Origin: a bacterium
Lineage (GTDB): Bacteria; Desulfobacterota; Binatia; Binatales; Binataceae
NCBI GenBank assembly: GCA_014896235.1
Contig: JADBKU010000023.1
Coordinates: 1 to 64,000, forward strand
Direction of reading: 5' to 3'
DNA: 64,000 nucleotides
The notes under the pieces were generated by a model. The model was not told the origin of the DNA. It was given only the letters and a program-made list of their open reading frames with translations, and ran no database searches. Below are positions 1-64,000 of the stretch, one piece after another. The position numbers were made by a program, and so were the translations under genes. Positions within the stretch are counted from its first letter, which is position 1, and each line of letters begins with the position of its first letter.

Positions 1-162
1 GAGCGAACGCACGTTCTCCGGGCTGGCGCCGCGGCTTTGGCAATAGGCGCGATAAACGGCGACGTTGGCGAATTGAAAGCGAAAAACTTCCAGAGCGAGC
101 GACTCGAACGATGCGGCCTCGGGCGCTTCGATAAATCCCAGAACTTGCTCGTAAATCGTCAT
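1..162 (-). CDS. LuxE-like acyl-protein synthetase, N-terminal fragment
   Basis: An open frame starts at ATG 162-160 and runs off the left edge, giving 54 residues. The visible N-terminus has the pattern FESLALEVFRFQFANVAVYR followed by AYCQSRGASPENV. This resembles the opening helix region of LuxE/acyl-protein synthetase (phenylacetate-CoA-ligase-like) proteins, which activate fatty acids with ATP. No catalytic motif is inside the window, so the family call rests on this short stretch only. Confidence 0.5.
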   Translation of the reverse strand, partial: MTIYEQVLGFIEAPEAASFESLALEVFRFQFANVAVYRAYCQSRGASPENVRSL

Positions 163-332
163 GACCGGCCGCAACCTCGCGACATTTTATCGGGTTTGCG
201 TTCGGGTTGCGCCACCGGCGCCAGAGGCGGCGCGCGAAGTATTAGCATTGCTGTATCGCCATATTCCGCTGTATTCCCAATTTTGATAAAAAAACAGGTC
301 GGCGACGATGCCGCCTCGGAGGGGCGCGTCAG

Positions 333-779
333 ATGAAGCAATTTATAGCGGGGGTGGTCGCGGGAGCGCTCGCGACCGGCGGGGTTGGGCTGGCGGCGAC
401 CGCGGCGGAACACAACGGAGCTTTTTGGCGGCAACTCAGCGCTCCGGCCAAGGTCAGTTATGTGGCGGGCTATCGCGACGCGATGAACGTCAGCGTCGGC
501 AAGCTCGACGATCTGAAAATCGCCGCGGACCTTTTTCACTGGCGCGGCGCCAACAAAATCCTGGGTCAGATCGATCGCGAGCTTTCCGATGGCGGCCTGA
601 CGTCTGACGCCGCCGTTCGGCAGCTCGACTCGCTATATGCGAATCCCAAATACGCCGAACTTGACCTCGGACAGGCGCTCGAGTTTCTCGCCGTGCGTGT
701 CCCGGACGGCAATGGCGTCGCGTCGGCGACGGCCGATAAGGTTAAGCCGTCCGGCGGCGTTCCCGCTCAATCCAGATAA
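333..779 (+). CDS. Conserved exported protein of unknown function
   Basis: 148 residues. A signal peptide is obvious: MKQFIAGVVAGALATGG, a hydrophobic core, and likely cleavage near ATAA-EH (about residue 25). The mature part is small and mostly helical, with the phrase FWRQLSAPAKVSYVAGYRDA around residues 31-50, a pattern seen in small periplasmic proteins of unknown role. A good ribosome site, GGAGGGG at 318-324, lies 8 bases before the ATG. I cannot assign a function. It is followed by an isolated lyase gene about 140 bases downstream. Confidence 0.75.
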   Translation: MKQFIAGVVAGALATGGVGLAATAAEHNGAFWRQLSAPAKVSYVAGYRDAMNVSVGKLDDLKIAADLFHWRGANKILGQIDRELSDGGLTSDAAVRQLDSLYANPKYAELDLGQALEFLAVRVPDGNGVASATADKVKPSGGVPAQSR

Positions 780-916
780 CGCAGCCCGGCCCGGCGGCGC
801 TTCACGCCGCCGGAAGGTTATTTGACAGCTCCGGCGCGGGCGACCTACCGTGCTTGCGCGAGCGGCGGTTCGCGTCCGCGCGCCGCTGGCGCGATTCATA
901 TGATAAGGCCGCAACG

Positions 917-1762
917 ATGAGCACTGAAACGACCGCGCGTTTGCGCCAGCTTTTGTCCGGCCCCGAGATGCTCGTGGCGCCGTTCGTCTATGACGGCCTG
1001 CAGGCGAAAATCGCCGAACAGGCGGGCTTCGACGCGATTTACATGACTGGATTCGGCACGGCCGCCGCGCGCGGACTGCCTGACCTCGGATTGCTCACAA
1101 TGTCCGAGATGGTCCAGAACGTCCGCGCGATCGCCCATGCCGTCAACGCGCCGCTGATCTGCGACGCCGACACCGGCTATGGCAATCCCGTGAACGTCTG
1201 GCGAACGGTGCGCGAGTACGAGGAGGCGGGCGCCGCGGCGTTGCATATCGAGGATCAGGTCTGGCCCAAGCGATGCGGTTTCCTGGCGGGCAAGCAGGTC
1301 ATCCCGATGGATCAGATGGTTCCAAAGGTGCGCGCCGCCTGCGACGCGCGCCGCGATCCCAATTTCGTCATTATCGCCCGCACCGACGCGCTGGCCGTCA
1401 ACGGCTGGGAAGACGTCGCGCGCCGCGCCCGCGCTTATCGCGAGGCCGGCGCCGATCTGATTTTCGTCGACGGCATCCGCACCGTCGAGGATATCAAGCG
1501 CTACGTCGCGGAACTCGGCGACCTGCCATTGCTCTACAACGGCGGCCTGTTGCCGGTTCCTGAACTGGCCAAATTCGGGTTCAAGGTGACGATTCATACG
1601 GGCACCTTGATGGCCGCGTTCGTGCGCTTTCGCGAGGCGATGCGCGAACTGAAGCGGACCGGCTCCTTAGACCTGCCGATCACCGGCCATCTGTTCGGCG
1701 AGTTGATCGAATTGCTGGGCGTGCCCGCCTATGAAGCGCTGGCGAAGAAATATGCCGATTAG
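917..1762 (+). CDS. Isocitrate lyase/PEP mutase family lyase
   Basis: 281 residues. The start chosen is ATG 917, preceded by AAGG; the open frame extends to 854 but the added residues are not family-like. The TIM-barrel metal motif DADTGYG is at 83-89, and the superfamily signature EDQVWPKRCG ends at residue 121, with the catalytic-loop Cys in KRCG. Members cleave or rearrange 2-oxo or methylated diacids (oxaloacetate decarboxylase, dimethylmalate lyase, methylisocitrate lyase, phosphonopyruvate enzymes). The loop after KRCG lacks the HR of PrpB, so methylisocitrate lyase is less likely. Exact substrate is not determinable here. Confidence 0.88.
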   Translation: MSTETTARLRQLLSGPEMLVAPFVYDGLQAKIAEQAGFDAIYMTGFGTAAARGLPDLGLLTMSEMVQNVRAIAHAVNAPLICDADTGYGNPVNVWRTVREYEEAGAAALHIEDQVWPKRCGFLAGKQVIPMDQMVPKVRAACDARRDPNFVIIARTDALAVNGWEDVARRARAYREAGADLIFVDGIRTVEDIKRYVAELGDLPLLYNGGLLPVPELAKFGFKVTIHTGTLMAAFVRFREAMRELKRTGSLDLPITGHLFGELIELLGVPAYEALAKKYAD

Positions 1763-1777
1763 GCGCCGAATTTTTTC

Positions 1778-2392
1778 ATGGATAATCCGGCCGAACTGAA
1801 ATTTTACTTCGCCTACACCAGTCCGTTCACCTATCTGGCGTACGAGCCGGCGCGCGCGCTCGAACGGAGCCATCGGGTGCGCGTGCGCTTCATTCCGCAC
1901 GGCGTGAATATCCGGCGCGTCTATGGCGACACGGCCGAACGCACCCGGCGCGATCAATTGAAAGTCCGCTATCTCTATCTCGACGCGCGGCGTTTCGCGG
2001 CTGAACGCGGCTTGACCATTCTGCCGCCGAAAAAAATCTACAGCGCGCGTTTCGCCTTTTACGGCGGGATGGTCGCGGAGGATCAGGGGCTGTTTCATCC
2101 CTATTCCGAGCGCGTCTTCGAGCGCTTCTGGAAGCGCGCGCTTGAAGTCGAGGATCCGGCGGCGCTGGCGGCGATTCTGCGCGAGGCCGGCGCCGATCCA
2201 GCGCCTTTCGAACGCTACGTCGGCAACGAGGAGCTGGAAGCCAAGCCGCGCCTTAAAGCTTGCTTCGCGGAAGCCGATCGCGATCACGTCTTCGGCGTGC
2301 CGACCTTCGTAATCGACGGCGAATTGTTCTGGGGTTACGACCGGATGGAGTGGTTGGTGCGCAAGCTCGACGCGATGGGCCTGCGCCGCTGA
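1778..2392 (+). CDS. DsbA-family 2-hydroxychromene-2-carboxylate isomerase-like protein
   Basis: 204 residues of the kappa-GST/DsbA thioredoxin fold. The N-terminal FYFAYTSPFTYLA matches the beta1-alpha1 region of HCCA isomerases, and the C-terminal FGVPTFVIDGELFWGYDRM carries the cis-Pro (VPT) and typical WG.DR ending. There is no CxxC, so it is not a disulfide oxidoreductase. HCCA isomerases act on aromatic ring-cleavage products with glutathione, but many members are uncharacterised. It begins 16 bases after the PEP-mutase-family lyase and is probably co-transcribed with it. Confidence 0.82.
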   Translation: MDNPAELKFYFAYTSPFTYLAYEPARALERSHRVRVRFIPHGVNIRRVYGDTAERTRRDQLKVRYLYLDARRFAAERGLTILPPKKIYSARFAFYGGMVAEDQGLFHPYSERVFERFWKRALEVEDPAALAAILREAGADPAPFERYVGNEELEAKPRLKACFAEADRDHVFGVPTFVIDGELFWGYDRMEWLVRKLDAMGLRR

Positions 2393-2476
2393 TTGTCGAA
2401 TATCTTAGTGACGCGCGGCGGCGCGCGTAGCCGTTCGGCGGTCCTGACGCCTTCCTGGGCGGTGGGCGGGACCGTA

Positions 2477-3490
2477 TCAGCCGAGGCTGCGTTTTTCGCG
2501 CTCAGCCAGTTCGAGATCCGCGTCAACCATCATCTCGACCAGTTGGCGGAAGCGGATTTTCGGTTCCCATCCGAGGATGCGTTTCGCCTTGCTGCTGTCG
2601 CCGATCAGGATGTCCACTTCGGCGGGCCGCATGAAACGCGGATCGAACTCGACATGGCGGGCCGGATCGAGGCCGAGCCGGGCGAAGGTCAGCTCAAGGA
2701 ATTCGCGCACCGAATGGGTTTCGCCAGTTGCAACGACGAAATCGTCCGGCCGCTCCTGCTGCAGCATCAGCCACATCGCTTCGACGTAATCGCCCGCGAA
2801 GCCCCAGTCGCGCCGCGCGTCAAGGTTGCCGAGCGTAAGCTTGTCCTGCAGCCCGAGCTTGATCCGCGTGGCGCTGCGCGTGATTTTGCGCGTGACGAAA
2901 TTCTCGCCGCGGCGCGGCGATTCGTGATTGAAAAGGATGCCGTTGCAGGCGAACAGGCCGTACGCCTCGCGGTAATTCACCGTCTGCCAGTGCGCGTAGC
3001 ACTTGGCGCATGCGTAAGGACTGCGCGGATGGAACGGCGTGGTCTCGCGCTGCGGAATCTCCGCGACCTCGCCGAACATCTCCGACGACCCGGCCTGATA
3101 GAAGCGGATCTTGCGGCCGTGGCGCTGATTGTGGTCGCGCACCGCCTCGAGCAGGCGCAGCGTGCCTAGCCCAACCACGTCGGCCGTATATTCCGGCTGG
3201 TCGAAGGAGATGCGCACGTGCGATTGCGCCGCCAGATTGTAAACCTCGTCGGGCAGCACCTGCTCGATGATGCGGCGCAGCCCGGTGCCGTCGCCAAGGT
3301 CGCCGTAATGGAGCTGCAACGGCGATTTGCCGCCGGCGGCGCCGTGATGCAGATGGTCGATGCGGCCGGTCGCGAAGCTGGAGCTGCGCCGCACGACGCC
3401 GTGGACCTCGTATCCTTTGTTGAGCAGGAATTCGGCCAGATACGAACCGTCCTGGCCGGTGACTCCGGTTATCAGCGCGACTTTCGCCAT
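2477..3490 (-). CDS. gmd: GDP-mannose 4,6-dehydratase
   Basis: 337 residues from ATG 3490 (a TTG one codon upstream is less likely). This extended SDR converts GDP-mannose to GDP-4-keto-6-deoxymannose, the precursor of fucose, rhamnose and perosamine in surface polysaccharides. Visible are the NAD(P) motif GVTGQDG (9-15), the GSSEMFG segment (134-140) and YACAK (Y159, K163). The family-typical [20 protein letters not shown] follows. Full length for Gmd. It is the last gene of a minus-strand polysaccharide set, about 95 bases after the cupin gene. Confidence 0.96.
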
Positions 3491-3585
3491 CAAACAATCT
3501 TTTCGGCGCGGATATCGCGGCCAAGCCGGCGCGCCCCGCGGTTCGTCATATCATGCCGCAAGCGGGGGGCGCGGGCGAGGGTTCG

Positions 3586-3948
3586 TCAATCGCCTTTGAC
3601 CAGCCGGATCGAATCGCTCTCGAAGTGCTGGGTCGAGAATTCGTAAAGTTCGGCGTCCTCGATCGCTTCCATCTGATGGACCAGGCCGATCGGTATATCC
3701 ATGCATTGTCCGGCTTCGAGCACGAACTCCTCGATCGTCGGCGCATCGGCCGAGTCTTTCACCCGCACTTTCAATTTTCCGGAGCGCAGGAAAAAGGATT
3801 CGGTTTTTAGCTTGTGGAAGTGGAGCGAGCACATCTTCCCCTTGCGGATTTCAAGAATTTTTCCGCAGTAGAGATCGTTGTTCGCAATCCATACTTCGCG
3901 GCCCCAACCTTTCGGAACGATTTTTACCGGTTCGCGCGATCGTGACAT
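3586..3948 (-). CDS. Cupin-domain sugar-phosphate isomerase-like protein
   Basis: 120 residues from ATG 3948, which follows the purine-rich GGAAAGAGAGAAAG. The longer frame to 4038 overlaps the upstream gene and is rejected. Single cupin barrel with likely metal ligands H43, H45, E50 and H91, and the opening PKGWGREVWIANN typical of stand-alone mannose-6-phosphate-isomerase-like cupins found in polysaccharide loci. These are usually placed with nucleotide-sugar genes, as here between gmd and a sugar-phosphate transferase. The reaction is not proven; it could be an isomerase, an epimerase or a binding protein. Confidence 0.85.
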   Translation of the reverse strand: MSRSREPVKIVPKGWGREVWIANNDLYCGKILEIRKGKMCSLHFHKLKTESFFLRSGKLKVRVKDSADAPTIEEFVLEAGQCMDIPIGLVHQMEAIEDAELYEFSTQHFESDSIRLVKGD

Positions 3949-4027
3949 GACTTTCTCTCTTTCCGGATCGACCATCGGTTCGCGGAAACGCGGCCCGACT
4001 GCCAGAAATGTAGCCAGATGGCCGAGA

Positions 4028-5887
4028 TCAAGCGACAACTTGTCCGCTTGCGGAGCCGCGATTTTCGCCGGAGGCCGGCAGAACGTCGCTCTCGCCGGGC
4101 GGGCCTATATCATTGAGCCGAATAGAAAACCGCCGGACCAAAAGATGATGACGATTGGCGAATTCCCAGAGCGATAGAGTCATTTCGCGCGGCAGGGAAT
4201 CCACCGCCACCAATAGCTCGTTGAAATTGGTCGCGAGCAAAATCCGCTCAAGATCCTTGAGCGAGCCCATCACCTGCCGCCCATGCACGAGCTTGCCGAG
4301 TTTCATCGCGTCGTCGTCGACAAAGCCGACGATTTTGGCGCGGCGACTACGGGCGACCGCCAGATAACGCGCCGCGGCTTCCGCCAGCTCGTCGGCGCCG
4401 ACGATCAGCACCCGCTCGTTGGCGACCGCGAGCAAAGCGATTCCGCGGCGCAGGGCGCGAAACGAAAAACGGCTGGCGACAAGAAAATTCGCAAGCAAAA
4501 TCACGTACAGCACCGCGATCGATCCGGACAGCTCGATCCGGACGATCATCGAGAGCAAAACCAGAAAAGCGCCCGCGAGCACCGCGCCGATCGTCAGCCG
4601 CAGCAGGTCCGAGACGCTCGCATAGCGCCAGATGCCCCGGTACACGCCGGAGACCATGAAAGCGGCATAGGTGACGGCTAGGACCCACGGTACGCAGTTG
4701 AGCAGACTGGCCATCAGGGCGTCGTTGATCCGGAAATCGAGCCGAATCAAAAACGCGCCGAAATAGGCGGCGGGAATCAAAGCGAAGTCGAGCAAGGCTT
4801 CGGCCAGCCGCCGCTTGTAGCTAAACGTCAGAATCGCGCGCGCCAATCCGCGCAGCTCGGCGATCGCCACGCCGGGCGAGGTCCGATCGAAAGTCAAATC
4901 GACCATGAAGAGGGCGATTACGCCGAACAACCCCGCGACCATCGGCAGCGTTGACAACAGCAGCGGATGCGGAATCATCACGACCGTGACCGCGAGCGCC
5001 GAGGTTGCCGCCGTGACGATCCAGAACAAGCCGACGGCGACTGGCTCGGCGAGGCCGAGCGCGAGCAGCTTGTGATGCGAATGGTCGAGGCCGCGGCGTG
5101 AAATCGGCTTTCCCGTGGCCATCCGGCTGACGCTGACGATCGCCGTGTCGAGCAGCGGCACGAGCATCAACAGAATCGGCACGACGTAACGCGACAGGCG
5201 TGAATTTCCCGAAAGGTCGCCGGAGTGCAAGGCGAGCAGACCCAGAATTAAGCCGAGCGGCAAGGCGCCGCTGTCGCCCATGAAGATCGACGCGGGACTC
5301 GCGTTGTAGAGCAAAAAGCCGCATAAAGCGCCCGCGACGGCGAGCGCGCGGCAGCCCAGCGGCGTCTGGTTATGCACGAGCGCGATAACGCCGCAGGCGA
5401 CCGCGACGATAATTCCGATACCGGTCGCCAAACCGTCGAGACCGTCGATCAAATTGAAGGCGTTGATTGTCCCAAGCAGGAAAAATCCGGCCAAGAGAGC
5501 GTTAAGCCAGATCCACGGAGCCAGATGGAATGGCCCTACGAACCTGAGCGTGATCGCGACGATCGCGATCTGCAAAAGCAGTTTCGGCAGTGCGCGAAAA
5601 GCCACAACATCGTCAATCACGCCGACCGCCAGCAGGCCGATCGATCCCGCGAGCATCCCCACGCTCAGCGAATGCACCGCCGCAAGCGCAATAAGAATCG
5701 AGAGGACAATCGCTACGCCGCCCAGCAGCGGCGTCGCTTCGGCATGGCGCCCATCGTCGCTGGGCGGCGCCGTCACGCCGAACCGCAGCGCTATCCGCTT
5801 GAGGGGCGGAGTCGTCACAATTGTCAAGAGCATGGCGATAATCGTCGCCACCAATGGACGCATGGACGGACTTATGACGATGAACAT
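4028..5887 (-). CDS. WecA/MraY-type sugar-1-phosphate transferase fused to CapD-type N-terminal domain
   Basis: 619 residues. Residues 1-330 are a multi-pass GT4-type transferase with the catalytic elements IDDVV (91-95), NAFNLIDGLDG (142-152), FMGDSG (203-208) and HSHH (269-272). This enzyme class moves a sugar-1-phosphate from a UDP-sugar to undecaprenyl phosphate. Residues about 355-480 add four to five further membrane segments, and 490-590 a Rossmann-like CoA_binding_3 domain (ERVLIVGADE). These are the N-terminal parts of WbpM/CapD dehydratases, but the catalytic SDR domain is absent. The fusion links lipid priming to a nucleotide-binding membrane module. Start could also be ATG 5863. 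Confidence 0.88.
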   Translation of the reverse strand: MFIVISPSMRPLVATIIAMLLTIVTTPPLKRIALRFGVTAPPSDDGRHAEATPLLGGVAIVLSILIALAAVHSLSVGMLAGSIGLLAVGVIDDVVAFRALPKLLLQIAIVAITLRFVGPFHLAPWIWLNALLAGFFLLGTINAFNLIDGLDGLATGIGIIVAVACGVIALVHNQTPLGCRALAVAGALCGFLLYNASPASIFMGDSGALPLGLILGLLALHSGDLSGNSRLSRYVVPILLMLVPLLDTAIVSVSRMATGKPISRRGLDHSHHKLLALGLAEPVAVGLFWIVTAATSALAVTVVMIPHPLLLSTLPMVAGLFGVIALFMVDLTFDRTSPGVAIAELRGLARAILTFSYKRRLAEALLDFALIPAAYFGAFLIRLDFRINDALMASLLNCVPWVLAVTYAAFMVSGVYRGIWRYASVSDLLRLTIGAVLAGAFLVLLSMIVRIELSGSIAVLYVILLANFLVASRFSFRALRRGIALLAVANERVLIVGADELAEAAARYLAVARSRRAKIVGFVDDDAMKLGKLVHGRQVMGSLKDLERILLATNFNELLVAVDSLPREMTLSLWEFANRHHLLVRRFSIRLNDIGPPGESDVLPASGENRGSASGQVVA

Positions 5888-5996
5888 GACGTCACCGGTT
5901 CGGCAACCGGCGTCCCCTCACCGTCGCAGGTTGACCGGCGATTACTTTGCGCTTGCAACTCGAATGAAGCAAGAGCCAAATTGGATTTCATTTATG

Positions 5997-6019
5997 AAAA
6001 TCTAGCATTGCTAGGTTTT
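5997..6019. terminator. Possible bidirectional terminator hairpin
   Basis: AAAATCTAGC and GCTAGGTTTT pair over 10 positions (one G-T wobble) around a three-base loop, giving an A-tract/stem/T-tract shape on both strands. On the minus strand it lies between the glycosyltransferase (6105) and the sugar-phosphate transferase (5887). The surrounding 100 bases are clearly AT-richer than the neighbouring genes. Confidence 0.45.
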
Positions 6020-6104
6020 GTTTTGCTTTGACCTTCAAATTTCGACGTTTAACGCCAATCTGGCGAACTTAGGCGCGGAAAGCGCGAACGGCTCATCGGC
6101 GCCG

Positions 6105-7301
6105 TCAGCGAGCCGGCGCGAGCGTGTGTCTGGACTGGACTGCGGCGGCGGTCGTGGCGAAATCTGGAAGCGGCCGTTGGAAGATTAGCGCGGCGTAGAG
6201 GTCGCACATTTTGCGCGCGGACGATTTCCAATCGAAATCCCGCTTGATCCAGTCGCGTCCGCGCGCGCCCATCTCGTCCAGCGGCATCGCCGCGAGCCGT
6301 TGAATCGCGCCGGCCAGCGACTCGGGATCGTTTTTCACCCAAAGGCCGCATCCATGTTCGCTAAGCGCGCTCCACGGCGTTCCCTCGCTGGCGATTACCG
6401 GCACGCCGCGCGCGAGCGCCTCGGCGACGCTTGCCGCCGAATGTTCCTGATGCGATGGCAGGACGAAGAGATCGATGCGATCGAAGAAACGGCGGCGCGC
6501 GGAACCGCGCAGCGACGATTCGATCAAACTTACTTCGCCGCCGAGGCCCAGGCGTTCGATCCGCTGGCGCAGCAGGCGCAAGTAGCGGCGTCCGCCCTCG
6601 CCCGCGACCGTCATCGCGACGCTGGTCCCTGAATCGCGCAGAAGCGCCGCCGCGTCAATCAGATTCTCCAGCGCTTTACGCGGTTCGATTCGGCCCGCGT
6701 AGCCGATTCTGAGCCGGCCTTCGCGCGGCTCCCGGATGGATTCCGATGGAATGCGCACGCCGTATGGCACGGTCGCGATCGCGACGGCGGGAATTCGCGC
6801 CGCGCACGCGTCCCTTTCACCTTCCGACGCGGCGTGCATCACGACGCGCCGCGGCGCCAGCATCCGTTCCAGCCGTGTCGGACCGCCCAATCCGCTGCGG
6901 TCGCCACGCCATGGTTGCAACGCTCCGCCGGGCGACCATACGAGCGGCCGATTGAAGATTTTGCAGGCGATAAGCGCCGGCAGGGCCGTCGCGACGTTTA
7001 GTCCAATAAGATGCACCACCTCCGCGCTGCGCACTTCCATCAGCAAGCGTAACGGCAGGCTCGGCGCGAGCGCGCCGAATAAAATTCGATGCGCATAAAT
7101 CGCTTCGAAGCCGGCGTCGATCAGAATTGGCTTGCCAGTCTCGACCGGCGCAGTTCGGCGCGGCCCGTCGGCATCGGTGGCGAGCACCCGCACATTGCAT
7201 CCCAAACGCGCGCATCCAAGGCTCAGGCGGTAGGCGTTTTCAACCGCTTCGCCATAATAGGCGGCGGGCGAAAAATACGGCGTGACGTAAAGTACTCTCA
7301 C
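6105..7301 (-). CDS. Group 1 (GT-B, GT4) glycosyltransferase
   Basis: 398 residues. It opens MRVLYVTPYFSPAAYYGEAV, the usual N-terminal Rossmann start of retaining GT4 enzymes. The donor-binding half has IGYAGRIEPRKALENLIDAA and then HSAASVAEALARGVPVIAS, the E-x7-E type nucleotide-sugar site. Soluble or peripheral, with no membrane segment. It is the most upstream gene of the minus-strand polysaccharide set and probably adds a sugar to the lipid-linked intermediate primed by the next gene. Donor and acceptor cannot be named. Confidence 0.9.
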   Translation of the reverse strand: MRVLYVTPYFSPAAYYGEAVENAYRLSLGCARLGCNVRVLATDADGPRRTAPVETGKPILIDAGFEAIYAHRILFGALAPSLPLRLLMEVRSAEVVHLIGLNVATALPALIACKIFNRPLVWSPGGALQPWRGDRSGLGGPTRLERMLAPRRVVMHAASEGERDACAARIPAVAIATVPYGVRIPSESIREPREGRLRIGYAGRIEPRKALENLIDAAALLRDSGTSVAMTVAGEGGRRYLRLLRQRIERLGLGGEVSLIESSLRGSARRRFFDRIDLFVLPSHQEHSAASVAEALARGVPVIASEGTPWSALSEHGCGLWVKNDPESLAGAIQRLAAMPLDEMGARGRDWIKRDFDWKSSARKMCDLYAALIFQRPLPDFATTAAAVQSRHTLAPAR

Positions 7302-7732
7302 GCAAAATCAGCCAAGTATGAGCGGCAATCTCGTAAATTCGCCAGTATCACGCGATACCGGCAGCATCAGTAGGTTAAACCCTAATTAACGCATAATACA
7401 TCAGATTGGAACATTCCGCCATGTGTAGGCTAGTTCGGACAACGCGCCGATAAACACGGTTAAGTTATTGTACCTTGACCGCATTCGCGCATGGCGAAAT
7501 AGTTGCCTTTGCAGGTTGTGATTTAAGTAGGTTCCCAACCGGGAAATCATGATGTTGAACCCCGCGCCGAGACCGCACGGCGCTGGTGACGCCGTCGGAA
7601 GCAACCGATCTAAATCAAGCTTAGGGATAAGGATTGGCGTAAGCCGTGACGTGCATGGCCGGCGGGTGTATATAGAAAGTCCCGCGGCGTTACGGGCGGC
7701 GCGATTCGACGGCATTTATTAGAGGTATCGAG
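7302..7732. other. 431-base intergenic region between divergent glycosyltransferase and thiC
   Basis: No convincing gene. The left 110 bases are relatively AT-rich and hold the upstream region of the minus-strand glycosyltransferase. The right half is the thiC leader, with overlapping hairpins at 7564-7595 and a box-like stretch to 7632, then the thiC ribosome site AGAGG near 7720. No tRNA or canonical TPP or cobalamin riboswitch is recognised. Confidence 0.6.
7564..7632 (+). promoter_or_regulatory. Structured thiC leader with two mutually exclusive hairpins
   Basis: GCGCCG (7564-7569) pairs with CGGCGC (7578-7583), while ACGGCG (7577-7582) pairs equally well with CGCCGT (7590-7595). The two stems share CGGCG and cannot coexist, the layout of a switch or attenuator. 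CCGAGACC (7567-7574) and AACCGATC then TTAGGGATAA (7603-7630) echo the CUGAGA and ACCUGAUC...UAGGGA boxes of the TPP aptamer. However, the conserved helix between the latter boxes is missing, so a TPP riboswitch is only a possibility. Confidence 0.35.
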
Positions 7733-9049
7733 ATGACGCAACTTGAAGCGGCCCGCAAAGGTTTGATCACCCAGCAGATGGCTGAAGTCGCCGAAGACGA
7801 AGGACGGCGGCCCGAGGAGATCCGCGCTCTCGTCGCCAGCGGCGAAGTGGTGATTCCGCACAACCATCATCATGAATTCCGTGCGATCGGCATTGGCAAA
7901 CAGCTCCGGACCAAGGTCAACGCCAATATCGGCGCCTCGAATTTCCATCAGTTGATCGAAGAGGAGATCGAAAAGCTCTATACGGCGGTGCGGTTCGGCG
8001 CGGACTCTGTGATGGATCTGTCAACCGGAACCGACCTCGACCAGATTCGGATGGAAGTGCTATCGCGAAGCCCCGTGATGGTTGGCACGGTGCCGATTTA
8101 CCAGGTCGCATCCGAGCGCTCGATCATGGAGCTTGAGGCGCCGAATTTTCTCGAGGTGATCGAGCGGCAGGCGCGCCAGGGCGTGGATTACATGACGCTG
8201 CATTGCGGCGTCACGCGCGAAACCGTGCGCAAGCTGCGCGGTCATGGCCGTATCGAGGGAATCGTTTCCCGCGGCGGCGCGCTGCTGGCGGCGTGGATCG
8301 AGCGCACCGGAAACGAAAATCCGCTTTACGAGCATTTCGACGAAGTTTGTGCGATTCTGCGCGAGCACGACGTTACGATTTCGCTGGGCGACGGATTGCG
8401 TCCGGGCGCCACCGGCGACGCCACCGACCGCGGCCAGCTGGCCGAATTGCTGGTGCTCGGCGAACTGACGGAGCGGGCGCGCGCGCTTGGCGTGCAGGTG
8501 ATGATCGAAGGGCCGGGCCATGTGCCGCTGGATCAGATCGAAGCCAACGTCAAACTGGAAAAGCGGGTTTGCGGCGGCGCGCCATTTTATGTTCTGGGGC
8601 CGCTGACCTGCGACGTGGCGCCCGGCTACGACCACATCACCGGCGCGATCGGCGGCGCGATCGCCGCCGCCGCGGGCACCGATTTCCTGTGCTACGTCAC
8701 CCCTGCGGAGCATCTGCGGCTCCCTGATATCGAGGATGTGCGCGAGGGCGTAATCGCCACGCGGATCGCGGCGCATTCGGGCGATCTCGTCAAAGGCGTG
8801 CGCGCCGCCAAGGTCTGGAACGATCAGATGTCGCGCTACCGCAAGGCGCTCAATTGGGAGGGGATGTACGCGATGGCGATGGATCCGGACAAGGCGCGCC
8901 GCTACAAGGAAGAGAGCGAGGCGGCCGGCTCCAACGTCTGCAGCATGTGCGGCTCGCTCTGTTCGATCAATATCGACAACGCCGCGATCAAATTCACGCG
9001 CAAGCGCGCGCTGGAGCAGGTGGAAACCCATGCCGCCGCGGGTCGATGA
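7733..9049 (+). CDS. thiC: Phosphomethylpyrimidine synthase, short form (ThiC family)
   Basis: 438 residues. This non-canonical radical SAM enzyme rearranges aminoimidazole ribotide to HMP-phosphate for thiamine. Recognisable segments include VNANIGAS, FGADSVMDLSTG, MIEGPGHVPLDQIEANVKL and the C-terminal cluster motif CSMCGSLC (C403, C406, C410; CX2CX3C). This is the short branch lacking the N-terminal domain of long ThiC. The same branch contains BzaF, which makes 5-hydroxybenzimidazole for the lower ligand of cobamides, so that role cannot be excluded by eye. Ribosome site AGAGG is 7 bases before the ATG. Confidence 0.9.
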   Translation: MTQLEAARKGLITQQMAEVAEDEGRRPEEIRALVASGEVVIPHNHHHEFRAIGIGKQLRTKVNANIGASNFHQLIEEEIEKLYTAVRFGADSVMDLSTGTDLDQIRMEVLSRSPVMVGTVPIYQVASERSIMELEAPNFLEVIERQARQGVDYMTLHCGVTRETVRKLRGHGRIEGIVSRGGALLAAWIERTGNENPLYEHFDEVCAILREHDVTISLGDGLRPGATGDATDRGQLAELLVLGELTERARALGVQVMIEGPGHVPLDQIEANVKLEKRVCGGAPFYVLGPLTCDVAPGYDHITGAIGGAIAAAAGTDFLCYVTPAEHLRLPDIEDVREGVIATRIAAHSGDLVKGVRAAKVWNDQMSRYRKALNWEGMYAMAMDPDKARRYKEESEAAGSNVCSMCGSLCSINIDNAAIKFTRKRALEQVETHAAAGR

Positions 9050-9518
9050 GATTCGCGCGGCGGGCGCTCCGGCGTTTCGCGACATCGCGCTGCTCGACCA
9101 GTTCGGCCGCACCCGGCGGCTGGCCGATTACGCCGGTGAGATCGTGGCGCTCTACTTTTATCCGCAGGACGATACGCCCGGATGTACGGTCGAGGGGCGC
9201 GAGTTTCGCGACCTGCACGAACAATTTCGCGCGCTCGGATGCGCGGTGGTGGGCGTGAGCGCCGACTCCGTCGCGTCGCATCGCGCATTCGCCGACAAGC
9301 ACGGCTTTCCGTTCACCCTGCTGTCCGACGGAAGCGGCGAACTGGCGGCGGCCTTCGGCGTGCTGCGCGACGGCCGGCCGCTGCGCGCGACCTTCGTCAT
9401 CGGCCGCGACGGCCGGGTCGCGCGCGCATTTCACGACGTTACGCCGCGCGGCCACGCCCGGCGCGTGCTTAATTTCGTGCAGGCTCTGGTCGAATCGCAT
9501 CGGATGATCGGCGGGTGA
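9030..9518 (+). CDS. Bcp/PrxQ-like peroxiredoxin
   Basis: 162 residues; the ATG lies 20 bases inside the end of thiC, so translation is probably coupled. The peroxidatic motif is YPQDDTPGCTVEGREFRD with C52. The PrxQ resolving cysteine five residues later is absent (Arg57); the only other Cys is C71. It therefore acts either as a 1-Cys enzyme or with an atypical resolving residue. Reduces hydrogen or organic peroxides in the cytoplasm. Conserved STLL-type helix and VIGRDGRV follow as in the family. Confidence 0.9.
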   Translation: MPPRVDEIRAAGAPAFRDIALLDQFGRTRRLADYAGEIVALYFYPQDDTPGCTVEGREFRDLHEQFRALGCAVVGVSADSVASHRAFADKHGFPFTLLSDGSGELAAAFGVLRDGRPLRATFVIGRDGRVARAFHDVTPRGHARRVLNFVQALVESHRMIGG

Positions 9519-9629
9519 AGCCGGGATGCGCGGCGGCGCGGGCGTAACTATAATGGTTGCATCATAGGACCGATTTGCGGCGGCCGGAGTTCGCGCCGCC
9601 CGCGGCGCGCGAACTCGAAGGAACAGAAA

Positions 9630-10841
9630 ATGGCTAAAAGCTCGAAGAACATCATCGACGAGGCGCGAGCCTCGATTAAAGCGATCGATATCGATGAGGC
9701 GCGGCGGATGCTCGACCAGCCGGGCACGGTGCTGATCGATGTCCGTGAGAGCGACGAATGGCGCCAGGGGCACATTCCGCAGGCGGTCGGAATTCCGCGC
9801 GGCTTTCTGGAACTTCGGATCGAGGAGAAGGTTCCCGATCACAAAACGCCGATCATTCTGCAGTGCGCGTCGGGCACGCGCTCGTTGCTGGCGGCGCGCG
9901 CGCTCAAGGAACTCGGTTACGAGAACCTTTACAATCTGACCGGCGGATTCAACGCGTGGAAGGATCGCGGCCTGCCATGGGTCGCCGATCGCGCGTTCAC
10001 GCAGGACGAGATCACGCGCTATTCGCGCCATTTTGTGATTCCCGAAGTGGGCGAGAAGGGGCAGGCGAAGCTGCTCGATTCCAAGGTGCTGATTCTGGGC
10101 GCGGGCGCGCTCGGCTCGCCGACTTCGCTCTATCTCGCGGCGGCGGGGGTCGGCACGATCGGCCTGGTGGATTTCGACGTGGTCGATCTTTCGAACCTGC
10201 AGCGCCAGATTATCCATACGACCGACCGGGTCGGAATTCCCAAGACCGAATCCGCGAAGAAGCAGATCAACGCGCTCAATCCCGGCGTCAAGGTTAACCG
10301 GCACGATGTGCGCCTGAGCTCGGAAAACGTGATGGATATCATCGCGGGCTACGACGTGGTGGTGAATTGCGGGGATAATTTTCCGACCCGCTATTTGATC
10401 AACGACGCCTGCGTGCTGGCCCGCAAGCCGCTCGTGGACGGGGCGATATTCCGCTTCGAGGGCAACGCGACCGTTTTCTATCCGGCCGCCGGCGGACCGT
10501 GCTACCGATGCCTCTATCCGGAGCCGGCGCCGCCCGACATGGCGCCCTCGTGCGCTGAAGCGGGCGTGCTCGGCGCGCTGCCGGGCCTGATCGGATCGAT
10601 CGAAGCGCTGGAAGCGATCAAGCTGATTCTCGGCGCAGGCAAGCCGCTGATGGGCAAGATGGTTTATTTCGACACGCTCTCTTCGGATTATGTGCGGGTG
10701 CTCAAGATCCGGCGCAATCCGGATTGCCCCGTATGCAGCGACCATCCCACCCAGACCGGCCTTATCGATTACGAGGCGTTTTGCGGACTGGCTCCTGCCG
10801 CGAACGGCGCTGAACATGCGGCTGCGGCGGCGGGACGCTGA
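9630..10841 (+). CDS. Rhodanese-MoeB/ThiF fusion (sulfur-carrier adenylyltransferase/sulfurtransferase)
   Basis: 403 residues. An N-terminal rhodanese domain (about 18-115) has the persulfide loop QCASGTRS with C79. A C-terminal E1-like domain has GAGALGS (155-161), D179, the R190 finger, and zinc ligands C289/C292 and C364/C367. C306 lies in the adenylation-loop region. This MOCS3-like domain order is reversed relative to eukaryotic MOCS3. It should adenylate and sulfurate a ThiS/MoaD-type carrier; nearby thiC suggests thiamine, but molybdopterin or cysteine synthesis is possible. GAAGGAA precedes the ATG. Confidence 0.93.
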   Translation: MAKSSKNIIDEARASIKAIDIDEARRMLDQPGTVLIDVRESDEWRQGHIPQAVGIPRGFLELRIEEKVPDHKTPIILQCASGTRSLLAARALKELGYENLYNLTGGFNAWKDRGLPWVADRAFTQDEITRYSRHFVIPEVGEKGQAKLLDSKVLILGAGALGSPTSLYLAAAGVGTIGLVDFDVVDLSNLQRQIIHTTDRVGIPKTESAKKQINALNPGVKVNRHDVRLSSENVMDIIAGYDVVVNCGDNFPTRYLINDACVLARKPLVDGAIFRFEGNATVFYPAAGGPCYRCLYPEPAPPDMAPSCAEAGVLGALPGLIGSIEALEAIKLILGAGKPLMGKMVYFDTLSSDYVRVLKIRRNPDCPVCSDHPTQTGLIDYEAFCGLAPAANGAEHAAAAAGR

Positions 10842-10885
10842 GTATCGGCGGCGGCGCGGAGCGAACCCAAATCCGGGCGACAACG

Positions 10886-10920
10886 GGCGGCGGACGCATT
10901 CGAGGCGGCCGCCGCCTTTT
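10886..10920 (+). terminator. Candidate intrinsic terminator after the rhodanese-MoeB gene
   Basis: GGCGGCGG (10886-10893) can pair perfectly with CCGCCGCC (10909-10916), followed at once by TTTT (10917-10920). It sits 45 bases after the stop codon and 30 bases before the next gene. The loop is 15 bases and the T-run is short, so the strength is uncertain. Confidence 0.45.
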
Positions 10921-10950
10921 CGTTGAAAATTCCGACGAGCGAAGATCACA

Positions 10951-11664
10951 ATGGCGCTGGGGCCTTTTTACGTGGCGCAAAAACTGCTCGATACCAACGG
11001 CGCACGCGGCGTCGCGATCCTGATGCGGCATGGCGAGACCGGATGGAATCGCGAGGGGCGTGTGATGGGCCGCCATCCGGTGGAGCTGAATGAAAACGGC
11101 AGGGCGCAAGTCGCGGCGACGGCCCGCTTCGCCCATACGGTTGGTCCGGAATTGATCGTCACCAGCCCGTTGGTGCGCGCGCGGCAATCGGCGGAAATAA
11201 TGGCCGAAGCGCTGAATGGCCTCGAGATAATAGAGGAGCCGGATATCGCCGAAGTGTTGTACGGCCGCTGGGAGGGGATGAGCTATCACGAACTCATCGA
11301 CGACCCGCACTACAAAACTTACCGCAAAGCGCCGACGGAAAATCCCACTCCCGGAGGCGAAACGATCCGCCAAGTGCAGGCGCGCGGCGTGGCCGCGGTG
11401 ATGCGCGCGCTAACGTCTTATCCCGGCAAACGGGTGCTGTTCGTTTCGCACGGCGACATCGTGCGGACGGTGCTGTGCCATTTCATGGGGCTCGATTTGG
11501 CGTACTTCCATCGGATTCGCGTCGATAACGCGACGCTCTCGGCGATTCAGGTCGCCGGCGATTTCGCCGAAGTTAAATTTCTCAATCTGCTGCCCGATCC
11601 GGGCCGCGCCTTTATCGCGCCGTTTCCGGTCAAAAAGCCGTCCCAGGACGCGAACGCGCGCTGA
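10951..11664 (+). CDS. Histidine phosphatase (phosphoglycerate-mutase-like) family protein
   Basis: 237 residues of the branch-1 histidine phosphatase fold. The catalytic loop LMRHGETGWNREG holds R26-H27-G28-E29; the second histidine is in VLFVSHGDIVR, and the acid/base Glu lies in EVLYGRWEGM. Co-factor-independent phosphatases of this type include GpmB, CobC and broad sugar phosphatases. CobC-like removal of phosphate from alpha-ribazole phosphate is one option, but there is no cobalamin operon here. Substrate unresolved. Confidence 0.9.
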   Translation: MALGPFYVAQKLLDTNGARGVAILMRHGETGWNREGRVMGRHPVELNENGRAQVAATARFAHTVGPELIVTSPLVRARQSAEIMAEALNGLEIIEEPDIAEVLYGRWEGMSYHELIDDPHYKTYRKAPTENPTPGGETIRQVQARGVAAVMRALTSYPGKRVLFVSHGDIVRTVLCHFMGLDLAYFHRIRVDNATLSAIQVAGDFAEVKFLNLLPDPGRAFIAPFPVKKPSQDANAR

Positions 11665-11709
11665 TCGGCGCGCTGCTTCGCAGGCGCTTCCAAGCCCGGC
11701 GCCGCAGGC

Positions 11710-12927
11710 TCACGGATAAGTGGACGATGCGGATTCCGCGCCGGGTCCAACCTCGATGCCTTTGCGCACGCGCACGTGATCTCCCGGGCGCGACGGTACG
11801 TCGACGTGGATAGTGCGATAGCCGCCGCGGGACGCGTCCGGCGCGACGAAGCCAATCGTGTACTGTTCGCGCAGTTCGCGGCTGATCGAAGCGCACGCAT
11901 TGCGCAGCGCGGCGCCGTCGCCGACTTCGCGGATGATGTACGTTTTGGCGCCGGTTTCGCTCGAAAGCAGATCGAGCGTGCGCGCATCCACTTCGTCGAT
12001 ATCCGCTCCTCCGAACAGCGACGACAGCGGTCCGCCCGCACCGCCGCCCACATTGGGATCGCCGATGCCGATCGAATAGATCAGCACGCCCATCCGGCGC
12101 GCCTGCGCGATCACCTGTCCCAGCGTCGCCTCGCTGGTATTGTCCATTCCGTCGGTGATCACCAGCAGCGCCTTTTTGTCGTAGCGCCCATGCTGAACCA
12201 TCAGCAGCCCGTCCAGGATCGTGTCGAAAAGCGCGGTCTGGCCATAAGCGTGGAGCAATTCCAGCCGGCTGAGAATCAGGTAGTGGTTGGTGGTGAAGGG
12301 CTGCAGCAGGAACGGCCGGCTCGAAAACGCGAATAGAAAGACGTCGTCCTGCGGATTCAGATTGCGCACGAATTCCGTAATCGCGGCGCGCGCCTGCGCC
12401 AGCTTGGGCTGCATGCTGCCGGAAGTGTCAACGATGATCCCGACCGAAACGGGAGTGTTCAGGTCCTGGCGGAAGAACGCGATCTGCCGCGGCTGGCCGT
12501 CAACCAGCAGCTTGAAATCATTTTCGCGCAGGTCGGTGACGTAGCGGCCCTCCTGATCCGTCACCGTCACCGTCACCTGTCTGTAGCCTTGCTGCGAGCG
12601 CAAATCGCGTGACGGCAGAGTCAGCGCCGCGCCCCCTGGCTGAGGCGCAAGGCGCGGCAGCGTCGCCGTGTCGGCTCCGGGTTGCGGAGCGATGCGCGGC
12701 AGGGTCGCAGTCGCGCCGCCGCTCTGTCCGCCCGGCATCGCCGGCAGTTCGAGCACCGAAGCGCCGCCCTGATTCTGGCTCTGCGGAATCGTGGCGCTTG
12801 GCGGCGGAAAAATCTGGCCCTGCTGGGCCTGCGCCGACACGGCCGCACTGACGATTAATATAATTCCCGCAATCGCGCTCAGCAGCGGCGGTTTGGACCA
12901 GCGCGAACGGTGTTTAGATAACGTCAT
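11710..12927 (-). CDS. Exported VWFA-related domain protein
   Basis: 405 residues from ATG 12927, chosen because a clean signal peptide follows (charged MTLSKHRSRWSK, hydrophobic core, cleavage near AQA-QQ). A low-complexity segment rich in P, Q and G comes next, then DLRENDFKLLVDG, a beta-domain often found before VWFA-related modules. The VWA domain has the MIDAS motif IVDTSGSM and VITDGMDN. Secreted or periplasmic; such proteins bind partners through a metal ion, but the partner is unknown. The gene is convergent with the histidine phosphatase. Confidence 0.87.
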   Translation of the reverse strand: MTLSKHRSRWSKPPLLSAIAGIILIVSAAVSAQAQQGQIFPPPSATIPQSQNQGGASVLELPAMPGGQSGGATATLPRIAPQPGADTATLPRLAPQPGGAALTLPSRDLRSQQGYRQVTVTVTDQEGRYVTDLRENDFKLLVDGQPRQIAFFRQDLNTPVSVGIIVDTSGSMQPKLAQARAAITEFVRNLNPQDDVFLFAFSSRPFLLQPFTTNHYLILSRLELLHAYGQTALFDTILDGLLMVQHGRYDKKALLVITDGMDNTSEATLGQVIAQARRMGVLIYSIGIGDPNVGGGAGGPLSSLFGGADIDEVDARTLDLLSSETGAKTYIIREVGDGAALRNACASISRELREQYTIGFVAPDASRGGYRTIHVDVPSRPGDHVRVRKGIEVGPGAESASSTYP

Positions 12928-13124
12928 GGAGTTGATGGCCTCGGCCGCGCGATAGCGGCCAACCTTCTCGATCTTCCTATTTGCGCGGCGCCCCGGCAAG
13001 CATTCGTCGCCAGCTCCGCCATCGAGATATCTGATCCTTAGACGTTAACCGGCGTCAGTTGTTGCAGTTAAGCCTATCCGCTTGGCTGCGCCATAGCGGC
13101 CGTCTTCCTCGGAAAAGCTGCCGA

Positions 13125-13562
13125 CTAAATCTGAAAATGAAGCGCGGTGCGGCGCCGCTCGGCCAGCGCCTGCAGCGTCGTGCGTTGGAGAATCGCCGTG
13201 ACGCTGTCGCGCACCTCGCACCAAACCCCGCGCATCGCACAGGTTTCGCCCCGGCTGCAGGGCGAATTGCCGGTCTCCTCAAGGCATTCGACCGGCGCGT
13301 AGTCGCCTTCGATAATCTGCACGACGTCGAGCATCGTGATTTTTGCCGGATGGCGCGCCAGCAGGTAGCCGCCGCTCGGCCCCTTCTGGCTGGCGACCAA
13401 TCCGCCCCGTTTCAGCTCGATCAGCAGCCGCCGCAGATAATTCTCCGGAATCGCCTGCGCCGCGGCGATCTCCTCGACCCGTTGCGGCGGTGCGCCCGGA
13501 TAGCGCTCGGCCAGCATGATCAGAGCTTTCAGGCAGTAATCGACTCCGACGCCAAATTTCAT
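13125..13562 (-). CDS. Rrf2-family Fe-S transcription regulator, likely of sulfur assimilation
   Basis: 145 residues from ATG 13562, preceded by GGGGGAAG; the frame to 13580 would put the start inside this site. The winged helix-turn-helix includes NYLRRLLIELKRGGLVASQKG. Four cysteines (C93, C102, C108, C115) lie where IscR-type regulators bind an iron-sulfur cluster or sense a ligand. The gene is divergent from siroheme reductase and APS reductase, and the spacer holds palindromes of the expected kind, so control of the sulfur genes is likely. Alternatives are IscR- or NsrR-like roles. Confidence 0.93.
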   Translation of the reverse strand: MKFGVGVDYCLKALIMLAERYPGAPPQRVEEIAAAQAIPENYLRRLLIELKRGGLVASQKGPSGGYLLARHPAKITMLDVVQIIEGDYAPVECLEETGNSPCSRGETCAMRGVWCEVRDSVTAILQRTTLQALAERRRTALHFQI

Positions 13563-13630
13563 GGTCTTCCCCCTATCCATGATAGCAGGAATCCGGACAT
13601 AGAAAAATAAAGAACTGATTTACTCATATA

Positions 13631-13658
13631 TTTAGTTGACTAAAATGGTCGTTTTAGT
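13631..13658. promoter_or_regulatory. Palindromic operator with three alternating half-sites
   Basis: TTTAGT (13631-13636) and ACTAAA (13639-13644) form one perfect dyad with a 2-base spacer. ACTAAAA (13639-13645) and TTTTAGT (13652-13658) form a second perfect 7-base dyad with a 6-base spacer. The middle half-site is shared. The region lies between the divergent Rrf2 gene and the siroheme reductase gene and is strikingly AT-rich. It is the obvious candidate binding site for the adjacent regulator. Confidence 0.72.
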
Positions 13659-13690
13659 TATTTTCCGATCCGCGATGTTGTTTAGGAGAT

Positions 13691-15309
13691 TTGCGTAAGC
13701 CTGTGCCGAAGCGTGAAGCGCCATCCTGGGAGACCGTTCTCAAGCGCAATTCGGTCGAGCGCCTCAAGCGCGAGTTGTTTCCAACCGAGCTGGCCAACCA
13801 GTGGTCGCGGCTGACTGATACGCCGTACGAAAAACTGCCGGAAGAGGACATCGTGCGCCTGCAGTGGTTCGGGATGTACCACGACAAGCCGAAAATCGGG
13901 ACCTTCATGATGCGGGTGAAGATTCCGAGCGGCATCCTCACGCCGGCGGGGCTGGATGCGATCGGGCGCGTCTGTGAGGAATACGGGCGCGGCCAGGGCG
14001 AGCTTACGACGCGCCAGAATATTCAGCTTCATTACATCACGCTCGACAAGGCGCCCGAGATTTTCGAACGGTTCCGGGCGGTCGGGCTTTCGACGATGGG
14101 CGGATGCGGCGATTGCGTGCGCAATATCACCGGATGCCCGGTGGCCGGAATCGATCATGACGAGTTGTTCGACGCCACCGGCCTGATCGCCGACGCGGCG
14201 AATTTTTTCTACGGCAATCGCGAATATTCCGATCTGCCGCGCAAGCACAAAATCTCGATCGCCACATGCCGCCACCAGTGCAACGCTCCGGAGATCAATT
14301 GCATCGCGATGGTCGGAGCGATTCGCGACGGCCGCGAAGGCTTCGCGGTGCGGGTCGGCGGCGGCCTATCCTCGACGCCGCGCCTCTCGCGCCATCTCGG
14401 CGTTTTTATTCCGCGCGCGGATACGCTCGCGACCCTGCGCGCGATTCTGGACGTGTGGCGTTCGACCACCGAATACCGCATCTCCCGCGTCAAGGCGCGG
14501 CTCAAGTTCATGATCGACGACTACGGCGTTGACGCCTTCCGCGACCTCGTCGAAGCCCGTCTCGGCCGTCCGCTGGAACGCCTTGAGGAACTGCCGCCGC
14601 CCGATGCGGAAAGCGATCACATGGGCGTGCACGAGCAGAAGCAGGCGGGACTCTTCTATGTCGGCTTTCCGGTGCGGCTGGGGCTGATGAGCGGCGCGGC
14701 GATGCGCGCGGTCGCGGCGATCGCGGCGGAGATCGGCGGCGATATCCGGCTTACGCGCCGCCAGAATTTCATCGTCAGCGGAATCCCGCGGGCGCGCCTC
14801 GACGAAGTCGTCGCGCGCGTCGGCGAACTCGGCTTTCCGCTCGACGTGAACGGCCTCTTCGCGTCGTCGATCGGATGCATCGGCGATCCGCATTGCAATT
14901 ACGCCGTCACGCCGACCAAGGAAAAATTGTCCACGGTAATCGATCGGCTGGCGGCGCAATTCGGCGCCGCGGTCGGCGGGCTGAAAGTCAATCTCGACGG
15001 ATGCCCGCACGCCTGCGCGCAGCACTGGACCGGCGATATCGGCTTGCAGGGCACGACCGGTCGCGGCCCCAACGGCGAGCCGCTGGAAGCCTTCGACGTA
15101 ATCCTGCGCGGCGGCCTCGGCCGCGACGCGGCGATCGGCAAGCCTGTTGCCGGTGCCCCCGCCGCATCAGACACCGTCGCGCGGCTGGTCGCGGCATGGC
15201 TCGGCACGCCGCGCGCGAAACCTTCGCCAAATTCTGCGTACGCACTCCCGACGCGGAACTGATCGCGGCCGCCGCCGAAACGCCGGCCGCCGCCGCGGCG
15301 GGAGCCTGA
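13691..15309 (+). CDS. Siroheme- and 4Fe-4S-dependent sulfite/nitrite reductase (NirA/Sir type), C-terminus frameshifted
   Basis: About 540 residues if the frame is restored. It reduces sulfite to sulfide (or nitrite to ammonia) with ferredoxin. Cluster and siroheme ligands are C396, C402, C438 and C442 (CX5C, then CX3C); TTRQNIQLH and LTRRQNFIV are the duplicated substrate/siroheme motifs. The raw frame stops at 15262 with an untypical tail, but a one-base shift near 15211-15217 gives ETFAKFCVRTPDAELI, a normal ending, stopping at 15309. Next to APS reductase, sulfite is the likely substrate. Start is TTG 13691 or GTG 13703; AGGAG at 13684-13688 fits neither ideally. Confidence 0.9.
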
Positions 15310-15349
15310 ACAACCAGTTGACGCCAGCGCATCGAGAGGTAACCGAAGC

Positions 15350-16159
15350 ATGGAAGCGCACAGCGAACGCCTGCTGATGGATGAACTGGAGGCCGGCGAG
15401 GCCGCGGTCGAACTCGACGACAAGGAGCCGCAGGAGGTGCTGGCTTGGGCGATCGAAAAATTCGGCCGCCGGCTCGGTATCTGCTCCAGCTTTCAGGCCG
15501 AAGGATGCGCGCTGATCGAGATGGCGTGGCGGATCGATCCGGGCGTGCGCGTCTTCACCATCGACACCGGCCGCCAGCCTGAAGAGACGCAACGGCTGAT
15601 CGAACGCTTCCGCGAAAAATACGGCATCCGCACCGAAGTCTTCATGCCGGAGACGCGGATGGTCGAACAGATGGTTTCGAAGCACGGCGCGAACCTGTTT
15701 TACCGCGACGTCAACCTGCGCCTGCTCTGCTGCCAGGTGCGCAAGGTGCTGCCGCTGCGCCGCGCGCTGATGCATTTCGACGGATGGGTGACGGGGCTGC
15801 GCCGCGACCAGTGGGCGACCCGCTCGAACATTCGCAAAATCGAGATCGATCACGACCATGGCGGCGTCGTGAAAATCGCGCCGCTCGCCGATTGGACCGA
15901 GGACGAAGTCTGGGACTATATCCGCGCCAACGACATTCCGTACAACGAGCTTTACGACAAGGGCTTTCCGTCGATCGGGTGTGCGCCCTGCACGCGGCCG
16001 GTGGCGCCCGGCGCCGATCCGCGCTCGGGCCGATGGTGGTGGGAGACGGGCGCGCCCAAAGAGTGCGGGATGCACTGCTCGATCGAAACCGGCGGCTTCG
16101 AGCACGAACTCGCCGCGCTGCTGGGCAATCGCCACAACGGCGCCCAGCGCGCCGACTGA
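15350..16159 (+). CDS. cysH: Assimilatory adenylylsulfate (APS) reductase, 4Fe-4S type
   Basis: 269 residues. Paired cysteines C127-C128 and C211/C214 (CC...CXXC) bind the 4Fe-4S cluster that marks enzymes using APS rather than PAPS. Catalytic C239 sits in KECGMHC near the end. The nucleotide-binding PP-loop region includes ICSSFQAEG and FTIDTGRQPEET. It reduces APS to sulfite using thioredoxin, feeding the siroheme reductase just upstream. 40 bases separate it from the restored reductase stop; the two are one operon. Confidence 0.95.
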   Translation: MEAHSERLLMDELEAGEAAVELDDKEPQEVLAWAIEKFGRRLGICSSFQAEGCALIEMAWRIDPGVRVFTIDTGRQPEETQRLIERFREKYGIRTEVFMPETRMVEQMVSKHGANLFYRDVNLRLLCCQVRKVLPLRRALMHFDGWVTGLRRDQWATRSNIRKIEIDHDHGGVVKIAPLADWTEDEVWDYIRANDIPYNELYDKGFPSIGCAPCTRPVAPGADPRSGRWWWETGAPKECGMHCSIETGGFEHELAALLGNRHNGAQRAD

Positions 16160-16164
16160 CCGCG

Positions 16165-16650
16165 ATGTCCGCCGACGCGAATTTCGCGGACGAGCCGGCG
16201 CTCGCGCTTGATGCGACGCAGCGCGACGCGCTGCTGCCGCAGCTTGACGCTTTTCTCGGCGCGGTCGCCGACCCGGCGGCGCGCGCTCCGTATGCGGCGT
16301 TGCGCGCGGCGGTCGCCGATCGGGAGGTTCCGGCGCAGCTTGCGGAGCGGCTCGGCGCGATCCTCGAACTGGCCTTGACCAGCGGGCGCGCCCGCGCCGC
16401 GCATGGTCCGGGCGCGGAACTCGCGCTGTGGTCGCTATTTCAAAAGACGCCGCGCGGCCGCGAGATTGCGGCGTCGATCGGCGCGCTCAACGCCGCGCTC
16501 GCGCCGTTCGCCGGCCGCACGCTCGAAGCGGTCGCCGCCGCCGCGCGCGGCCCGGGCGCTTATGCGCTAACGATTCGCGCCGAGGGCGTGCAGGCGACAA
16601 TCCGCTTCGAACCCGCGGGCGTGCGGATCGAAAATCTCGAAATCGGCTAG
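16165..16650 (+). CDS. Unknown protein in the sulfur-assimilation operon
   Basis: 161 residues, ATG five bases after the cysH stop with no clear ribosome site, suggesting translational coupling. Very rich in Ala, Arg and Glu, with helical heptad-like stretches at 20-130 and a beta-like end (YALTIRAEGVQATIRFEPAGVRIENLEI). No cysteines and no membrane segment. I do not recognise the family. Position suggests an accessory role in sulfate reduction, but that is only context. It shares its CTAG stop region with the convergent membrane gene. Confidence 0.7.
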   Translation: MSADANFADEPALALDATQRDALLPQLDAFLGAVADPAARAPYAALRAAVADREVPAQLAERLGAILELALTSGRARAAHGPGAELALWSLFQKTPRGREIAASIGALNAALAPFAGRTLEAVAAAARGPGAYALTIRAEGVQATIRFEPAGVRIENLEIG

Positions 16651-17003
16651 AAACCCATGCTCTCGGCCCAATCGGCCAACTCGGGGATGCGATATTTCTC
16701 GCCTTTATAGGCCTGATACATCAGGTAGACCCACAAAATCGCGAAGCCAAGATTTATCAGGCTCTGGATGAACCGGATAATTCCGCCGAGCGGTCCCGGC
16801 AGGACCGCGACGAACACGCTCAGAACGATATTCACCACGAAAATAAAGACGGAATAGACGATCGACTGGCGCGCATGAAAGCGCACGAATTCGTCTTTGT
16901 CATAGGGTTCGAGATACAGGAAGATCACCCCGGTAACGAAGCCCAGCAAATAGGTCAGAGCCGCGATGGGCCGGCTCTGCGGCTTGGGCGCCTCTCCGTC
17001 CAT
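16647..17003 (-). CDS. DUF4870/Tic20-like small membrane protein
   Basis: 118 residues with three membrane helices. It has the family layout PIAALTYLLGFVTGVIFLYLEP, then FVRFHARQSIVYSV (the conserved HARQ/HA-Q turn), a second helix, and a final ILWVYLMYQAYKGEKYRIP. Members are common in bacteria and of unknown function. An excellent ribosome site, AAGGAGGA, precedes the ATG. The stop codon overlaps that of the plus-strand gene within CTAG at 16647-16650. Confidence 0.88.
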   Translation of the reverse strand: MDGEAPKPQSRPIAALTYLLGFVTGVIFLYLEPYDKDEFVRFHARQSIVYSVFIFVVNIVLSVFVAVLPGPLGGIIRFIQSLINLGFAILWVYLMYQAYKGEKYRIPELADWAESMGF

Positions 17004-17177
17004 GATTTAATCCTCCTTCAGGTTTCGGCGCCGCCGGCGCGCCGGGAGGTCCGGACGCCGGCGGCTTGCAGATAAAAAGTAAGTCAACCAGACGCGCCGC
17101 GCCACGGCAATCGTTTGCGCGGATTCGTGAGTTTCAGCCGGCGCCGCCTGACGGCCGCACGCGGCCACGCGACCGCT

Positions 17178-18662
17178 CTACGCCTGGGCCGCCGCGCGCG
17201 GATTATGCACGTATAGCTGGGCCGCTGGCGGCCGTTGCGCCGAATGCCCCTGCGGCGGCCGCATCGCATACTCAACCGGTCGCAGATGGTCGTTGTATTG
17301 GCGCTCGCGGCTGTACACGCGGTTGAACTTCCAGAGCATTTTGAGGAAATTCGTCTGTCCGTGCGCCGCCAGCCGCGCGGCTTCCGAACTCACCTGGAAC
17401 AGGCCGCGCAGCCCCAGATGCTTGCGGTTCAGCACGGCCTGGGTCTTGACCAGCTCATCGTAAAATTTTCGGAGCGGCAGTTTCGTCGGCAGCACCGCGT
17501 GCTGGATATCGAACAGTCGATAGTCCAGCGTGGTCAGGCGCCGTGATTCGGTGAACCAGGTTTCCGTGCCCGGATAGGGCGTCGCCACAGTCAAATGAAC
17601 GACTTCGTCGATGCTCATCGCCCACTCGCGCACGATTTCAAAGCGCCGCTCGTCCCAATCCGGATCGGCGATCAGGTTGATCGCCACCGTCAGGCCCATC
17701 GCGCGCGCGATTTCGAGCGCTTTGAAATTCACGCTCGGAGACGAGCGCTTGCGATGGAGCTTGAGGCCCGCCTCGTCGATCGCCTCGAGTCCCATGAACA
17801 TCAGTTCAAGCCCGAGCCGGCGCCAGTACTCGAAGACCTCGCGATTACGGCACAGAACGTCGGCGCGCGTTTCGAGGTAATAGCGTTTTTTGATGCCGCG
17901 CTTTTCGATTTCGCGCCCGATCGCCATCCCGTGGTCAGCGTGGATGAAGGCGACGTCGTCCACGATAAAAACATTCGGTTCCCGGATCGATTCGAGCTCG
18001 CGCGCGGCGGCTTCCGGCGACGCCTGGCGGTAGCTGCGCCCGTAAAACGTCCACGCGCTGCAAAATGCACAATCCCAGGGACAGCCGCGCGTGAATTCGA
18101 TCGAAGCGCAGGGATCGAAGACGCTGATGAAGTATTTATGGCGCTTGCGCGTGAGATCGCGCGCTGGCGTGAAGCTGTCGATGTCCTTGAGCAGGCGCGG
18201 CGGCGGACCGGCGCCGTCGAGCGCGACCACGCCGGGAACTCGCGCAAGCCCGCCGTCTTGAACCGCGGCGAGCATTTCCGGCGCGACCGTTTCGCCCTCG
18301 CCGCGGGCCACGCAATCGATTGCGCCCGCGCCATGTTCAAGCAACTCGCCGGCGATGAAGGACGCGCTGTGGCCGCCGGCGAAGACGAACGTTTCCGGCC
18401 GCCATCCCTTGATCGTCTTCGCCAGGTCGATAACTTCGGGCGCGTTGGCCAGATAGTTGAGCGAAAAGCCCACCGCTTCGGGCGTGAAATCCGCGATTTC
18501 GGCGAAAAGATCGCGATGGGAAAAAATCTGAAGATCGAGCATCCGAACCTGATGCCCGCTGGCGCGAAGCGCCGCCGCCACCCGCTCCATCCCGAGCGGT
18601 TCCAGCCGCAGATAGATTTCGCTGTACATCAGGGGACTGGGATGAACCAACAGAACGCGCAT
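17178..18662 (-). CDS. hpnR: Hopanoid C-3 methylase (B12-binding radical SAM)
   Basis: 494 residues. Residues 1-150 are a B12-binding Rossmann domain that starts LLVHPSPLMYSEIYLRLEPL. The radical SAM cluster motif RGCPWDCAFC has C194, C198 and C201 (CX3CX2C), followed by SAWTFYGRSYR. The C-terminal FDIQHAVLPTKLPL and LNRKHLGLRGL are strongly HpnR-like. The enzyme adds a methyl group at C-3 of the hopanoid A-ring at the membrane. Ribosome site GGAGGAGG is five bases upstream. No other hopanoid gene is in the window, so it is a detached tailoring gene. Confidence 0.9.
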   Translation of the reverse strand: MRVLLVHPSPLMYSEIYLRLEPLGMERVAAALRASGHQVRMLDLQIFSHRDLFAEIADFTPEAVGFSLNYLANAPEVIDLAKTIKGWRPETFVFAGGHSASFIAGELLEHGAGAIDCVARGEGETVAPEMLAAVQDGGLARVPGVVALDGAGPPPRLLKDIDSFTPARDLTRKRHKYFISVFDPCASIEFTRGCPWDCAFCSAWTFYGRSYRQASPEAAARELESIREPNVFIVDDVAFIHADHGMAIGREIEKRGIKKRYYLETRADVLCRNREVFEYWRRLGLELMFMGLEAIDEAGLKLHRKRSSPSVNFKALEIARAMGLTVAINLIADPDWDERRFEIVREWAMSIDEVVHLTVATPYPGTETWFTESRRLTTLDYRLFDIQHAVLPTKLPLRKFYDELVKTQAVLNRKHLGLRGLFQVSSEAARLAAHGQTNFLKMLWKFNRVYSRERQYNDHLRPVEYAMRPPQGHSAQRPPAAQLYVHNPRAAAQA

Positions 18663-18897
18663 CGCATCCTCCTCCGGCGCTACTGGAAATTACGCGAAAT
18701 CGGAACGTGCTGTTTCGACCAATAGCATCGCGTTGCGCCGATTTCTAATGGTCAATGACGATTAGCTTGCGGTTTGATCGCGATCGGCCGGTTCCGGCAA
18801 GCGACGCGGGGTTGCGCCGACGGCGTGAAAGTCGCAAGTTGGGCGTGACGATCGAGCCGCCGCTGCGGCCGTCGATTCTGATTGGGGAGAATCCGCG

Positions 18898-19083
18898 ATG
18901 GCGCTCAAAGTGACGTGGGACAAAGACGTCTGCATCCATTCCGGCAACTGCGTGAAATCGCTGCCGCAGGTGTTCAAGGTCGAGAACGGGAAATTCGTCA
19001 TCGAGCCTTCCGCCGCGGCGGACGAAAAAGTTCGCGCCGTCGTCGCCGCATGTCCTTCGCGGGCGCTGAAAATTTCCGATTAG
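18898..19083 (+). CDS. Small mono-cluster ferredoxin (Fer4_19 type)
   Basis: 61 residues with three cysteines, C12 and C18 (CIHSGNC) and C52 (CPSRAL). This matches the divergent Fer4_19 ferredoxins, which often serve cytochrome P450s or other oxygenases. GGGGAG lies 8 bases before the ATG. Cytoplasmic electron carrier. The partner is not evident; the flanking gene is the divergent hpnR, a radical SAM enzyme that needs low-potential electrons, but adjacency alone does not prove pairing. Confidence 0.88.
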   Translation: MALKVTWDKDVCIHSGNCVKSLPQVFKVENGKFVIEPSAAADEKVRAVVAACPSRALKISD

Positions 19084-19128
19084 GCTTCGTCGGATGCGGC
19101 GCGCGGCCGTTTGATCGATTATCGCCGG

Positions 19129-19628
19129 CTACGGAAACTGCCGCAGCATCACGAATGATTCCGAGCCGACGCGGTTGGCGATGCGCGCGATCGTCGTGAA
19201 GCCGAAGCGTTCGTAGAGCCGTTTGGCCGGGTTATCTACGCGCACGCTGAGTACGATCGCGGGGCAGATTGCGCGCGCCGCCGGGATCAAATACCGCAGC
19301 AGCTTGGTCCCCGCCCCATTCCCAACGAACGCCGGAGCGACCGCGATCGAAAGTTCGGGTGTTCGCGGCGCCACCCATTGGTACAAGGGGCTTTCCGCCG
19401 GCATCACGCGAATCCACGCCGCGCCCGCCGGCTCGCCGTCCTCGCCACGGCGATAAATCCCAAATCGCCGGCGCGTTTGCGCCAGTTCTCCACATAGGGC
19501 GCCAGATCGGGATTGGTCATCGCCGTCTCCGGCGCGACGCCGTCCTCATCCATGTGCGCGGCGTAATAGAGCATCCGCCAAAGGCATGCTTCGTCGCGTC
19601 TGTCCGCGGGCCGGATGAAGAAATCCAT
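19129..19628 (-). pseudogene. GNAT acetyltransferase split by a one-base frameshift
   Basis: The N-terminal half begins at ATG 19628 (MDFFIRPADRRDEACLWRML). The C-terminal half in another frame carries AGAAWIRVMPAESPLYQW, then SIAVAPAFVGNGAGTKLL with the acetyl-CoA loop, and RVDNPAKRLYERFGF. Together they make a normal GNAT of about 166 residues if one base is added around 19455-19464 (a run of AAATCCCAAAT). The total of 500 bases is one short of a whole frame. Either a recent inactivation or a sequence error; both halves still look conserved. Confidence 0.82.
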
Positions 19629-19722
19629 AAAGCGGATAATTCCGCGTGACGCGCCGGCGTGGCAAGCGGCATTGTCGGTGCGGCTCGAATGCGCGCGGCG
19701 GCGCGGCGGACAGCGCGCCGGA

Positions 19723-20166
19723 TTATTTTTTTGCGGCGTGGTTGAGCGAGCCGAGAGTGGCGTCGGCGGCGCGGCCGGTGGCAAGGATATCCAATTGCGC
19801 GCGAATCCGGTTGGCGAGCTGGCGGCGGAAAACCGGCTTGGCCAGAAAGTCGCTCACGCCCAGCCGCATGCCTTCCGCGCGCGCGTCAAGATCGTCGCGC
19901 GCGGTGATCATGATCACCGGGATGCCGGCGGTGCCAGGGTCATCTTTGAGCGCCCGGCAAACCTCGAAGCCGTCCATTTCGGGCATCATCAGGTCGAGCA
20001 ATATCACGTCCACGGGATGTTCGCGGGCGAGTCTCAAGCATTCCGGGCCTGATACCGCCTCGATCGCCACAAAGCCCTCGCGCTGCAGATGGCGGGCGAG
20101 GATCGAGACCGTGTCCGGATCGTCGTCGACCACCATGATATGCGGCGTTCTGTTCATTTCGTCCAT
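19723..20166 (-). CDS. Stand-alone response-regulator receiver domain
   Basis: 147 residues. Acidic pocket D14/D15, phospho-acceptor D58 in LLDLMMPEMDGFE, T88 in MITAR and K110 in LAKP are all present. The C-terminal 30 residues hold no output domain. ATG 20166 is chosen because GAGG stands six bases upstream; ATG 20181, overlapping the previous stop, has no ribosome site. Its gene follows a sigma-54 activator that lacks a receiver, so the two may form a split two-component regulator. No histidine kinase is nearby. Confidence 0.92.
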   Translation of the reverse strand: MDEMNRTPHIMVVDDDPDTVSILARHLQREGFVAIEAVSGPECLRLAREHPVDVILLDLMMPEMDGFEVCRALKDDPGTAGIPVIMITARDDLDARAEGMRLGVSDFLAKPVFRRQLANRIRAQLDILATGRAADATLGSLNHAAKK

Positions 20167-20173
20167 AATCGCC

Positions 20174-21211
20174 TCACGCATCGTCGCGCTCGTCGGCCGA
20201 ACCCGGAGCGATCACGCCGCAGCGTCTGAGCTTGGCCGAGAAGGTCGTGCGCTTGAGCCCGAGCAGGCGGGCGGCAGCCTGCTTGTTCCCGCCGGTCTGC
20301 TTGAGCGCTTCATTGATCATGCGGCCTTCCAGTTCGCGGACCATCGCGGCAAGGTTGATTCCTTTTTCGCCCAGCGCCGGCGTAATCCGCGTGTCGGCTA
20401 TTCGTCCCGCCGTAACCAGATTGGGCGGCAGCAGCGGAGTATCGATGACGGAATCCTCGCACATGATCACGAGCCGCTCGACCATGTTCTCGAGTTCGCG
20501 GACGTTGCCGGGCCAATCGTAAGACCACAGATGCACCATAGCCTCGCGCGAAACCGTCCAGTCGCGGCCGGGCAGCCGCTGGCGCATCCGGTCGAGGAAA
20601 TACTCGACGAGCAACGGGATGTCGGAGCGGCGTTCGCGCAGTGGCGGAATATGAATCGGCACGACCTGAAGCCGATAGAAAAGATCCTCGCGGAAGCCGC
20701 CTTTGCGCACCGCCGTCATCAGGTCGGCGTTGCTGGCCGCGATAATCCGCGCATCGACGCGGGTGGCGCGGTCGGAGCCAACGGGCCGGACCACGCCGTC
20801 CTCGAGCACGCGCAGCAACTTGGCCTGCAGCTTGAGCGGCATCTCGCCGATTTCATCGAGGAAAATCGTGCCGCCGTCCGCCGCGCTGAACAGGCCATGG
20901 CGTGAGCCGGCGGCGCCGGTGAAAGCGCCCCGTTCGTGGCCGAACATCTCGGATTCGAGCAGATCCTGCGGAATCGCGGCGCAATTGACCGGAACGAACG
21001 ATCGGTTCGCGCGCGCCGACAAGGTATGGATCGCGCGGGCGACGACCTCTTTACCGCTACCGCTTTCGCCGGTGATGAGCACGGTGGCGTCGGTCGCGGC
21101 GACGCGCTCGACCAAGGCGCGCAGTTTGACAATCGTTTGATGTTCGCCGACCAATGCTCTTTCCGCCGCGGATCGAAAGGCGGCGTCCGACAGTTTCGGT
21201 CCCGAAGCCAT
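20174..21211 (-). CDS. Sigma-54-dependent transcriptional activator without N-terminal receiver
   Basis: 345 residues. The AAA+ domain begins almost at once: Walker A GESGSGK (48-54), GAFTGA sigma-54 contact loop (95-100), Walker B GGTIFLDE (113-120) and the arginine-finger region. A Fis-type helix-turn-helix closes the protein ([21 protein letters not shown]). There is no regulatory N-terminal domain, so activity must be set by a partner or by expression level. The downstream receiver gene is the natural candidate. Target promoters are unknown; I saw no convincing -24/-12 element in the window. Confidence 0.93.
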
Positions 21212-21297
21212 GAGTCAGACGTCTCCTTTTGAGTCTATAGCGTCCAGTGGCGGAAAAGCAGAATCTGCGCTTCTGGACACGTCAGGATATTGACATA

Positions 21298-21312
21298 TTC
21301 CTACTGTAGGAA
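21298..21312. promoter_or_regulatory. 15-base perfect palindrome upstream of the sigma-54 activator gene
   Basis: TTCCTAC-T-GTAGGAA is a perfect dyad with 7-base arms and a single central base, about 90 bases before the activator start. It could be an operator for autoregulation or for another factor. A weaker dyad, GTCCAG...CTGGAC (21242-21277), lies between it and the gene. Confidence 0.4.
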
Positions 21313-21445
21313 ACAAGCCGAAAACACAATCGGCCGCAAAAGTTCCTGAATTCCGTCAAAAAAAGCCAAAATTTCCGCTTAAGTTTCGATCAGCGCAGGC
21401 TGGCCAGGGTATGGACAATCAAAGATAGAACGAAATGAAACGGCG

Positions 21446-21943
21446 TTATTTCAATTCGATATCGCTTCGATAAACTGCGGATTGACCAGGGCCTTCGGCC
21501 ACGGAAACTTCAAGCGTGATTACGTCGGCGAGCGCGGCGCGATCTTCTAACGCTTTGTACAGTTCGTTCCAGATATAGCGGGCAAGCTCCTCGGCGGAAC
21601 TATGTACAATCGGCAAAATCGCGGCGTCGCTTGCGGGGATCGAAAAGGTGTCGTCTTCGTAACGAAGATGGACTTGGCGGCCGTGGCGCTCGATTTTCAG
21701 GCAATCGCTCAGCGCTGGAATGATTGTACGTTCGTCGAGGCGATCGGCAATTTCTTTGGTCAGGCGCTTGATCAGTCCGAAATCGAGGACATAGCCAGTC
21801 GCCGCGAGCCGCCCCTCGACGCGCACGCCCACTTGGTAATTATGGCCGTGCAAAGGCTCACGAAAGCCGGGATAAGCGATAAAGTGCGCGGCGGAGAATT
21901 TCAGGTTCTCCTTGGCCACATGAATCGAAAATTGCGATTTCAT
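21446..21943 (-). CDS. 6-pyruvoyl-tetrahydropterin synthase-family protein with replaced active-site residues
   Basis: 165 residues from ATG 21943. Zinc ligands H20, H32 and H34 are intact (SAAHF and LHGHNY). The QueD catalytic Cys before LHGH is replaced (FREPLHGH; R28, E29), and the QueD LDHH is LDER. Glu-type PTPS paralogues (PTPS-III) are known to stand in for dihydroneopterin aldolase in folate synthesis, and E29 suggests a similar change. It is therefore not a standard QueD. The upstream gene ends 10 bases before the start, so they are co-transcribed. Confidence 0.82.
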   Translation of the reverse strand: MKSQFSIHVAKENLKFSAAHFIAYPGFREPLHGHNYQVGVRVEGRLAATGYVLDFGLIKRLTKEIADRLDERTIIPALSDCLKIERHGRQVHLRYEDDTFSIPASDAAILPIVHSSAEELARYIWNELYKALEDRAALADVITLEVSVAEGPGQSAVYRSDIELK

Positions 21944-21953
21944 CGGAAGATCG

Positions 21954-22877
21954 TCAACAGATGGCGTCGGGCAGGACCGGCGCGAGCGCGGGATGCGGTT
22001 GCGCGGTGAAACTCGCGCGATAACGCGATTCATCGAGCGACGTCGCACGCAAAAAACGGTCGTTTTCGCCGGGCGCGATCGTGGCCATCCGGGCCTTCAG
22101 GGCGTCGCGCAGATGTGGCTCGAGGTCAACGGTCAGGTCGTGGATATCCAGCCCGTGCCATCCGCCGAGCAGGCATTCCACGAAATAGCCGACCTGGCCG
22201 TCATGGTCGAGGTCGAAGCTATCCACGCGCATCGCTTCTGTGAGCGTCAGCAGCCGATCCATCCCGTATTCATTGCGTTTCGAGCGCACGGAAGAGTCGC
22301 CGCTGCCCTCGAAACCCGAACCGATCGCGACGATCGCGACGCGGCCGTCCGCGACCGGAACCGGATGGAAGATATAGCCCTCCGAGGTGTATCCCAACAG
22401 GTCGCAGAGCGCGCGGCGATATCCCAGCAGGCTCCAATTGGTTTTGTGGGCGATTTCGAGCAGGAAAACTCCAAGCGGCTGACCGGCGCGGTCGGCGATA
22501 TCGAGCAGGCGCAGAAATTGGGTTTCGTCGTACTCTTCACGGCGCGCGATCAGCGGCGCCCACTGCCGGTCAAAGACCAGCCCGAGGGCGACAATGCCCG
22601 TCCCGCGATGGCCATTCGCGGCGCGCGCCGCGATCGGCGCGGCGGGATCGATCGGCTCAAGGTCCATCGCGAGGTAATGTCCATGGCTGGACGGCTTCGC
22701 CAATCCGCGCCGGGCGTTGTCGAGCCGAACCGGAAACGCGTCGCGCGCAATCAAACGGCTTTTGCCGCCGCGGCGCTCGGCCAGAATTCCGTAGCCGCTC
22801 AGGAGCGAACCATAACCAATTACCAGCAAAGTGTCGTTGACTGCGGCGGCCAATCCGGGCTTCCTTTCATCCGGCAC
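21954..22877 (-). CDS. Unknown protein with gamma-glutamylcyclotransferase-like N-terminal motif
   Basis: 307 residues. The N-terminal LLVIGYGSLLSGYGI matches the GYGSL substrate loop of gamma-glutamylcyclotransferase/AIG2-fold proteins, and GVFLLEIAHKTNWSLLGYR follows mid-protein. The C-terminal third (from about 190) has no recognised motif. It is longer than usual GGCTs (about 150-200) and may have a second domain. Translationally close to the PTPS-family gene downstream; a shared pathway is suggested but unknown. Confidence 0.65.
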   Translation of the reverse strand: MPDERKPGLAAAVNDTLLVIGYGSLLSGYGILAERRGGKSRLIARDAFPVRLDNARRGLAKPSSHGHYLAMDLEPIDPAAPIAARAANGHRGTGIVALGLVFDRQWAPLIARREEYDETQFLRLLDIADRAGQPLGVFLLEIAHKTNWSLLGYRRALCDLLGYTSEGYIFHPVPVADGRVAIVAIGSGFEGSGDSSVRSKRNEYGMDRLLTLTEAMRVDSFDLDHDGQVGYFVECLLGGWHGLDIHDLTVDLEPHLRDALKARMATIAPGENDRFLRATSLDESRYRASFTAQPHPALAPVLPDAIC

Positions 22878-23004
22878 GAGGCGATCGCGAACGTATTAAG
22901 CGTCCGGCGCATCGCCAAGCGGATATCCCCTCGAAATCTTATCCACCGGTTCGGCGCGGGTCGATATCGTCCGGACGTGCGCGCCCCAGGACGATTCAGT
23001 CCGC

Positions 23005-23700
23005 TCACTCGCGCGGCGCGACGGATACGTAGCGATTGCCGCGCTCGTAAAATCGCCACGGACGCTCGGCCCATCGGCCGGCGTAGGCGACGTTGATGCG
23101 CGGGGAGCGGCCGATCCGTCCGGGTGGATTCGCAGGCGCTTCCAGAAAGAGCGAATCGCCGCACAGGTCGCGGCCGTAGTCGGCGCCGGTAATCGCCAGC
23201 GCCTGCGTGAGCTTGCCGGGGCCATTGGTCAGCTCGCGATCGGTCGGGGCTTTCCGCCGCCGCGCCGCCATCAGCTCGACGCCGCGGACCGGTTCGAGCG
23301 CGCGAATCAGCACCGCATGCGGTTCCCCTTCGCTGGCGGCGACGATATTGAACGCCCAGCAGACGCCGTAGAGCAAATAAACGTAGGCGTAGCCCGGAGG
23401 ACCGAACATCGCCGCCGTGCGCCGGGTCAGGCCGCGCGAGCTGTGCGCGGCGCGATCGAGCGGACCGCGATAAGCTTCGGCTTCGACGATGCGTCCGGCG
23501 GTTTCGCCTTCGGCGGTGCGATGGACGAGAATTTTGCCGATACAATCGCGGGCGACGCTCAGGACCGGCCGCGCGTAGAACGAGCGCGGCAATTTAACTC
23601 CGGGCGCGTCCCAGGATTCCGGATTTGCCGGCGCGCCGCCGGAATTCCGGGGAAGCGGGGCGGCGGGCGAAATGAAAGAATGGGCGCGCGTCGATCGCAT
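23005..23700 (-). CDS. 3-methyladenine (alkyladenine) DNA glycosylase, AAG/MPG family
   Basis: 231 residues. Base-excision repair enzyme that removes alkylated purines. It shows VEAEAYRGPLDRAAHSSRG with the catalytic Glu, FGPPGYAYVYLLYGVCWAFNIV, and LTNGPGKLTQAL, all typical of Mpg. The first 35 residues look untypical, so the true start may be downstream of ATG 23700. It is divergent from the SDR gene. Confidence 0.93.
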   Translation of the reverse strand: MRSTRAHSFISPAAPLPRNSGGAPANPESWDAPGVKLPRSFYARPVLSVARDCIGKILVHRTAEGETAGRIVEAEAYRGPLDRAAHSSRGLTRRTAAMFGPPGYAYVYLLYGVCWAFNIVAASEGEPHAVLIRALEPVRGVELMAARRRKAPTDRELTNGPGKLTQALAITGADYGRDLCGDSLFLEAPANPPGRIGRSPRINVAYAGRWAERPWRFYERGNRYVSVAPRE

Positions 23701-23743
23701 CGGCGAACGCGAGCATAATCACGAACGAGAGGCGGGAAAACAG

Positions 23744-24475
23744 TTGGACCCAAGAGGCAAGGCGGCGTTGATCACGGGCGGCGCGCGGATCGGCCGCGCG
23801 GTCGCGCAGGCGCTGGCCGCGCGCGGATGCGCGATCGGCGTCACCTGGCGCGCGTCGCGCGCGGAAGCCGAGGCGACGGCGGCGGCGGCGCGCGCGTCCA
23901 GCGTTGCCGCGGTGGCGGTGCAGGCGGACGCGACCGACGAGGAACAGGTGCGCGCGGCAGTCGCGGAAATTGCCGATCGGCTCGGCCGGCTCGACATCCT
24001 GATCAACATGGCCTCGACGTATATGCGAACGCCGAATCCGGGCGCTCCGGATTGGACCGCGGCGTTCGACGCCAACGCGCGCAGCGCTTTTCTTTTCGCG
24101 CGTCATGCCGCGCCGCGAATGAAAGCCGCCGGCGCGGGCAGGATTATCAACGTCGCCGACTGGCTGCCGGCCAGCGGCCGGCCGCTCTACAAGGGCTATA
24201 TTCCCTATTACAGCTCCAAGGCCGCCGTGATTGGGCTGACCGAAAGCATGGCGCTGGAGTTCGCGCCGGAAATCCTGGTCAATGCGATCGCGCCGGGGCC
24301 GATCCTGGCGCCGCCCGATCTGACCGCCGCGGAAAACGCCGAAGTGCTGGCCGCGACCCCGCTTCGGCGCTGGAGCGGCGCCGAGGAGATTGCCAAGACG
24401 GCGCTATTTTTAATCGAAACCGATTTCGTGACGGGCGAGTGCATCCGGGTAGACGGGGGGCGTCATCTGGCGTGA
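23744..24475 (+). CDS. Short-chain dehydrogenase resembling pteridine reductase/FolM
   Basis: About 243 residues if TTG 23744 is the start (GAGGCGGG lies upstream); the open frame reaches 23672 but would overlap the divergent glycosylase. Nucleotide motif TGGARIGRA, with the bacterial FolM/pteridine-reductase-like form, then LINMASTYMRTP, YYSSKAA (catalytic Tyr and Lys) and the ending VTGECIRVDGG. Uses NAD(P)H. The pterin link is supported only by motif style and by the PTPS-family gene 1.8 kb away; other carbonyl substrates are possible. Confidence 0.85.
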   Translation: MDPRGKAALITGGARIGRAVAQALAARGCAIGVTWRASRAEAEATAAAARASSVAAVAVQADATDEEQVRAAVAEIADRLGRLDILINMASTYMRTPNPGAPDWTAAFDANARSAFLFARHAAPRMKAAGAGRIINVADWLPASGRPLYKGYIPYYSSKAAVIGLTESMALEFAPEILVNAIAPGPILAPPDLTAAENAEVLAATPLRRWSGAEEIAKTALFLIETDFVTGECIRVDGGRHLA

Positions 24476-24514
24476 ACCCGCGAAACGAATGGCGAGATAA
24501 TCGTAGCTTATTTA

Positions 24515-24545
24515 GATATTTTATGATATTAATTTTTCAAATATC
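24515..24545. repeat. AT-rich inverted repeat abutting a start codon
   Basis: GATATTT (24515-24521) and AAATATC (24539-24545) are perfect inverted copies around a 17-base loop. The right arm touches the ATG at 24546. No Shine-Dalgarno sequence is present in this unusually AT-rich leader. Confidence 0.4.
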
Positions 24546-25064
24546 ATGACGACCGACCAAACCCTTGGCATAACGATTTTTCTGACCATCACGGTGGTGG
24601 GACTGCTGACGCTGATTTCGGTCTATCTGATGATCGGGATGGCTGCGCAGGACTACGGCAATCGGCATGAACGGCCGAAGGCGCGACCCGCCGAGCGGCC
24701 GTCGGCGGGCATATTGTTCTGGCGGGCGATGCGCCGCAAGTGTCCGATTTGCGGCCGTGGCGACGTTCTACGCGGCTATTTTCACATGAATCAGAATTGC
24801 TCCGGATGCGGGGCGGTGTTTTGGAAGAACGAGGGCGAATGGACCGGGCCGATGCTCATCGATTTCATCTTTGCACTGGCGGCGTCGCTCTATTCATGGG
24901 CGATTCTGGTCTATTTCAGCTATTCGGTGCCGGCTCAGCTCGCGATAACGGGAGCGATCGCGGCGTTCGGCGGAATCGCAATCATGCCGTGGTCGCGCAG
25001 CCTGTGGACGATGTTCCTGTTCGTCACCGGCGAAATCGAGGTCGTCCCCGAACAGGCGAAGTGA
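24546..25064 (+). CDS. DUF983-family membrane protein
   Basis: 172 residues. One membrane helix at 8-32, then a cytoplasmic zinc-ribbon-like region with CPICGRGDVLRGYF and NCSGCGAVF, then two to three helices up to residue 165. This CxxC...CxxC plus membrane pattern defines DUF983, of unknown function and often near cytochrome oxidase genes. Here the ba3 oxidase is 4 kb away. The extra N-terminal helix is longer than in common members. Confidence 0.88.
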   Translation: MTTDQTLGITIFLTITVVGLLTLISVYLMIGMAAQDYGNRHERPKARPAERPSAGILFWRAMRRKCPICGRGDVLRGYFHMNQNCSGCGAVFWKNEGEWTGPMLIDFIFALAASLYSWAILVYFSYSVPAQLAITGAIAAFGGIAIMPWSRSLWTMFLFVTGEIEVVPEQAK

Positions 25065-25107
25065 TTGGCTAAAATCGGGCGAACCACGGCCGGTTCGCAT
25101 TCAAACC

Positions 25108-28100
25108 TTACCATGTATCGATGTTGGGGCGTTTTTTGCCCTCGCGCGGAAGCGGCGCAGGCGCCGACTTGAGCATCGCCGTGATCCATTTGCGCGAGTC
25201 GGCCGGATCGATCACGTCGTCGATCTCGAACGCGGATGAAATATTGACAGCTTTGCCGTGCTGATACATCCGCGCGACCATTTCGTCGAATAACTTTTTG
25301 CGCTTTTCCGGATCGGTTTCCGCCGCGAGTTCGTTGCGATATCCGAGCTTCACCGCGCCTTCGAGGCCCATCCCGCCGAATTCTCCGGTCGGCCATGCGA
25401 CCGTGAACGCCGGCGCCTTGAAGCTGCCCGCGGCCATCGCCTGCGCGCCGAGTCCGTAGCCCTTGCGCAGGATAATCGTGCAGTTCGGCACGGTCAGGTT
25501 GGCGCCGGTGACGAACATCCGCGCCGCGTGGCGCACCAGCGCGGTCTTTTCGACTTCGGGACCGACCATGATGCCGGGCGTGTCGCACAAGAAGATCAGC
25601 GGGATGTCATGCGCGTCGCAAAGCTGCATGAAGCGCGAGGCCTTGTCCGCTGCGGCCGAATCGATCGCGCCCGCCAGATGGGCGGGGTTGTTGGCGACGA
25701 TGCCGACCGGACGGCCCTCGATGCGCGCCAGCGCCGTGATCATCCCGAGGCCGAAGCTGCGCCGAATTTCGAGCACCGAACCGGTGTCGGCGAGGGTTTC
25801 GATCACCGAGCGAACTTCATAGATGCGCAGCCGGTTTTCCGGGATCAGGCCACGCAGCAGGCGCTGATCGGCCGCTTCCCAGCGTTCGAGCGGGCCTTGG
25901 AAATACGACAGGTAGCGGCGCGCGACGGCGACCGCCTCGGCTTCGTCGGCGACGGCGATATCAACCACGCCGTTGGGAACCTGCACCTCCATCGGGCCGA
26001 TTTCTTCGGGCCTGAAGATGCCGAGACCGCCGCCCTCGATCATCGCCGGTCCGCCCATCCCGATATTCGAGCCGCGGGTGGCGATCACCACGTCGCAGCA
26101 TCCGAGCAGCGCGGCATTGCCCGCAAAGCATCGGCCCGACGTGATTCCGACCAGCGGCACCAGGCCGCTCAGGCGTCCGAACAGATGGAACGCGGGGCAA
26201 TCGAGGCCGGTGGGGCTGACGCCGTCGGTGTCGCCGGGCCGGCCGCCGCCGCCTTCGGTGAAGATGACGATCGGCAGGCGCATCTTCGCCGCCAGCTCGA
26301 ACATTCGGTCTTTCTTGCGATGGTTCTGCGTGCCCTGCGTGCCGGCCAGCACGGTGTAGTCGTATGACATCACGATGCATTGCGCGGCGCGGCCGTCGAA
26401 AAGGTCGCCGTTGACGCGGCCGATGCCGACGACCATGCCGTCGGCGGGAGTGCGCCGGATCAAATCGTCGATCGAACGGCGGCGGCGCTGCGCGGCGATC
26501 ACGAGCGGGCCGTATTCGACGAAGCTGCCTGGATCGCAAAGATCGTTGATATTTTCGCGCGCGGTGCGCTGGCCAGTCTTGCGGCGGCGCGCGACCGCGT
26601 CGGGCCGGTTGGCGTCGAGGCCGATTTCGTGGCGCTCGTAGACTTCCGCAAGGTCGGGCCGAATATAATCCAAATCGATGACCTCTTGTTCGGCCGTTTC
26701 AAGCGCGCCGACTTCCGACGGCTCGATGAAAGCGAGCGCGGCGCCTTCGAAGACGGCGTCGCCGGCGGCGACGGCCAGGCGGCGTACGACGCCGCTCACC
26801 GGAGCCTTGATCACGTGCTCCATCTTCATCGCTTCCATCACGAGCAACTGGCCGCCGCGATGGATCGCGTCGCCCTCGGCGGCGTCGATCGAAACGATCG
26901 TGCCCTGAATCGGCGCGGCGACGGCGATCGTGCCTTCCGGCGCTTCAGGATCGTGGCCGTTGGCGAAAGCCGGCGGGGCCGATTCAGCGGCGTCGATGGC
27001 GGGCGTGGGATCGCCGGACTTGCCGTGCTGGAGCACGGCGAGCGGGTCGCTGGAATCGATTTTTGCTCCGGCGCGCATCGGCGTGCGCGACTGCGCTGGG
27101 CCCGGCGCGGCGGGGGATTCAAAATAAAGCGGGCGATGGGCCGCGCCGGCGGCCGCGACAAGTTCGGCGATGTGGTCCTCGATAAAGCGCGTGTAGAGAT
27201 GGTTCACGGCGAATTCCGGATGTTCGACCAGCGCGCGCAAAAAGCCCAGATTGGTGGCCACGCCTTCGATGCGGAACTCGGCGAGCGCGCGGCGCGCCTT
27301 GCGCACGGCGTCGGCGAATTGCGCCGACGGCGAATGGGCGATCAGCTTGGCGAGCAGCGAATCGAAGCGCGGACTGGTCGAATAGCCGGCGTAGGCGAAC
27401 GAATCGACGCGCAATCCAGGGCCGGATGGCGGCTCGAACGCGGCGATCGTTCCGCCGGCGGGTTTCGCCGATCCGTCCGGCTGCATCGATTCCATGTTGA
27501 TGCGGAGTTGGATCGCGAAGCCGCGCGGTTTGGCGATGTCGGCCTGAAGCAAACCCAGATCGGCGAGCGTGCGGCCGCCTGCAAGTTCAAGCTGCGTCTT
27601 GACCAGATCGACGCCGGTGACCTCTTCGGTCACGGTATGTTCGACCTGCAGGCGCGGATTCGCCTCAATAAAGTAGAAGGCGGCGTCGGCGCGGCCGTCG
27701 TCGGCGTCGATGAGAAACTCGAAGGTGCCAAGGTTATCGTAGCGGACTTCTTCGGCCAGCCGGATGGCCGCAGCGACGAGACGATCGCGCAGGCCGGGAT
27801 GCAGGCCGGGGCTGGGCGCGATTTCGACGATCTTCTGATTGCGCCGCTGGATCGTGCATTCGCGCTCCCATAGATGGCTGACGCTGCCGCTGCCGTCGCC
27901 GAGCACCTGCACTTCGATATGGCGGGCGCGCGGGATTAGGCGCTCGACGTAAACTTCGGGATTGCCGAAAGCGGCGCGCGCCTCGGACTGGCATCGTGCG
28001 TACGCCTCTTCGAGCTCGTCCGGCCGGTACACCGCGCGCATCCCGCGGCCGCCGCCGCCCGCGACCGCCTTGATCATAATCGCGGCGCCGGCGCCGAGCG

Positions 28101-28554
28101 ATGCGAGAAACTCGCGCGCGCCGACTAGGCTGGCGGGGCCGCCCGTGCCGGGCAATACGGGAACGCCGGCGCGTTCGGCGAGCGCGCGGGCGCGCACTTT
28201 GTCGCCGAAGAGATCCAGAACTTCGGGCCGCGGGCCGACAAACACGATTCCGGTTTCGGCGGCGCGGCGGGCGAAGTTGGCGTTCTCGCTGAGAAAGCCG
28301 TAGCCGGGATGGATCGCGTCGGCGCCGGTTTCCTTCGCGATCGCGATCATCTGTTCGATGTCGAGATAGGGAGCGACGCCGGCGCCGCGCAGCGGCCGCG
28401 CTTCGTCGGCTTTGCGGACGTGCAAGGAACGGGCGTCATCTTCGGAAAAGACGGCGATCGTGTGAATTTCCATTTCGGCCGCGGCGCGAATCACACGGAT
28501 TGCGATTTCGCCGCGGTTGGCGATCAACAGGCGCCTCGGAATCATATTGGACAC
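25108..28554 (-). CDS. Single-chain acyl-CoA carboxylase (BC-BCCP-CT fusion)
   Basis: 1148 residues. Biotin carboxylase occupies about 1-460 (IANRGEIAIRVIRAA, GGGGRGMRAV). The biotinyl domain contains EAMKMEH with K577 as the biotin site. A complete carboxyltransferase with both halves occupies about 640-1148 (ending in AVNISSAFEIDDVIDP). All activities for carboxylating an acyl-CoA lie in one chain, as in the long-chain acyl-CoA carboxylases described from mycobacteria. Substrate (acetyl-, propionyl- or longer acyl-CoA) is undetermined. It is monocistronic here. Confidence 0.94.
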   Translation of the reverse strand: MSNMIPRRLLIANRGEIAIRVIRAAAEMEIHTIAVFSEDDARSLHVRKADEARPLRGAGVAPYLDIEQMIAIAKETGADAIHPGYGFLSENANFARRAAETGIVFVGPRPEVLDLFGDKVRARALAERAGVPVLPGTGGPASLVGAREFLASLGAGAAIMIKAVAGGGGRGMRAVYRPDELEEAYARCQSEARAAFGNPEVYVERLIPRARHIEVQVLGDGSGSVSHLWERECTIQRRNQKIVEIAPSPGLHPGLRDRLVAAAIRLAEEVRYDNLGTFEFLIDADDGRADAAFYFIEANPRLQVEHTVTEEVTGVDLVKTQLELAGGRTLADLGLLQADIAKPRGFAIQLRINMESMQPDGSAKPAGGTIAAFEPPSGPGLRVDSFAYAGYSTSPRFDSLLAKLIAHSPSAQFADAVRKARRALAEFRIEGVATNLGFLRALVEHPEFAVNHLYTRFIEDHIAELVAAAGAAHRPLYFESPAAPGPAQSRTPMRAGAKIDSSDPLAVLQHGKSGDPTPAIDAAESAPPAFANGHDPEAPEGTIAVAAPIQGTIVSIDAAEGDAIHRGGQLLVMEAMKMEHVIKAPVSGVVRRLAVAAGDAVFEGAALAFIEPSEVGALETAEQEVIDLDYIRPDLAEVYERHEIGLDANRPDAVARRRKTGQRTARENINDLCDPGSFVEYGPLVIAAQRRRRSIDDLIRRTPADGMVVGIGRVNGDLFDGRAAQCIVMSYDYTVLAGTQGTQNHRKKDRMFELAAKMRLPIVIFTEGGGGRPGDTDGVSPTGLDCPAFHLFGRLSGLVPLVGITSGRCFAGNAALLGCCDVVIATRGSNIGMGGPAMIEGGGLGIFRPEEIGPMEVQVPNGVVDIAVADEAEAVAVARRYLSYFQGPLERWEAADQRLLRGLIPENRLRIYEVRSVIETLADTGSVLEIRRSFGLGMITALARIEGRPVGIVANNPAHLAGAIDSAAADKASRFMQLCDAHDIPLIFLCDTPGIMVGPEVEKTALVRHAARMFVTGANLTVPNCTIILRKGYGLGAQAMAAGSFKAPAFTVAWPTGEFGGMGLEGAVKLGYRNELAAETDPEKRKKLFDEMVARMYQHGKAVNISSAFEIDDVIDPADSRKWITAMLKSAPAPLPREGKKRPNIDTW

Positions 28555-28705
28555 GCTCCCTCAATCCCGCGAAGCCGCAGGGAAACAACGGATCATTCAC
28601 GCGATTCGGCGAGCAAAGCAAGCCGCGCGAACAATCAGGATCCGCGTGCGGCCGCCGGCGGGCGGGATGCGGCCAGCGGCCTATCGCAGGCGCGGCGGCG
28701 CAGGG

Positions 28706-30373
28706 TCAATAGTTGGCGTTGCCCGGCGATATGAAATTTGGCGGGATGTGCCGGCCGATAACCGGCCCGTAAATGATGACGCACAGGACGATCGCGGCGA
28801 CAATCCAATAGCGGAACCGATCGAGATTGACGGCGAAACCCGCCGCCGCGGGCGGTTCGATCGTGTCGGTGAAAGGGATGTCCGGGATTTCAGTGCGGCG
28901 GCTGAAGAACGTCGTCATGAAAATTTCGAAGAAGAACATCGCCGCGCCGATAAACATCATCGAACCGCCCACGCCGGTCATGATGCCCGCTTCGAACCAT
29001 CCGGGAGGTTTTGGATAGTCGATGAGGGAAATCGCGGTGCGCCGCGGCATCCCGGCAAGCCCGCCCGAAATCAGTCCGCGGGCGAAGATCAGGACGCCGA
29101 TGAAGTAAATCCAGGATTGCGCGAGCGCGAACTTACGATTCCACAAATCCTTTTGCTCAAAGTACGGAACCATCCAATAGGCGATGCCCATATAAGAGAG
29201 GGCGACGGCTGTGCCGACCGTTAGATGGAAATGACCGGGGACGAACGTGGTGTTGTGAATTTCCAAATTGATCGTGTAGCTCGCATTCATCAGCCCGGTG
29301 ATGCCGCCGAGCATGAAGCCGAGCATCGCGAGCAATTGCGCGGCGACCGAGGGATCCGACCACGGCAAGTGGAAGAACCATGCGATCACGCCCGTGCCGC
29401 CATTGCGGCGGCTGCCGATTTCGAGTGCATACATGACCGAAAAGGCGGTCAGCAGGCTGGGCAAAAACACGATGAAAGTGAGAAAGGCGATCGCGAACTT
29501 GAGTTTCGGAGAAATTCCAGGATCGACAAACTGATGATGCAGGCCAATCGGGATGATCACCAGGAACATCAGGAATACGATTCGCACGGCGGTGTCGCTG
29601 AACAGCGAACCGCCGACCTGGCGCGGGATCATCGCGTACCATGAGATATAGACCGGCAGCAGCCAGAAATAGACGATCGGATGGCCGGTGAACCAGAACA
29701 GGGTGCGGTCGAGCATCGGATCGGTGGCGGGAAGAATTCCGAGCGACCACGGCAGCAGGAAACCGACGACCTCGACAGCGACGCCGAGCGAAGCGATATC
29801 CCAAAAGATATAGGTGCAGGCCGAGATGAAGGCGAGTAGCGGGATGCGCTGGCCGGGATGTTCGCGGCGCCATGCCGCCACCGCAAGAAAGATATTAAGC
29901 GAAGTGATCCAAGTGCTGACGACGATGAAGGCGAGGCCAAGATAAAAGGTCCAGTGCGCTTGAAGCGGGGCGTAGAAAGTGTACAGGACGCTCGCATGGC
30001 CCGATAAAATCGCGCCAGCGGCGAGCAGCGAGCCAATCAGAAGCGAAACAAAAGCCGCGACCAGCAATCCGGTGTTGAGCGGGCGATTGAGGCCGCGCGC
30101 CGTCGTCAATGATACGAAACCGTTCGCGAAAGCGAAGGTAAGAATAATTACGTTGAAAACTCCGTGAACGGTCAGTCCCTCATAATACGTCCTCAGGCCA
30201 GGGTAATATCTGAAAATATCGATGCCCGCGTAATTCAGCGCTTGCGCAAGTCCGTTGATCACGCCCACGCCGAGCGCCGAAAATCCCAAATATACCGTCA
30301 GGCTGATTATGCGGCGCTGAAGATTTGGCAGCGCGAAAGGCGCGTCCGGCCGATCCACGACGGGGGTTCTCAT
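28706..30373 (-). CDS. ba3-type (B-family) cytochrome c oxidase subunit I
   Basis: 555 residues and about 13 membrane helices. The active site has H231-PIV-Y235 in FTGHPIVYFWLLP (CuB His and cross-linked Tyr) and H279-H280; the heme ligands H70 and VPGHFH are present. Oxygen-reducing, proton-pumping terminal oxidase in the cytoplasmic membrane. The order 2A-II-I on one transcript and an ATGA overlap with subunit II are typical of ba3 loci. No D-channel is expected in this family. Donor may be the blue-copper protein encoded upstream. Confidence 0.95.
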   Translation of the reverse strand: MRTPVVDRPDAPFALPNLQRRIISLTVYLGFSALGVGVINGLAQALNYAGIDIFRYYPGLRTYYEGLTVHGVFNVIILTFAFANGFVSLTTARGLNRPLNTGLLVAAFVSLLIGSLLAAGAILSGHASVLYTFYAPLQAHWTFYLGLAFIVVSTWITSLNIFLAVAAWRREHPGQRIPLLAFISACTYIFWDIASLGVAVEVVGFLLPWSLGILPATDPMLDRTLFWFTGHPIVYFWLLPVYISWYAMIPRQVGGSLFSDTAVRIVFLMFLVIIPIGLHHQFVDPGISPKLKFAIAFLTFIVFLPSLLTAFSVMYALEIGSRRNGGTGVIAWFFHLPWSDPSVAAQLLAMLGFMLGGITGLMNASYTINLEIHNTTFVPGHFHLTVGTAVALSYMGIAYWMVPYFEQKDLWNRKFALAQSWIYFIGVLIFARGLISGGLAGMPRRTAISLIDYPKPPGWFEAGIMTGVGGSMMFIGAAMFFFEIFMTTFFSRRTEIPDIPFTDTIEPPAAAGFAVNLDRFRYWIVAAIVLCVIIYGPVIGRHIPPNFISPGNANY

Positions 30374-30852
30374 TTCACCACGACCTCCGCCGACATCGTT
30401 TGATGGTCAAGTCCGCAATATTCGTGGCAAATGATGCGGTAGTCGCCGGCGCGCTCGAATCGATAGGTTTCGACGGAAATGTAGCCGGGTATGATCATCA
30501 TGTTCACCCGCGTTCCGGGAATGAAAAATCCGTGCGTCACATCGGCCGACGTGACGCGGAACGTGACCCGCGATCCGGCCGGCACATGGATGCGCCGCGG
30601 AAAGAAAAACCATTGCTGCGCGATCATGACGACTTCGTATTCGCCGGGCCCGATCATACGGAGTCCGGGATGGTTGAAAGGCGCAGTGGCCAAGACCGCC
30701 GCGCCGAGATTTTGCCCAGGCGCGGGAATGATGCGGCCGGAGGGGCCGGGCAGGCGAATATGCATGCCGACCGTGACATAGGCGAGCACGCACAAAAACA
30801 GGCCAAGCATCGCGGCGGAAAACCAGAAGAAGGCGCGTTCGTAACGATCCAT
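30370..30852 (-). CDS. ba3-type cytochrome c oxidase subunit II
   Basis: 160 residues from ATG 30852, preceded by GGGAG (the TTG at 30867 is rejected). One N-terminal helix (7-30) anchors a periplasmic cupredoxin domain that binds the dinuclear CuA centre: H107, C142, C146, H150 and M153 (CHEYCGLDHQTM). It accepts electrons from a c-type cytochrome or copper protein and passes them to subunit I. Overlaps subunit I by four bases and the 2A gene stop lies five bases upstream. Confidence 0.95.
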   Translation of the reverse strand: MDRYERAFFWFSAAMLGLFLCVLAYVTVGMHIRLPGPSGRIIPAPGQNLGAAVLATAPFNHPGLRMIGPGEYEVVMIAQQWFFFPRRIHVPAGSRVTFRVTSADVTHGFFIPGTRVNMMIIPGYISVETYRFERAGDYRIICHEYCGLDHQTMSAEVVVK

Positions 30853-30856
30853 CGCG

Positions 30857-30988
30857 TCATCTCCCAATCAATCCCCACAACATCGCGCCCCACATCCCGG
30901 CGATGATCGCGAGATAGATTGTCAGAATGAAAAGAGTACCCGTCGGCGGCGGTACCGATTCTTCGGTTTCAGATTTTTCCGGAGGCAC
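30857..30988 (-). CDS. Cytochrome c oxidase subunit 2A (43 residues)
   Basis: A short frame from GTG 30988 to the TGA at 30857-30859, just before subunit II. The product starts MPPEKSETEESVPPP and continues with one helix, GTLFILTIYLAIIAGMWG, ending LWGLIGR. This matches the small subunit 2A of ba3 oxidases in size, position and single-helix topology, including the mid-helix W. AAAGG precedes the GTG by about nine bases. The gene is easy to miss because of its length and its GTG start. Confidence 0.85.
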   Translation of the reverse strand: MPPEKSETEESVPPPTGTLFILTIYLAIIAGMWGAMLWGLIGR

Positions 30989-31104
30989 GGCGTAGCGCCT
31001 TTCCCGCCTCTAATCGCTACGACGACAAGGCGGCATATTCGCTTCTATCGCCGGAATGGCGACGAAAATGCAATTACCGCGGCGGCCGGCGCAAATGCAA
31101 TAAA

Positions 31105-31332
31105 TTAAACTTTTAGTGATGTGGCGCGGCGAATATAGCGGCCCAGGATAACCGCCGAACCGAGAAACACGACGGCTAACAGCGTGGCGGCGATCATCGC
31201 TTTAACGGGAAAATAGCCGGCCAGCACCTTATCGAGAGTCCACCAGTCGAACAGCACGATCGGCGCGCCGATCGCGAGAAACAGAGCCATCGCAAGGACG
31301 AGGCTACGGAGGGGAAGAGCCGCTGAATTCAT
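31105..31332 (-). CDS. Small two-helix membrane protein near the oxidase genes
   Basis: About 75 residues with helices at 10-30 and 44-66 and a basic end (GRYIRRATSLKV). ATG 31332 is given; TTG 31338 is equally possible because GGAGG is six bases before it. No family recognised. Placed between the copper protein and the oxidase subunits on the same strand, so it may belong to the respiratory unit. Confidence 0.65.
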   Translation of the reverse strand: MNSAALPLRSLVLAMALFLAIGAPIVLFDWWTLDKVLAGYFPVKAMIAATLLAVVFLGSAVILGRYIRRATSLKV

Positions 31333-31386
31333 AGCCAAGAGGCGCCTCCACGGTTTTGAATTTGAGCGCGGATGGAGAATCGAGAC

Positions 31387-31407
31387 GGGCCGCTTTCCGC
31401 GCGGCCC
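31387..31407 (-). terminator. Possible terminator hairpin after the copper-protein gene
   Basis: GGGCCGC and GCGGCCC form a perfect 7-base stem with a 7-base loop, 8 bases after the stop codon of the minus-strand cupredoxin. The following bases are only moderately T-rich. Confidence 0.35.
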
Positions 31408-31414
31408 GCTTAGA

Positions 31415-31810
31415 TTACTTCGTCACCGTGATATGGCCGACCATGTGGTCTTTCTCGTGCGGGATGCAGACATAAGTGTAGTCGCCCGGCACGGTGAAGG
31501 TGTACTTGAACGTGGCTCCGGGCGCCATGAATCCCGAATCGAAAGACTTCGCTCCCGGCGGCAGCTTCACGTCGGCGGGATTTTGCGCCGAATCCGCGTC
31601 GGTGGTGACGTCGTGCAGCGTCTTCGCCGTGTTTTGCCATTCGACGGTCGTACCCACGGGAATTTTGAGGTTGTCGGGATGGTACTGCGGCGGCTTGTCG
31701 GTCATCGTGACCACCACGGTTTTGCCCGCGGCGCGCGCAGGAGGCGAACAAAGCACGAGCGAGAAGGCGGCGGTCGTTGCGGCCAGCGTGAGAATGAAAC
31801 GTTTGTTCAT
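31415..31810 (-). CDS. Exported plastocyanin-like blue-copper protein
   Basis: 131 residues. Signal peptide MNKRFILTLAATTAAFSLVL with cleavage near ARA-AG. Type 1 copper ligands H66 (TLHDV), C115, H118 and M123 (CIPHEKDHM) are complete. A periplasmic one-electron carrier. Located upstream of the oxidase genes on the same strand, it is a plausible donor to the CuA site of subunit II, in place of cytochrome c. That pairing is inference. Confidence 0.93.
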   Translation of the reverse strand: MNKRFILTLAATTAAFSLVLCSPPARAAGKTVVVTMTDKPPQYHPDNLKIPVGTTVEWQNTAKTLHDVTTDADSAQNPADVKLPPGAKSFDSGFMAPGATFKYTFTVPGDYTYVCIPHEKDHMVGHITVTK

Positions 31811-32138
31811 GGTCTTTCAGGCGCCTTTCGAAAAGAAGTAAGACTAATTTCCAACCAGACGATACATAAGCATAGACCTGGCAGGGCCGCTTTTCCAGCA
31901 GTCTTTCAGGGCTGACATGGAGCGGGTTTCGAGAGTGTGCGTACTGAATTCTCGTGATTGCGCGTAGCGAAGCAAAGGCCGATCTTCAGGAGAGAACGGC
32001 GGGCCGGCCGCGCGCGGAGGCGGCGCGAAATCGGCGATGCGCGCGCGGCTGGGGAGCGCTTGCGGCTCCGATGTCAATTTGAAAGGTTAGGCGGGCCGAA
32101 ATCCGTGGCCGCCGCGATCCGCGCGCCGCCAATGCGAA
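31811..32138. other. 328-base divergent intergenic region
   Basis: Lies between the copper-protein gene (minus) and the MFS gene (plus). I see no gene, tRNA or clear promoter. The half nearest the MFS gene is extremely GC-rich with short dyads. Neither flanking start has a strong ribosome site. Confidence 0.5.
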
Positions 32139-33488
32139 ATGGACGCTGCGAGCTTAAGCGGAGAAATCAAAGAGAGCCGGTTTCGGGCGCCGGCCGCGCC
32201 GTCGCGCCAGTACCTGTGGTCGCTGCTGGCGATGCTCATGTCGGCGACGGTCTTCGAAGGTTACGACATCACGATCTTCCATTTATGCACGCCGGATATC
32301 GCCCGCACGTTCCATCTGGGCAACGCGGCGATTGGCGCGATCGCCACGATCGTGCGGGTCGGCGGCATCATGTCGTTTTTCGTGGTCACGCTCGCCGATC
32401 GCTATGGGCGCAAGCCGGTGATTTCCACGACCGTTTTGGTTTATGCGTTTTTCACACTGCTCACGGCGATTTCGTCCGGGATGGTCACGTTCACGCTGTT
32501 TCAAAGCGGATCGCAGGTATTCCTGGCGGCCGAATTCTGCCTGGCCGTGACGATAATTTCGGAAGAGTTTCCCGACGACGCGCGCGGCCGCGCAATCTCG
32601 ATCCTGCACATGGTCGCTTTTATCGGAGTGGCCGCGGCGGGACTGCTGTATGGCTGGGTTGCGGAAACGCGATGGGGCTGGCGGGGGATGTACCTGATCG
32701 GGATTGCGCCGCTGATGGCGGTCGCGTGGCTGAGAAGGGGGTTGCGGGAAACCACGCGATTTCAAGCGACGCGCAACGGCCCGTCGGCCGCAGCGCGGCC
32801 GGGGATGTTCGCGCCGATGCGCCGCTGTTTCAGTTGCTCGGAGGCGCCGTATCGAACGCGCCTGCTGATCGTGGCGGCGCTCTGCAATTCGATCGGCTTG
32901 GTCGGCGGACCGACGATTTCGTTTTTCAGCCTGTACGCCAAGCGCGATCATCATTGGAGTTCCAGCGCGATCGGGGGCGCGATCGTGCTCGCCTACCTGA
33001 TGGGCACGTTCGGCACGTTGATTTGCGGCAGCCTGCTCGACCGGATCGGCCGGCGCGCCACGACCACGGTTTTTTTCCTGGCGTCGTCGGCGGCGATGTA
33101 CATGTTGTTTCGCGTCGCTAACGACCGTGCGATTCTCGCGGCGATGATGGCGACGATGTTCGCCTATCAGGCCGCGCGCACCGCAATTTCAGCGCTGTCA
33201 TCGGAACTGTTTCCAACCGGAGCGCGCGCCACGGGTTACAGCCTGACGGTGCAGGTTTTCGGACAGCTTGGATGGACGCTCGCGCCACTGGCGGCGGGCC
33301 TGCTCGCGGGGCCGATGGGCGGATTGGGCAAGGCCGCGTCTCTGTTCGCGGCGGGACCGCTGATCGGCGTGGCGCTGGTGCTATTGTTCGTGCCCGAGAC
33401 GCGCGGCAAAACGCTGGAGCAGCTTTCTCCGGAAACCGCCGCGGTCGCCAACCCGGAAATCGACGCCGGCGGACGAAGGCACGCGTAG
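32139..33488 (+). CDS. Major facilitator superfamily transporter
   Basis: 449 residues, 12 predicted helices. The A-loop motif [10 protein letters not shown] between helices 2 and 3, its second-half copy [11 protein letters not shown], and the ending [16 protein letters not shown] resemble the aromatic acid/sugar-porter branches. [16 protein letters not shown] in helix 1 has the D typical of aromatic-acid:H+ symporters. Uptake of a small organic acid is likely, substrate unknown. The start lacks a ribosome site; an internal start is possible. Confidence 0.88.
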
Positions 33489-33567
33489 CGCGCTTTCCGC
33501 GCGGACTCGCGGGCGCCGCGCCAATTCTGCTATCACTTACGCGACTTCACATAACCGCGAGGCTTTT

Positions 33568-34020
33568 ATGGCTGGCAAATATTTTGAAGAGTTCCGCGTC
33601 GGCGACGTGTTCAAGCATCAGCCGAGCCGCACCGTGACCGAAACCGACAACCTGCTGTTTTCGACGCTCACCATGAATCCGCAGCCGCTTCATCTTGACG
33701 CCGAGTTTTCCAAAAATGCCGAATTTGGCCAGCGGCTGGTCAATTCGATTTTCACGCTCGGCCTGGTGGTGGGATTGTCGGTCGGCGAACTGACGCTGGG
33801 TACGACCGTCGGCAACCTCGGCTTCGACAAAACCGAATTTCCCAAGCCCGTGTTTATCGGCGACACGATTACCGCCGAAACCGAAATTATCGAAGTGCGC
33901 GAATCGAAATCGCGTCCGCAGTGGGGCGTGGTCACGTTCGAGCATCGCGGCGTCAATCAACGCGGCGAAGTCGTGGTCAGAGCGCGCCGCGCCGGCATGA
34001 TGCGGCGCAAGCCGGCCTGA
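33568..34020 (+). CDS. MaoC-like (hot-dog) enoyl-CoA hydratase
   Basis: 150 residues, single hot-dog domain. The hydratase-2 type motif is [21 protein letters not shown], with Asp and His as the catalytic pair, and [15 protein letters not shown] follows. Closest in style to mesaconyl-/methylmalyl-CoA hydratases. The adjacent convergent CitE-like lyase and, beyond it, a CoA transferase could form a C4-C5 dicarboxyl-CoA pathway (hydratase, lyase, transferase). This linkage is inferred from neighbourhood. Confidence 0.88.
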
Positions 34021-34090
34021 TCGGGGACGCCCTGGCGGCCGATCCGCGAGCGCGCGGATCGGCCCGGTTCGAGCGCGCGAGCGCCGCCGC

Positions 34091-34987
34091 TCAGGCGACG
34101 CCAAGCTCCCGCGCCCAATTCAGCAAGTCGCGCGCGACCTTGACGTGCGCCGTATCGACCATCATTCCGTTTACGACCACGACCGAACTGCCTTCGGCCT
34201 CGCATTTTTCGACCGCCGCGATCAGCTCCTTCCAGTGCGCGATTTCTTCTTTCGACGGCGTGAAAACCTCATTCACGATCGCCACGTGCGAGGGATGGAT
34301 CAGAAGCATCCCGGAATAGCCGAAGGCGCGGGTGCGAATCGCTTCGGCTCGCAGCCCGTCGAGGTCTTGAATGTCCCACCATCCGCGGCCGCCCATCGGA
34401 TACGGAATGTTGGCCGCGCGCGCGTCGAGGAGGACCTTCGAGATATAGAAAAACGCCTCGTGCCCCTCGGGCGTCCATTGAAAGCCGATCGCCCGCGCGA
34501 TATCGCCGTCCTTGCCCGTCAGGCCGCCCAGATGGGCGACGCGCGGAGAGGCGATCGCGACTTCGTACGCCTGGCGCATCCCCTGCGCGGTTTCGAGCAC
34601 CGGATCGATTAAAACGGTCCCGACCTCGAATCCGCGCTGGCGTTCAAGAAACTCGATGATTGTGTCGCAGCGTTTGACGTCTTCGGGTCCCGTCACCTTC
34701 GGCAGCATCACGCAATAAAGCTCGGGACAGACGACCGCGTCGAGATCGGCCCACGTCAGGCCGGTTTCGAAATCGTTGACGCGCACGAAGACGTTTTGTC
34801 CGGCGCGTCCCAGCTCCTCGACCATCTTGCGCACAGTGGCGCGCGCGCGCGGCTTGTCGGGCAGGGCGACGGCGTCTTCGAGATCCAGAATCAGGGCGTC
34901 AGCGCCGAAGCGCGGCGCTTTTTGGATCCGGTCCTCGCGGTTTCCCGGGACGAAAAGTGCTGAACGAATCGGTTTGGCGCGGCGCAC
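34091..34987 (-). CDS. HpcH/HpaI (CitE-like) CoA-ester lyase
   Basis: 298 residues. TIM barrel with RSALFVPGNREDRIQKA at the N-terminus, ALILDLEDAV (metal-binding acidic residues) and MLPKVTGPEDVKRCD, LIDPVLETAQG and LGGLTGKDGD. Such enzymes cleave malyl-, methylmalyl- or citramalyl-CoA to glyoxylate or pyruvate plus an acyl-CoA. The C-terminal GYSGMLLIHPSHVAIVN is typical. Convergent with the MaoC hydratase gene. Confidence 0.9.
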   Translation of the reverse strand: MRRAKPIRSALFVPGNREDRIQKAPRFGADALILDLEDAVALPDKPRARATVRKMVEELGRAGQNVFVRVNDFETGLTWADLDAVVCPELYCVMLPKVTGPEDVKRCDTIIEFLERQRGFEVGTVLIDPVLETAQGMRQAYEVAIASPRVAHLGGLTGKDGDIARAIGFQWTPEGHEAFFYISKVLLDARAANIPYPMGGRGWWDIQDLDGLRAEAIRTRAFGYSGMLLIHPSHVAIVNEVFTPSKEEIAHWKELIAAVEKCEAEGSSVVVVNGMMVDTAHVKVARDLLNWARELGVA

Positions 34988-35177
34988 GTGAGGCCTCCTG
35001 AGCGAATTCCTGAGCCGGGTTAATGAATAGCACTACCAGGCGGCGTTCGGAAAAGCGGAGATGTGCGCCGCGTCCGCATCGATTAACCGAATCGCGCGGA
35101 TTTGTGTTAACCGTCGAGGCGGGCGCGCTCGCCTGATTGGGGGCGCATCGATCTCAACGTCGAAGGGGAGTTTCGGG

Positions 35178-36407
35178 ATGGCTTCCTGCAAAAAGATTTT
35201 CGAGGGCGTGCGGATTTTGGACGTGACGCAATATCTCGCCGGGCCGGTCGCGACGCGGCTGTTCGTCGATCTTGGCGCCGAGGTGATCAAAGTCGAACTT
35301 CCGCCCTCGGGCGAGGGTTCGCGGCGTATCCGCTTCAACCCGGAAGACGGAGCGAAAGGCGCCGCGCCCGCGTATTTTTCAATGCACAACCGCGGCAAGA
35401 AATGCGTATGCGTCGATTTCAAACGGCCCGAGGGCGCCGCGATCGTGCGCGACCTCGCCCGCCACGCCGACGTGATGATCGAGAACTACACTCCCGGCGT
35501 CCTCAAGCGCTACGGCCTCGGCTATCAGGAGATCAGCGCGATCAATCCCGGCATCGTCATGTGCTCGATTTCGACCTACGGCCAGGACAGCCCTTATGCG
35601 GAGCGGATCGGCAACGACCTGGTCGCGCTCGCCGCCGGCGGGTTCCTCCACATGATCGGCGAGCCGGACGGCCATCCCGTGTATCCGGCTTCCGCCGTCG
35701 CGGATCATCTGACGGCGGTTAACGCTTTCGGCGCGATTTCCGCCGCGCTGTTCCATCGCGCGCGCAGCGGCGAGGGGCAGCACATCGATCTGGCGCTGGT
35801 CGATTGCACGTTCAATTCGCACGACTGGCAGCTCGCCGTGCTTGGCGCCACCAACGGCGAAATCGATCCGCAGCGGGGCGGCACGCAGCGTACCGGCGCG
35901 TTTCCGTACGGAGTTTTCAAATCCAAAGAGGGCTATATCGGCATCGGCGTTTTTACCGAACCGCAATGGGAAGTTTTAGCGCGTCGGATGGGCCGCGCCG
36001 ACTTGCTCGACGTGCCCGAATTCCAGAGCGCCGGCGGCCGTTTTCAGAATCAGGAGGCGCTCAAGCAAATTATCGAAGAGTGGCTGGCGACTTTCGCCAG
36101 CGACGACGACGCGGTGCGGGTGCTGGCCGACGAGTTGCGCCTGCCCGCCGCGCGGGTGTTGTCCGTTGGACAATTCGCCAGCGACCCCGTCCTCAGCCGC
36201 AGGATGGTCGCGCGGGTTAAGACGCGCGAAGGACGCGACTTGATGCTGCTCAAGTCGCCGCACAAATTCTCCAAAACTCCCCCCTCCGAACCCGGCCACG
36301 GCGCGCGCCTGGGCGAGCATACGCGCGAAATCCTCGGCGCGGTGTGCGGCTACGGCGCGGACCGAATCGATTCGCTCAGGCAGGCCGGTTTGATCGTTGA
36401 GGCTTAG
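35178..36407 (+). CDS. CaiB/BaiF-type family III CoA transferase
   Basis: 409 residues from ATG 35178, which follows GAAGGGGAG; the open frame upstream to 35061 is not family-like. Opening IFEGVRILDVTQYLAGPVATRLFVDLGAEVIKVE is classic. The catalytic Asp lies in IDLALVDCTFN, after GEGQH. Moves CoA between carboxylic acids, activating a substrate for degradation. The stop overlaps the end of the convergent agmatine deiminase gene by four bases. Confidence 0.93.
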   Translation: MASCKKIFEGVRILDVTQYLAGPVATRLFVDLGAEVIKVELPPSGEGSRRIRFNPEDGAKGAAPAYFSMHNRGKKCVCVDFKRPEGAAIVRDLARHADVMIENYTPGVLKRYGLGYQEISAINPGIVMCSISTYGQDSPYAERIGNDLVALAAGGFLHMIGEPDGHPVYPASAVADHLTAVNAFGAISAALFHRARSGEGQHIDLALVDCTFNSHDWQLAVLGATNGEIDPQRGGTQRTGAFPYGVFKSKEGYIGIGVFTEPQWEVLARRMGRADLLDVPEFQSAGGRFQNQEALKQIIEEWLATFASDDDAVRVLADELRLPAARVLSVGQFASDPVLSRRMVARVKTREGRDLMLLKSPHKFSKTPPSEPGHGARLGEHTREILGAVCGYGADRIDSLRQAGLIVEA

Positions 36408-37498
36408 ACGCGCGGCGGCGCCGGATGCTGCTGCGTGAGACAGTGCACCGCGCCGAGGCCCCAGACGAGGTCCGTCGCCGGAACGCCGATCACACGGCGG
36501 CCCGGAAACAATCGCTCCAGCGTCGCGATCGCTTCCGCATCGGCGGCGCAATCGAAGGTCGGCGCGACCACGCCGCCGTTCACGATATAAAAATTCGCGT
36601 ATGATGCCGGCAGGCGCACGCCGTCGTTATATAGCGCCGGCGGCATCGGCAGCGTCTCAATCCGGAATGGCCGTCCCGCCCGATCGCGCAGCGTCTTGAG
36701 CCGGCGCAGATTGTCGTCGAGCGCGGCGAAATTCGCGTCCGCCGGATCGCGCTCGATTACGGTGACGATCGTGTCGGCCGCGACGAATCGCGCAAGGTCG
36801 TCGATATGGCCGTCGGTGTCGTCGCCGGCGATTCCCTCGCCGAGCCAGAGCACTGTTTCGACGCCCAGATACGCGCGCAGATATTCCTCAATCCCGGCGC
36901 GCGTAAGCTTCGGATTGCGATTCGGATTGAGCAGGCACGATTCGGTCGTCAGCAACGCGCCGGCTCCGTTCACGTCAATCGATCCGCCTTCGAGCACGAT
37001 TCCCGGCTCGATTACCGCGAAGCCGTAGCGTTCGGCGAGCCGTTGCGGCACGACGTCGTCGAGGTCGAAGCGGCCGTATTTTTCGCCCCATGAATTGAAG
37101 CGCCAGTCGAGCGCGATTTGCGCGGGGCCGGCGCTGGGCGCCTCCAGCCCGCGATTGACGAAAATCGGCCCGTGATCGCGAATCCACGAATCGTTCGTCG
37201 GAATTATCGCGAACTCGATTCGATCCAGCCGCACGGATGCGGTTTCAACCGGCGCCGACTCTATCAAGCGGCGCGCTTCGGCGGCCGCGGTTTCGTCGTT
37301 AACGAGAATTCGCACCGGTTCGAAGGCCGCGAGCGCGGCCGCCATCTGGGCGAAAATTTCCGGGATCGGCTCGAATTTTCCGGGCCACGTGTCGAGATTG
37401 TGCGGCCATACCAGGTAGGTCGCCAGATGCGGCTCCCATTCCGCCGGCATCCGATAGCCGCGCAACCGGCGCATATGATCGAGGGGCGGACCGGCCAT
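36404..37498 (-). CDS. aguA: Agmatine deiminase
   Basis: 364 residues of the peptidylarginine-deiminase-like fold. Active-site elements are TNDSWIRDHGP, EGGSIDVNG, DDTDGHIDDLARF and the nucleophile C353 in GAVHCLTQQ. Converts agmatine to N-carbamoylputrescine and ammonia in putrescine synthesis or agmatine use. The ATG is one base after the stop of aguB, so the two are translationally coupled. Start may be M9 or M17, but MPAEWEPH is the family's conserved beginning. Confidence 0.94.
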   Translation of the reverse strand: MAGPPLDHMRRLRGYRMPAEWEPHLATYLVWPHNLDTWPGKFEPIPEIFAQMAAALAAFEPVRILVNDETAAAEARRLIESAPVETASVRLDRIEFAIIPTNDSWIRDHGPIFVNRGLEAPSAGPAQIALDWRFNSWGEKYGRFDLDDVVPQRLAERYGFAVIEPGIVLEGGSIDVNGAGALLTTESCLLNPNRNPKLTRAGIEEYLRAYLGVETVLWLGEGIAGDDTDGHIDDLARFVAADTIVTVIERDPADANFAALDDNLRRLKTLRDRAGRPFRIETLPMPPALYNDGVRLPASYANFYIVNGGVVAPTFDCAADAEAIATLERLFPGRRVIGVPATDLVWGLGAVHCLTQQHPAPPRV

Positions 37499-37499
37499 C

Positions 37500-38369
37500 T
37501 CAACCGCGATATCGCCGCGTCAAATCGCCGTACGCGTCGATCCGGCGATCGCGCAGGAACGGCCAGTCGCGCCGCGTTTTTTCGATCAGGCTCAGATCGC
37601 AATCGACCACCAGCGTCTCTTCCGCATTGGCCGACGCGCGCGCGATCACTTGGCCGAACGGGTCGGCGACGAAGGAATTGCCGAAGAATTCAAGCTCGCT
37701 CTCGACGCCAACGCGATTCACCGCCGCCACGAAAACGCCATTGGCGATCGCGTGGCCGCGCTGGATCGTCTCCCACGCGCTGCGAATCCGCTCGCGCGTC
37801 TCCGGCGTCATCTCGGGACTCCATCCGATCGCGGTGGGATAGAACAGCGCCTGCGCGCCCGCCATCGCGGTCAGCCGCGCCGCTTCGGGAAACCATTGAT
37901 CCCAGCAGATCAGCACGCCCAGCCGGCCGCGCGCCGTCGGATGCGCCACGAAGTCGAGATCGCCGGGAGCGAAATAGAATTTTTCGTAGTACCCCGGATC
38001 GTCGGGGATATGCATTTTCCGGTAAACGCCGGAAATCTCGCCGCGTTCGTCGAGCACCAGCGCCGAATTGTGATAAACGCCGGCCGCGCGCCGCTCGAAG
38101 ATCGGCGCGATCACGATCACTTTTCGCGCCGCCGCGACGCGGCCCAGCGCCGTGCTGGTCGGCCCCGGAACCGGCTCCGCGAGATCGAACATCGCGGCGT
38201 CTTCCGTCTGGCAAAAATAGCGCGAACGGAACAACTCCTGCAGGCATACGACCTCGGCGCCACGCGCCGCGGCGTCTTCGATTCGCTCGACGGCGCGTTC
38301 GAGATTGCGCGCTGGATCCGCCGCGCACGCCATCTGCACCAGGCCGATCCGAAGATGTCCCGCTTCCAT
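37500..38369 (-). CDS. aguB: N-carbamoylputrescine amidase (nitrilase superfamily)
   Basis: 289 residues from ATG 38369; the frame to 38498 runs through a palindromic repeat and is rejected. Catalytic triad E45 (LQELF), K118 (YRKMHIP) and C155 (LICWDQWFPE). Full-length AguB. Hydrolyses N-carbamoylputrescine to putrescine, CO2 and ammonia, the step after AguA. It is the upstream gene of the pair. Confidence 0.95.
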   Translation of the reverse strand: MEAGHLRIGLVQMACAADPARNLERAVERIEDAAARGAEVVCLQELFRSRYFCQTEDAAMFDLAEPVPGPTSTALGRVAAARKVIVIAPIFERRAAGVYHNSALVLDERGEISGVYRKMHIPDDPGYYEKFYFAPGDLDFVAHPTARGRLGVLICWDQWFPEAARLTAMAGAQALFYPTAIGWSPEMTPETRERIRSAWETIQRGHAIANGVFVAAVNRVGVESELEFFGNSFVADPFGQVIARASANAEETLVVDCDLSLIEKTRRDWPFLRDRRIDAYGDLTRRYRG

Positions 38370-38472
38370 CCTGTAACGAAATAACAGCCGCCCGTCGCTC
38401 GCGCCACTATCCCGACCGTCCGCGCGGGCGCCGGCTGTCACTTTCGAGCTTGACCCGCGGGGCCATTTCCAC

Positions 38473-38536
38473 GTCATGCCCGGACTTGATTCGGGCATCC
38501 ATCGGTCATTGCCGGGTCAAGCCCGGCAATGACCGA
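38473..38536. repeat. REP-like tandem palindromes
   Basis: Two related hairpins. The first pairs ATGCCCG (38476-38482) with CGGGCAT (38491-38497). The second is a perfect 15-base-arm hairpin: TCGGTCATTGCCGGG (38502-38516), loop TCAAG, CCCGGCAATGACCGA (38522-38536). Sequences of the type CATTGCCGGG-TCAAG-CCCGGCAATG are dispersed intergenic repeats in several GC-rich genomes. It lies downstream of the LLM gene and upstream of aguB; there is no T-run, so it is not a simple terminator. Confidence 0.75.
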
Positions 38537-38559
38537 GAGAGAAGCGGAAAGATTCTCGT

Positions 38560-39642
38560 CTACCGCATCAGCGGCATCACCTGCTCCGCGACGTCGCGCA
38601 GCACCTTGCGCTGATACTCCGCGGGCGGGAGCAGGCTTACGCCGTGGATGCCCGCGTGTTCCAGCTCATGGAGCTGTTCAACGATCTCTTCAGGCCGGCC
38701 GACGAGACATGTCGCGCGAATCGCTTCGGGCGTAATGAATTTGCGCTCGCCGGGCTGCAGAAACGTGCAGTGGCCGTCGTGAATCTGCCGGAAGCGCGCA
38801 TCCCTGGGCAGGCTGAAATCCTCGACCCGCGCGAGGTATTGATCCCATACGTTGGCGAAATAAGCCGGTATCATTGCGTCCTTGCGGCCCGATTGCTCCC
38901 AGATTTCGTAGGCGAAATGCAGAATCGCCGCGACCCACGATCCCGTCTCCTCGATCACCCGGTCGTCGGTCAACTTGTCGCCCGGCCGCAACACGCAGGC
39001 GCTGATCAGCGCGGTGGTCAGAAACGGCCGCGGCAATATGCGGCCCGCCTTCTTCGCGCCGGCCTCGATCAGCGCGAACTGCGCCTTGACGTCGGCCGGC
39101 GTACCCACGGCGGTAATCCAGCCGTCGCCGTATGCGCCGACCGCGTCGCAGGCGCGCGGTCCGTTCGCCGCGACGTATATCGGCACGGGATTTTCCACGT
39201 TGATGTAATGGCGGTCGCGATGCAGAAACGAAATTTCGCGGGTGCGTCCGGCGTAGGTGTATTCAACCGTTTCGCCGTGCAGCAGCGCGCGCGTCACGCG
39301 CAGATATTCGCGGAAATCCTTGATCCGCATCGGCTCCTGCCCCATCACGCGCATCGCGGTATGCCCGGTGCCGATGCCGAGGAAAACGCGGCCGGGCGCG
39401 ATTTGATTGATCGTCGCGATCGAATGCGCGGTGACAGGAGCGATTCGCGTGCCCGGAATCGCCACGCCGGTGCCGATTTTAATTCGCTTGGTGGCCTGCG
39501 CCGCCAACGCCATCACGGCGTAGCAGTCCGACCAGATCATCTGCGAATCGGGCACCCAGGCGCGTTCGTAGCCAAGTTCCTCGGCGTAACGAATCAGGTC
39601 CCATTTATCAATATGTGTATCGACGCAAATGCCGAATTCCAT
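38560..39642 (-). CDS. LLM-class (luciferase-like, probably F420-dependent) oxidoreductase
   Basis: 360 residues from ATG 39642 (GGGAGCG upstream); the frame extending to 39927 crosses the SRP RNA and is wrong. TIM barrel with ERAWVPDSQMIWSDCYAVMALAA, then RIKIGTGVAIPGTRI and HSIATINQIAPGRVFLGIGTGHTAMRVMG, the cofactor-pocket signature of the F420/FMN luciferase-like family. Cytoplasmic redox enzyme of unknown substrate. It has a close paralogue at 60016-61089. Confidence 0.9.
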   Translation of the reverse strand: MEFGICVDTHIDKWDLIRYAEELGYERAWVPDSQMIWSDCYAVMALAAQATKRIKIGTGVAIPGTRIAPVTAHSIATINQIAPGRVFLGIGTGHTAMRVMGQEPMRIKDFREYLRVTRALLHGETVEYTYAGRTREISFLHRDRHYINVENPVPIYVAANGPRACDAVGAYGDGWITAVGTPADVKAQFALIEAGAKKAGRILPRPFLTTALISACVLRPGDKLTDDRVIEETGSWVAAILHFAYEIWEQSGRKDAMIPAYFANVWDQYLARVEDFSLPRDARFRQIHDGHCTFLQPGERKFITPEAIRATCLVGRPEEIVEQLHELEHAGIHGVSLLPPAEYQRKVLRDVAEQVMPLMR

Positions 39643-39854
39643 CGTGATCGCTCCCTGCGGTCGAGTCCCGCGCGCGCACCATACTGAGCGCGGCGCCGCA
39701 TCGTCAATTGCGCCGCGGCTTGCGGCTGGTTGCAACCATCCGTGCGGGATAATTAAATGGACGGACGCTTCGGACGCGCCGCACGCGTTCGGGGCGACGG
39801 CAAGATTCCGCAGCGCCGCGCTCCGTGACGAGCCGGCCGACGATCGACCGATGC

Positions 39855-39985
39855 GACTGCCCGCCGCTGATAGCCGGGTCCTGCGCAAGGGAAGGCCGCG
39901 AACCCCGCCAGGTCCGGAAGGAAGCAACGGTACCGGCTGTCACCCTGTGCCGCAGGGGCGCCTGGCTATCATTCGACGGGCAGTC
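39855..39985 (+). ncRNA. ffs: Signal recognition particle RNA, small bacterial type
   Basis: The conserved apical domain AGGTCCGGAAGGAAGCAAC (39910-39928), with its GGAA tetraloop and the asymmetric-loop bases that bind Ffh, is unmistakable. The long stem is closed by GACTGCCCG (39855-39863) with CGGGCAGTC (39977-39985), and by GATAGCC (39869-39875) with GGCTATC (39964-39970). About 131 bases, slightly longer than E. coli 4.5S RNA. Placed directly before dnaX, a frequent arrangement. Confidence 0.96.
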
Positions 39986-40003
39986 GTTTAAGAATAGCCC
40001 CCG

Positions 40004-41911
40004 ATGGCCGAGAATCCATCCTCTCATCTGGTGCTTGCCCGCAAATGGCGTCCGGAACGCTTCAGCGAACTGGTCGGGCAGGAGCACGTCACGCGCACGC
40101 TGGTGCAGGCGCTCAAGAGCGGCCGGATCGCGCACGCGTTTCTCTTCACCGGAATTCGCGGCGTCGGCAAGACCACCGCGGCGCGGATTCTTGCGCGATG
40201 CCTCAACTGCGCCGAAGGACCGACGCCCGAGCCTTGCGGCAAATGCCCGGCCTGCATTGAAATTCGGGCCGGATCCGCGCTCGACGTGGTCGAAATTGAC
40301 GGCGCCACCTATCGCAAAATCGACGACGCTCGCGCGATTATCGAAAATCTCAGCTATCGTCCGGCGCGCGATCGCTTCAAGGTTTACATCATCGACGAAG
40401 CCCATCAGCTTACCGATCAGGCCTTCAACGCGCTGCTGAAAACGCTCGAAGAACCGCCGCCCCACGTCAAGTTCATCCTTGCGACCACCGAGCCGCAGAA
40501 GATGCCCGAGACCATCCTCTCGCGGCTGCAACGCTACGACTTCCGGCGGATTCCATTCGCCGTGATCGTCGAACGGCTGACCGAACTGGCGTCGCGCGAA
40601 ACGGTTCAGGCCGAGCCTGCCGCGCTGCGGTTGCTCGCGCGCGAAGCCGGCGGCAGCATGCGCGACGCCGAACGTATGCTCGAAACCGCAATCGCTTCGC
40701 TCGACGGCAAGGTTGTGGAGGCCGAGGTCGCGTCGATTCTCGGCGTCGCCAGCCGCAGCCGGGTTTTCCAGACCGTCGAAGCGATTCTGGCGCACGACGC
40801 CGCCGCCGCGCTCGGCGCGGTCCGCGAGCTTCATCGGCGCGGCGCGAATCTCGAATCGCTCGGCCGCGACCTGCTCGAGGTGCTGCGCAATCTTGCGGTC
40901 GCGAAACTTCCCGGAGGGAGCGGCGGCGAAAGCCCGCTCGCCGATTTGCCCGATCAGGAAGCCGAAGAATTGAAGCGGCTCGCCTCGGCTCCGAGCGGCC
41001 GCGACCTGATGCGCCTGTTCCGGCTGATGGCCGACGCGCAGGAGCGGATCATCCGCTCGCCGTATCCTGAATTGATTCTGGAAATGGCGATCGTCCGGAT
41101 GGCGTCGCTGGCGCCCGTGCTCGACGCCGACGAGCTGATGCGCGCGATTCGCGGCGGTTCGGCCAGCGGCTCATCTTCACAATCAACGCCGCGTCCCGCT
41201 TCGCTGGCGTCGGGCGGGACTACGCCGGGATCGGCCGGGCCGCGCGGCGCCGCCGCGCACGCCGAAGCGGTGTTCACTCCGGCGCCAGCGCGCAAAATCC
41301 GCGTCGAAGGCGAAGTCAAGGCCGACGCTCCGCGCCGCCGCGAGCCGCCCGCGCCGCCGCGTCAGAATCCGCCCGTGGCCGCGGCGCCCGCCGCTTCGAC
41401 AACCTCTGATCTTCCGGATTTGCGCGAATTCATCCGCGGTCGGCGGGCCGCGCTTGCCGGATTCATGGAGCAGGGCGCGACGCTCCATCTCGACGGCGAC
41501 CTGCTCACCGTCGCGCCGCGCAACGACATCTATGTTCGCTACCTGACCGACAAGCGCAACGAAATCGCCGACCTGGCCACGGAACTATACGGCCGGAAAA
41601 TTCGCGCCGAAATCGCCGCGCCCGGCGCGCAGTCGCCGCCGGCGAATGAAAATTTGGCGCCGCCGATCGTTGCGGAAGCCGCGCCGCCAGCCGGACCAGA
41701 TGATTCCCCATCTGTCGTGGCGAATGGCGGGTCGCTCGAAGCCGCCGCGACCGCCGCACCGGCGCCGCCGACCGCCGCCGAACTGCGCCAGTCGGTCTAT
41801 TCCGATCCGGTCGTACGCCGGATCTTCGATGAATTTCAGGCGCGCCTCGTCGAGGTGCGCGCCAACGGCTCCGCCGCCGCGCCATCCGAGGGCGCCGCGC
41901 GCAAACCGTAG
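40004..41911 (+). CDS. dnaX: DNA polymerase III subunit gamma/tau
   Basis: 635 residues. Clamp-loader AAA+ domain with Walker A GIRGVGKT (50-57), zinc module cysteines C69, C78, C81 and C84, DEAH (131-134) and the sensor region ATTEPQKMPETILSR. Domain III runs to about 370, then a Pro/Ala-rich tau linker (380-470) and a tau C-terminal domain (VAPRNDIYVRYLTDKRNEI). No slippery A-run for gamma frameshifting was seen. First gene of dnaX-ebfC-recR. Confidence 0.96.
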   Translation: MAENPSSHLVLARKWRPERFSELVGQEHVTRTLVQALKSGRIAHAFLFTGIRGVGKTTAARILARCLNCAEGPTPEPCGKCPACIEIRAGSALDVVEIDGATYRKIDDARAIIENLSYRPARDRFKVYIIDEAHQLTDQAFNALLKTLEEPPPHVKFILATTEPQKMPETILSRLQRYDFRRIPFAVIVERLTELASRETVQAEPAALRLLAREAGGSMRDAERMLETAIASLDGKVVEAEVASILGVASRSRVFQTVEAILAHDAAAALGAVRELHRRGANLESLGRDLLEVLRNLAVAKLPGGSGGESPLADLPDQEAEELKRLASAPSGRDLMRLFRLMADAQERIIRSPYPELILEMAIVRMASLAPVLDADELMRAIRGGSASGSSSQSTPRPASLASGGTTPGSAGPRGAAAHAEAVFTPAPARKIRVEGEVKADAPRRREPPAPPRQNPPVAAAPAASTTSDLPDLREFIRGRRAALAGFMEQGATLHLDGDLLTVAPRNDIYVRYLTDKRNEIADLATELYGRKIRAEIAAPGAQSPPANENLAPPIVAEAAPPAGPDDSPSVVANGGSLEAAATAAPAPPTAAELRQSVYSDPVVRRIFDEFQARLVEVRANGSAAAPSEGAARKP

Positions 41912-41952
41912 CGTCCGATGCGATGCTACGCCGGGAGCAAGGAGAGAATCCC

Positions 41953-42285
41953 GTGCCAGAATTCGATTTGTCGGCGCTGATGCAGCAGGCGCAAGCGATG
42001 CAGGAAAAGCTCAAGAAACTGCAGGAAGAGGCCGCCGCCAAAACCGTTGACGCCGACGCCGGCGGCGGGATGGTGCGCGTGACCGCCGACGGCTCGATGC
42101 GTCTCAGACGAGTAACCATCGATCCCGCGCTGCTGGCCGCCAACGACAAGGAGATGCTCGAGGATTTAATTGTTGTAGCCGCCAACGAGGCGCTCAGCCG
42201 CGCGCAGGCGCTGATGGCTGAGGAATTGGGCAAAGCCGCGCCGTTTCCCGGACTCAAGCTGCCCGGCCTGTTCGGCGGCGACTAG
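41953..42285 (+). CDS. ebfC: YbaB/EbfC nucleoid-associated protein
   Basis: 110 residues. GTG 41953 is preferred because AAGGAGAG lies six bases upstream; the ATG at 41923 has no such site. LSALMQQAQAMQEKLKKLQEE is the coiled N-terminal helix, and VTADGSMRLRRVTIDP the central sheet of the family. Dimeric DNA-binding protein. Lies between dnaX and recR as in most bacteria, ending 26 bases before recR. Confidence 0.94.
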   Translation: MPEFDLSALMQQAQAMQEKLKKLQEEAAAKTVDADAGGGMVRVTADGSMRLRRVTIDPALLAANDKEMLEDLIVVAANEALSRAQALMAEELGKAAPFPGLKLPGLFGGD

Positions 42286-42311
42286 CCGATTTCGCGGATC
42301 GACGCCACGCG

Positions 42312-42938
42312 ATGGCTGAAAACCTCAAACGCAACGACGGCCTGCCGCCGGCGATGACGCGGCTGGTGAAGGAGCTGTCGCGACTGCCCGGAATCGGCGA
42401 AAAGACCGCTTCGCGGCTCGCCTTCAATCTGCTCAACCGTCCGCGCGACGAGGTGATCGCGCTTGCCGAGGCCCTGCTCGAGATGAAAGAGCGGGTTGGC
42501 TTGTGCGGCGAATGTTTCGGTCTTTCGGACGCCCCGCGATGCCCGATTTGCGCCGATCCCGGCCGCGAGCACGACCTGATTTGCGTGGTCGAGGGGCCGG
42601 CCGATCTGATGGCGATCGAACGGGCGCGTACCTTCGCGGGCGTTTATCACGTTCTGCATGGCGCAATCGCGCCGCTCGACGGAATCGGTCCCGACGACAT
42701 CAAAATCGCGGAACTGATCGCGCGCGTGCAGGGCGACGGCGCCGCCGTCCGCGAAATCATTATCGCGACCAACGCTACTGTTGAAGGCGAGGCGACCGCG
42801 CTTTACCTGGCGCGCGCGCTGAAACCGTTCGGCGTCAAAGCCACCCGTCTGGCGCGCGGACTTCCCGCCGGCGGCGACCTCGAATACAGCGACTCCGCTA
42901 CGCTCGCCAGCGCGATTAGCGGCCGTCGCGAGCTATAG
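42312..42938 (+). CDS. recR: Recombination mediator RecR
   Basis: 208 residues. Helix-hairpin-helix RLPGIGEKTASRLAFNLL (25-42), C4 zinc finger C65/C68/C77/C80 (CGECFGLSDAPRCPIC), and Toprim domain beginning CVVEGPADLMAIE (91-103), with the C-terminal Walker-B-like ending. Acts with RecO/RecF to load RecA at gaps. Third gene of the dnaX operon. Confidence 0.96.
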   Translation: MAENLKRNDGLPPAMTRLVKELSRLPGIGEKTASRLAFNLLNRPRDEVIALAEALLEMKERVGLCGECFGLSDAPRCPICADPGREHDLICVVEGPADLMAIERARTFAGVYHVLHGAIAPLDGIGPDDIKIAELIARVQGDGAAVREIIIATNATVEGEATALYLARALKPFGVKATRLARGLPAGGDLEYSDSATLASAISGRREL

Positions 42939-43003
42939 GCCGATTGGATTTTGTTCAGGCACGCGCTCGCGCCGGTCGGAATGGAAGCGGGCGGCGTGCC
43001 GCT

Positions 43004-44233
43004 TCATGGATCGCTGTCGGCGGGGATGCCGGTGGTGAAGGCGGCGACCTCGCGCTGCCATTGCTGTCCGAAGGCGAAAATCAGCACCTGCCGATTGATT
43101 TGCTGATCGTGCAGCAGGCTTCGCCAGGTGCCGCCGCCCGCGTTCGCCATCGTCTGATACGCGTGTTGCGTCTGCAGGTAGAAGCCGGGCATCGGTTGCG
43201 CGAGCATTTTCGCCGGCGAGATGCCCTCGCTTTTGGCCCATTCTTCAACGAAGCGTTCGTGCTCCTCTTTGGTCACGTCCACCGTGTTGAAGGTTCCGTT
43301 CTCCAGCCGGAACTTGGTGATTTCCGCCATCACCGGCGCCATGTCTTCGTCGAACGGCGGCGTGTCGCCGACGAGCACGATTACCTTGCGCGCTGACGGC
43401 CGCCATTCCATCCGATCGACGGCGGCTCGAATCGCGCCCAGCGTGTCTTCCTGCCACTCGCCGCCGTTATGCGCCGTGATGTTGTTCAGGAACTGGATCA
43501 ATACTCCCGGCGAAATCGTCAGCGGCTGCGATTCGATCGGCTCGCCGCGCCCGCCGAAGACGACGATGCCGATACGCGCCGTCGGCACGAGGCGATGAAT
43601 GGCGAGCACCAGTTGTTTCATCCGGGTCTTTACGTCGTTGATGATCAGCTTCATCGAACCGGTGCCGTCGATGATCAAAACGACGTCGAGCCCGCTTTTG
43701 CGCAGGCCGCTGATAAAGCCGCCAAAGCCCGAACCGAGGCCCGCTCCGTAACCCGAACCGATTCCGCCGCCCCGGCCGATGCCGATTCCGGCGCCGCCGG
43801 AAATTTCGCGCACGTAATGCGTCGCTTCCGCCACCGCTTCCGAACCGTGAATGGCGACGACTGGACGTGCGATCGGCATCGGCGCCGCCATCTCCGGCAT
43901 CTGCATTTCGGGCAGGTTGAGCTGCTTCAACTCGGCGCCGGGGCTCTTGTTTCCGCCGCCGCCGGATTCAAAATTTACCGTAATCAGATTGCGCGCCGCC
44001 TCGAAATGCACGCCCCAAAACAGAAAGAGCAGCACCAGAACGTGAATGGCGATCGATATCGGCAGCGGTCCTTCCATGAAGCGGAGCGCGTTGCGCAAGC
44101 CCGCCCGTCGTTCCGCCGGTTCCCCCGAAGCGGCCGCGAGCGAGCGCCGATTGCGCGCCATCAGCAGATAGATCGCGACCGCGACGATCGCCACCGATGC
44201 GGCTAAAAGCGCGCCTATTTTGGCGCTAATCAT
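43004..44233 (-). CDS. Membrane-anchored VWA-domain protein of an ExbB/ExbD operon
   Basis: 409 residues. Helices at 6-24 and 57-75; then a Pro/Met-rich linker (107-122, LPEMQMPEMAAPMPIARP), a Gly-rich hinge (146-173), and a periplasmic or exposed VWA domain with a MIDAS variant DGTGSM (D189-T191-S193). The architecture after helix 2 resembles a TonB/TolA stalk, but ends in VWA instead of a TonB C-terminal domain. Last gene of the operon; likely driven by the ExbB/ExbD proton motor. Target unknown. Confidence 0.88.
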   Translation of the reverse strand: MISAKIGALLAASVAIVAVAIYLLMARNRRSLAAASGEPAERRAGLRNALRFMEGPLPISIAIHVLVLLFLFWGVHFEAARNLITVNFESGGGGNKSPGAELKQLNLPEMQMPEMAAPMPIARPVVAIHGSEAVAEATHYVREISGGAGIGIGRGGGIGSGYGAGLGSGFGGFISGLRKSGLDVVLIIDGTGSMKLIINDVKTRMKQLVLAIHRLVPTARIGIVVFGGRGEPIESQPLTISPGVLIQFLNNITAHNGGEWQEDTLGAIRAAVDRMEWRPSARKVIVLVGDTPPFDEDMAPVMAEITKFRLENGTFNTVDVTKEEHERFVEEWAKSEGISPAKMLAQPMPGFYLQTQHAYQTMANAGGGTWRSLLHDQQINRQVLIFAFGQQWQREVAAFTTGIPADSDP

Positions 44234-44312
44234 CGGAATTCGCCCCGACTGGATCGGCTTCTACTCGAACTAGACCCGGCCCGGCGCCGGAAAATTCATC
44301 GCGCGCGCGCAT

Positions 44313-44825
44313 TTACGGAATGCCGCCTTCCGACGGCGCCACCGCTTCGGGAGCGGGCGCCTCGGGTTCGGCCATCGGCGTCGGCGCCGATCCCGGCGCG
44401 TTTGCGGCGCCGCCGGCTTCGCCCGATACGGCAAGCGCGATGCGTTCCGCTCCGGCGCCCTTGGCGATATCAAGAATCCGCACCATGTCGCCCAAAATCA
44501 CCCTCGCATCGCCGTCAAAGACGACTACCTTGTCGGGCGATTTGCCGAGCGCCTCCTTGATCGCCGCGCCGAGGTCGCCCTCGATAACCGGCTGTTGATT
44601 CACGAATATGCGATGGTCCGCGGTGTAGGTGACGGTGACGGTTTTTTTCTGCTGATTGGCCTGCTGCTGTTGCATCTGCGGCAAATCGACGTGTGCGGCC
44701 GATTCGATCGTTACCGCCGTCGCGACCATGAAAATAATCAGCAGGACGAGGAAGATGTCGGTGAGCGGCGTGATATTGATCGAGGCGAAGATTCCGCCCT
44801 CTCCGTTGCCCGTCTGAATCGCCAT
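44313..44825 (-). CDS. exbD: ExbD/TolR-type biopolymer transport protein (second copy)
   Basis: 170 residues. Single helix ITPLTDIFLVLLIIFMVATA containing the proton-pathway Asp, then a periplasmic TolR/ExbD domain (VTYTADHRIFVNQQPV, VVVFDGDARVILGDMVRIL). A Pro/Ala/Glu-rich tail of about 35 residues is extra compared with the first ExbD. Works with ExbB to use the proton gradient. Confidence 0.93.
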   Translation of the reverse strand: MAIQTGNGEGGIFASINITPLTDIFLVLLIIFMVATAVTIESAAHVDLPQMQQQQANQQKKTVTVTYTADHRIFVNQQPVIEGDLGAAIKEALGKSPDKVVVFDGDARVILGDMVRILDIAKGAGAERIALAVSGEAGGAANAPGSAPTPMAEPEAPAPEAVAPSEGGIP

Positions 44826-44854
44826 CGAAATGCTCTATGCTCGACCTTGGAGCG

Positions 44855-45292
44855 TCAGCTTCCGGATTGCGGCAGCGGCGGAAGGTTCGTCACCCGCTTG
44901 GCGGCGATCGCGATTTGAGTCGCGCCCGCCGCTTTCGCGACGTCGAGAATGCGCGCCACGTCGCCCAGTATGGCCGTCCGATCGCCCTGGAAAATCACGG
45001 TCTTCACGTCGACGCGGCTGAGCGCGTCGCTGAGCGCATCCTGCAGGTCGTTTTCCGGAACGTCCTTGGAATTGACGAACAATTCGTGGTTCGCGGTGTA
45101 GGTGACGATCACGCCCTTGTTCTCTGGAGAGGTGTTCGTCGCTTCGGGCAAATTGACGTGAGTCGCCGATTCCACCGCGACCGAGGTCGTCACCATGAAA
45201 ATAATCAGCAGGACGAGGAAGATATCGGTAAGCGGCGTGATGTTGATTTCCCAGAACATCCCGCCGCCGCCGGATGGCGCGCTAATTGCCAT
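44855..45292 (-). CDS. exbD: ExbD/TolR-type biopolymer transport protein (first copy)
   Basis: 145 residues. Helix NITPLTDIFLVLLIIFMVTTS with the conserved Asp, then ESATHVNLPEA and a periplasmic domain parallel to the second copy (VTYTANHELFVNSKDVPENDL). It overlaps the end of exbB by 11 bases. The two ExbDs share a nearly identical membrane part but diverge in the periplasm, suggesting a heteromeric pair around the ExbB ring. Confidence 0.94.
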   Translation of the reverse strand: MAISAPSGGGGMFWEINITPLTDIFLVLLIIFMVTTSVAVESATHVNLPEATNTSPENKGVIVTYTANHELFVNSKDVPENDLQDALSDALSRVDVKTVIFQGDRTAILGDVARILDVAKAAGATQIAIAAKRVTNLPPLPQSGS

Positions 45293-45923
45293 TAGTGCGC
45301 TGTCCCCGCAGCGCCGCGTCGATCAGGCGCGCCGCGCAAATATGGATGGTCGCGTTAATCCGTTCGATCTTCTGCGAAAGGTAGTTGTAGAAGATCACGG
45401 CGATAATCGCGACCGCAAGGCCCAGCGCGGTCGAGATCAGAGCTTCCGAAATACCGGCCGCGACGACCGAAAATCCTCCAGTGCCCATGATCGCCATCGA
45501 TTGAAACGCCGCCAGGATGCCGACGACGGTGCCGAACAGGCCGATAAATGGCGCCGACGCGCCGGAAGTGGCCAACACCCAGATTAATCCGCGCAATTGC
45601 AGCAATTCGGCGAAGCGCCGCTCTTCGTCCACCTCTTCCAGGCGGGCGCGATCGGCAGAGGGCGCTTCGGCCAGCAGATCATGGAAGACCCGTTCGCCGG
45701 CGCTGCCGGGGCTTTTCACCCGGGCGAGCGCTTCGTCGAACTTGCCCTGATTCAACAGCCCGACCAAGCCGTCCGCGACATTGGAGGCGCGTGCGCTCAG
45801 GCCCCATAACGACCAGACCCGCTCAATAATCACGGTCACGCATACGACCGAGATCAGCAGAAGCGGATAGGTGGCGTACCACCCCTGCATGATCATCGCG
45901 ATAATGCTGAATTGCGTTTGCAT
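45282..45923 (-). CDS. exbB: ExbB/TolQ/MotA-type proton channel
   Basis: 213 residues with three membrane helices (about 15-35, 108-140, 155-180). The second and third carry GLIWVLATSGASAPFIGLFGTVVGILAAFQ and ALGLAVAIIAVIFYNYL, the MotA/TolQ/ExbB core. First gene of exbB-exbD-exbD-VWA on the minus strand. Couples the proton gradient to mechanical work of a stalk protein. Confidence 0.93.
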   Translation of the reverse strand: MQTQFSIIAMIMQGWYATYPLLLISVVCVTVIIERVWSLWGLSARASNVADGLVGLLNQGKFDEALARVKSPGSAGERVFHDLLAEAPSADRARLEEVDEERRFAELLQLRGLIWVLATSGASAPFIGLFGTVVGILAAFQSMAIMGTGGFSVVAAGISEALISTALGLAVAIIAVIFYNYLSQKIERINATIHICAARLIDAALRGQRTNGN

Positions 45924-46386
45924 TCCCCAATCGTCCCCGGAGCGTGGAAATTGCCGTGGCGGTCGCGATGCGTCCCGCCGTCAAGATTGCCTAAATTCTA
46001 TGGCGCGGGAATCCCTGTCAAGTGGAATCCTTGCGGCTCGCGTCGTCAATTCTCCGCATAGACGGGCGATTAAGCCTTTGTTCGAGCGGGTAATTTCGCT
46101 CCTGAGCCGCGGAACCGATTTGTCCGCGTGCGCCGCCGCGATTGCGCCGCCGCAGCCGTCGCCTTGACTTTGGAGGCCGGGCGGGTTTATCCAGATTCGA
46201 TAGGCTTGCGCGAAGCGCGCGCGCCGAAGCGCGTCGTCCGGCGGCGCGGCCGATTTTCCGACGGTCTGAGCGGTCAAGAGAAGTTCGGGAAAACGCTCCG
46301 GACTGCAAGTTTGGCGGCGGAGCCGCATGCCGCGGAAGCGGTCGGTGTGAAAACAAAAATAGAACTCCAAGAAGGAAGCGTTCACG
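45924..46386. other. 463-base intergenic region between exbB and the SDR gene
   Basis: No convincing gene, tRNA or repeat. A weak sigma-70-like pair TTGACT (46164-46169) and TTATCC (46187-46192) with a 17-base spacer could serve the plus-strand SDR gene. The SDR ribosome site AAGAAGGAAG ends eight bases before its ATG. Frames on the minus strand here look like shadows of GC-rich sequence. Confidence 0.4.
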
Positions 46387-47328
46387 ATGGCATTACTTGA
46401 GGGAAAAGTCGCGGTGGTCACCGGCGCCGGCCGCGGTATCGGCAGGGAAGAAGCGCTGCTGATGGCGAAGCATGGCGCCAAGGTGGTCGTCAACGATCTT
46501 GGCGGTCACTTCGACGGCACCGGCCAGTCGCGTTCGCCGGCTGAAGAGGTCGTGAAGGAAATTCGCGCCGCGGGCGGCGAAGCGGTCGCCAACTTCGAAA
46601 GCGTTTCCGATTTCAAAGCCGCCAAGCGGATTGTCGAATGCGCGATCGATAATTTCGGCAAACTCAATATCGTCGTCAACAACGCCGGAATCCTGCGTGA
46701 CCGCATGATCTTCAATATGAGCGAAGAGGATTTCGATGCGGTCCTCGCGGTCCATCTTAAGGGCACCTTCAACCTCGCCCGGCACGCAGCCTCTTATTGG
46801 CGCGAGCAGCACAAGAACGGCAATCTTCTGAACGGGCGCTTGATCAACACCAGTTCCGACTCGGGTCTGCTCGGCAATGCCGGTCAAAGCAATTATGGAA
46901 CGGCGAAAGCCGCTGTAGCGACGTTCGCGATAATTGTGGACCGCGAAATGGCGCGTTACGGCGTTACCGCCAATGCGATCGCGCCAGTCGCACGCACCCG
47001 TCTGACGATCGATGCGACGCCGCAAACCGCCGCCACGATGCCAACGCCGAAGGCCGGCGAGGTCGATAAATTCAGCCCGGCCCATGTTGCGCCGCTGGTC
47101 GCGTGGCTGGCGAGCGATGACGCCAAGGACGTCCATGGCGAAGTCTTTCGAGTCGGTTTGGGCTGCGTATGGCTGATGAAGGGATGGCATAGCGCGGCCA
47201 AGGTTTCTCAAAGCGGCCCGCTCAAGTTCTGGGATCCGGCCGAATTAGGCGCGAAGGTCAAAGAGCAGTTGGCCCGCGGCGTCACTAAGAAAGAGGGACT
47301 TGCGGAAGTGCTGGCCGGCGGAGTCTGA
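46387..47328 (+). CDS. SDR of the MFE-2 type (D-3-hydroxyacyl-CoA dehydrogenase-like)
   Basis: 313 residues. NAD(P) motif TGAGRGIG (12-19), NDLGG with a long insert through GTGQSRSPAEEVVKEIRAAGG (typical of the peroxisomal multifunctional-enzyme dehydrogenase), NNAG (98-101), S157, Y170 and K174. Probably oxidises or reduces 3-hydroxyacyl-CoA in fatty-acid or steroid side-chain breakdown. No fused hydratase domain. Strong ribosome site AAGGAAG. Confidence 0.92.
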   Translation: MALLEGKVAVVTGAGRGIGREEALLMAKHGAKVVVNDLGGHFDGTGQSRSPAEEVVKEIRAAGGEAVANFESVSDFKAAKRIVECAIDNFGKLNIVVNNAGILRDRMIFNMSEEDFDAVLAVHLKGTFNLARHAASYWREQHKNGNLLNGRLINTSSDSGLLGNAGQSNYGTAKAAVATFAIIVDREMARYGVTANAIAPVARTRLTIDATPQTAATMPTPKAGEVDKFSPAHVAPLVAWLASDDAKDVHGEVFRVGLGCVWLMKGWHSAAKVSQSGPLKFWDPAELGAKVKEQLARGVTKKEGLAEVLAGGV

Positions 47329-47334
47329 TCGCCG

Positions 47335-47862
47335 GTGGCGACCGTTTTGAATCGTCGCGAAAGCGCGGCCCCCGGCGGGCCGCGCTTTCGTTCAATTCTG
47401 TTGATCTGTGCGGCCAACACCGCGCGCAGCGTGATGGCCGAACATCTGATGGCGCGCGAGCTTCGCCGCCGTGGCCAGGCGCATCAGGTGCGCCTGCGCT
47501 CCGCCGGCATCGCGCCCTATGCCCGCGATGGCGCGCTGATTTCGCTCGACACGCGGATGGCGCTTCGCGACATCGGCATCGATTTGGGCGAGGAGGCGAC
47601 TTCGACCGATCTCAAACGCCATCCGGAACTGCTCGCCGAGGCCGATCTCGTGATCGCGATGACTGCGCAGCAGGCGCGCGAACTGCGCGAGCGCTTCGAC
47701 GTAACCGATCGGCATGCCGTGCATACATTGCGCGAATTTGCGGGCGAAAGCGGCGATATCGACGATCCTTTCGAGCAGGGCGAGCGCGCGTTCGCCGAAT
47801 GCCGGCGCGAGATCGAACGCCTGACGCCGCTGGTAATCGAAAAACTGTTCGCGCTCGACTGA
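47335..47862 (+). CDS. Low-molecular-weight protein-tyrosine phosphatase-like protein
   Basis: 175 residues starting at GTG 47335. P-loop CAANTAR (C25-R31) with S32 and the late Asp in DDPFEQG give the LMW-PTP/arsenate-reductase fold. ICAANTARSVMAEHLM is closer to the arginine/tyrosine phosphatase or wzb-like branch than to ArsC. Begins seven bases after the SDR stop. Substrate unknown. Confidence 0.9.
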   Translation: MATVLNRRESAAPGGPRFRSILLICAANTARSVMAEHLMARELRRRGQAHQVRLRSAGIAPYARDGALISLDTRMALRDIGIDLGEEATSTDLKRHPELLAEADLVIAMTAQQARELRERFDVTDRHAVHTLREFAGESGDIDDPFEQGERAFAECRREIERLTPLVIEKLFALD

Positions 47863-47884
47863 ATTCGCGCTAAAGGTTCGCAAG

Positions 47885-48313
47885 ATGGAATTCGTCAATC
47901 CGAACGACGCCGAAATTCGTTCGATTCTCTCCCGCCCGACGACCGTCGCGGTGGTGGGATGCTCGGACAATCCGGCGCGCGACAGCTTGAGAATCGCGAT
48001 GCTGTGGCGGGACAAGGGCTATCGCGTGATTCCGGTGAATCCGGCGCTCAAACCGGACGCTTTGATGGGCGCGCTGGGCGAACGATGCTATTCGAGCCTG
48101 GAGGCGATACCGGAACCGGTCGAAATTGTGGACGTATTTCGGCGGTCGGAGTTCGTCGCCGAGGTCGCGCGCGAAGCGATCGCGAAGGGCGCGCGAGTCC
48201 TGTGGTGCCAGTTGGGCGTAATCGATCTCGATGCGGCGCGGCATGCGCGCGAAGCCGGGATGACGGTCGTCATGGACCGGTGCCCGGCGATCGAATACCG
48301 GCGGCTGTTTTGA
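47885..48313 (+). CDS. CoA-binding domain protein (YccU type)
   Basis: 142 residues. Single Rossmann domain related to the succinyl-CoA synthetase alpha-subunit: VAVVGCSDNPARDSLRIAMLW, YRVIPVNP, VDVFRRSEFV and VLWCQLGVID. Small cytosolic CoA binders of unknown role, common in bacteria. Follows the phosphatase gene by 22 bases and probably shares its transcript. Confidence 0.9.
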   Translation: MEFVNPNDAEIRSILSRPTTVAVVGCSDNPARDSLRIAMLWRDKGYRVIPVNPALKPDALMGALGERCYSSLEAIPEPVEIVDVFRRSEFVAEVAREAIAKGARVLWCQLGVIDLDAARHAREAGMTVVMDRCPAIEYRRLF

Positions 48314-48389
48314 GCGCGCAAATCCATGACGCTGCGATTTTTCCGCAAACGCGGATGCGCGCTTGCAGCGGGCGTCCGGAGCGCTCGCG

Positions 48390-48962
48390 ATGAAAGCGCG
48401 ACGCTGGCGGACGCTTAACAGCGAGAGGGTTTTCGAGACTCCAATCTTCGATCTCCATCGCCGCCGTTCGGCCCATCCACGCCGCGGCGAACGCGATTTT
48501 TTCGTGATCGATCCGGCTGATTGGGTCAATATCATTCCGCTCACGCCCAAGCAGGAAGTGATCATGGTGCGCCAGTTTCGCCACGGCATCGGCGCCTTCA
48601 CGCTGGAGATTCCGGGCGGGATGATCGATCCGGACGATCCGTCGCCCGGCGCCGCCGGACGGCGCGAAATGATCGAGGAATGCGGCTACGATTCGGAGGA
48701 TATCGTGGCGCTTGGCCGGGTCCATCCGAATCCCGCGATCCAGCCCAATTTCTGCTACTCGTTCCTGGCGCGGAATGTGCGCAAAATCGCCGTCGCGCAC
48801 GGTAATCCGGACAGTTCCGAGGAGACCGAAGTGGTCGTCGTGCCGCGCGAAAGCATCCGCAGCCTGATCGCATCAGGAAAAATCACCCACGCGCTGGTGA
48901 TCGCGGCGTTTTCTTTTCTTGACGTTTACAATCCGCCCGCCAAGCCGCGCCGCCGACGGTAA
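48390..48962 (+). CDS. NUDIX hydrolase
   Basis: 190 residues from ATG 48390 (GGAG nine bases upstream; TTG 48363 rejected). ADP-ribose-pyrophosphatase-like: WVNIIPLTPKQEVIMVRQFRHG, then the NUDIX box with EIPGGMIDP and REMIEECGY. The first Glu of the box is not in register because of a small insertion; the REx2EExG core is intact. Hydrolyses a nucleoside diphosphate linked to another group; substrate unknown. Confidence 0.9.
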   Translation: MKARRWRTLNSERVFETPIFDLHRRRSAHPRRGERDFFVIDPADWVNIIPLTPKQEVIMVRQFRHGIGAFTLEIPGGMIDPDDPSPGAAGRREMIEECGYDSEDIVALGRVHPNPAIQPNFCYSFLARNVRKIAVAHGNPDSSEETEVVVVPRESIRSLIASGKITHALVIAAFSFLDVYNPPAKPRRRR

Positions 48963-50330
48963 TCAGCGGTCGTTCGCCGGACCGCCGTAGCGCCGCCGCA
49001 GCATCAGGTAAACCGGACCGCCGGCCGCGGCCAGAACTACGCCGAGCAGGAATTCGACGTGGCCTTCGCCCGACGAGAAACCGACGCCGAAGGTGGCCAG
49101 CCATAGCAAAATGGGAGTAATCACGACGGCGAGCAGTCCAAGGCGTCCGCCCGCGACCATGAATAGCCCGTCGCGTTCCGGACGAAGACGGCGCAGCTTG
49201 AGCAACGCCATCATCTCAAGCGCCAACGCGCCCATATAAAAGAAAACGTCGAGCGTGACGAGCGCGACAAAGCCGAACGGGACCAACAGAGAGAACACCG
49301 CGCAGCACGCGACGATCGAGCGTACGGGCGTGGCTCGCGCCTCCCATACGCGCCGCAATCCCGCCGGCAGATAGCCCTCGCGCGCTAGCACGTACGGCAT
49401 CCGCGACACCCACAGCATCGCCGCCGCGAAGATCGAGAATGCGGAGATCGCGCCGCCCGTCGCAAGCGCCAATTCAAGCGCCGGGCCGGCCAGCAGGCCT
49501 CCTTCGGCCGCGAAAAATCCCGTCCGCCATGCGGCGGCGGAACTCGATCCGGCCAGGCATACGGCCAGCGGCAGCAGATAACCTAAAGCGACCAACGGCA
49601 GCGCGATCATCATCGCCAGCGGATAAGTTCGTCGCGGACGGTCGATTTCGCCGGCGACGACGCTCAGATTTTCCCATCCGCTGTAATTCCAGATTACGAT
49701 CGCGAGGCCGCCGCCCAGCGCCGCCCAAGGATGGCTCAAATGGCCATTGGCCGGCAGATGCCAATGGATGAGGCGGGGCGCGCCGGCGGCGACCAGCACG
49801 GCGAAGGGCGCGAGCAACACGGCCGTCAAGGCGATCGAGGCTTCGCCGACCGGCTTCACGCCCATCGCGTTGAGCGCTCCGGCCAGCCATACGAGCGCCA
49901 CGCCGACGGCGATCTGCTCCCGCGGCGTGAGCGGCATAACGAAACTAAGGTAAGAGCTGAACAGTACAGGATAAATAGCCATATCGACGGCGGTGTAGAG
50001 AATCGTGAGCCACGCTTCGACAAAGCCGCCGAATGGTCCCAGCGCCGCTTTAACCCAAAAATAAAAGCCGCCCTCGAGCGGCATCAGCGCGGTCAACTCC
50101 GCCGCCATCAACGCCGTTGGCAGGCTGACCGCGAGCGGCACGACGACGCAGAGCAAAAGCGTCAGGCGCGGCCCGGCGATCCGCACGGCGTCTTCGATTC
50201 CATATGCGCCGCCGCTCACGACCAGATAGGTCAACGCAACCAGCGCCAGCACGCCGAGGCGGCGCGCTGGCGGCGGCGCGATCACGCCGTTTGCGGTGGC
50301 GCCGGAAGCGGTGGGCGTGGCCGCATTCAC
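48963..50330 (-). CDS. APC-family amino acid/polyamine permease
   Basis: 455 residues, 12 helices. VSGGAYGIEDAVRIAGPRL holds the helix-1 unwound substrate region, and WNYSGWENLSVVAGEIDRP is close to the helix-6 signature of the plant-type polyamine:H+ symporters. Uptake of an amino acid or polyamine; polyamine is suggested by this motif and by the agmatine genes 11 kb away, weakly. Convergent, ending against the NUDIX gene with no gap. Confidence 0.88.
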   Translation of the reverse strand: MNAATPTASGATANGVIAPPPARRLGVLALVALTYLVVSGGAYGIEDAVRIAGPRLTLLLCVVVPLAVSLPTALMAAELTALMPLEGGFYFWVKAALGPFGGFVEAWLTILYTAVDMAIYPVLFSSYLSFVMPLTPREQIAVGVALVWLAGALNAMGVKPVGEASIALTAVLLAPFAVLVAAGAPRLIHWHLPANGHLSHPWAALGGGLAIVIWNYSGWENLSVVAGEIDRPRRTYPLAMMIALPLVALGYLLPLAVCLAGSSSAAAWRTGFFAAEGGLLAGPALELALATGGAISAFSIFAAAMLWVSRMPYVLAREGYLPAGLRRVWEARATPVRSIVACCAVFSLLVPFGFVALVTLDVFFYMGALALEMMALLKLRRLRPERDGLFMVAGGRLGLLAVVITPILLWLATFGVGFSSGEGHVEFLLGVVLAAAGGPVYLMLRRRYGGPANDR

Positions 50331-50547
50331 GCTGGCGCGGACCGTCCGGCGGCGCCGGCGAATGCGAATCCCGAGATGTTATCGACGGACAAGGCGCGGG
50401 CGGTTCCCTGCGGCGCGCGCGGGGATTGCGCGCCTTTGCGGCGCGGGGCAACACTAAAGCGATGAGTCACGAGGGCAGGCCAAGGTTGGGCGCGCGGCGC
50501 GGCATCAGAGTGTCACGGTGAGAATCGACTCTGCTATAATTAGAAGC

Positions 50548-52344
50548 GTGTTGAAATCGTCGCAAGCCTCACCGGCAATTCTGGGAATCGTAATCGCGAC
50601 GGCCGCCGCGCTGGCGTTTGGCGCGGCTGGATGCGGCATGTTCGGATCGCGCGGCGGCGGCATGGTCGAGGCGTTGAGCGCCGATGGCGGCCATCCGTTC
50701 GGCGGCGCCGAGCCGGTCGAAATTCCGCCGCCGGCGCGCGCGATGGGGGCGTACTTGCAGGCCGAGGTCGCCGCGGAAAACGGCGATCGCAAACGGGCCA
50801 TGGAAGAGTACGAGGACGCCGTCAAATACGATCCGCATAACGCCGCCCTGCATGTCGAACTGGCCACGCTTTACGTGCGCGACGGACGGCTGCCGGACGC
50901 CCTCGAGCAATGCAACGAAGCGATCGCGCTCGATCCCGCCTACGTGCGTCCGCGCCTGCTCGCCGCCGGAATCGAGACCGCGACCGGCGACGACAAGAGC
51001 GCGATCGCGCAGTACCAGCAGGTGTTGAAGCTGGAGCCGGCGAATCAGGAAGCGTTTCTGTTCCTCGGCACGCTCTACGCCAAGAATGGCGATTACAAAG
51101 ACGCGGAAGACACCTTTAAGCAGTTGATCGCGCTCGATCCCGGATCGTTCCTCGGCTATTACTACGCCGGCCGCGTGACGACCGAAGCGCAAAATTATCC
51201 AGCGGCCGAGGCCTATTACAAAAAGGCGCTCGACCTGAATCCGCAATCGCAGCTCGTGCTGACCGACATGGCTGTGCTCCGCGAACTTGAAAACCGGCCG
51301 AAAGAGGCGATCGAGCTTTACCAGAAAGTTCTGCAGCTCGATCCGAAAAATGACGAAGTGCGCAAGCGGCTGGCCGAGCTTTACGGCGGCGACAAGAGCG
51401 TGGACGCGGCGGTGAGCCGCGAATTGAGCCGACAGGAACGGCTGGAGACGACGCCGGCCGACACCCGCACCAAGATCGGATTGTTGTTTTTCGAGCGCGG
51501 CGATTTCGACCGCGCGGCGACCGAATTCAACCTTGTGCTCGGCTCCGAACCGAAGAATTACCGGGTGCATTATTATCTCGGCACGGTTTACTCGGAGCTG
51601 GGCGAGAACGAACAGGCGCGGCGGGAATTCGAATTGATTCCCGAGAGCAGCGGCCATTATGTCGAAGCGCGCTTGCAGCTTGCCTATTTGAACGACAAGC
51701 GCAACGACTACGATGCGGCGATCGCGAATCTCAAGCAGGCGCTGGCGGTCAAGCCTAACGACACCGAAATCATGAGCTACCTGGTCGGCGTCTATCAGGA
51801 AAAAAAGGATTATCCGGACGCGATCGCGCTCGCGCAGCGGATGGTCGCGCTTGAACCGAACAACGACAAGTTTCATTTCACGCTTGGCGCGCTGTACGAC
51901 GAGGACAAGCAGAAGGACAAGAGCGTCGCCGAGATGCGCAAGGCGATCGAGCTGAATCCCTCCAACGCGCCCGCGCTGAATTATCTCGGCTATACCTACG
52001 CCGAATCCGGCAAGAATCTCGAAGAGGCGGAAAAGCTGATCAAGCGGGCGCTCGTGATCGAGCCCGACGACGGCTATTACGTTGACAGCCTGGGATGGGT
52101 TTACTACCAGAAGGGCGAATACCAACGCGCCGTCGATCAACTCGAACGCGCGGTTAATCTGACCGGCAGCGACCCGACGATCACCGAGCATCTGGGCGAC
52201 GCCTACCGCCGGATCGGCAAGCGCCTTGACGCCCGCCAGGAGTATCAGGACGCGCTCAAGAAGGCCCAGGATGCGGATCAGATTCATCGATTGCAGGACA
52301 AACTTGCCGCGCTCGGGGGATACGAGCAGCACGCGCAACATTGA
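50548..52344 (+). CDS. Tetratricopeptide-repeat lipoprotein
   Basis: 598 residues from GTG 50548; an in-frame GTG at 50518 is possible. The signal sequence ends in FGAAGC, giving a lipid-modified Cys. About 14 TPR units then fill residues 80-590, with repeats of A...YxxAL.L.P pattern, for example LGYTYAESGKNLEEAEKLIKRA and LGDAYRRIGKRLDARQEYQDA. Outer-membrane-attached scaffold for a protein complex. It overlaps the next lipoprotein gene, so they are coupled, possibly for envelope assembly. Confidence 0.88.
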   Translation: MLKSSQASPAILGIVIATAAALAFGAAGCGMFGSRGGGMVEALSADGGHPFGGAEPVEIPPPARAMGAYLQAEVAAENGDRKRAMEEYEDAVKYDPHNAALHVELATLYVRDGRLPDALEQCNEAIALDPAYVRPRLLAAGIETATGDDKSAIAQYQQVLKLEPANQEAFLFLGTLYAKNGDYKDAEDTFKQLIALDPGSFLGYYYAGRVTTEAQNYPAAEAYYKKALDLNPQSQLVLTDMAVLRELENRPKEAIELYQKVLQLDPKNDEVRKRLAELYGGDKSVDAAVSRELSRQERLETTPADTRTKIGLLFFERGDFDRAATEFNLVLGSEPKNYRVHYYLGTVYSELGENEQARREFELIPESSGHYVEARLQLAYLNDKRNDYDAAIANLKQALAVKPNDTEIMSYLVGVYQEKKDYPDAIALAQRMVALEPNNDKFHFTLGALYDEDKQKDKSVAEMRKAIELNPSNAPALNYLGYTYAESGKNLEEAEKLIKRALVIEPDDGYYVDSLGWVYYQKGEYQRAVDQLERAVNLTGSDPTITEHLGDAYRRIGKRLDARQEYQDALKKAQDADQIHRLQDKLAALGGYEQHAQH

Positions 52345-53197
52345 TCTTCGGGATCGCGCGCGCCGGCTGATTCCGCCGGCGCTAAGCGCGCTGAGCGGCG
52401 CGTTTCTGATGCTGGCGTGCGCGGGGTGCGCGACCCAGCCGAACCCCGATCTTTATCTGGCGCAGGCGCGCGCCTACGCCGCCGATCTGAGCAATCGCGA
52501 AGCGGCGCCGCAGGCGCTCAGCACGTCGGCTATCATGGATTACGCGGGCGGCGGCGAGCATTTCCGCGCGCGCGAAAATCTGCTGATTCAGCGTCCGGCG
52601 AAGATCCGGGTCGAAGTGATGTCGGCCGCCGGCGTCGCGCTGGTGGTCGCGACCGATGGCGATGAGACCGCCGTCTTCAATCCCGCGAAGGGCGTGTTGA
52701 TGCGCGGGCCGGCGACTGCCGCGACGCTCGACCGATACGCTCGGATTCCGCTCCCGCCGGAGGCGGCGGTCAGGATGCTGCTGGGACTCGTTCCTGACGG
52801 ATCGATGCTGGCGTCGCCGCCCGCTGCGATGACCCTGCCAGGCCCGCATAACGACAATCAGGCGATCCTCGTCTATCGCGAGCCGGGCGGCGTTACCGAC
52901 GAAATCGGAATCGGCGCGGATCGCAAGCTCGCCAGCGTCACCGAGAAACTGGCCGACGGCCGCGTCGGTTACCGCGTCCATTACGGCGACTGGCGCGACG
53001 CGGGCAAGGGAATCGAGACGGCCTGCTCGATCACGGCGGAATTTCCGCGCACCGGCGCCAAGGTGGCGTTTACCTTTGAGAATCCTGTCGCCGATCCGAA
53101 AATTCCCGCCGGCGCTTTTGTCCTTGCGCCAAGCGGCGTGACGAAAACAATGAGTCTCGGCATGGCCGCGACGAATCCGGAAGCGCCGCGTGGCTGA
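52271..53197 (+). CDS. LolB/DUF4292-like lipoprotein
   Basis: About 308 residues if ATG 52271 is used, which lies inside the end of the TPR gene; a start nearer 52340 would also give a proper signal sequence. FLMLACAGC is a lipobox. The rest is beta-rich: AKIRVEVMSAAGVALVVATDGDETAVFNPAKG, then PEAAVRMLLGLVP, a DUF4292/LolB-like fold of envelope lipoproteins. Its role with the TPR lipoprotein is unknown. It overlaps the ABC binding-protein gene by eight bases. Confidence 0.78.
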   Translation: MRIRFIDCRTNLPRSGDTSSTRNIDLRDRARRLIPPALSALSGAFLMLACAGCATQPNPDLYLAQARAYAADLSNREAAPQALSTSAIMDYAGGGEHFRARENLLIQRPAKIRVEVMSAAGVALVVATDGDETAVFNPAKGVLMRGPATAATLDRYARIPLPPEAAVRMLLGLVPDGSMLASPPAAMTLPGPHNDNQAILVYREPGGVTDEIGIGADRKLASVTEKLADGRVGYRVHYGDWRDAGKGIETACSITAEFPRTGAKVAFTFENPVADPKIPAGAFVLAPSGVTKTMSLGMAATNPEAPRG

Positions 53198-54911
53198 GGC
53201 GAATCCGCGCTTGCGCGTAATGCGGCTTGCGATCTGCGCGATGGCCGCGGCGGCCGTCGTTGCGGCCTGCGGATGCCGGGTGAATCGGCCGCGCAACGAT
53301 CACGCGGCGACGCAGACGCTGTACGATGCGATGGTCAGCGATCCGGGCACGTTCAACCCGGTCCTGGTCACGGACTCCGCCTCGGCCGTGGCGACCGGCG
53401 ACATGTTCGAGAGCCTGACGCGTGTGAATCCGCGAACGACGCTGTTCGAGCCCGGTTTGGCGGAAAGCTGGGAGTTCAGCGACGGCGACAAGACCCTGAC
53501 GTTCCATCTGCGCCATGACGTGAAATGGTCGGACGGCGCGCCCTTCACCGCGCGCGACGTGCTGTTCACGATGCGCGTGATCTACGATCCGAAAATTCCC
53601 AATTCGATGGTTTCGTCGATGACGATCGACGGGAAGCCGATCGCCGCGTCGGCGCCGGACGATTACACCGTCGTGGTGCGGCTGCCGCGGCCGTTCGCGC
53701 CGATTCTGTCTTCGATGCAGTTCGCGATTTTGCCGGCCCACGCGCTGGCGGGCGCGTACGAAGCCGGCCGCTTCAACCGCATCTGGGGAATCGACACGCC
53801 GCCGGACCGGTTGATCGGCCTTGGGGCGTTTTTGATGACGCGGTACGTGCCCGCGCAGCTGATCGCTTACCGGCGAAATCCCGATTACTGGATGCGCGAC
53901 GAACACGGCGGTCCGCTTCCGCGGCTCAAAGGCGAAGTTCATCTGATCGTGCCCGATCAGAACGCCCAATACCTGCAATTTCAGAGCGGCATGACCGACG
54001 TGTACCATCCGCGTCCCGAAGAGGTCTGGCCGCTGGAGCAGGCGGCGAAGCGGCTCAATATAGTCGTGCGGAAAGTTGGAATCGACACAGGCTCGCTGTT
54101 TTTCGCGTTCAACCGCAACCCGCGCCATTACGTGCGCGGCGGCGTCGTCGATCCGCGGTTGAAATGGTTCACCGACGTGAATTTCATGCGCGCGCTGGCG
54201 CATGCGGTGGACAAGCAGGGCATGATCGATCTGTGTTATCGCGGACTTGCGGTCCCGGCGATTTCAGACGTGTCGCCGGAGAATAAAATCTACCACAACC
54301 CCAACCTCAAGGATTACGACTACAATTTGAAAGAAGCGGCCCAAATTCTCGACCGTGCGGGTTATCGAATGATCCGGCCCGGCGTGCGCGGCGATCCGCA
54401 AGGCCATCCGCTGGTCTTTCGGCTGACCACCAACACCGGGGTGCCGGTGCGCGATCAGATGTGCGCGATCTTCAAGCAAGATTTGCAGAAGCTCGGAATC
54501 ACAGTGAATTACCGGCCGCTCGATTTCATCACGCTGGTCAAGGCGCTGGATTCGTCATTCGATTGGGATTGCGTGCTGATTGGATTCACCGGCACGATCG
54601 AGCCGAACGACGCTTCGGACTTTCTGCGTTCTTCCGGCAATCTGCATATCTGGGATCCCGCGCAGCCGAAACCCGCGACGCCGTGGGAGGCGCAGATCGA
54701 CCATCTGATGGACGAGGGCACGATGGTCGTCGATCCGTACCAGCGTGCCCCGTACTACTGGCGGATCCAGCAAATCCTGCACGACCAGTTGCCGATAATC
54801 GAAACCGTCCGCTCCGTCACATATGTCGCCTACCGCAACACGCTGGAAAATTACTATCCGACGGTCTGGGGCCTCTACCGTCCGGAGTGGATTGAGTTTC
54901 GCGCCCGATAG
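53190..54911 (+). CDS. ABC transporter substrate-binding lipoprotein (family 5, peptide type)
   Basis: 573 residues from GTG 53190. Lipobox VVAACG; the SBP_bac_5 domain shows LAESWEFSDGDKTLTFHLRHDVKWSDGAPFTARDV and the C-terminal half AQYLQFQSGMTDVYHP, ending with the hinge. Captures di-/oligopeptides, nickel or other ligands in the periplasm. Followed directly by two permeases; no ATPase gene. GTG start overlaps the previous stop, ATG 53220 is an alternative. Confidence 0.93.
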   Translation: MAEANPRLRVMRLAICAMAAAAVVAACGCRVNRPRNDHAATQTLYDAMVSDPGTFNPVLVTDSASAVATGDMFESLTRVNPRTTLFEPGLAESWEFSDGDKTLTFHLRHDVKWSDGAPFTARDVLFTMRVIYDPKIPNSMVSSMTIDGKPIAASAPDDYTVVVRLPRPFAPILSSMQFAILPAHALAGAYEAGRFNRIWGIDTPPDRLIGLGAFLMTRYVPAQLIAYRRNPDYWMRDEHGGPLPRLKGEVHLIVPDQNAQYLQFQSGMTDVYHPRPEEVWPLEQAAKRLNIVVRKVGIDTGSLFFAFNRNPRHYVRGGVVDPRLKWFTDVNFMRALAHAVDKQGMIDLCYRGLAVPAISDVSPENKIYHNPNLKDYDYNLKEAAQILDRAGYRMIRPGVRGDPQGHPLVFRLTTNTGVPVRDQMCAIFKQDLQKLGITVNYRPLDFITLVKALDSSFDWDCVLIGFTGTIEPNDASDFLRSSGNLHIWDPAQPKPATPWEAQIDHLMDEGTMVVDPYQRAPYYWRIQQILHDQLPIIETVRSVTYVAYRNTLENYYPTVWGLYRPEWIEFRAR

Positions 54912-54932
54912 CGCGGCTGCGCGAGCATCACG

Positions 54933-55913
54933 ATGCTGAGATTCCTGGCGCGGCGCATACTGATCATGATTCCGCTGATAATCGGAATCACCTTTATCTC
55001 GTTCGCCGCGATGTCGCTGATACCGGGGAATTTCGTCGCCAACCTGGCGCTCGATCCGAGGATTTCGCCGCAAGTCCTCAAGCAGATGGAGGCGGAATTC
55101 GGCCTCGATCAGCCGCTGATGTTGCGTTACGTGCGATGGCTGTGGGGTATCGCGCATCTGCGGCTCGGCGTGTCGCTGGCGTATCGCGTCGATGTGATTC
55201 ATCTGATTGGCCCGCGTGTGCTGAACACGGTGATCCTGGCGCTGAGCAGCATGATCTTGACGTGGCTGCTGGCGGCGCCGATCGGAATTATCGTCGCCGT
55301 GCGGCAAAACTCGATGCTCGATCGGGCGCTATCGTTCCTGTCGTTCCTCGGGATGTCGGTTCCGGCGTTTTTCCTCGCATTTCTGGCGATCGATTTCGCG
55401 TTGTGGAGCGGATGGTTTCCGGTCGGGCAGACGATGTCGCCGGACTATGCGTCGATGGATTTCTGGAGCCGCATCGCCGATCGCGCGGACCATCTGATTC
55501 TGCCGACGCTGGTGCTGGGGCTGGCGGGAGTGGCGTCGTTGATGCGGCTGATGCGGTCGCAGATTCTCGAAATCAAAAACGCCGATTATGTCCGCACGGC
55601 GCGCGCCAAGGGACTGCCTGAATCGACGGTGCTCTACAAGCACGTGCTGCGCAATGCGCTGAATCCGTTCGTGACGATGGCGGGTTACGGCCTGGCCGAT
55701 CTGCTCGGCGGCGCGGCGCTGGTCGAGTCGGTGATGAACCTGCAGGGGCTTGGACTTCTGCTGCTGAATGCGGTGATGAAGCGCGACGTGCCGCTGGTGA
55801 TGGGATCTGTGCTGATGGGGACGGTGCTGCTGCTGGTGGGCAACCTGCTCGCCGATATGGCGCTGGTCGCGGTCGATCCGCGCGTGAATTTCACGACGCT
55901 CGAGACGCAATGA
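54933..55913 (+). CDS. ABC transporter permease (DppB/OppB type)
   Basis: 326 residues, six helices. N-terminal LRFLARRILIMIPLIIGITFISFAAMSLIPG, and the EAA-like loop YVRTARAKGLPESTVLYKHVLRNALNPFVT. First permease of the importer fed by the upstream binding protein. Its stop overlaps the second permease start (ATGA). Confidence 0.94.
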   Translation: MLRFLARRILIMIPLIIGITFISFAAMSLIPGNFVANLALDPRISPQVLKQMEAEFGLDQPLMLRYVRWLWGIAHLRLGVSLAYRVDVIHLIGPRVLNTVILALSSMILTWLLAAPIGIIVAVRQNSMLDRALSFLSFLGMSVPAFFLAFLAIDFALWSGWFPVGQTMSPDYASMDFWSRIADRADHLILPTLVLGLAGVASLMRLMRSQILEIKNADYVRTARAKGLPESTVLYKHVLRNALNPFVTMAGYGLADLLGGAALVESVMNLQGLGLLLLNAVMKRDVPLVMGSVLMGTVLLLVGNLLADMALVAVDPRVNFTTLETQ

Positions 55914-56995
55914 ACGCGGTCGCGGCGAATATTCGCGCGGAAAATCACGCGGCCGCGGAGCGGCGCGGATGGGCCGCGGCGGTCCGACGCGAATGGCGCG
56001 CGGCTTCGCTGACGGTGAAACTGTCGGCGATGCTGCTGCTGGCGTTTTATATTTTCGCCGCCGCGTCGCCGATCGTCGCGCCCTACGATCCGGCGCGGCA
56101 GTGGCGCACGATGCCGGATTGTCCGCCGATGCGGCTCCATCTCGCGCCGCCTTCCGACTGGAGCCGCGGCTTCCTCTATGCGTTTCCGATGAGACTGGAC
56201 AATCCGATGGCGCGGCATTACGTGGAGGATCGATCGCGGCGGACATTCGTGCGGCTCTTTTATCGCGGGCATCTGTTTACGACGGCGCCTGGAGCGCCGC
56301 CGTTTTTCCTGATGGGCAGCGAAAATCTGGGGCGCGACCTGTTCTCGCGAATCGTTTATGGCGCGCGCGTCAGCATGTGTATCGGACTGGTGGGAGTCGC
56401 GATCAGTTTTTCACTTGGAATCATGGTGGGCGCGTTTTCCGGAATGATGGGCGGGTACACGGACAGCGCGATCATGCGGATGTGCGAAATCGAGATGTCG
56501 CTGCCAAGCTTCTATTTCCTGCTCGCGCTGGCGGCGGTGATTCCGTCGGGACTCAGCACGACCGCGACTTTCTTCCTGATCGTCGCGATTATGGCGTTTA
56601 TCAGTTGGGCGGGGTTTGCACGAGTGATTCGCGGAATGGCGGCGTCGGTACGCGGGGCGCCATACGTCGAGGCGGCGCGCGCATTGGGCGGCTCGCGCAG
56701 CCGACTTCTCTTTCGCCATATCATCCCGGCAGTGATCGGCTTCGCGGCCGTGAATGCGTCATTATCGATTCCGGGGTACATTCTCGGCGAAAGCGCGCTC
56801 TCGCTGCTCGGGCTTGGAATTCAAGAGCCCGCGGCGAGCTGGGGAAATCTGCTGAGTCAGGCGATGGATCCGCAGACGATCGCCTATTTCCCATGGATAC
56901 TGATACCGGGACTTTTCATTTCGGCCGCGGTGATGGCGTTCAATTTTCTGGGCGACCATCTGCGCGACCGCTTCGATCCGTCGAACGCGGCCTGA
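55910..56995 (+). CDS. ABC transporter permease (DppC type) with a periplasmic insertion
   Basis: 361 residues. After the first helix (about 38-58) a segment of about 65 residues, including CPPMRLHLAPPSDWSRG and AFPMRLDNPMARHYVEDRSR, is inserted before GSENLGRDLFSR, where normal DppC proteins have only a few. Five more helices and the EAA loop YVEAARALGGSRSRLLFRH follow. The insert could contact the binding protein. No ATPase partner nearby; it must come from elsewhere in the genome. Confidence 0.92.
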   Translation: MNAVAANIRAENHAAAERRGWAAAVRREWRAASLTVKLSAMLLLAFYIFAAASPIVAPYDPARQWRTMPDCPPMRLHLAPPSDWSRGFLYAFPMRLDNPMARHYVEDRSRRTFVRLFYRGHLFTTAPGAPPFFLMGSENLGRDLFSRIVYGARVSMCIGLVGVAISFSLGIMVGAFSGMMGGYTDSAIMRMCEIEMSLPSFYFLLALAAVIPSGLSTTATFFLIVAIMAFISWAGFARVIRGMAASVRGAPYVEAARALGGSRSRLLFRHIIPAVIGFAAVNASLSIPGYILGESALSLLGLGIQEPAASWGNLLSQAMDPQTIAYFPWILIPGLFISAAVMAFNFLGDHLRDRFDPSNAA

Positions 56996-57126
56996 GCGCC
57001 GGGTTTCGTGAAGCGCGGCGGTTTGTCCGCCGGGGCGCCTGTTGCTAGAAACCGATTGTGCGCGCGGCCGCACGCGCGGCAGACGAAGATGAACGAGTTA
57101 CGCGATGTGTGAGGCGGTTGCGCAAG

Positions 57127-57552
57127 ATGAGCGGTGAAGTTGCGACAACGAAAAAACCGGTTCCCGCCGCCGACGAACTGAGCCGGCCATTCTGGGATGC
57201 GGCGCGCGAAGGGCGGCTCGTAATCCAGCGCTGCTCCGCGTGCGGATATTACAATCATCCGCCGCGCAATTTCTGCGACGCATGTCTCGCGCGCGACCTC
57301 GCTTTCGCGCCGGTCAGCGGGCGCGGCGCGGTATTTTCTTTCACCGTGATGCATCAGCGTGACGTCGCGGGCTTCGAGAACGACGCGCCGTTCATCAATA
57401 TCGTCGTTGAGCTCGCCGAGCAGCCGATGCTTCTGATGGTGGCGAATCTTCCAATCGGCGAGCGCGAGCGTGTGCGGATCGGCGCGCCAGTCGAAGTGTG
57501 TTTCGAAGATCGCGGCGACGGCGTGGTGATTCCGCAATTTCGGATCATTTAG
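57127..57552 (+). CDS. DUF35 OB-fold/zinc-ribbon protein, thiolase partner
   Basis: 141 residues from ATG 57127. Rubredoxin-like zinc ribbon C36/C39/C50/C53 (CSACGYYNHPPRNFCDAC), then OB-fold (GRGAVFSFTVMHQ). Proteins of this type pair with SCP2-like thiolases or aldolases and help bind or channel acyl-CoA substrates. The thiolase gene follows within 30 bases. Start could be upstream but the extension is Arg-rich and untypical. Confidence 0.9.
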   Translation: MSGEVATTKKPVPAADELSRPFWDAAREGRLVIQRCSACGYYNHPPRNFCDACLARDLAFAPVSGRGAVFSFTVMHQRDVAGFENDAPFINIVVELAEQPMLLMVANLPIGERERVRIGAPVEVCFEDRGDGVVIPQFRII

Positions 57553-57578
57553 AGTTATGGCGCGCGGGAACTGGATCG

Positions 57579-58773
57579 ATGTGGCACGGACGCGGAAAAA
57601 CGGCAATCGTCGGAATTGGCTATTCGGAAATCACTCGCAAGCCGCAAAAGCCGCTCGGCCTGCTCGCGATAGACGCCTGCCGCGCGGCGATCGAAGACGC
57701 CGGCCTTGAGGCGCGGCAAATCGACGGCCTTGCGACTTATCCGGAATCGCCGTTCGCGGGCGCTGGAAATCGCGACGGCGAAGACGTCGTCAGCGTGTCG
57801 TTCGTTCTCAACCATCTCGGTCTGGCGGATGACGTGCGCTGGTACGCGCAGATTGAAACCGGGATGATCGCGAGTCCCGTGATTGAAGCGGTCAATGCGT
57901 TGATCGCGGGAGCATGCGATTATGCGCTCGTCTGGCGCGCGCTTCATCGCCCGGCTCCGCGCGGCGGAAGCGCCGGAAGCAAAGCCGCGCCGCGCGCGTC
58001 CGGGGACGCGCAATTTATCGCGCCATACGGCGCCGCGTCGGATCGTGCAGACGCACGCCTTCGCCTGGCGGCGATATATGTATCGCTACGGCGCGACGCG
58101 CGAGGCGCTGGCGACGCTCGCGCTGAACAGCCGCCGCAACGCCAACCTGAATCCGCGCGCGTTTTTTTATTCGACGCCGATGTCGCGCGACGATTATTTC
58201 AATGCCCGGATGATCGCCGAACCGCTCTGCCTGTTTGATTGCGACGTGCCGGTGGACGGGTGCGTCGCGTTGATTGTCACAACCGCCGACCGCGCCCGCG
58301 ATCTGCGCAACCAGCCCGCGTACATCGCCGGGTACGGTCAAAATACCGCGCGCCGCCGCGCGCTGCTTTATTATACTCTTGACGACTATATGGCGTGTGG
58401 CGGATCGCTGGCGCAGAAGCTCTGGTCGTCGGCCGGTCTCGGTCCCAGGGACATGGACGCGGCGCAGCTATATGACGGTTTCAATCCCTCCACCCTATAT
58501 TGGCTTGAGGCCGCCGGATTTTGCGGCGAGGGCGAGGGCGCGGATTTTGTGGCCGGCGGCCGAATCGCGCTTGAAGGAGAACTGCCGATCAATACTTTCG
58601 GCGGCAGCCTGAGCGAGGGGCGGATGCATGGGATGGGGCATATAGCCGAAGCGGTGCGCCAGGTGACGGATCGCGCGGAAAGACGCCAAATCGCCGGCGC
58701 TTCCGCCGTATGCGCGATCGACGGCTCGCCGATGCTGCGCGGCAGCGGCATCGTCGTCACGCGCGATCCGTAA
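57579..58773 (+). pseudogene. SCP2-type thiolase-like protein, interrupted by a one-base frameshift
   Basis: Frame 1 from ATG 57579 gives MWHGRGKTAIVGIGYSEITR through GDAQFIAPYGAAS. From about 58034-58042 the other frame continues with IVQTHAFAWRRYMYRYGATREALA and runs to 58773, ending with GGSLSEGRMHGMGHIAEAVRQ. Together they make about 397 residues, the normal length; one surplus base (1195 instead of 1194) is the only defect. The classical nucleophilic Cys region is not obvious, as in many SCP2 thiolase-like proteins. Degradation of side chains with the DUF35 partner is likely. Confidence 0.85.
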
Positions 58774-58791
58774 AATCCGGAGGCGTCAGCC

Positions 58792-59982
58792 ATGGACAAA
58801 GGCCCGTACGAAATTCTCGAGCGTCTGATCGCGTTCGATACGGTCAGCGTCAATACGGATGTTCCAGCAATGGAATATCTCGCGGATCTGATGGACGGCG
58901 CCGGATTTCGCACGGCTTTGCAGCGGCTTCAGATCGCCGGCGTGGCGCAGGCGAATCTGGTCGCATGGGCGGGCGAACCGCGTCCGGGCGGCGTAATAAT
59001 CTCGGGCCACCTCGACACGGTGCCCGCCGCGGGCCAGCCGGGATGGACGCGCGATCCGTTCCGGATGGAAATGGACGAAGAGCGCATCTACGGCCGCGGT
59101 TCCTCGGACATGAAGGGATTTCTTGCGCAATGCGCAATGGCGGCGCGCGCCCTGAGGCGCGATCGGCTGAAGCGCCCGCTGGTTTTTGTCTTCACCGCCG
59201 ACGAGGAAATCGGCATGCTCGGGGCGCAACGGGTCGCGCCGGCGCTGCCGGAATTGTTGGGCGAAATTCCCCGGCCCGATTTGGCGTGGATCGGCGAGCC
59301 GACGTCGTTCGCGGTGCTGAGCGCCCATAAAAGCATTTGCGCCTTCGAGGTGCGCGTGCGCGGCCGCGGCGGCCATAGCGGAGCGCCACATCTGGGCGTC
59401 AACGCGATTGCGGTGATGGGCAAGGTTATCGACGCGATCGGCCGCCTGCAGGCGGAGCGGCGTTTGGCGCGCGATGAGGAGTACGCCAAGCTGTTTCCGG
59501 ATTCTCCGCACGACGTGATGAACTTCGGCGTGATCGCCGGAGGTTTGGCCACGAATATCATCGCCGAAGAATGTTCGCTGAAAGTGACCTATCGCTCGTT
59601 GCCCAAGCGCGATCCGCTGGCGCTTTACCGCGAAGTTCAAGCGCGGCTGCGTGAAATCGATCCGCACGATTACGCTTCGGAAAATCATCGCGCGACGATT
59701 GAAGTGGGCCGTCCGGTGATGGCTCCGGCGATGCTGGCGCCATCCGGCAGCGCGCTTGAACGCGCCTTGTTCGCGGCGACGGGCGCGAGCGCGACGGGCG
59801 GCGCGCCATTCGCGACCGATGGCGCATGGTTCGCGGAGGCGGGCATCACGACGCTCATCTGCGGTCCGGGCGACTATGAGCAGGCGCATCAGCCGAACGA
59901 ATCAATTCCACGCGCCGCGTTCGAGCGCGGAACCGAATTGGCGCTCAATGTAATTCAAAGAATGTGCATGAACGCCGCCTGA
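58792..59982 (+). CDS. M20-family deacetylase (ArgE/DapE-like)
   Basis: 396 residues. Dinuclear zinc site in SGHLDTVP (H73, D75), GRGSSDMKGF (D106), TADEEIG (catalytic E138, ligand E139), GEPTS and a late His in AHQPNE. Dimerisation domain with RGRGGHSGAPHLGVNA between. Resembles acetylornithine deacetylase; other N-acyl amino acids are possible, since no arginine gene is adjacent. Strong GGAGG ribosome site. Confidence 0.92.
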   Translation: MDKGPYEILERLIAFDTVSVNTDVPAMEYLADLMDGAGFRTALQRLQIAGVAQANLVAWAGEPRPGGVIISGHLDTVPAAGQPGWTRDPFRMEMDEERIYGRGSSDMKGFLAQCAMAARALRRDRLKRPLVFVFTADEEIGMLGAQRVAPALPELLGEIPRPDLAWIGEPTSFAVLSAHKSICAFEVRVRGRGGHSGAPHLGVNAIAVMGKVIDAIGRLQAERRLARDEEYAKLFPDSPHDVMNFGVIAGGLATNIIAEECSLKVTYRSLPKRDPLALYREVQARLREIDPHDYASENHRATIEVGRPVMAPAMLAPSGSALERALFAATGASATGGAPFATDGAWFAEAGITTLICGPGDYEQAHQPNESIPRAAFERGTELALNVIQRMCMNAA

Positions 59983-60015
59983 ACGGCGTCGCCGGCGAAC
60001 GGCAGGAGTAAGCGT

Positions 60016-61089
60016 GTGAAATTTGGAACGTTGGTCATGCCGCGGCCCGGACGCGCGGCCGCGGACGCTCGGTATGCCGAGTCGCGCGGCTTCGCCGAAG
60101 CGTGGTTTCCCGATTCGCACATGATCTATGGCGACGTTTACGCGTGCATGGCGCTTGCGGCGTCGGCCACCGGCAAAATTCGTATCGGTACAGGAATTTC
60201 CGTGGCATCGAACCGTATCGCCGCGGTCACCGCCCATTCGATAGCGACGATAAACGAAATCGCGCCCGGCCGCGTCGATCTCGGATTTGGCGCCGGCCAT
60301 ACCGGACGGCGCGTGATGGGCCTGAAGCCGGTCAAGCATGCGGAATTCCGCGAAGAGACGCGCGTCATACACGACCTGCTGAAACGCGGCGAGACCACGA
60401 GCCATCTGGAAGGGATCGATCGCAAGATTCGGTTTCTCAATCGCGACCGCCATTTCATCAATCTCGATCCGCCGATTCCGCTGTACGTGGCGGCGAACGC
60501 GCCCAAGGCCTTGGCGCTGGCGGGCGAATTCGGCGACGGGATCATGACTGGCAGGGTCACGACGCCGGCCCGGATGGAGGCGATATTCGCGCAAGCGGGC
60601 GCAGGCGCGCGCGCGGCGGGCCGCCCGTGGAACGGACGGATGCCGTGCGTCTCGCTCACGCATATCTGCGTGCTGCGGCCGGGCGAAGCGGTCGATTCGC
60701 CCCGCGTCGTCGACATGACCGGCCATTGGGTCGCCGCGGCGCTGCACGGGGTCGCGGCCGGCTACGTCAATGCGCTAACGATTCCGCCCGACGCGCGCCC
60801 GGTGTTCGAGGCGTACGCGGAAGCGTTCGCGCGGATGGAAATTCCGGCGGACGAACGCCACTTGCATCTGCATCGCGGCCACGTGATTTATCTGCTTCCT
60901 GAAGAGCGGCGGTTCATAACCGCCGAGGCGATTCGTTCGACCACGCTGGTTGGTTCGCGTGACGAGCTAATCGAGCAGATCCGGGCGTTGGAAAAAGCCG
61001 GCCTGGACCAACTGGTCATTAATCCGCCGCTCGATCGCTACGAGGAATGTCTCGATGAGATTTCACGCGAGTTGATCGATCGCCTATGA
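60016..61089 (+). CDS. LLM-class (luciferase-like, probably F420-dependent) oxidoreductase, second copy
   Basis: 357 residues from GTG 60016, six bases after AGGAG. Shares with the copy at 38560 the blocks AWFPDSHMIYGDVYACMALAA, IGTGISVASNRIAAVTAHSI and ATINEIAPGRVDLGFGAGHT, and the mid-protein IPLYVAANAPKALALAG. Roughly half the residues look alike; the two are paralogues. Neighbours are M20 and thiolase genes, so a breakdown pathway is likely, substrate unknown. Confidence 0.9.
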   Translation: MKFGTLVMPRPGRAAADARYAESRGFAEAWFPDSHMIYGDVYACMALAASATGKIRIGTGISVASNRIAAVTAHSIATINEIAPGRVDLGFGAGHTGRRVMGLKPVKHAEFREETRVIHDLLKRGETTSHLEGIDRKIRFLNRDRHFINLDPPIPLYVAANAPKALALAGEFGDGIMTGRVTTPARMEAIFAQAGAGARAAGRPWNGRMPCVSLTHICVLRPGEAVDSPRVVDMTGHWVAAALHGVAAGYVNALTIPPDARPVFEAYAEAFARMEIPADERHLHLHRGHVIYLLPEERRFITAEAIRSTTLVGSRDELIEQIRALEKAGLDQLVINPPLDRYEECLDEISRELIDRL

Positions 61090-61116
61090 CCGGGCGCGAC
61101 TGTGGACGCGGTCGGT

Positions 61117-61899
61117 TCAGCCGACGCCCGCAGCCGAGAGAAAGTCGCCAAGCTCGCGGTTGAATTCCTCGGGCCTTTCGTAATAGACGGAATGTCCCGC
61201 GCCGGGAATCGCGACGAAGCGGGCGTGCGGAATCCGCTGGGCCATCAGCTTCATCACCGGCATCGGCGCCAGCGCGTCCAGCTCGCCGACCAGCAGCATC
61301 GTCGGTATTCGATGCCGGATGATTGGCTCGACGTTGTGCCTCAGGCTCATCAGGACCGGCAGAAGATTCGCCGGCACGTTCGCGTTCAGGCCTGAAATCT
61401 GTTGGTAGAGGAAGCATCGCGCCGGTTCCCGCGCTGGAAAATCCGGAGCGTAAGCGCGCGTCAAGATTTGCGCCAGGCCGCCCTTGCTGGATTCGCGCAG
61501 TTTGGACTGTTCGCGTATGACCTGCGGGTCGTCCATCCCAGCGGTGGTATCGCAGAGCGCGAGCGCGCTTGCGCGTTCGGGAAAACGCGTTGCGAAGCCG
61601 AGAACAGTCCAACCGCCCATCGATTGCCCCGCCAGCGCGGCGCGTTCGATGCCGAGGTGATCAAGCAACTGCCGCAGATCCTCGACGAAGGCGTTGGGTC
61701 CGGGTCCGTCGGCGGCGTCGCGCGACGCGCCGAATCCGCGATGGTCGAACGTTACGCATCGGTAGCGTTTTGCCAGCGTCGGCACGTTTTGCCACCAGCT
61801 CAGATGGCTGCCTCCGCCGCCGTGCGCGAGAACGAGCGCCGGGCCTTCGCCATGAACCTCGTAATAGAGTTCGATTCCATTAAGACGCGTCAGCGGCAT
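61117..61899 (-). CDS. Alpha/beta-hydrolase
   Basis: 260 residues. Oxyanion hole HGGGGSHLSWW, nucleophile S93 in GQSMGGW, and late catalytic His in GAGHSVYYERP, with FDHRGFGASR between. Resembles 3-oxoadipate enol-lactonase-type and related esterases, but specific substrate cannot be read. Convergent with the LLM gene. Confidence 0.92.
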   Translation of the reverse strand: MPLTRLNGIELYYEVHGEGPALVLAHGGGGSHLSWWQNVPTLAKRYRCVTFDHRGFGASRDAADGPGPNAFVEDLRQLLDHLGIERAALAGQSMGGWTVLGFATRFPERASALALCDTTAGMDDPQVIREQSKLRESSKGGLAQILTRAYAPDFPAREPARCFLYQQISGLNANVPANLLPVLMSLRHNVEPIIRHRIPTMLLVGELDALAPMPVMKLMAQRIPHARFVAIPGAGHSVYYERPEEFNRELGDFLSAAGVG

Positions 61900-61977
61900 T
61901 GGCGATGTACCTCCTTTGTCGCATAGCGCGCTATTTAGAGGCGGAAATCAAGCCCGCGCCGTCATTCCGGAAGCTCC

Positions 61978-64000
61978 TCATCGCGGCGCCGCGGCCAGCC
62001 GAATCCTTGCGTCAACCACCACGACGCCGCGGCCAGGCTCCAGGACCTTGATTGGATTGAGATGTATTTCGCCGATTTCGGGGGCATGTTCGACGAGCGC
62101 GGAGAGCTTCGCGATGAGCGCCGCGAACGCTTCGCGGTCGCCGCGCGGACCGCCGCGATAGCCGTCGAGCATCCGGCTCGAGCGCAATTCGCCGACCATC
62201 TCGCGCGCGTCCGAATCCGTTACCGGATGCAGCCGGAAGGAAACGTCTTTCAAAATTTCCGCGGCGATGCCGCCGAGGCCGGCAAACAGCAGCGGACCGA
62301 AGGTAGCGTCGCTGGCGACGCCGGCCATCATCTCATGGCCGCCGTCAATCTGTCTTTGCAGGAGCACGCCGTCGAGCCGTGCGCCGATCGATTCCATCCG
62401 TTCAGCCAGCCGGCGCGCGGCGTTCTCGGCCTCGTCGCCCGAGCGCAGATTCATAATCACGCCGCCCACATCGCTCTTGTGAATCAATCCGGGCGCGACC
62501 GCTTTCGCCACCAACGGATAACCGATCCGATCGGCGGCGAGGCGCGCGGTTGCGACGTCGGCCTGCTCGGCCGGGGCGACTTCGATTCCGGCGGTGCGCA
62601 ACAGAGCGGCGGCGTCGGCAGGCTTCAGCCATGCGCCGGCGCCGGATTCGCGCATCAATCGTTCGATAATCGCGCGCGTGGCGTCGCGCGCGAAATCGCT
62701 CAAGCGATGAATTTCGCCGGGCGCGCGCGCGCGCCAGCGCCCGTAGCGAAAGGCGGATGCGAGAGCGGCGGCGGCGTTTTCCGGGAAATCATAACAAGGG
62801 ATGACGCCGCGGCTTCCGCCGTCGAGCTCGAGCGGGCGGCCGGCGGTCGAGACAAACACGCTCAACACCGGCTTGTGAGTTGGCGTATCGGACGCGCCAC
62901 GGGCGATTCCGGCGGCGACCTCGCGCGCGAACGACGCGATCGGCGGCACATAAATCGCTACCACCGCATCGACGGCGGAATCGCCTCCGAGTTCGGCAAT
63001 CGCCGCCGCGAAATCGCCGCCGCCGGCGTTCACGCCGAGATCGACCGGATTATCGAGTTGGCGTCCGTCGGCCGAGGTTCCGCGCGCCGCCAGCTCAAGC
63101 CCGCGGGATTCGCAGGCGTCCGCGAGGAGCACGGCTGGACCGTGCGCGTTGGTTACGATTCCCACGCGCGGGCCGCCCGGAAGCGGCTGTGCGGCCAGCA
63201 ACGCCGCAACGTCGAACATCTGTTCGAGCGTTTCCGTGCGGATCACGCCCGTCTGTTCGAAGAGCGCGTCCACGGCAAGATCGACCGTCGCAAACGCGCT
63301 TGACTGGCCCGCGATCGCGCGCACCGCAGCGCCGTGGCGTCCCGACTTCACCGCGACAATCGGCTTGCGGCGCGCAACTTCGCGTGCGAGCCGCGAGAAA
63401 GTGCGCGGATTGCCGACCGTTTCGAGATACAGCGCGACCACGGAAGTATTTGCATCGTCGGCCCAATAGGCCATCAGGTCATTGTTCGAAACGTCGGCGC
63501 GATTGCCTGCGGAGATGAAGGTGGAAAGTCCAAGACGGCGCTGGCGGGCGTGATCGAGAATCGCGACTCCGAGCGCGCCGCTCTGCGAAAACATTCCGAC
63601 GCGACCGGGCGGCGGCTCGACCGGCGCGAACGTCGCATTCAGCCGTACTCCGGCATCGGTATTGATTACGCCGAGACAGTTCGGCCCGACCAAGCGCATT
63701 CCCGACCGCCGCGCGAGCTCGAATATGCGCCGCTCGCGGGCCGCGCCTTCGGGACCGCTTTCGCCAAAGCCGGCCGTCACGACGATCGCGGCGCGCGCTC
63801 CAGCTTTCGCGCAGGCGGCCAATTCGGTCTCCACGACGCCAGCCGGCACGGCGACGATCGCGAGGTCGAATTGCTCGCCGATCGCCGCGACGCTTGGATA
63901 GCATCGCAGTCCCGAAACTTGCTCCGCCGCCTTGTTGACCGGGAAAATTTTGCCTTTGTATCCCGATTGGAGCAGATTTCTGAGAATCGCGCCGCCAAGC
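61978..64000 (-). CDS. NDP-forming acyl-CoA synthetase (ACD family), N-terminus outside the window
   Basis: At least 674 residues visible; the gene runs off the right edge, missing only about 15-25 residues. CoA-binding Rossmann region (GGAILRNLLQSGYKGKIFPVN), then succinyl-CoA-synthetase-like ligase domains with VGMFSQSGALG and VGPNCLGVIN. An ATP-grasp domain at the C-terminus includes GIEVAPAEQADVATARLAADRIGYPLVAKAVAPGLIHKSDVGGV. Makes acyl-CoA from a free acid with ATP (or the reverse). No acetyltransferase domain at the end. Substrate unknown. Confidence 0.92.
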   Translation of the reverse strand, partial: LGGAILRNLLQSGYKGKIFPVNKAAEQVSGLRCYPSVAAIGEQFDLAIVAVPAGVVETELAACAKAGARAAIVVTAGFGESGPEGAARERRIFELARRSGMRLVGPNCLGVINTDAGVRLNATFAPVEPPPGRVGMFSQSGALGVAILDHARQRRLGLSTFISAGNRADVSNNDLMAYWADDANTSVVALYLETVGNPRTFSRLAREVARRKPIVAVKSGRHGAAVRAIAGQSSAFATVDLAVDALFEQTGVIRTETLEQMFDVAALLAAQPLPGGPRVGIVTNAHGPAVLLADACESRGLELAARGTSADGRQLDNPVDLGVNAGGGDFAAAIAELGGDSAVDAVVAIYVPPIASFAREVAAGIARGASDTPTHKPVLSVFVSTAGRPLELDGGSRGVIPCYDFPENAAAALASAFRYGRWRARAPGEIHRLSDFARDATRAIIERLMRESGAGAWLKPADAAALLRTAGIEVAPAEQADVATARLAADRIGYPLVAKAVAPGLIHKSDVGGVIMNLRSGDEAENAARRLAERMESIGARLDGVLLQRQIDGGHEMMAGVASDATFGPLLFAGLGGIAAEILKDVSFRLHPVTDSDAREMVGELRSSRMLDGYRGGPRGDREAFAALIAKLSALVEHAPEIGEIHLNPIKVLEPGRGVVVVDARIRLAAAPR

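Follow-up and report, generated by a model that had tools for sequence, protein, structure and literature searches.

A proton-motor operon with a putative vWA force transducer and its conservation among Binataceae genomes

In the proton-driven TonB motor of Escherichia coli, cryo-EM places Ser16 and His20 of TonB (within its SHLS motif) in contact with Ser34 and Trp38 of ExbB, and Trp38 and Pro190 are the other ExbB residues of the published TonB-contact network (PMC12215075). Recently, a class of vWA force transducers was predicted in which an SHLS helix, a disordered linker, and a vWA domain make up one protein, encoded beside tolQ-like, two tolR-like, and TPR genes (Williams-Jones et al. 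2025, Mol Biol Evol msaf138, PMC12204202); Planctomycetes and Verrucomicrobia are among the hosts that the paper names. The operon studied here was initially annotated as an unfamiliar use of the ExbBD machine, a view that is not supported, given that the same parts, the TPR partner gene included, are already predicted in that work. Since the operon combines an SxxxH helix, a vWA fold, a single tolQ-like gene with a pair of tolR-like ones, and a TPR homologue, it joins the predicted class as a member of the first of the two vWA families in that paper, an assignment matched by published description rather than by sequence comparison.

Here, we describe the operon in its window (the whole 64,000-nucleotide stretch of DNA analysed, from a bacterium of the family Binataceae) and follow its parts through related genomes, which provides an independent genome-wide test of a proton-motor class that has so far rested on prediction. 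The motor, the putative vWA transducer, and the TPR protein share their inheritance, also where their genes are unlinked, and anti-sigma fusions found in relatives offer a first functional clue for the vWA-motor class and, through the relatives' fused arm, a new handle on its job.

The operon and the architecture of its vWA protein

Four genes run in the order exbB-exbD1-exbD2-vWA from 45923 to 43004 on the minus strand, and the exbB gene, the two exbD genes, and the gene for a two-helix vWA protein were all recovered where the initial annotation had placed them. Its description of the operon as overlapping holds for exbB and exbD1, which share 11 nt in the sole overlap, and fails elsewhere, as exbD1 and exbD2 are separated by 29 nt and exbD2 and the vWA gene by 79 nt. 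Upstream lies a divergent gene (start 46387) that we take to encode an SDR protein, and downstream a convergent gene that is presumably recR, both named by sequence resemblance, so that the four-gene block stands as a unit of its own. A promoter scan gave no signal above chance. The features are as follows.

45282..45923, minus strand: exbB/tolQ-like motor subunit, 213 aa (Pfam PF01618, 2.6e-28)
44855..45292, minus strand: exbD1/tolR-like subunit, 145 aa, membrane Asp23 (Pfam PF02472, 8.9e-25)
44313..44825, minus strand: exbD2/tolR-like subunit, 170 aa, membrane Asp23 (Pfam PF02472, 3.2e-27)
43004..44233, minus strand: vWA protein, putative force transducer, 409 aa (PF13519, 2e-9, residues 184-290; PF00092 also matches)
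44162..44221, minus strand: first transmembrane helix of the vWA protein, residues 5-24, by hydropathy; specific to the host taxonomic family
44006..44065, minus strand: second transmembrane helix, residues 57-76, TonB/TolA-like, containing SIAIH; sequence GPLPISIAIHVLVLLFLFWGV
44042..44056, minus strand: SxxxH motor-binding motif, S60 and H64, by alignment of homologues
43691..43990, minus strand: periplasmic linker (predicted), residues 82-181, Pro/Met-rich then Gly-rich, by sequence; pLDDT under 50
43007..43690, minus strand: vWA domain with DGTGSM...GDTPP, a metal-ion adhesion-like site, by domain model and structure search
43652..43669, minus strand: DGTGSM, MIDAS-like motif, residues 189-194, by sequence

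On the motor side, the ExbB/ExbD Pfam families, the pore threonines, and the membrane Asp together identify the products as motor subunits. The equivalents of the E. coli pore threonines Thr148 and Thr181 are invariant in 43/43 vWA-linked ExbBs, as is the equivalent of Ser34, a TonB contact position, while the membrane Asp motif occurs in 70 of 72 ExbDs (of the two misses, one ORF is cut short by the end of its contig and the other is out of frame). Counting against TonB-like docking, the Trp38 equivalent is V/L/I and the Pro190 equivalent I/V in host-family vWA-linked ExbBs. The two ExbDs are distinct paralogues whose order is fixed in every host-family locus yielding both, which suggests that ExbD1 and ExbD2 probably form a heterodimer. 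An ExbB5:ExbD2 (5:2) stoichiometry is assumed by analogy with known motors.

The vWA protein itself shows the two helices, the Pro/Met-rich stretch (residues 107-125), the Gly-rich stretch (residues 145-172), and the DGTGSM site first read from its sequence, and it occupies the position expected of TonB or TolA and carries their motor-binding SxxxH. A short Arg-rich loop of about 30 residues lies between the helices; under the positive-inside rule, helix two would run from cytoplasm to periplasm and leave the linker and vWA domain periplasmic. In an alignment of 15 host-family homologues, S60, H64, and L71 are invariant, as are D189, T191, and D290. A script found SxxxH in 30 of 33 host-family rows; contig ends account for the three misses, and L149 and L150 do in fact carry the motif. 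Among vWA homologues of other families and classes, it is present in 13 of 14, L125 having AVLVH in its place. The last Ser of SHLS is replaced by Val in the window protein. Two N-terminal helices, by hydropathy, are a feature of 26/33 distinct host-family homologues as against 1/14 outside. Following the second helix, LITVNF is a candidate for the beta-strand motor box that the published first family has in its disordered linker; the linker here is modelled as disordered in a low-confidence model.

No Pfam match to TonB_C or to a TolA C-terminal domain was found in the window vWA protein. The full-length structure model was poor (pLDDT 43.8 with seven homologues as input), and AlphaFold2 of the vWA domain alone reached pLDDT 64. 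A structure search with this domain model returned vWA chains in the top rows (Z about 15-16), the best match being the proteasome Rpn10 vWA (Z 16.2, 2.5 A over 170 residues, VIA-align), while a sequence-profile search of solved structures gave no clear vWA relative.

Co-inheritance of motor, vWA gene, and TPR gene

The sample comprised 41 host-family genomes, 32 with this exbB and 9 without. The complete exbB-exbD-exbD-vWA order is present in 27 of the 32 and is split by contig ends in three more (G009, G010, and G016); with the order complete in 27/32 genomes, the gene set is conserved far beyond chance. Absence of the vWA gene beside exbBD in most relatives had been named at the outset as evidence against a single system, and nearly all of them have the gene next to the motor. 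Orthologues of the vWA gene were recovered in 31/32 of the exbB-bearing genomes and in 0/9 of the others (Fisher 2.9e-8, ignoring the tree); the family p-values are tree-naive, and a small number of loss events may account for the nine genomes without the motor. TolB is kept in 8/9 of the motorless genomes, which thus have not simply lost envelope machinery. Outside the host family, 13 of 14 vWA homologues adjoin exbB/exbD in an altered gene order with one or two exbD genes, and the fourteenth lies at a contig end.

Several side observations concern the vWA genes. Genus g14 (G034 and G035; loci L145 and L146) has exbB-exbD-exbD without an adjacent vWA gene; G034 carries a vWA gene on another contig, and none was found in G035. 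Separately, vWA paralogues with SxxxH and no adjacent exb gene occur at L031, L044, L045:10377-11873, L047, L053, L056, L057, and L058, the lack of exb neighbours at L044 being explained by a contig end, and some genomes carry several such copies. Secreted vWA proteins in L137-L142, which have neither the SxxxH helix nor exb neighbours, were set aside.

A further gene belongs to this set. Outside the host family, a large protein encoded next to the motor genes is a TPR protein by Pfam in L123, L125, L127, L131, L132, and L133, and operon neighbours in L129 and L134-L136 are of similar size. In this genome, the TPR homologue is unlinked (G000:C24:95932-98460, 25% identity to the L125 protein); in G024, G025, and G026, the TPR gene lies directly upstream of exbB, giving TPR-exbB-exbD-exbD-vWA. 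Across the 41 host-family genomes, TPR gene and motor are both present in 31, both missing in 8, and discordant in 2 (G009 and G011; Fisher 8e-7, tree-naive). A TPR lipoprotein in the window (50518-52344) was dropped as a candidate partner, as the homologue of the operon-linked TPR protein is the G000:C24 one. At three outside loci, a LolA-like lipoprotein (PF17131) is encoded beyond the TPR gene (L132:1615-3393, L135:3380-5158, and L136:1487-3301, all minus strand), a neighbour that may point to the trafficking of lipids or lipoproteins at the outer membrane.

The genome also holds other motors. Elsewhere lie a complete Tol-Pal locus (L066: TolQ, TolR, TolA, TolB, Pal, and YbgF) and a TonB locus (L067) that includes its own ExbB-ExbD and adjoins a TonB-dependent receptor, with TonB_C and TolB assigned by Pfam and the other Tol/TonB gene names read off the sequences. 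The vWA protein had been cast as replacing TonB/TolA; within the cell this is not so, as Tol-Pal and TonB exist with their own ExbB/ExbD pairs, and the vWA-linked exb genes are, as judged from sequence, a third proton-driven TonB/Tol-type motor in the genome. A separate TonB or TolA linked to the same exb genes, the other finding that would have spoken against the initial reading, did not appear in the 41 genomes: TonB_C proteins are present in all 41, but none is encoded closer than 29 kb to the vWA-linked type of exb genes (the nearest match, in G034:C11, is at 29 kb).

The genome's own TonB (L067:8390-9283, plus strand) has SVALW instead of SxxxH, and its partner ExbB has Gly at the Ser34 position. 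TolA has SAIAH, and its partner TolQ keeps the Ser, Trp, and Pro contact residues. With both sides changed in the one pair and both kept in the other, motif and partner residue appear to come and go together, in what is one comparison.

Proposed mechanism, rival readings, and anti-sigma fusions

We consider it likely that the operon encodes a proton-driven ExbB/ExbD motor with a dedicated vWA force transducer. The vWA protein is the most likely transducer because it keeps SxxxH, its gene order is conserved, it is co-inherited with the motor, no TonB or TolA lies nearby, and Tol-Pal and TonB have their own motors. Built around the observed gene content, motifs, conserved order, TPR co-inheritance, and vWA fold, the proposed mechanism would have the SxxxH helix dock on ExbB as TonB and TolA do, with the Pro/Met- and Gly-rich linker extending from the inner membrane into the periplasm and the C-terminal vWA domain standing where TonB and TolA have their head. 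The vWA domain would then receive, as force, the energy of the protons passing the motor, and it would most likely grip a protein partner via its metal site, the large periplasmic TPR protein G000:C24:95932-98460 being the best candidate for a partner or adaptor in such a contact. A role at the outer membrane may be supposed, and the mechanism can be phrased more broadly as one in which the motor either pulls the vWA arm or has the arm as its gate.

Relatives add an unexpected variant. In five genomes (G001, G003, G004, G018, and G037, confined to genera g2, g5, and g15), the gene after an ECF sigma gene joins a zf-HC2-like domain to the SxxxH helix and linker (L045:2958-5248, plus strand; L054:3-2227, minus strand; L157, L159, and L160). 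Contig ends cut three of the five ORFs, and the vWA domain can be seen in the remaining two, L045 and L054. The zf-HC2 Pfam cut-off is just reached in L054 (22.2 bits), with pattern only in the other fusions, and the sigma assignment comes from matches to region 4. In other genomes, homologues of the fusion-linked sigma factor pair with ordinary zf-HC2-like anti-sigmas lacking SxxxH. Fusion and operon arms of one genome share 99.2% identity over 258 bp in G018 and 94% over 720 bp in G004, versus 84-87% between a fusion arm and other fusions; because the fusion arm is closer to the operon arm of its own genome, the similarity points to gene conversion and shared constraint. This similarity is weakened by short contig-end overlaps for G003 and G037, and G001 is without such excess. 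In the pairs L045 and L060, L160 and L149, and L159 and L150, the fusion arm is far more like the operon arm of its genome than like other fusions, and contigs often break there. Assembly chimerism as the source of the fusions is disfavoured by their recurrence in five genomes and by G004:C138, where the gene runs uninterrupted, yet several fusions do end at contig ends. It is conceivable, though we would not expect it, that the proton motor acts directly on the anti-sigma factor via the vWA lever, with no outer-membrane receptor as in FecR-type systems. If true, the ExbBD-vWA motor also drives signalling, through an SxxxH-vWA arm grafted onto zf-HC2 beside a cognate ECF sigma.

These fusions bear most on the leading rival, which casts the vWA protein as sensing or regulating either the motor or gene expression, with vWA tension or ligand read through the SxxxH helix and, in relatives with the zf-HC2 fusion, an ECF sigma factor as the read-out. 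We hold this to be improbable: the five sigma/fusion loci, the ordinary SxxxH-less partners of the sigma homologues, and the near identity of fusion and operon arms in several genomes all favour it, but a cytoplasmic signalling domain is missing from the window protein, which has only the ~30 residues between its helices, the fusions are limited to three genera, and a passive sensor needs no motor. Least credible of all, and scarcely to be expected, is that the exb genes are a spare motor for the genome's TonB beside a fortuitous vWA neighbour. ExbB/D can serve several TonBs in other bacteria, and TonB_C proteins occur in 41/41 genomes; this reading, however, sits poorly with a TonB and a TolA that each have their own exbB/exbD and with a co-inherited vWA-exb pair whose linkage holds across families and classes, and it leaves SxxxH unexplained.

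A gliding or surface-adhesion machine like Myxococcus Agl-Glt, with one TolQ-like and two TolR-like subunits, TPR proteins, and a vWA adhesin, would seem quite unlikely, if somewhat less so than the spare motor. The analogy draws on AglR with AglQ/AglS, the same set of one TolQ to two TolR with TPR proteins (PMC3169522), and a gliding role was raised for vWA transducers by Williams-Jones et al. 2025 (PMC12204202), but here the vWA domain is borne by the inner-membrane transducer. The vWA protein as force transducer remains our preferred reading.

Comparison with known systems

The closest match is the first family of Williams-Jones et al. 2025, with which the operon shares a TolQ-like protein, two heterologous TolR-like proteins, TPR, and a transducer of SHLS-motif helix, linker, and vWA C-terminus. 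It differs in the extra N-terminal helix before the SxxxH helix, in a TPR gene that is unlinked in most host-family genomes, and in the motorless and anti-sigma-fused vWA paralogues; these features, the zf-HC2 fusions in five genomes among them, are new beyond the main text of that paper, as is the LolA-like lipoprotein (PF17131) beside the outside-family TPR genes. The second family, TPH-vWA (PMC12204202), likewise has a vWA protein adjoining a TolQ-like gene but is without tolR/exbD and SHLS, whereas the window operon has two exbD genes and SxxxH and falls outside it.

Compared with TonB-ExbB-ExbD, the ExbB/ExbD motor, the SxxxH transmembrane helix, and a Pro-containing linker are shared, while here vWA stands for TonB_C, there are two exbD genes, and no TonB-dependent receptor is linked. 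Tol-Pal (TolQRA) shares the SxxxH helix, and TolQ/TolR give the window ExbB/ExbD their best NCBIfam scores, below the cut-off; in contrast to that system, no TolB or Pal is linked, and a separate complete Tol-Pal exists in the genome. Finally, Myxococcus AglRQS-Glt has in common one TolQ-like and two TolR-like proteins and TPR proteins, but the operon described here carries its vWA domain on an inner-membrane transducer, and homology between the two is demonstrated for the motor families only.
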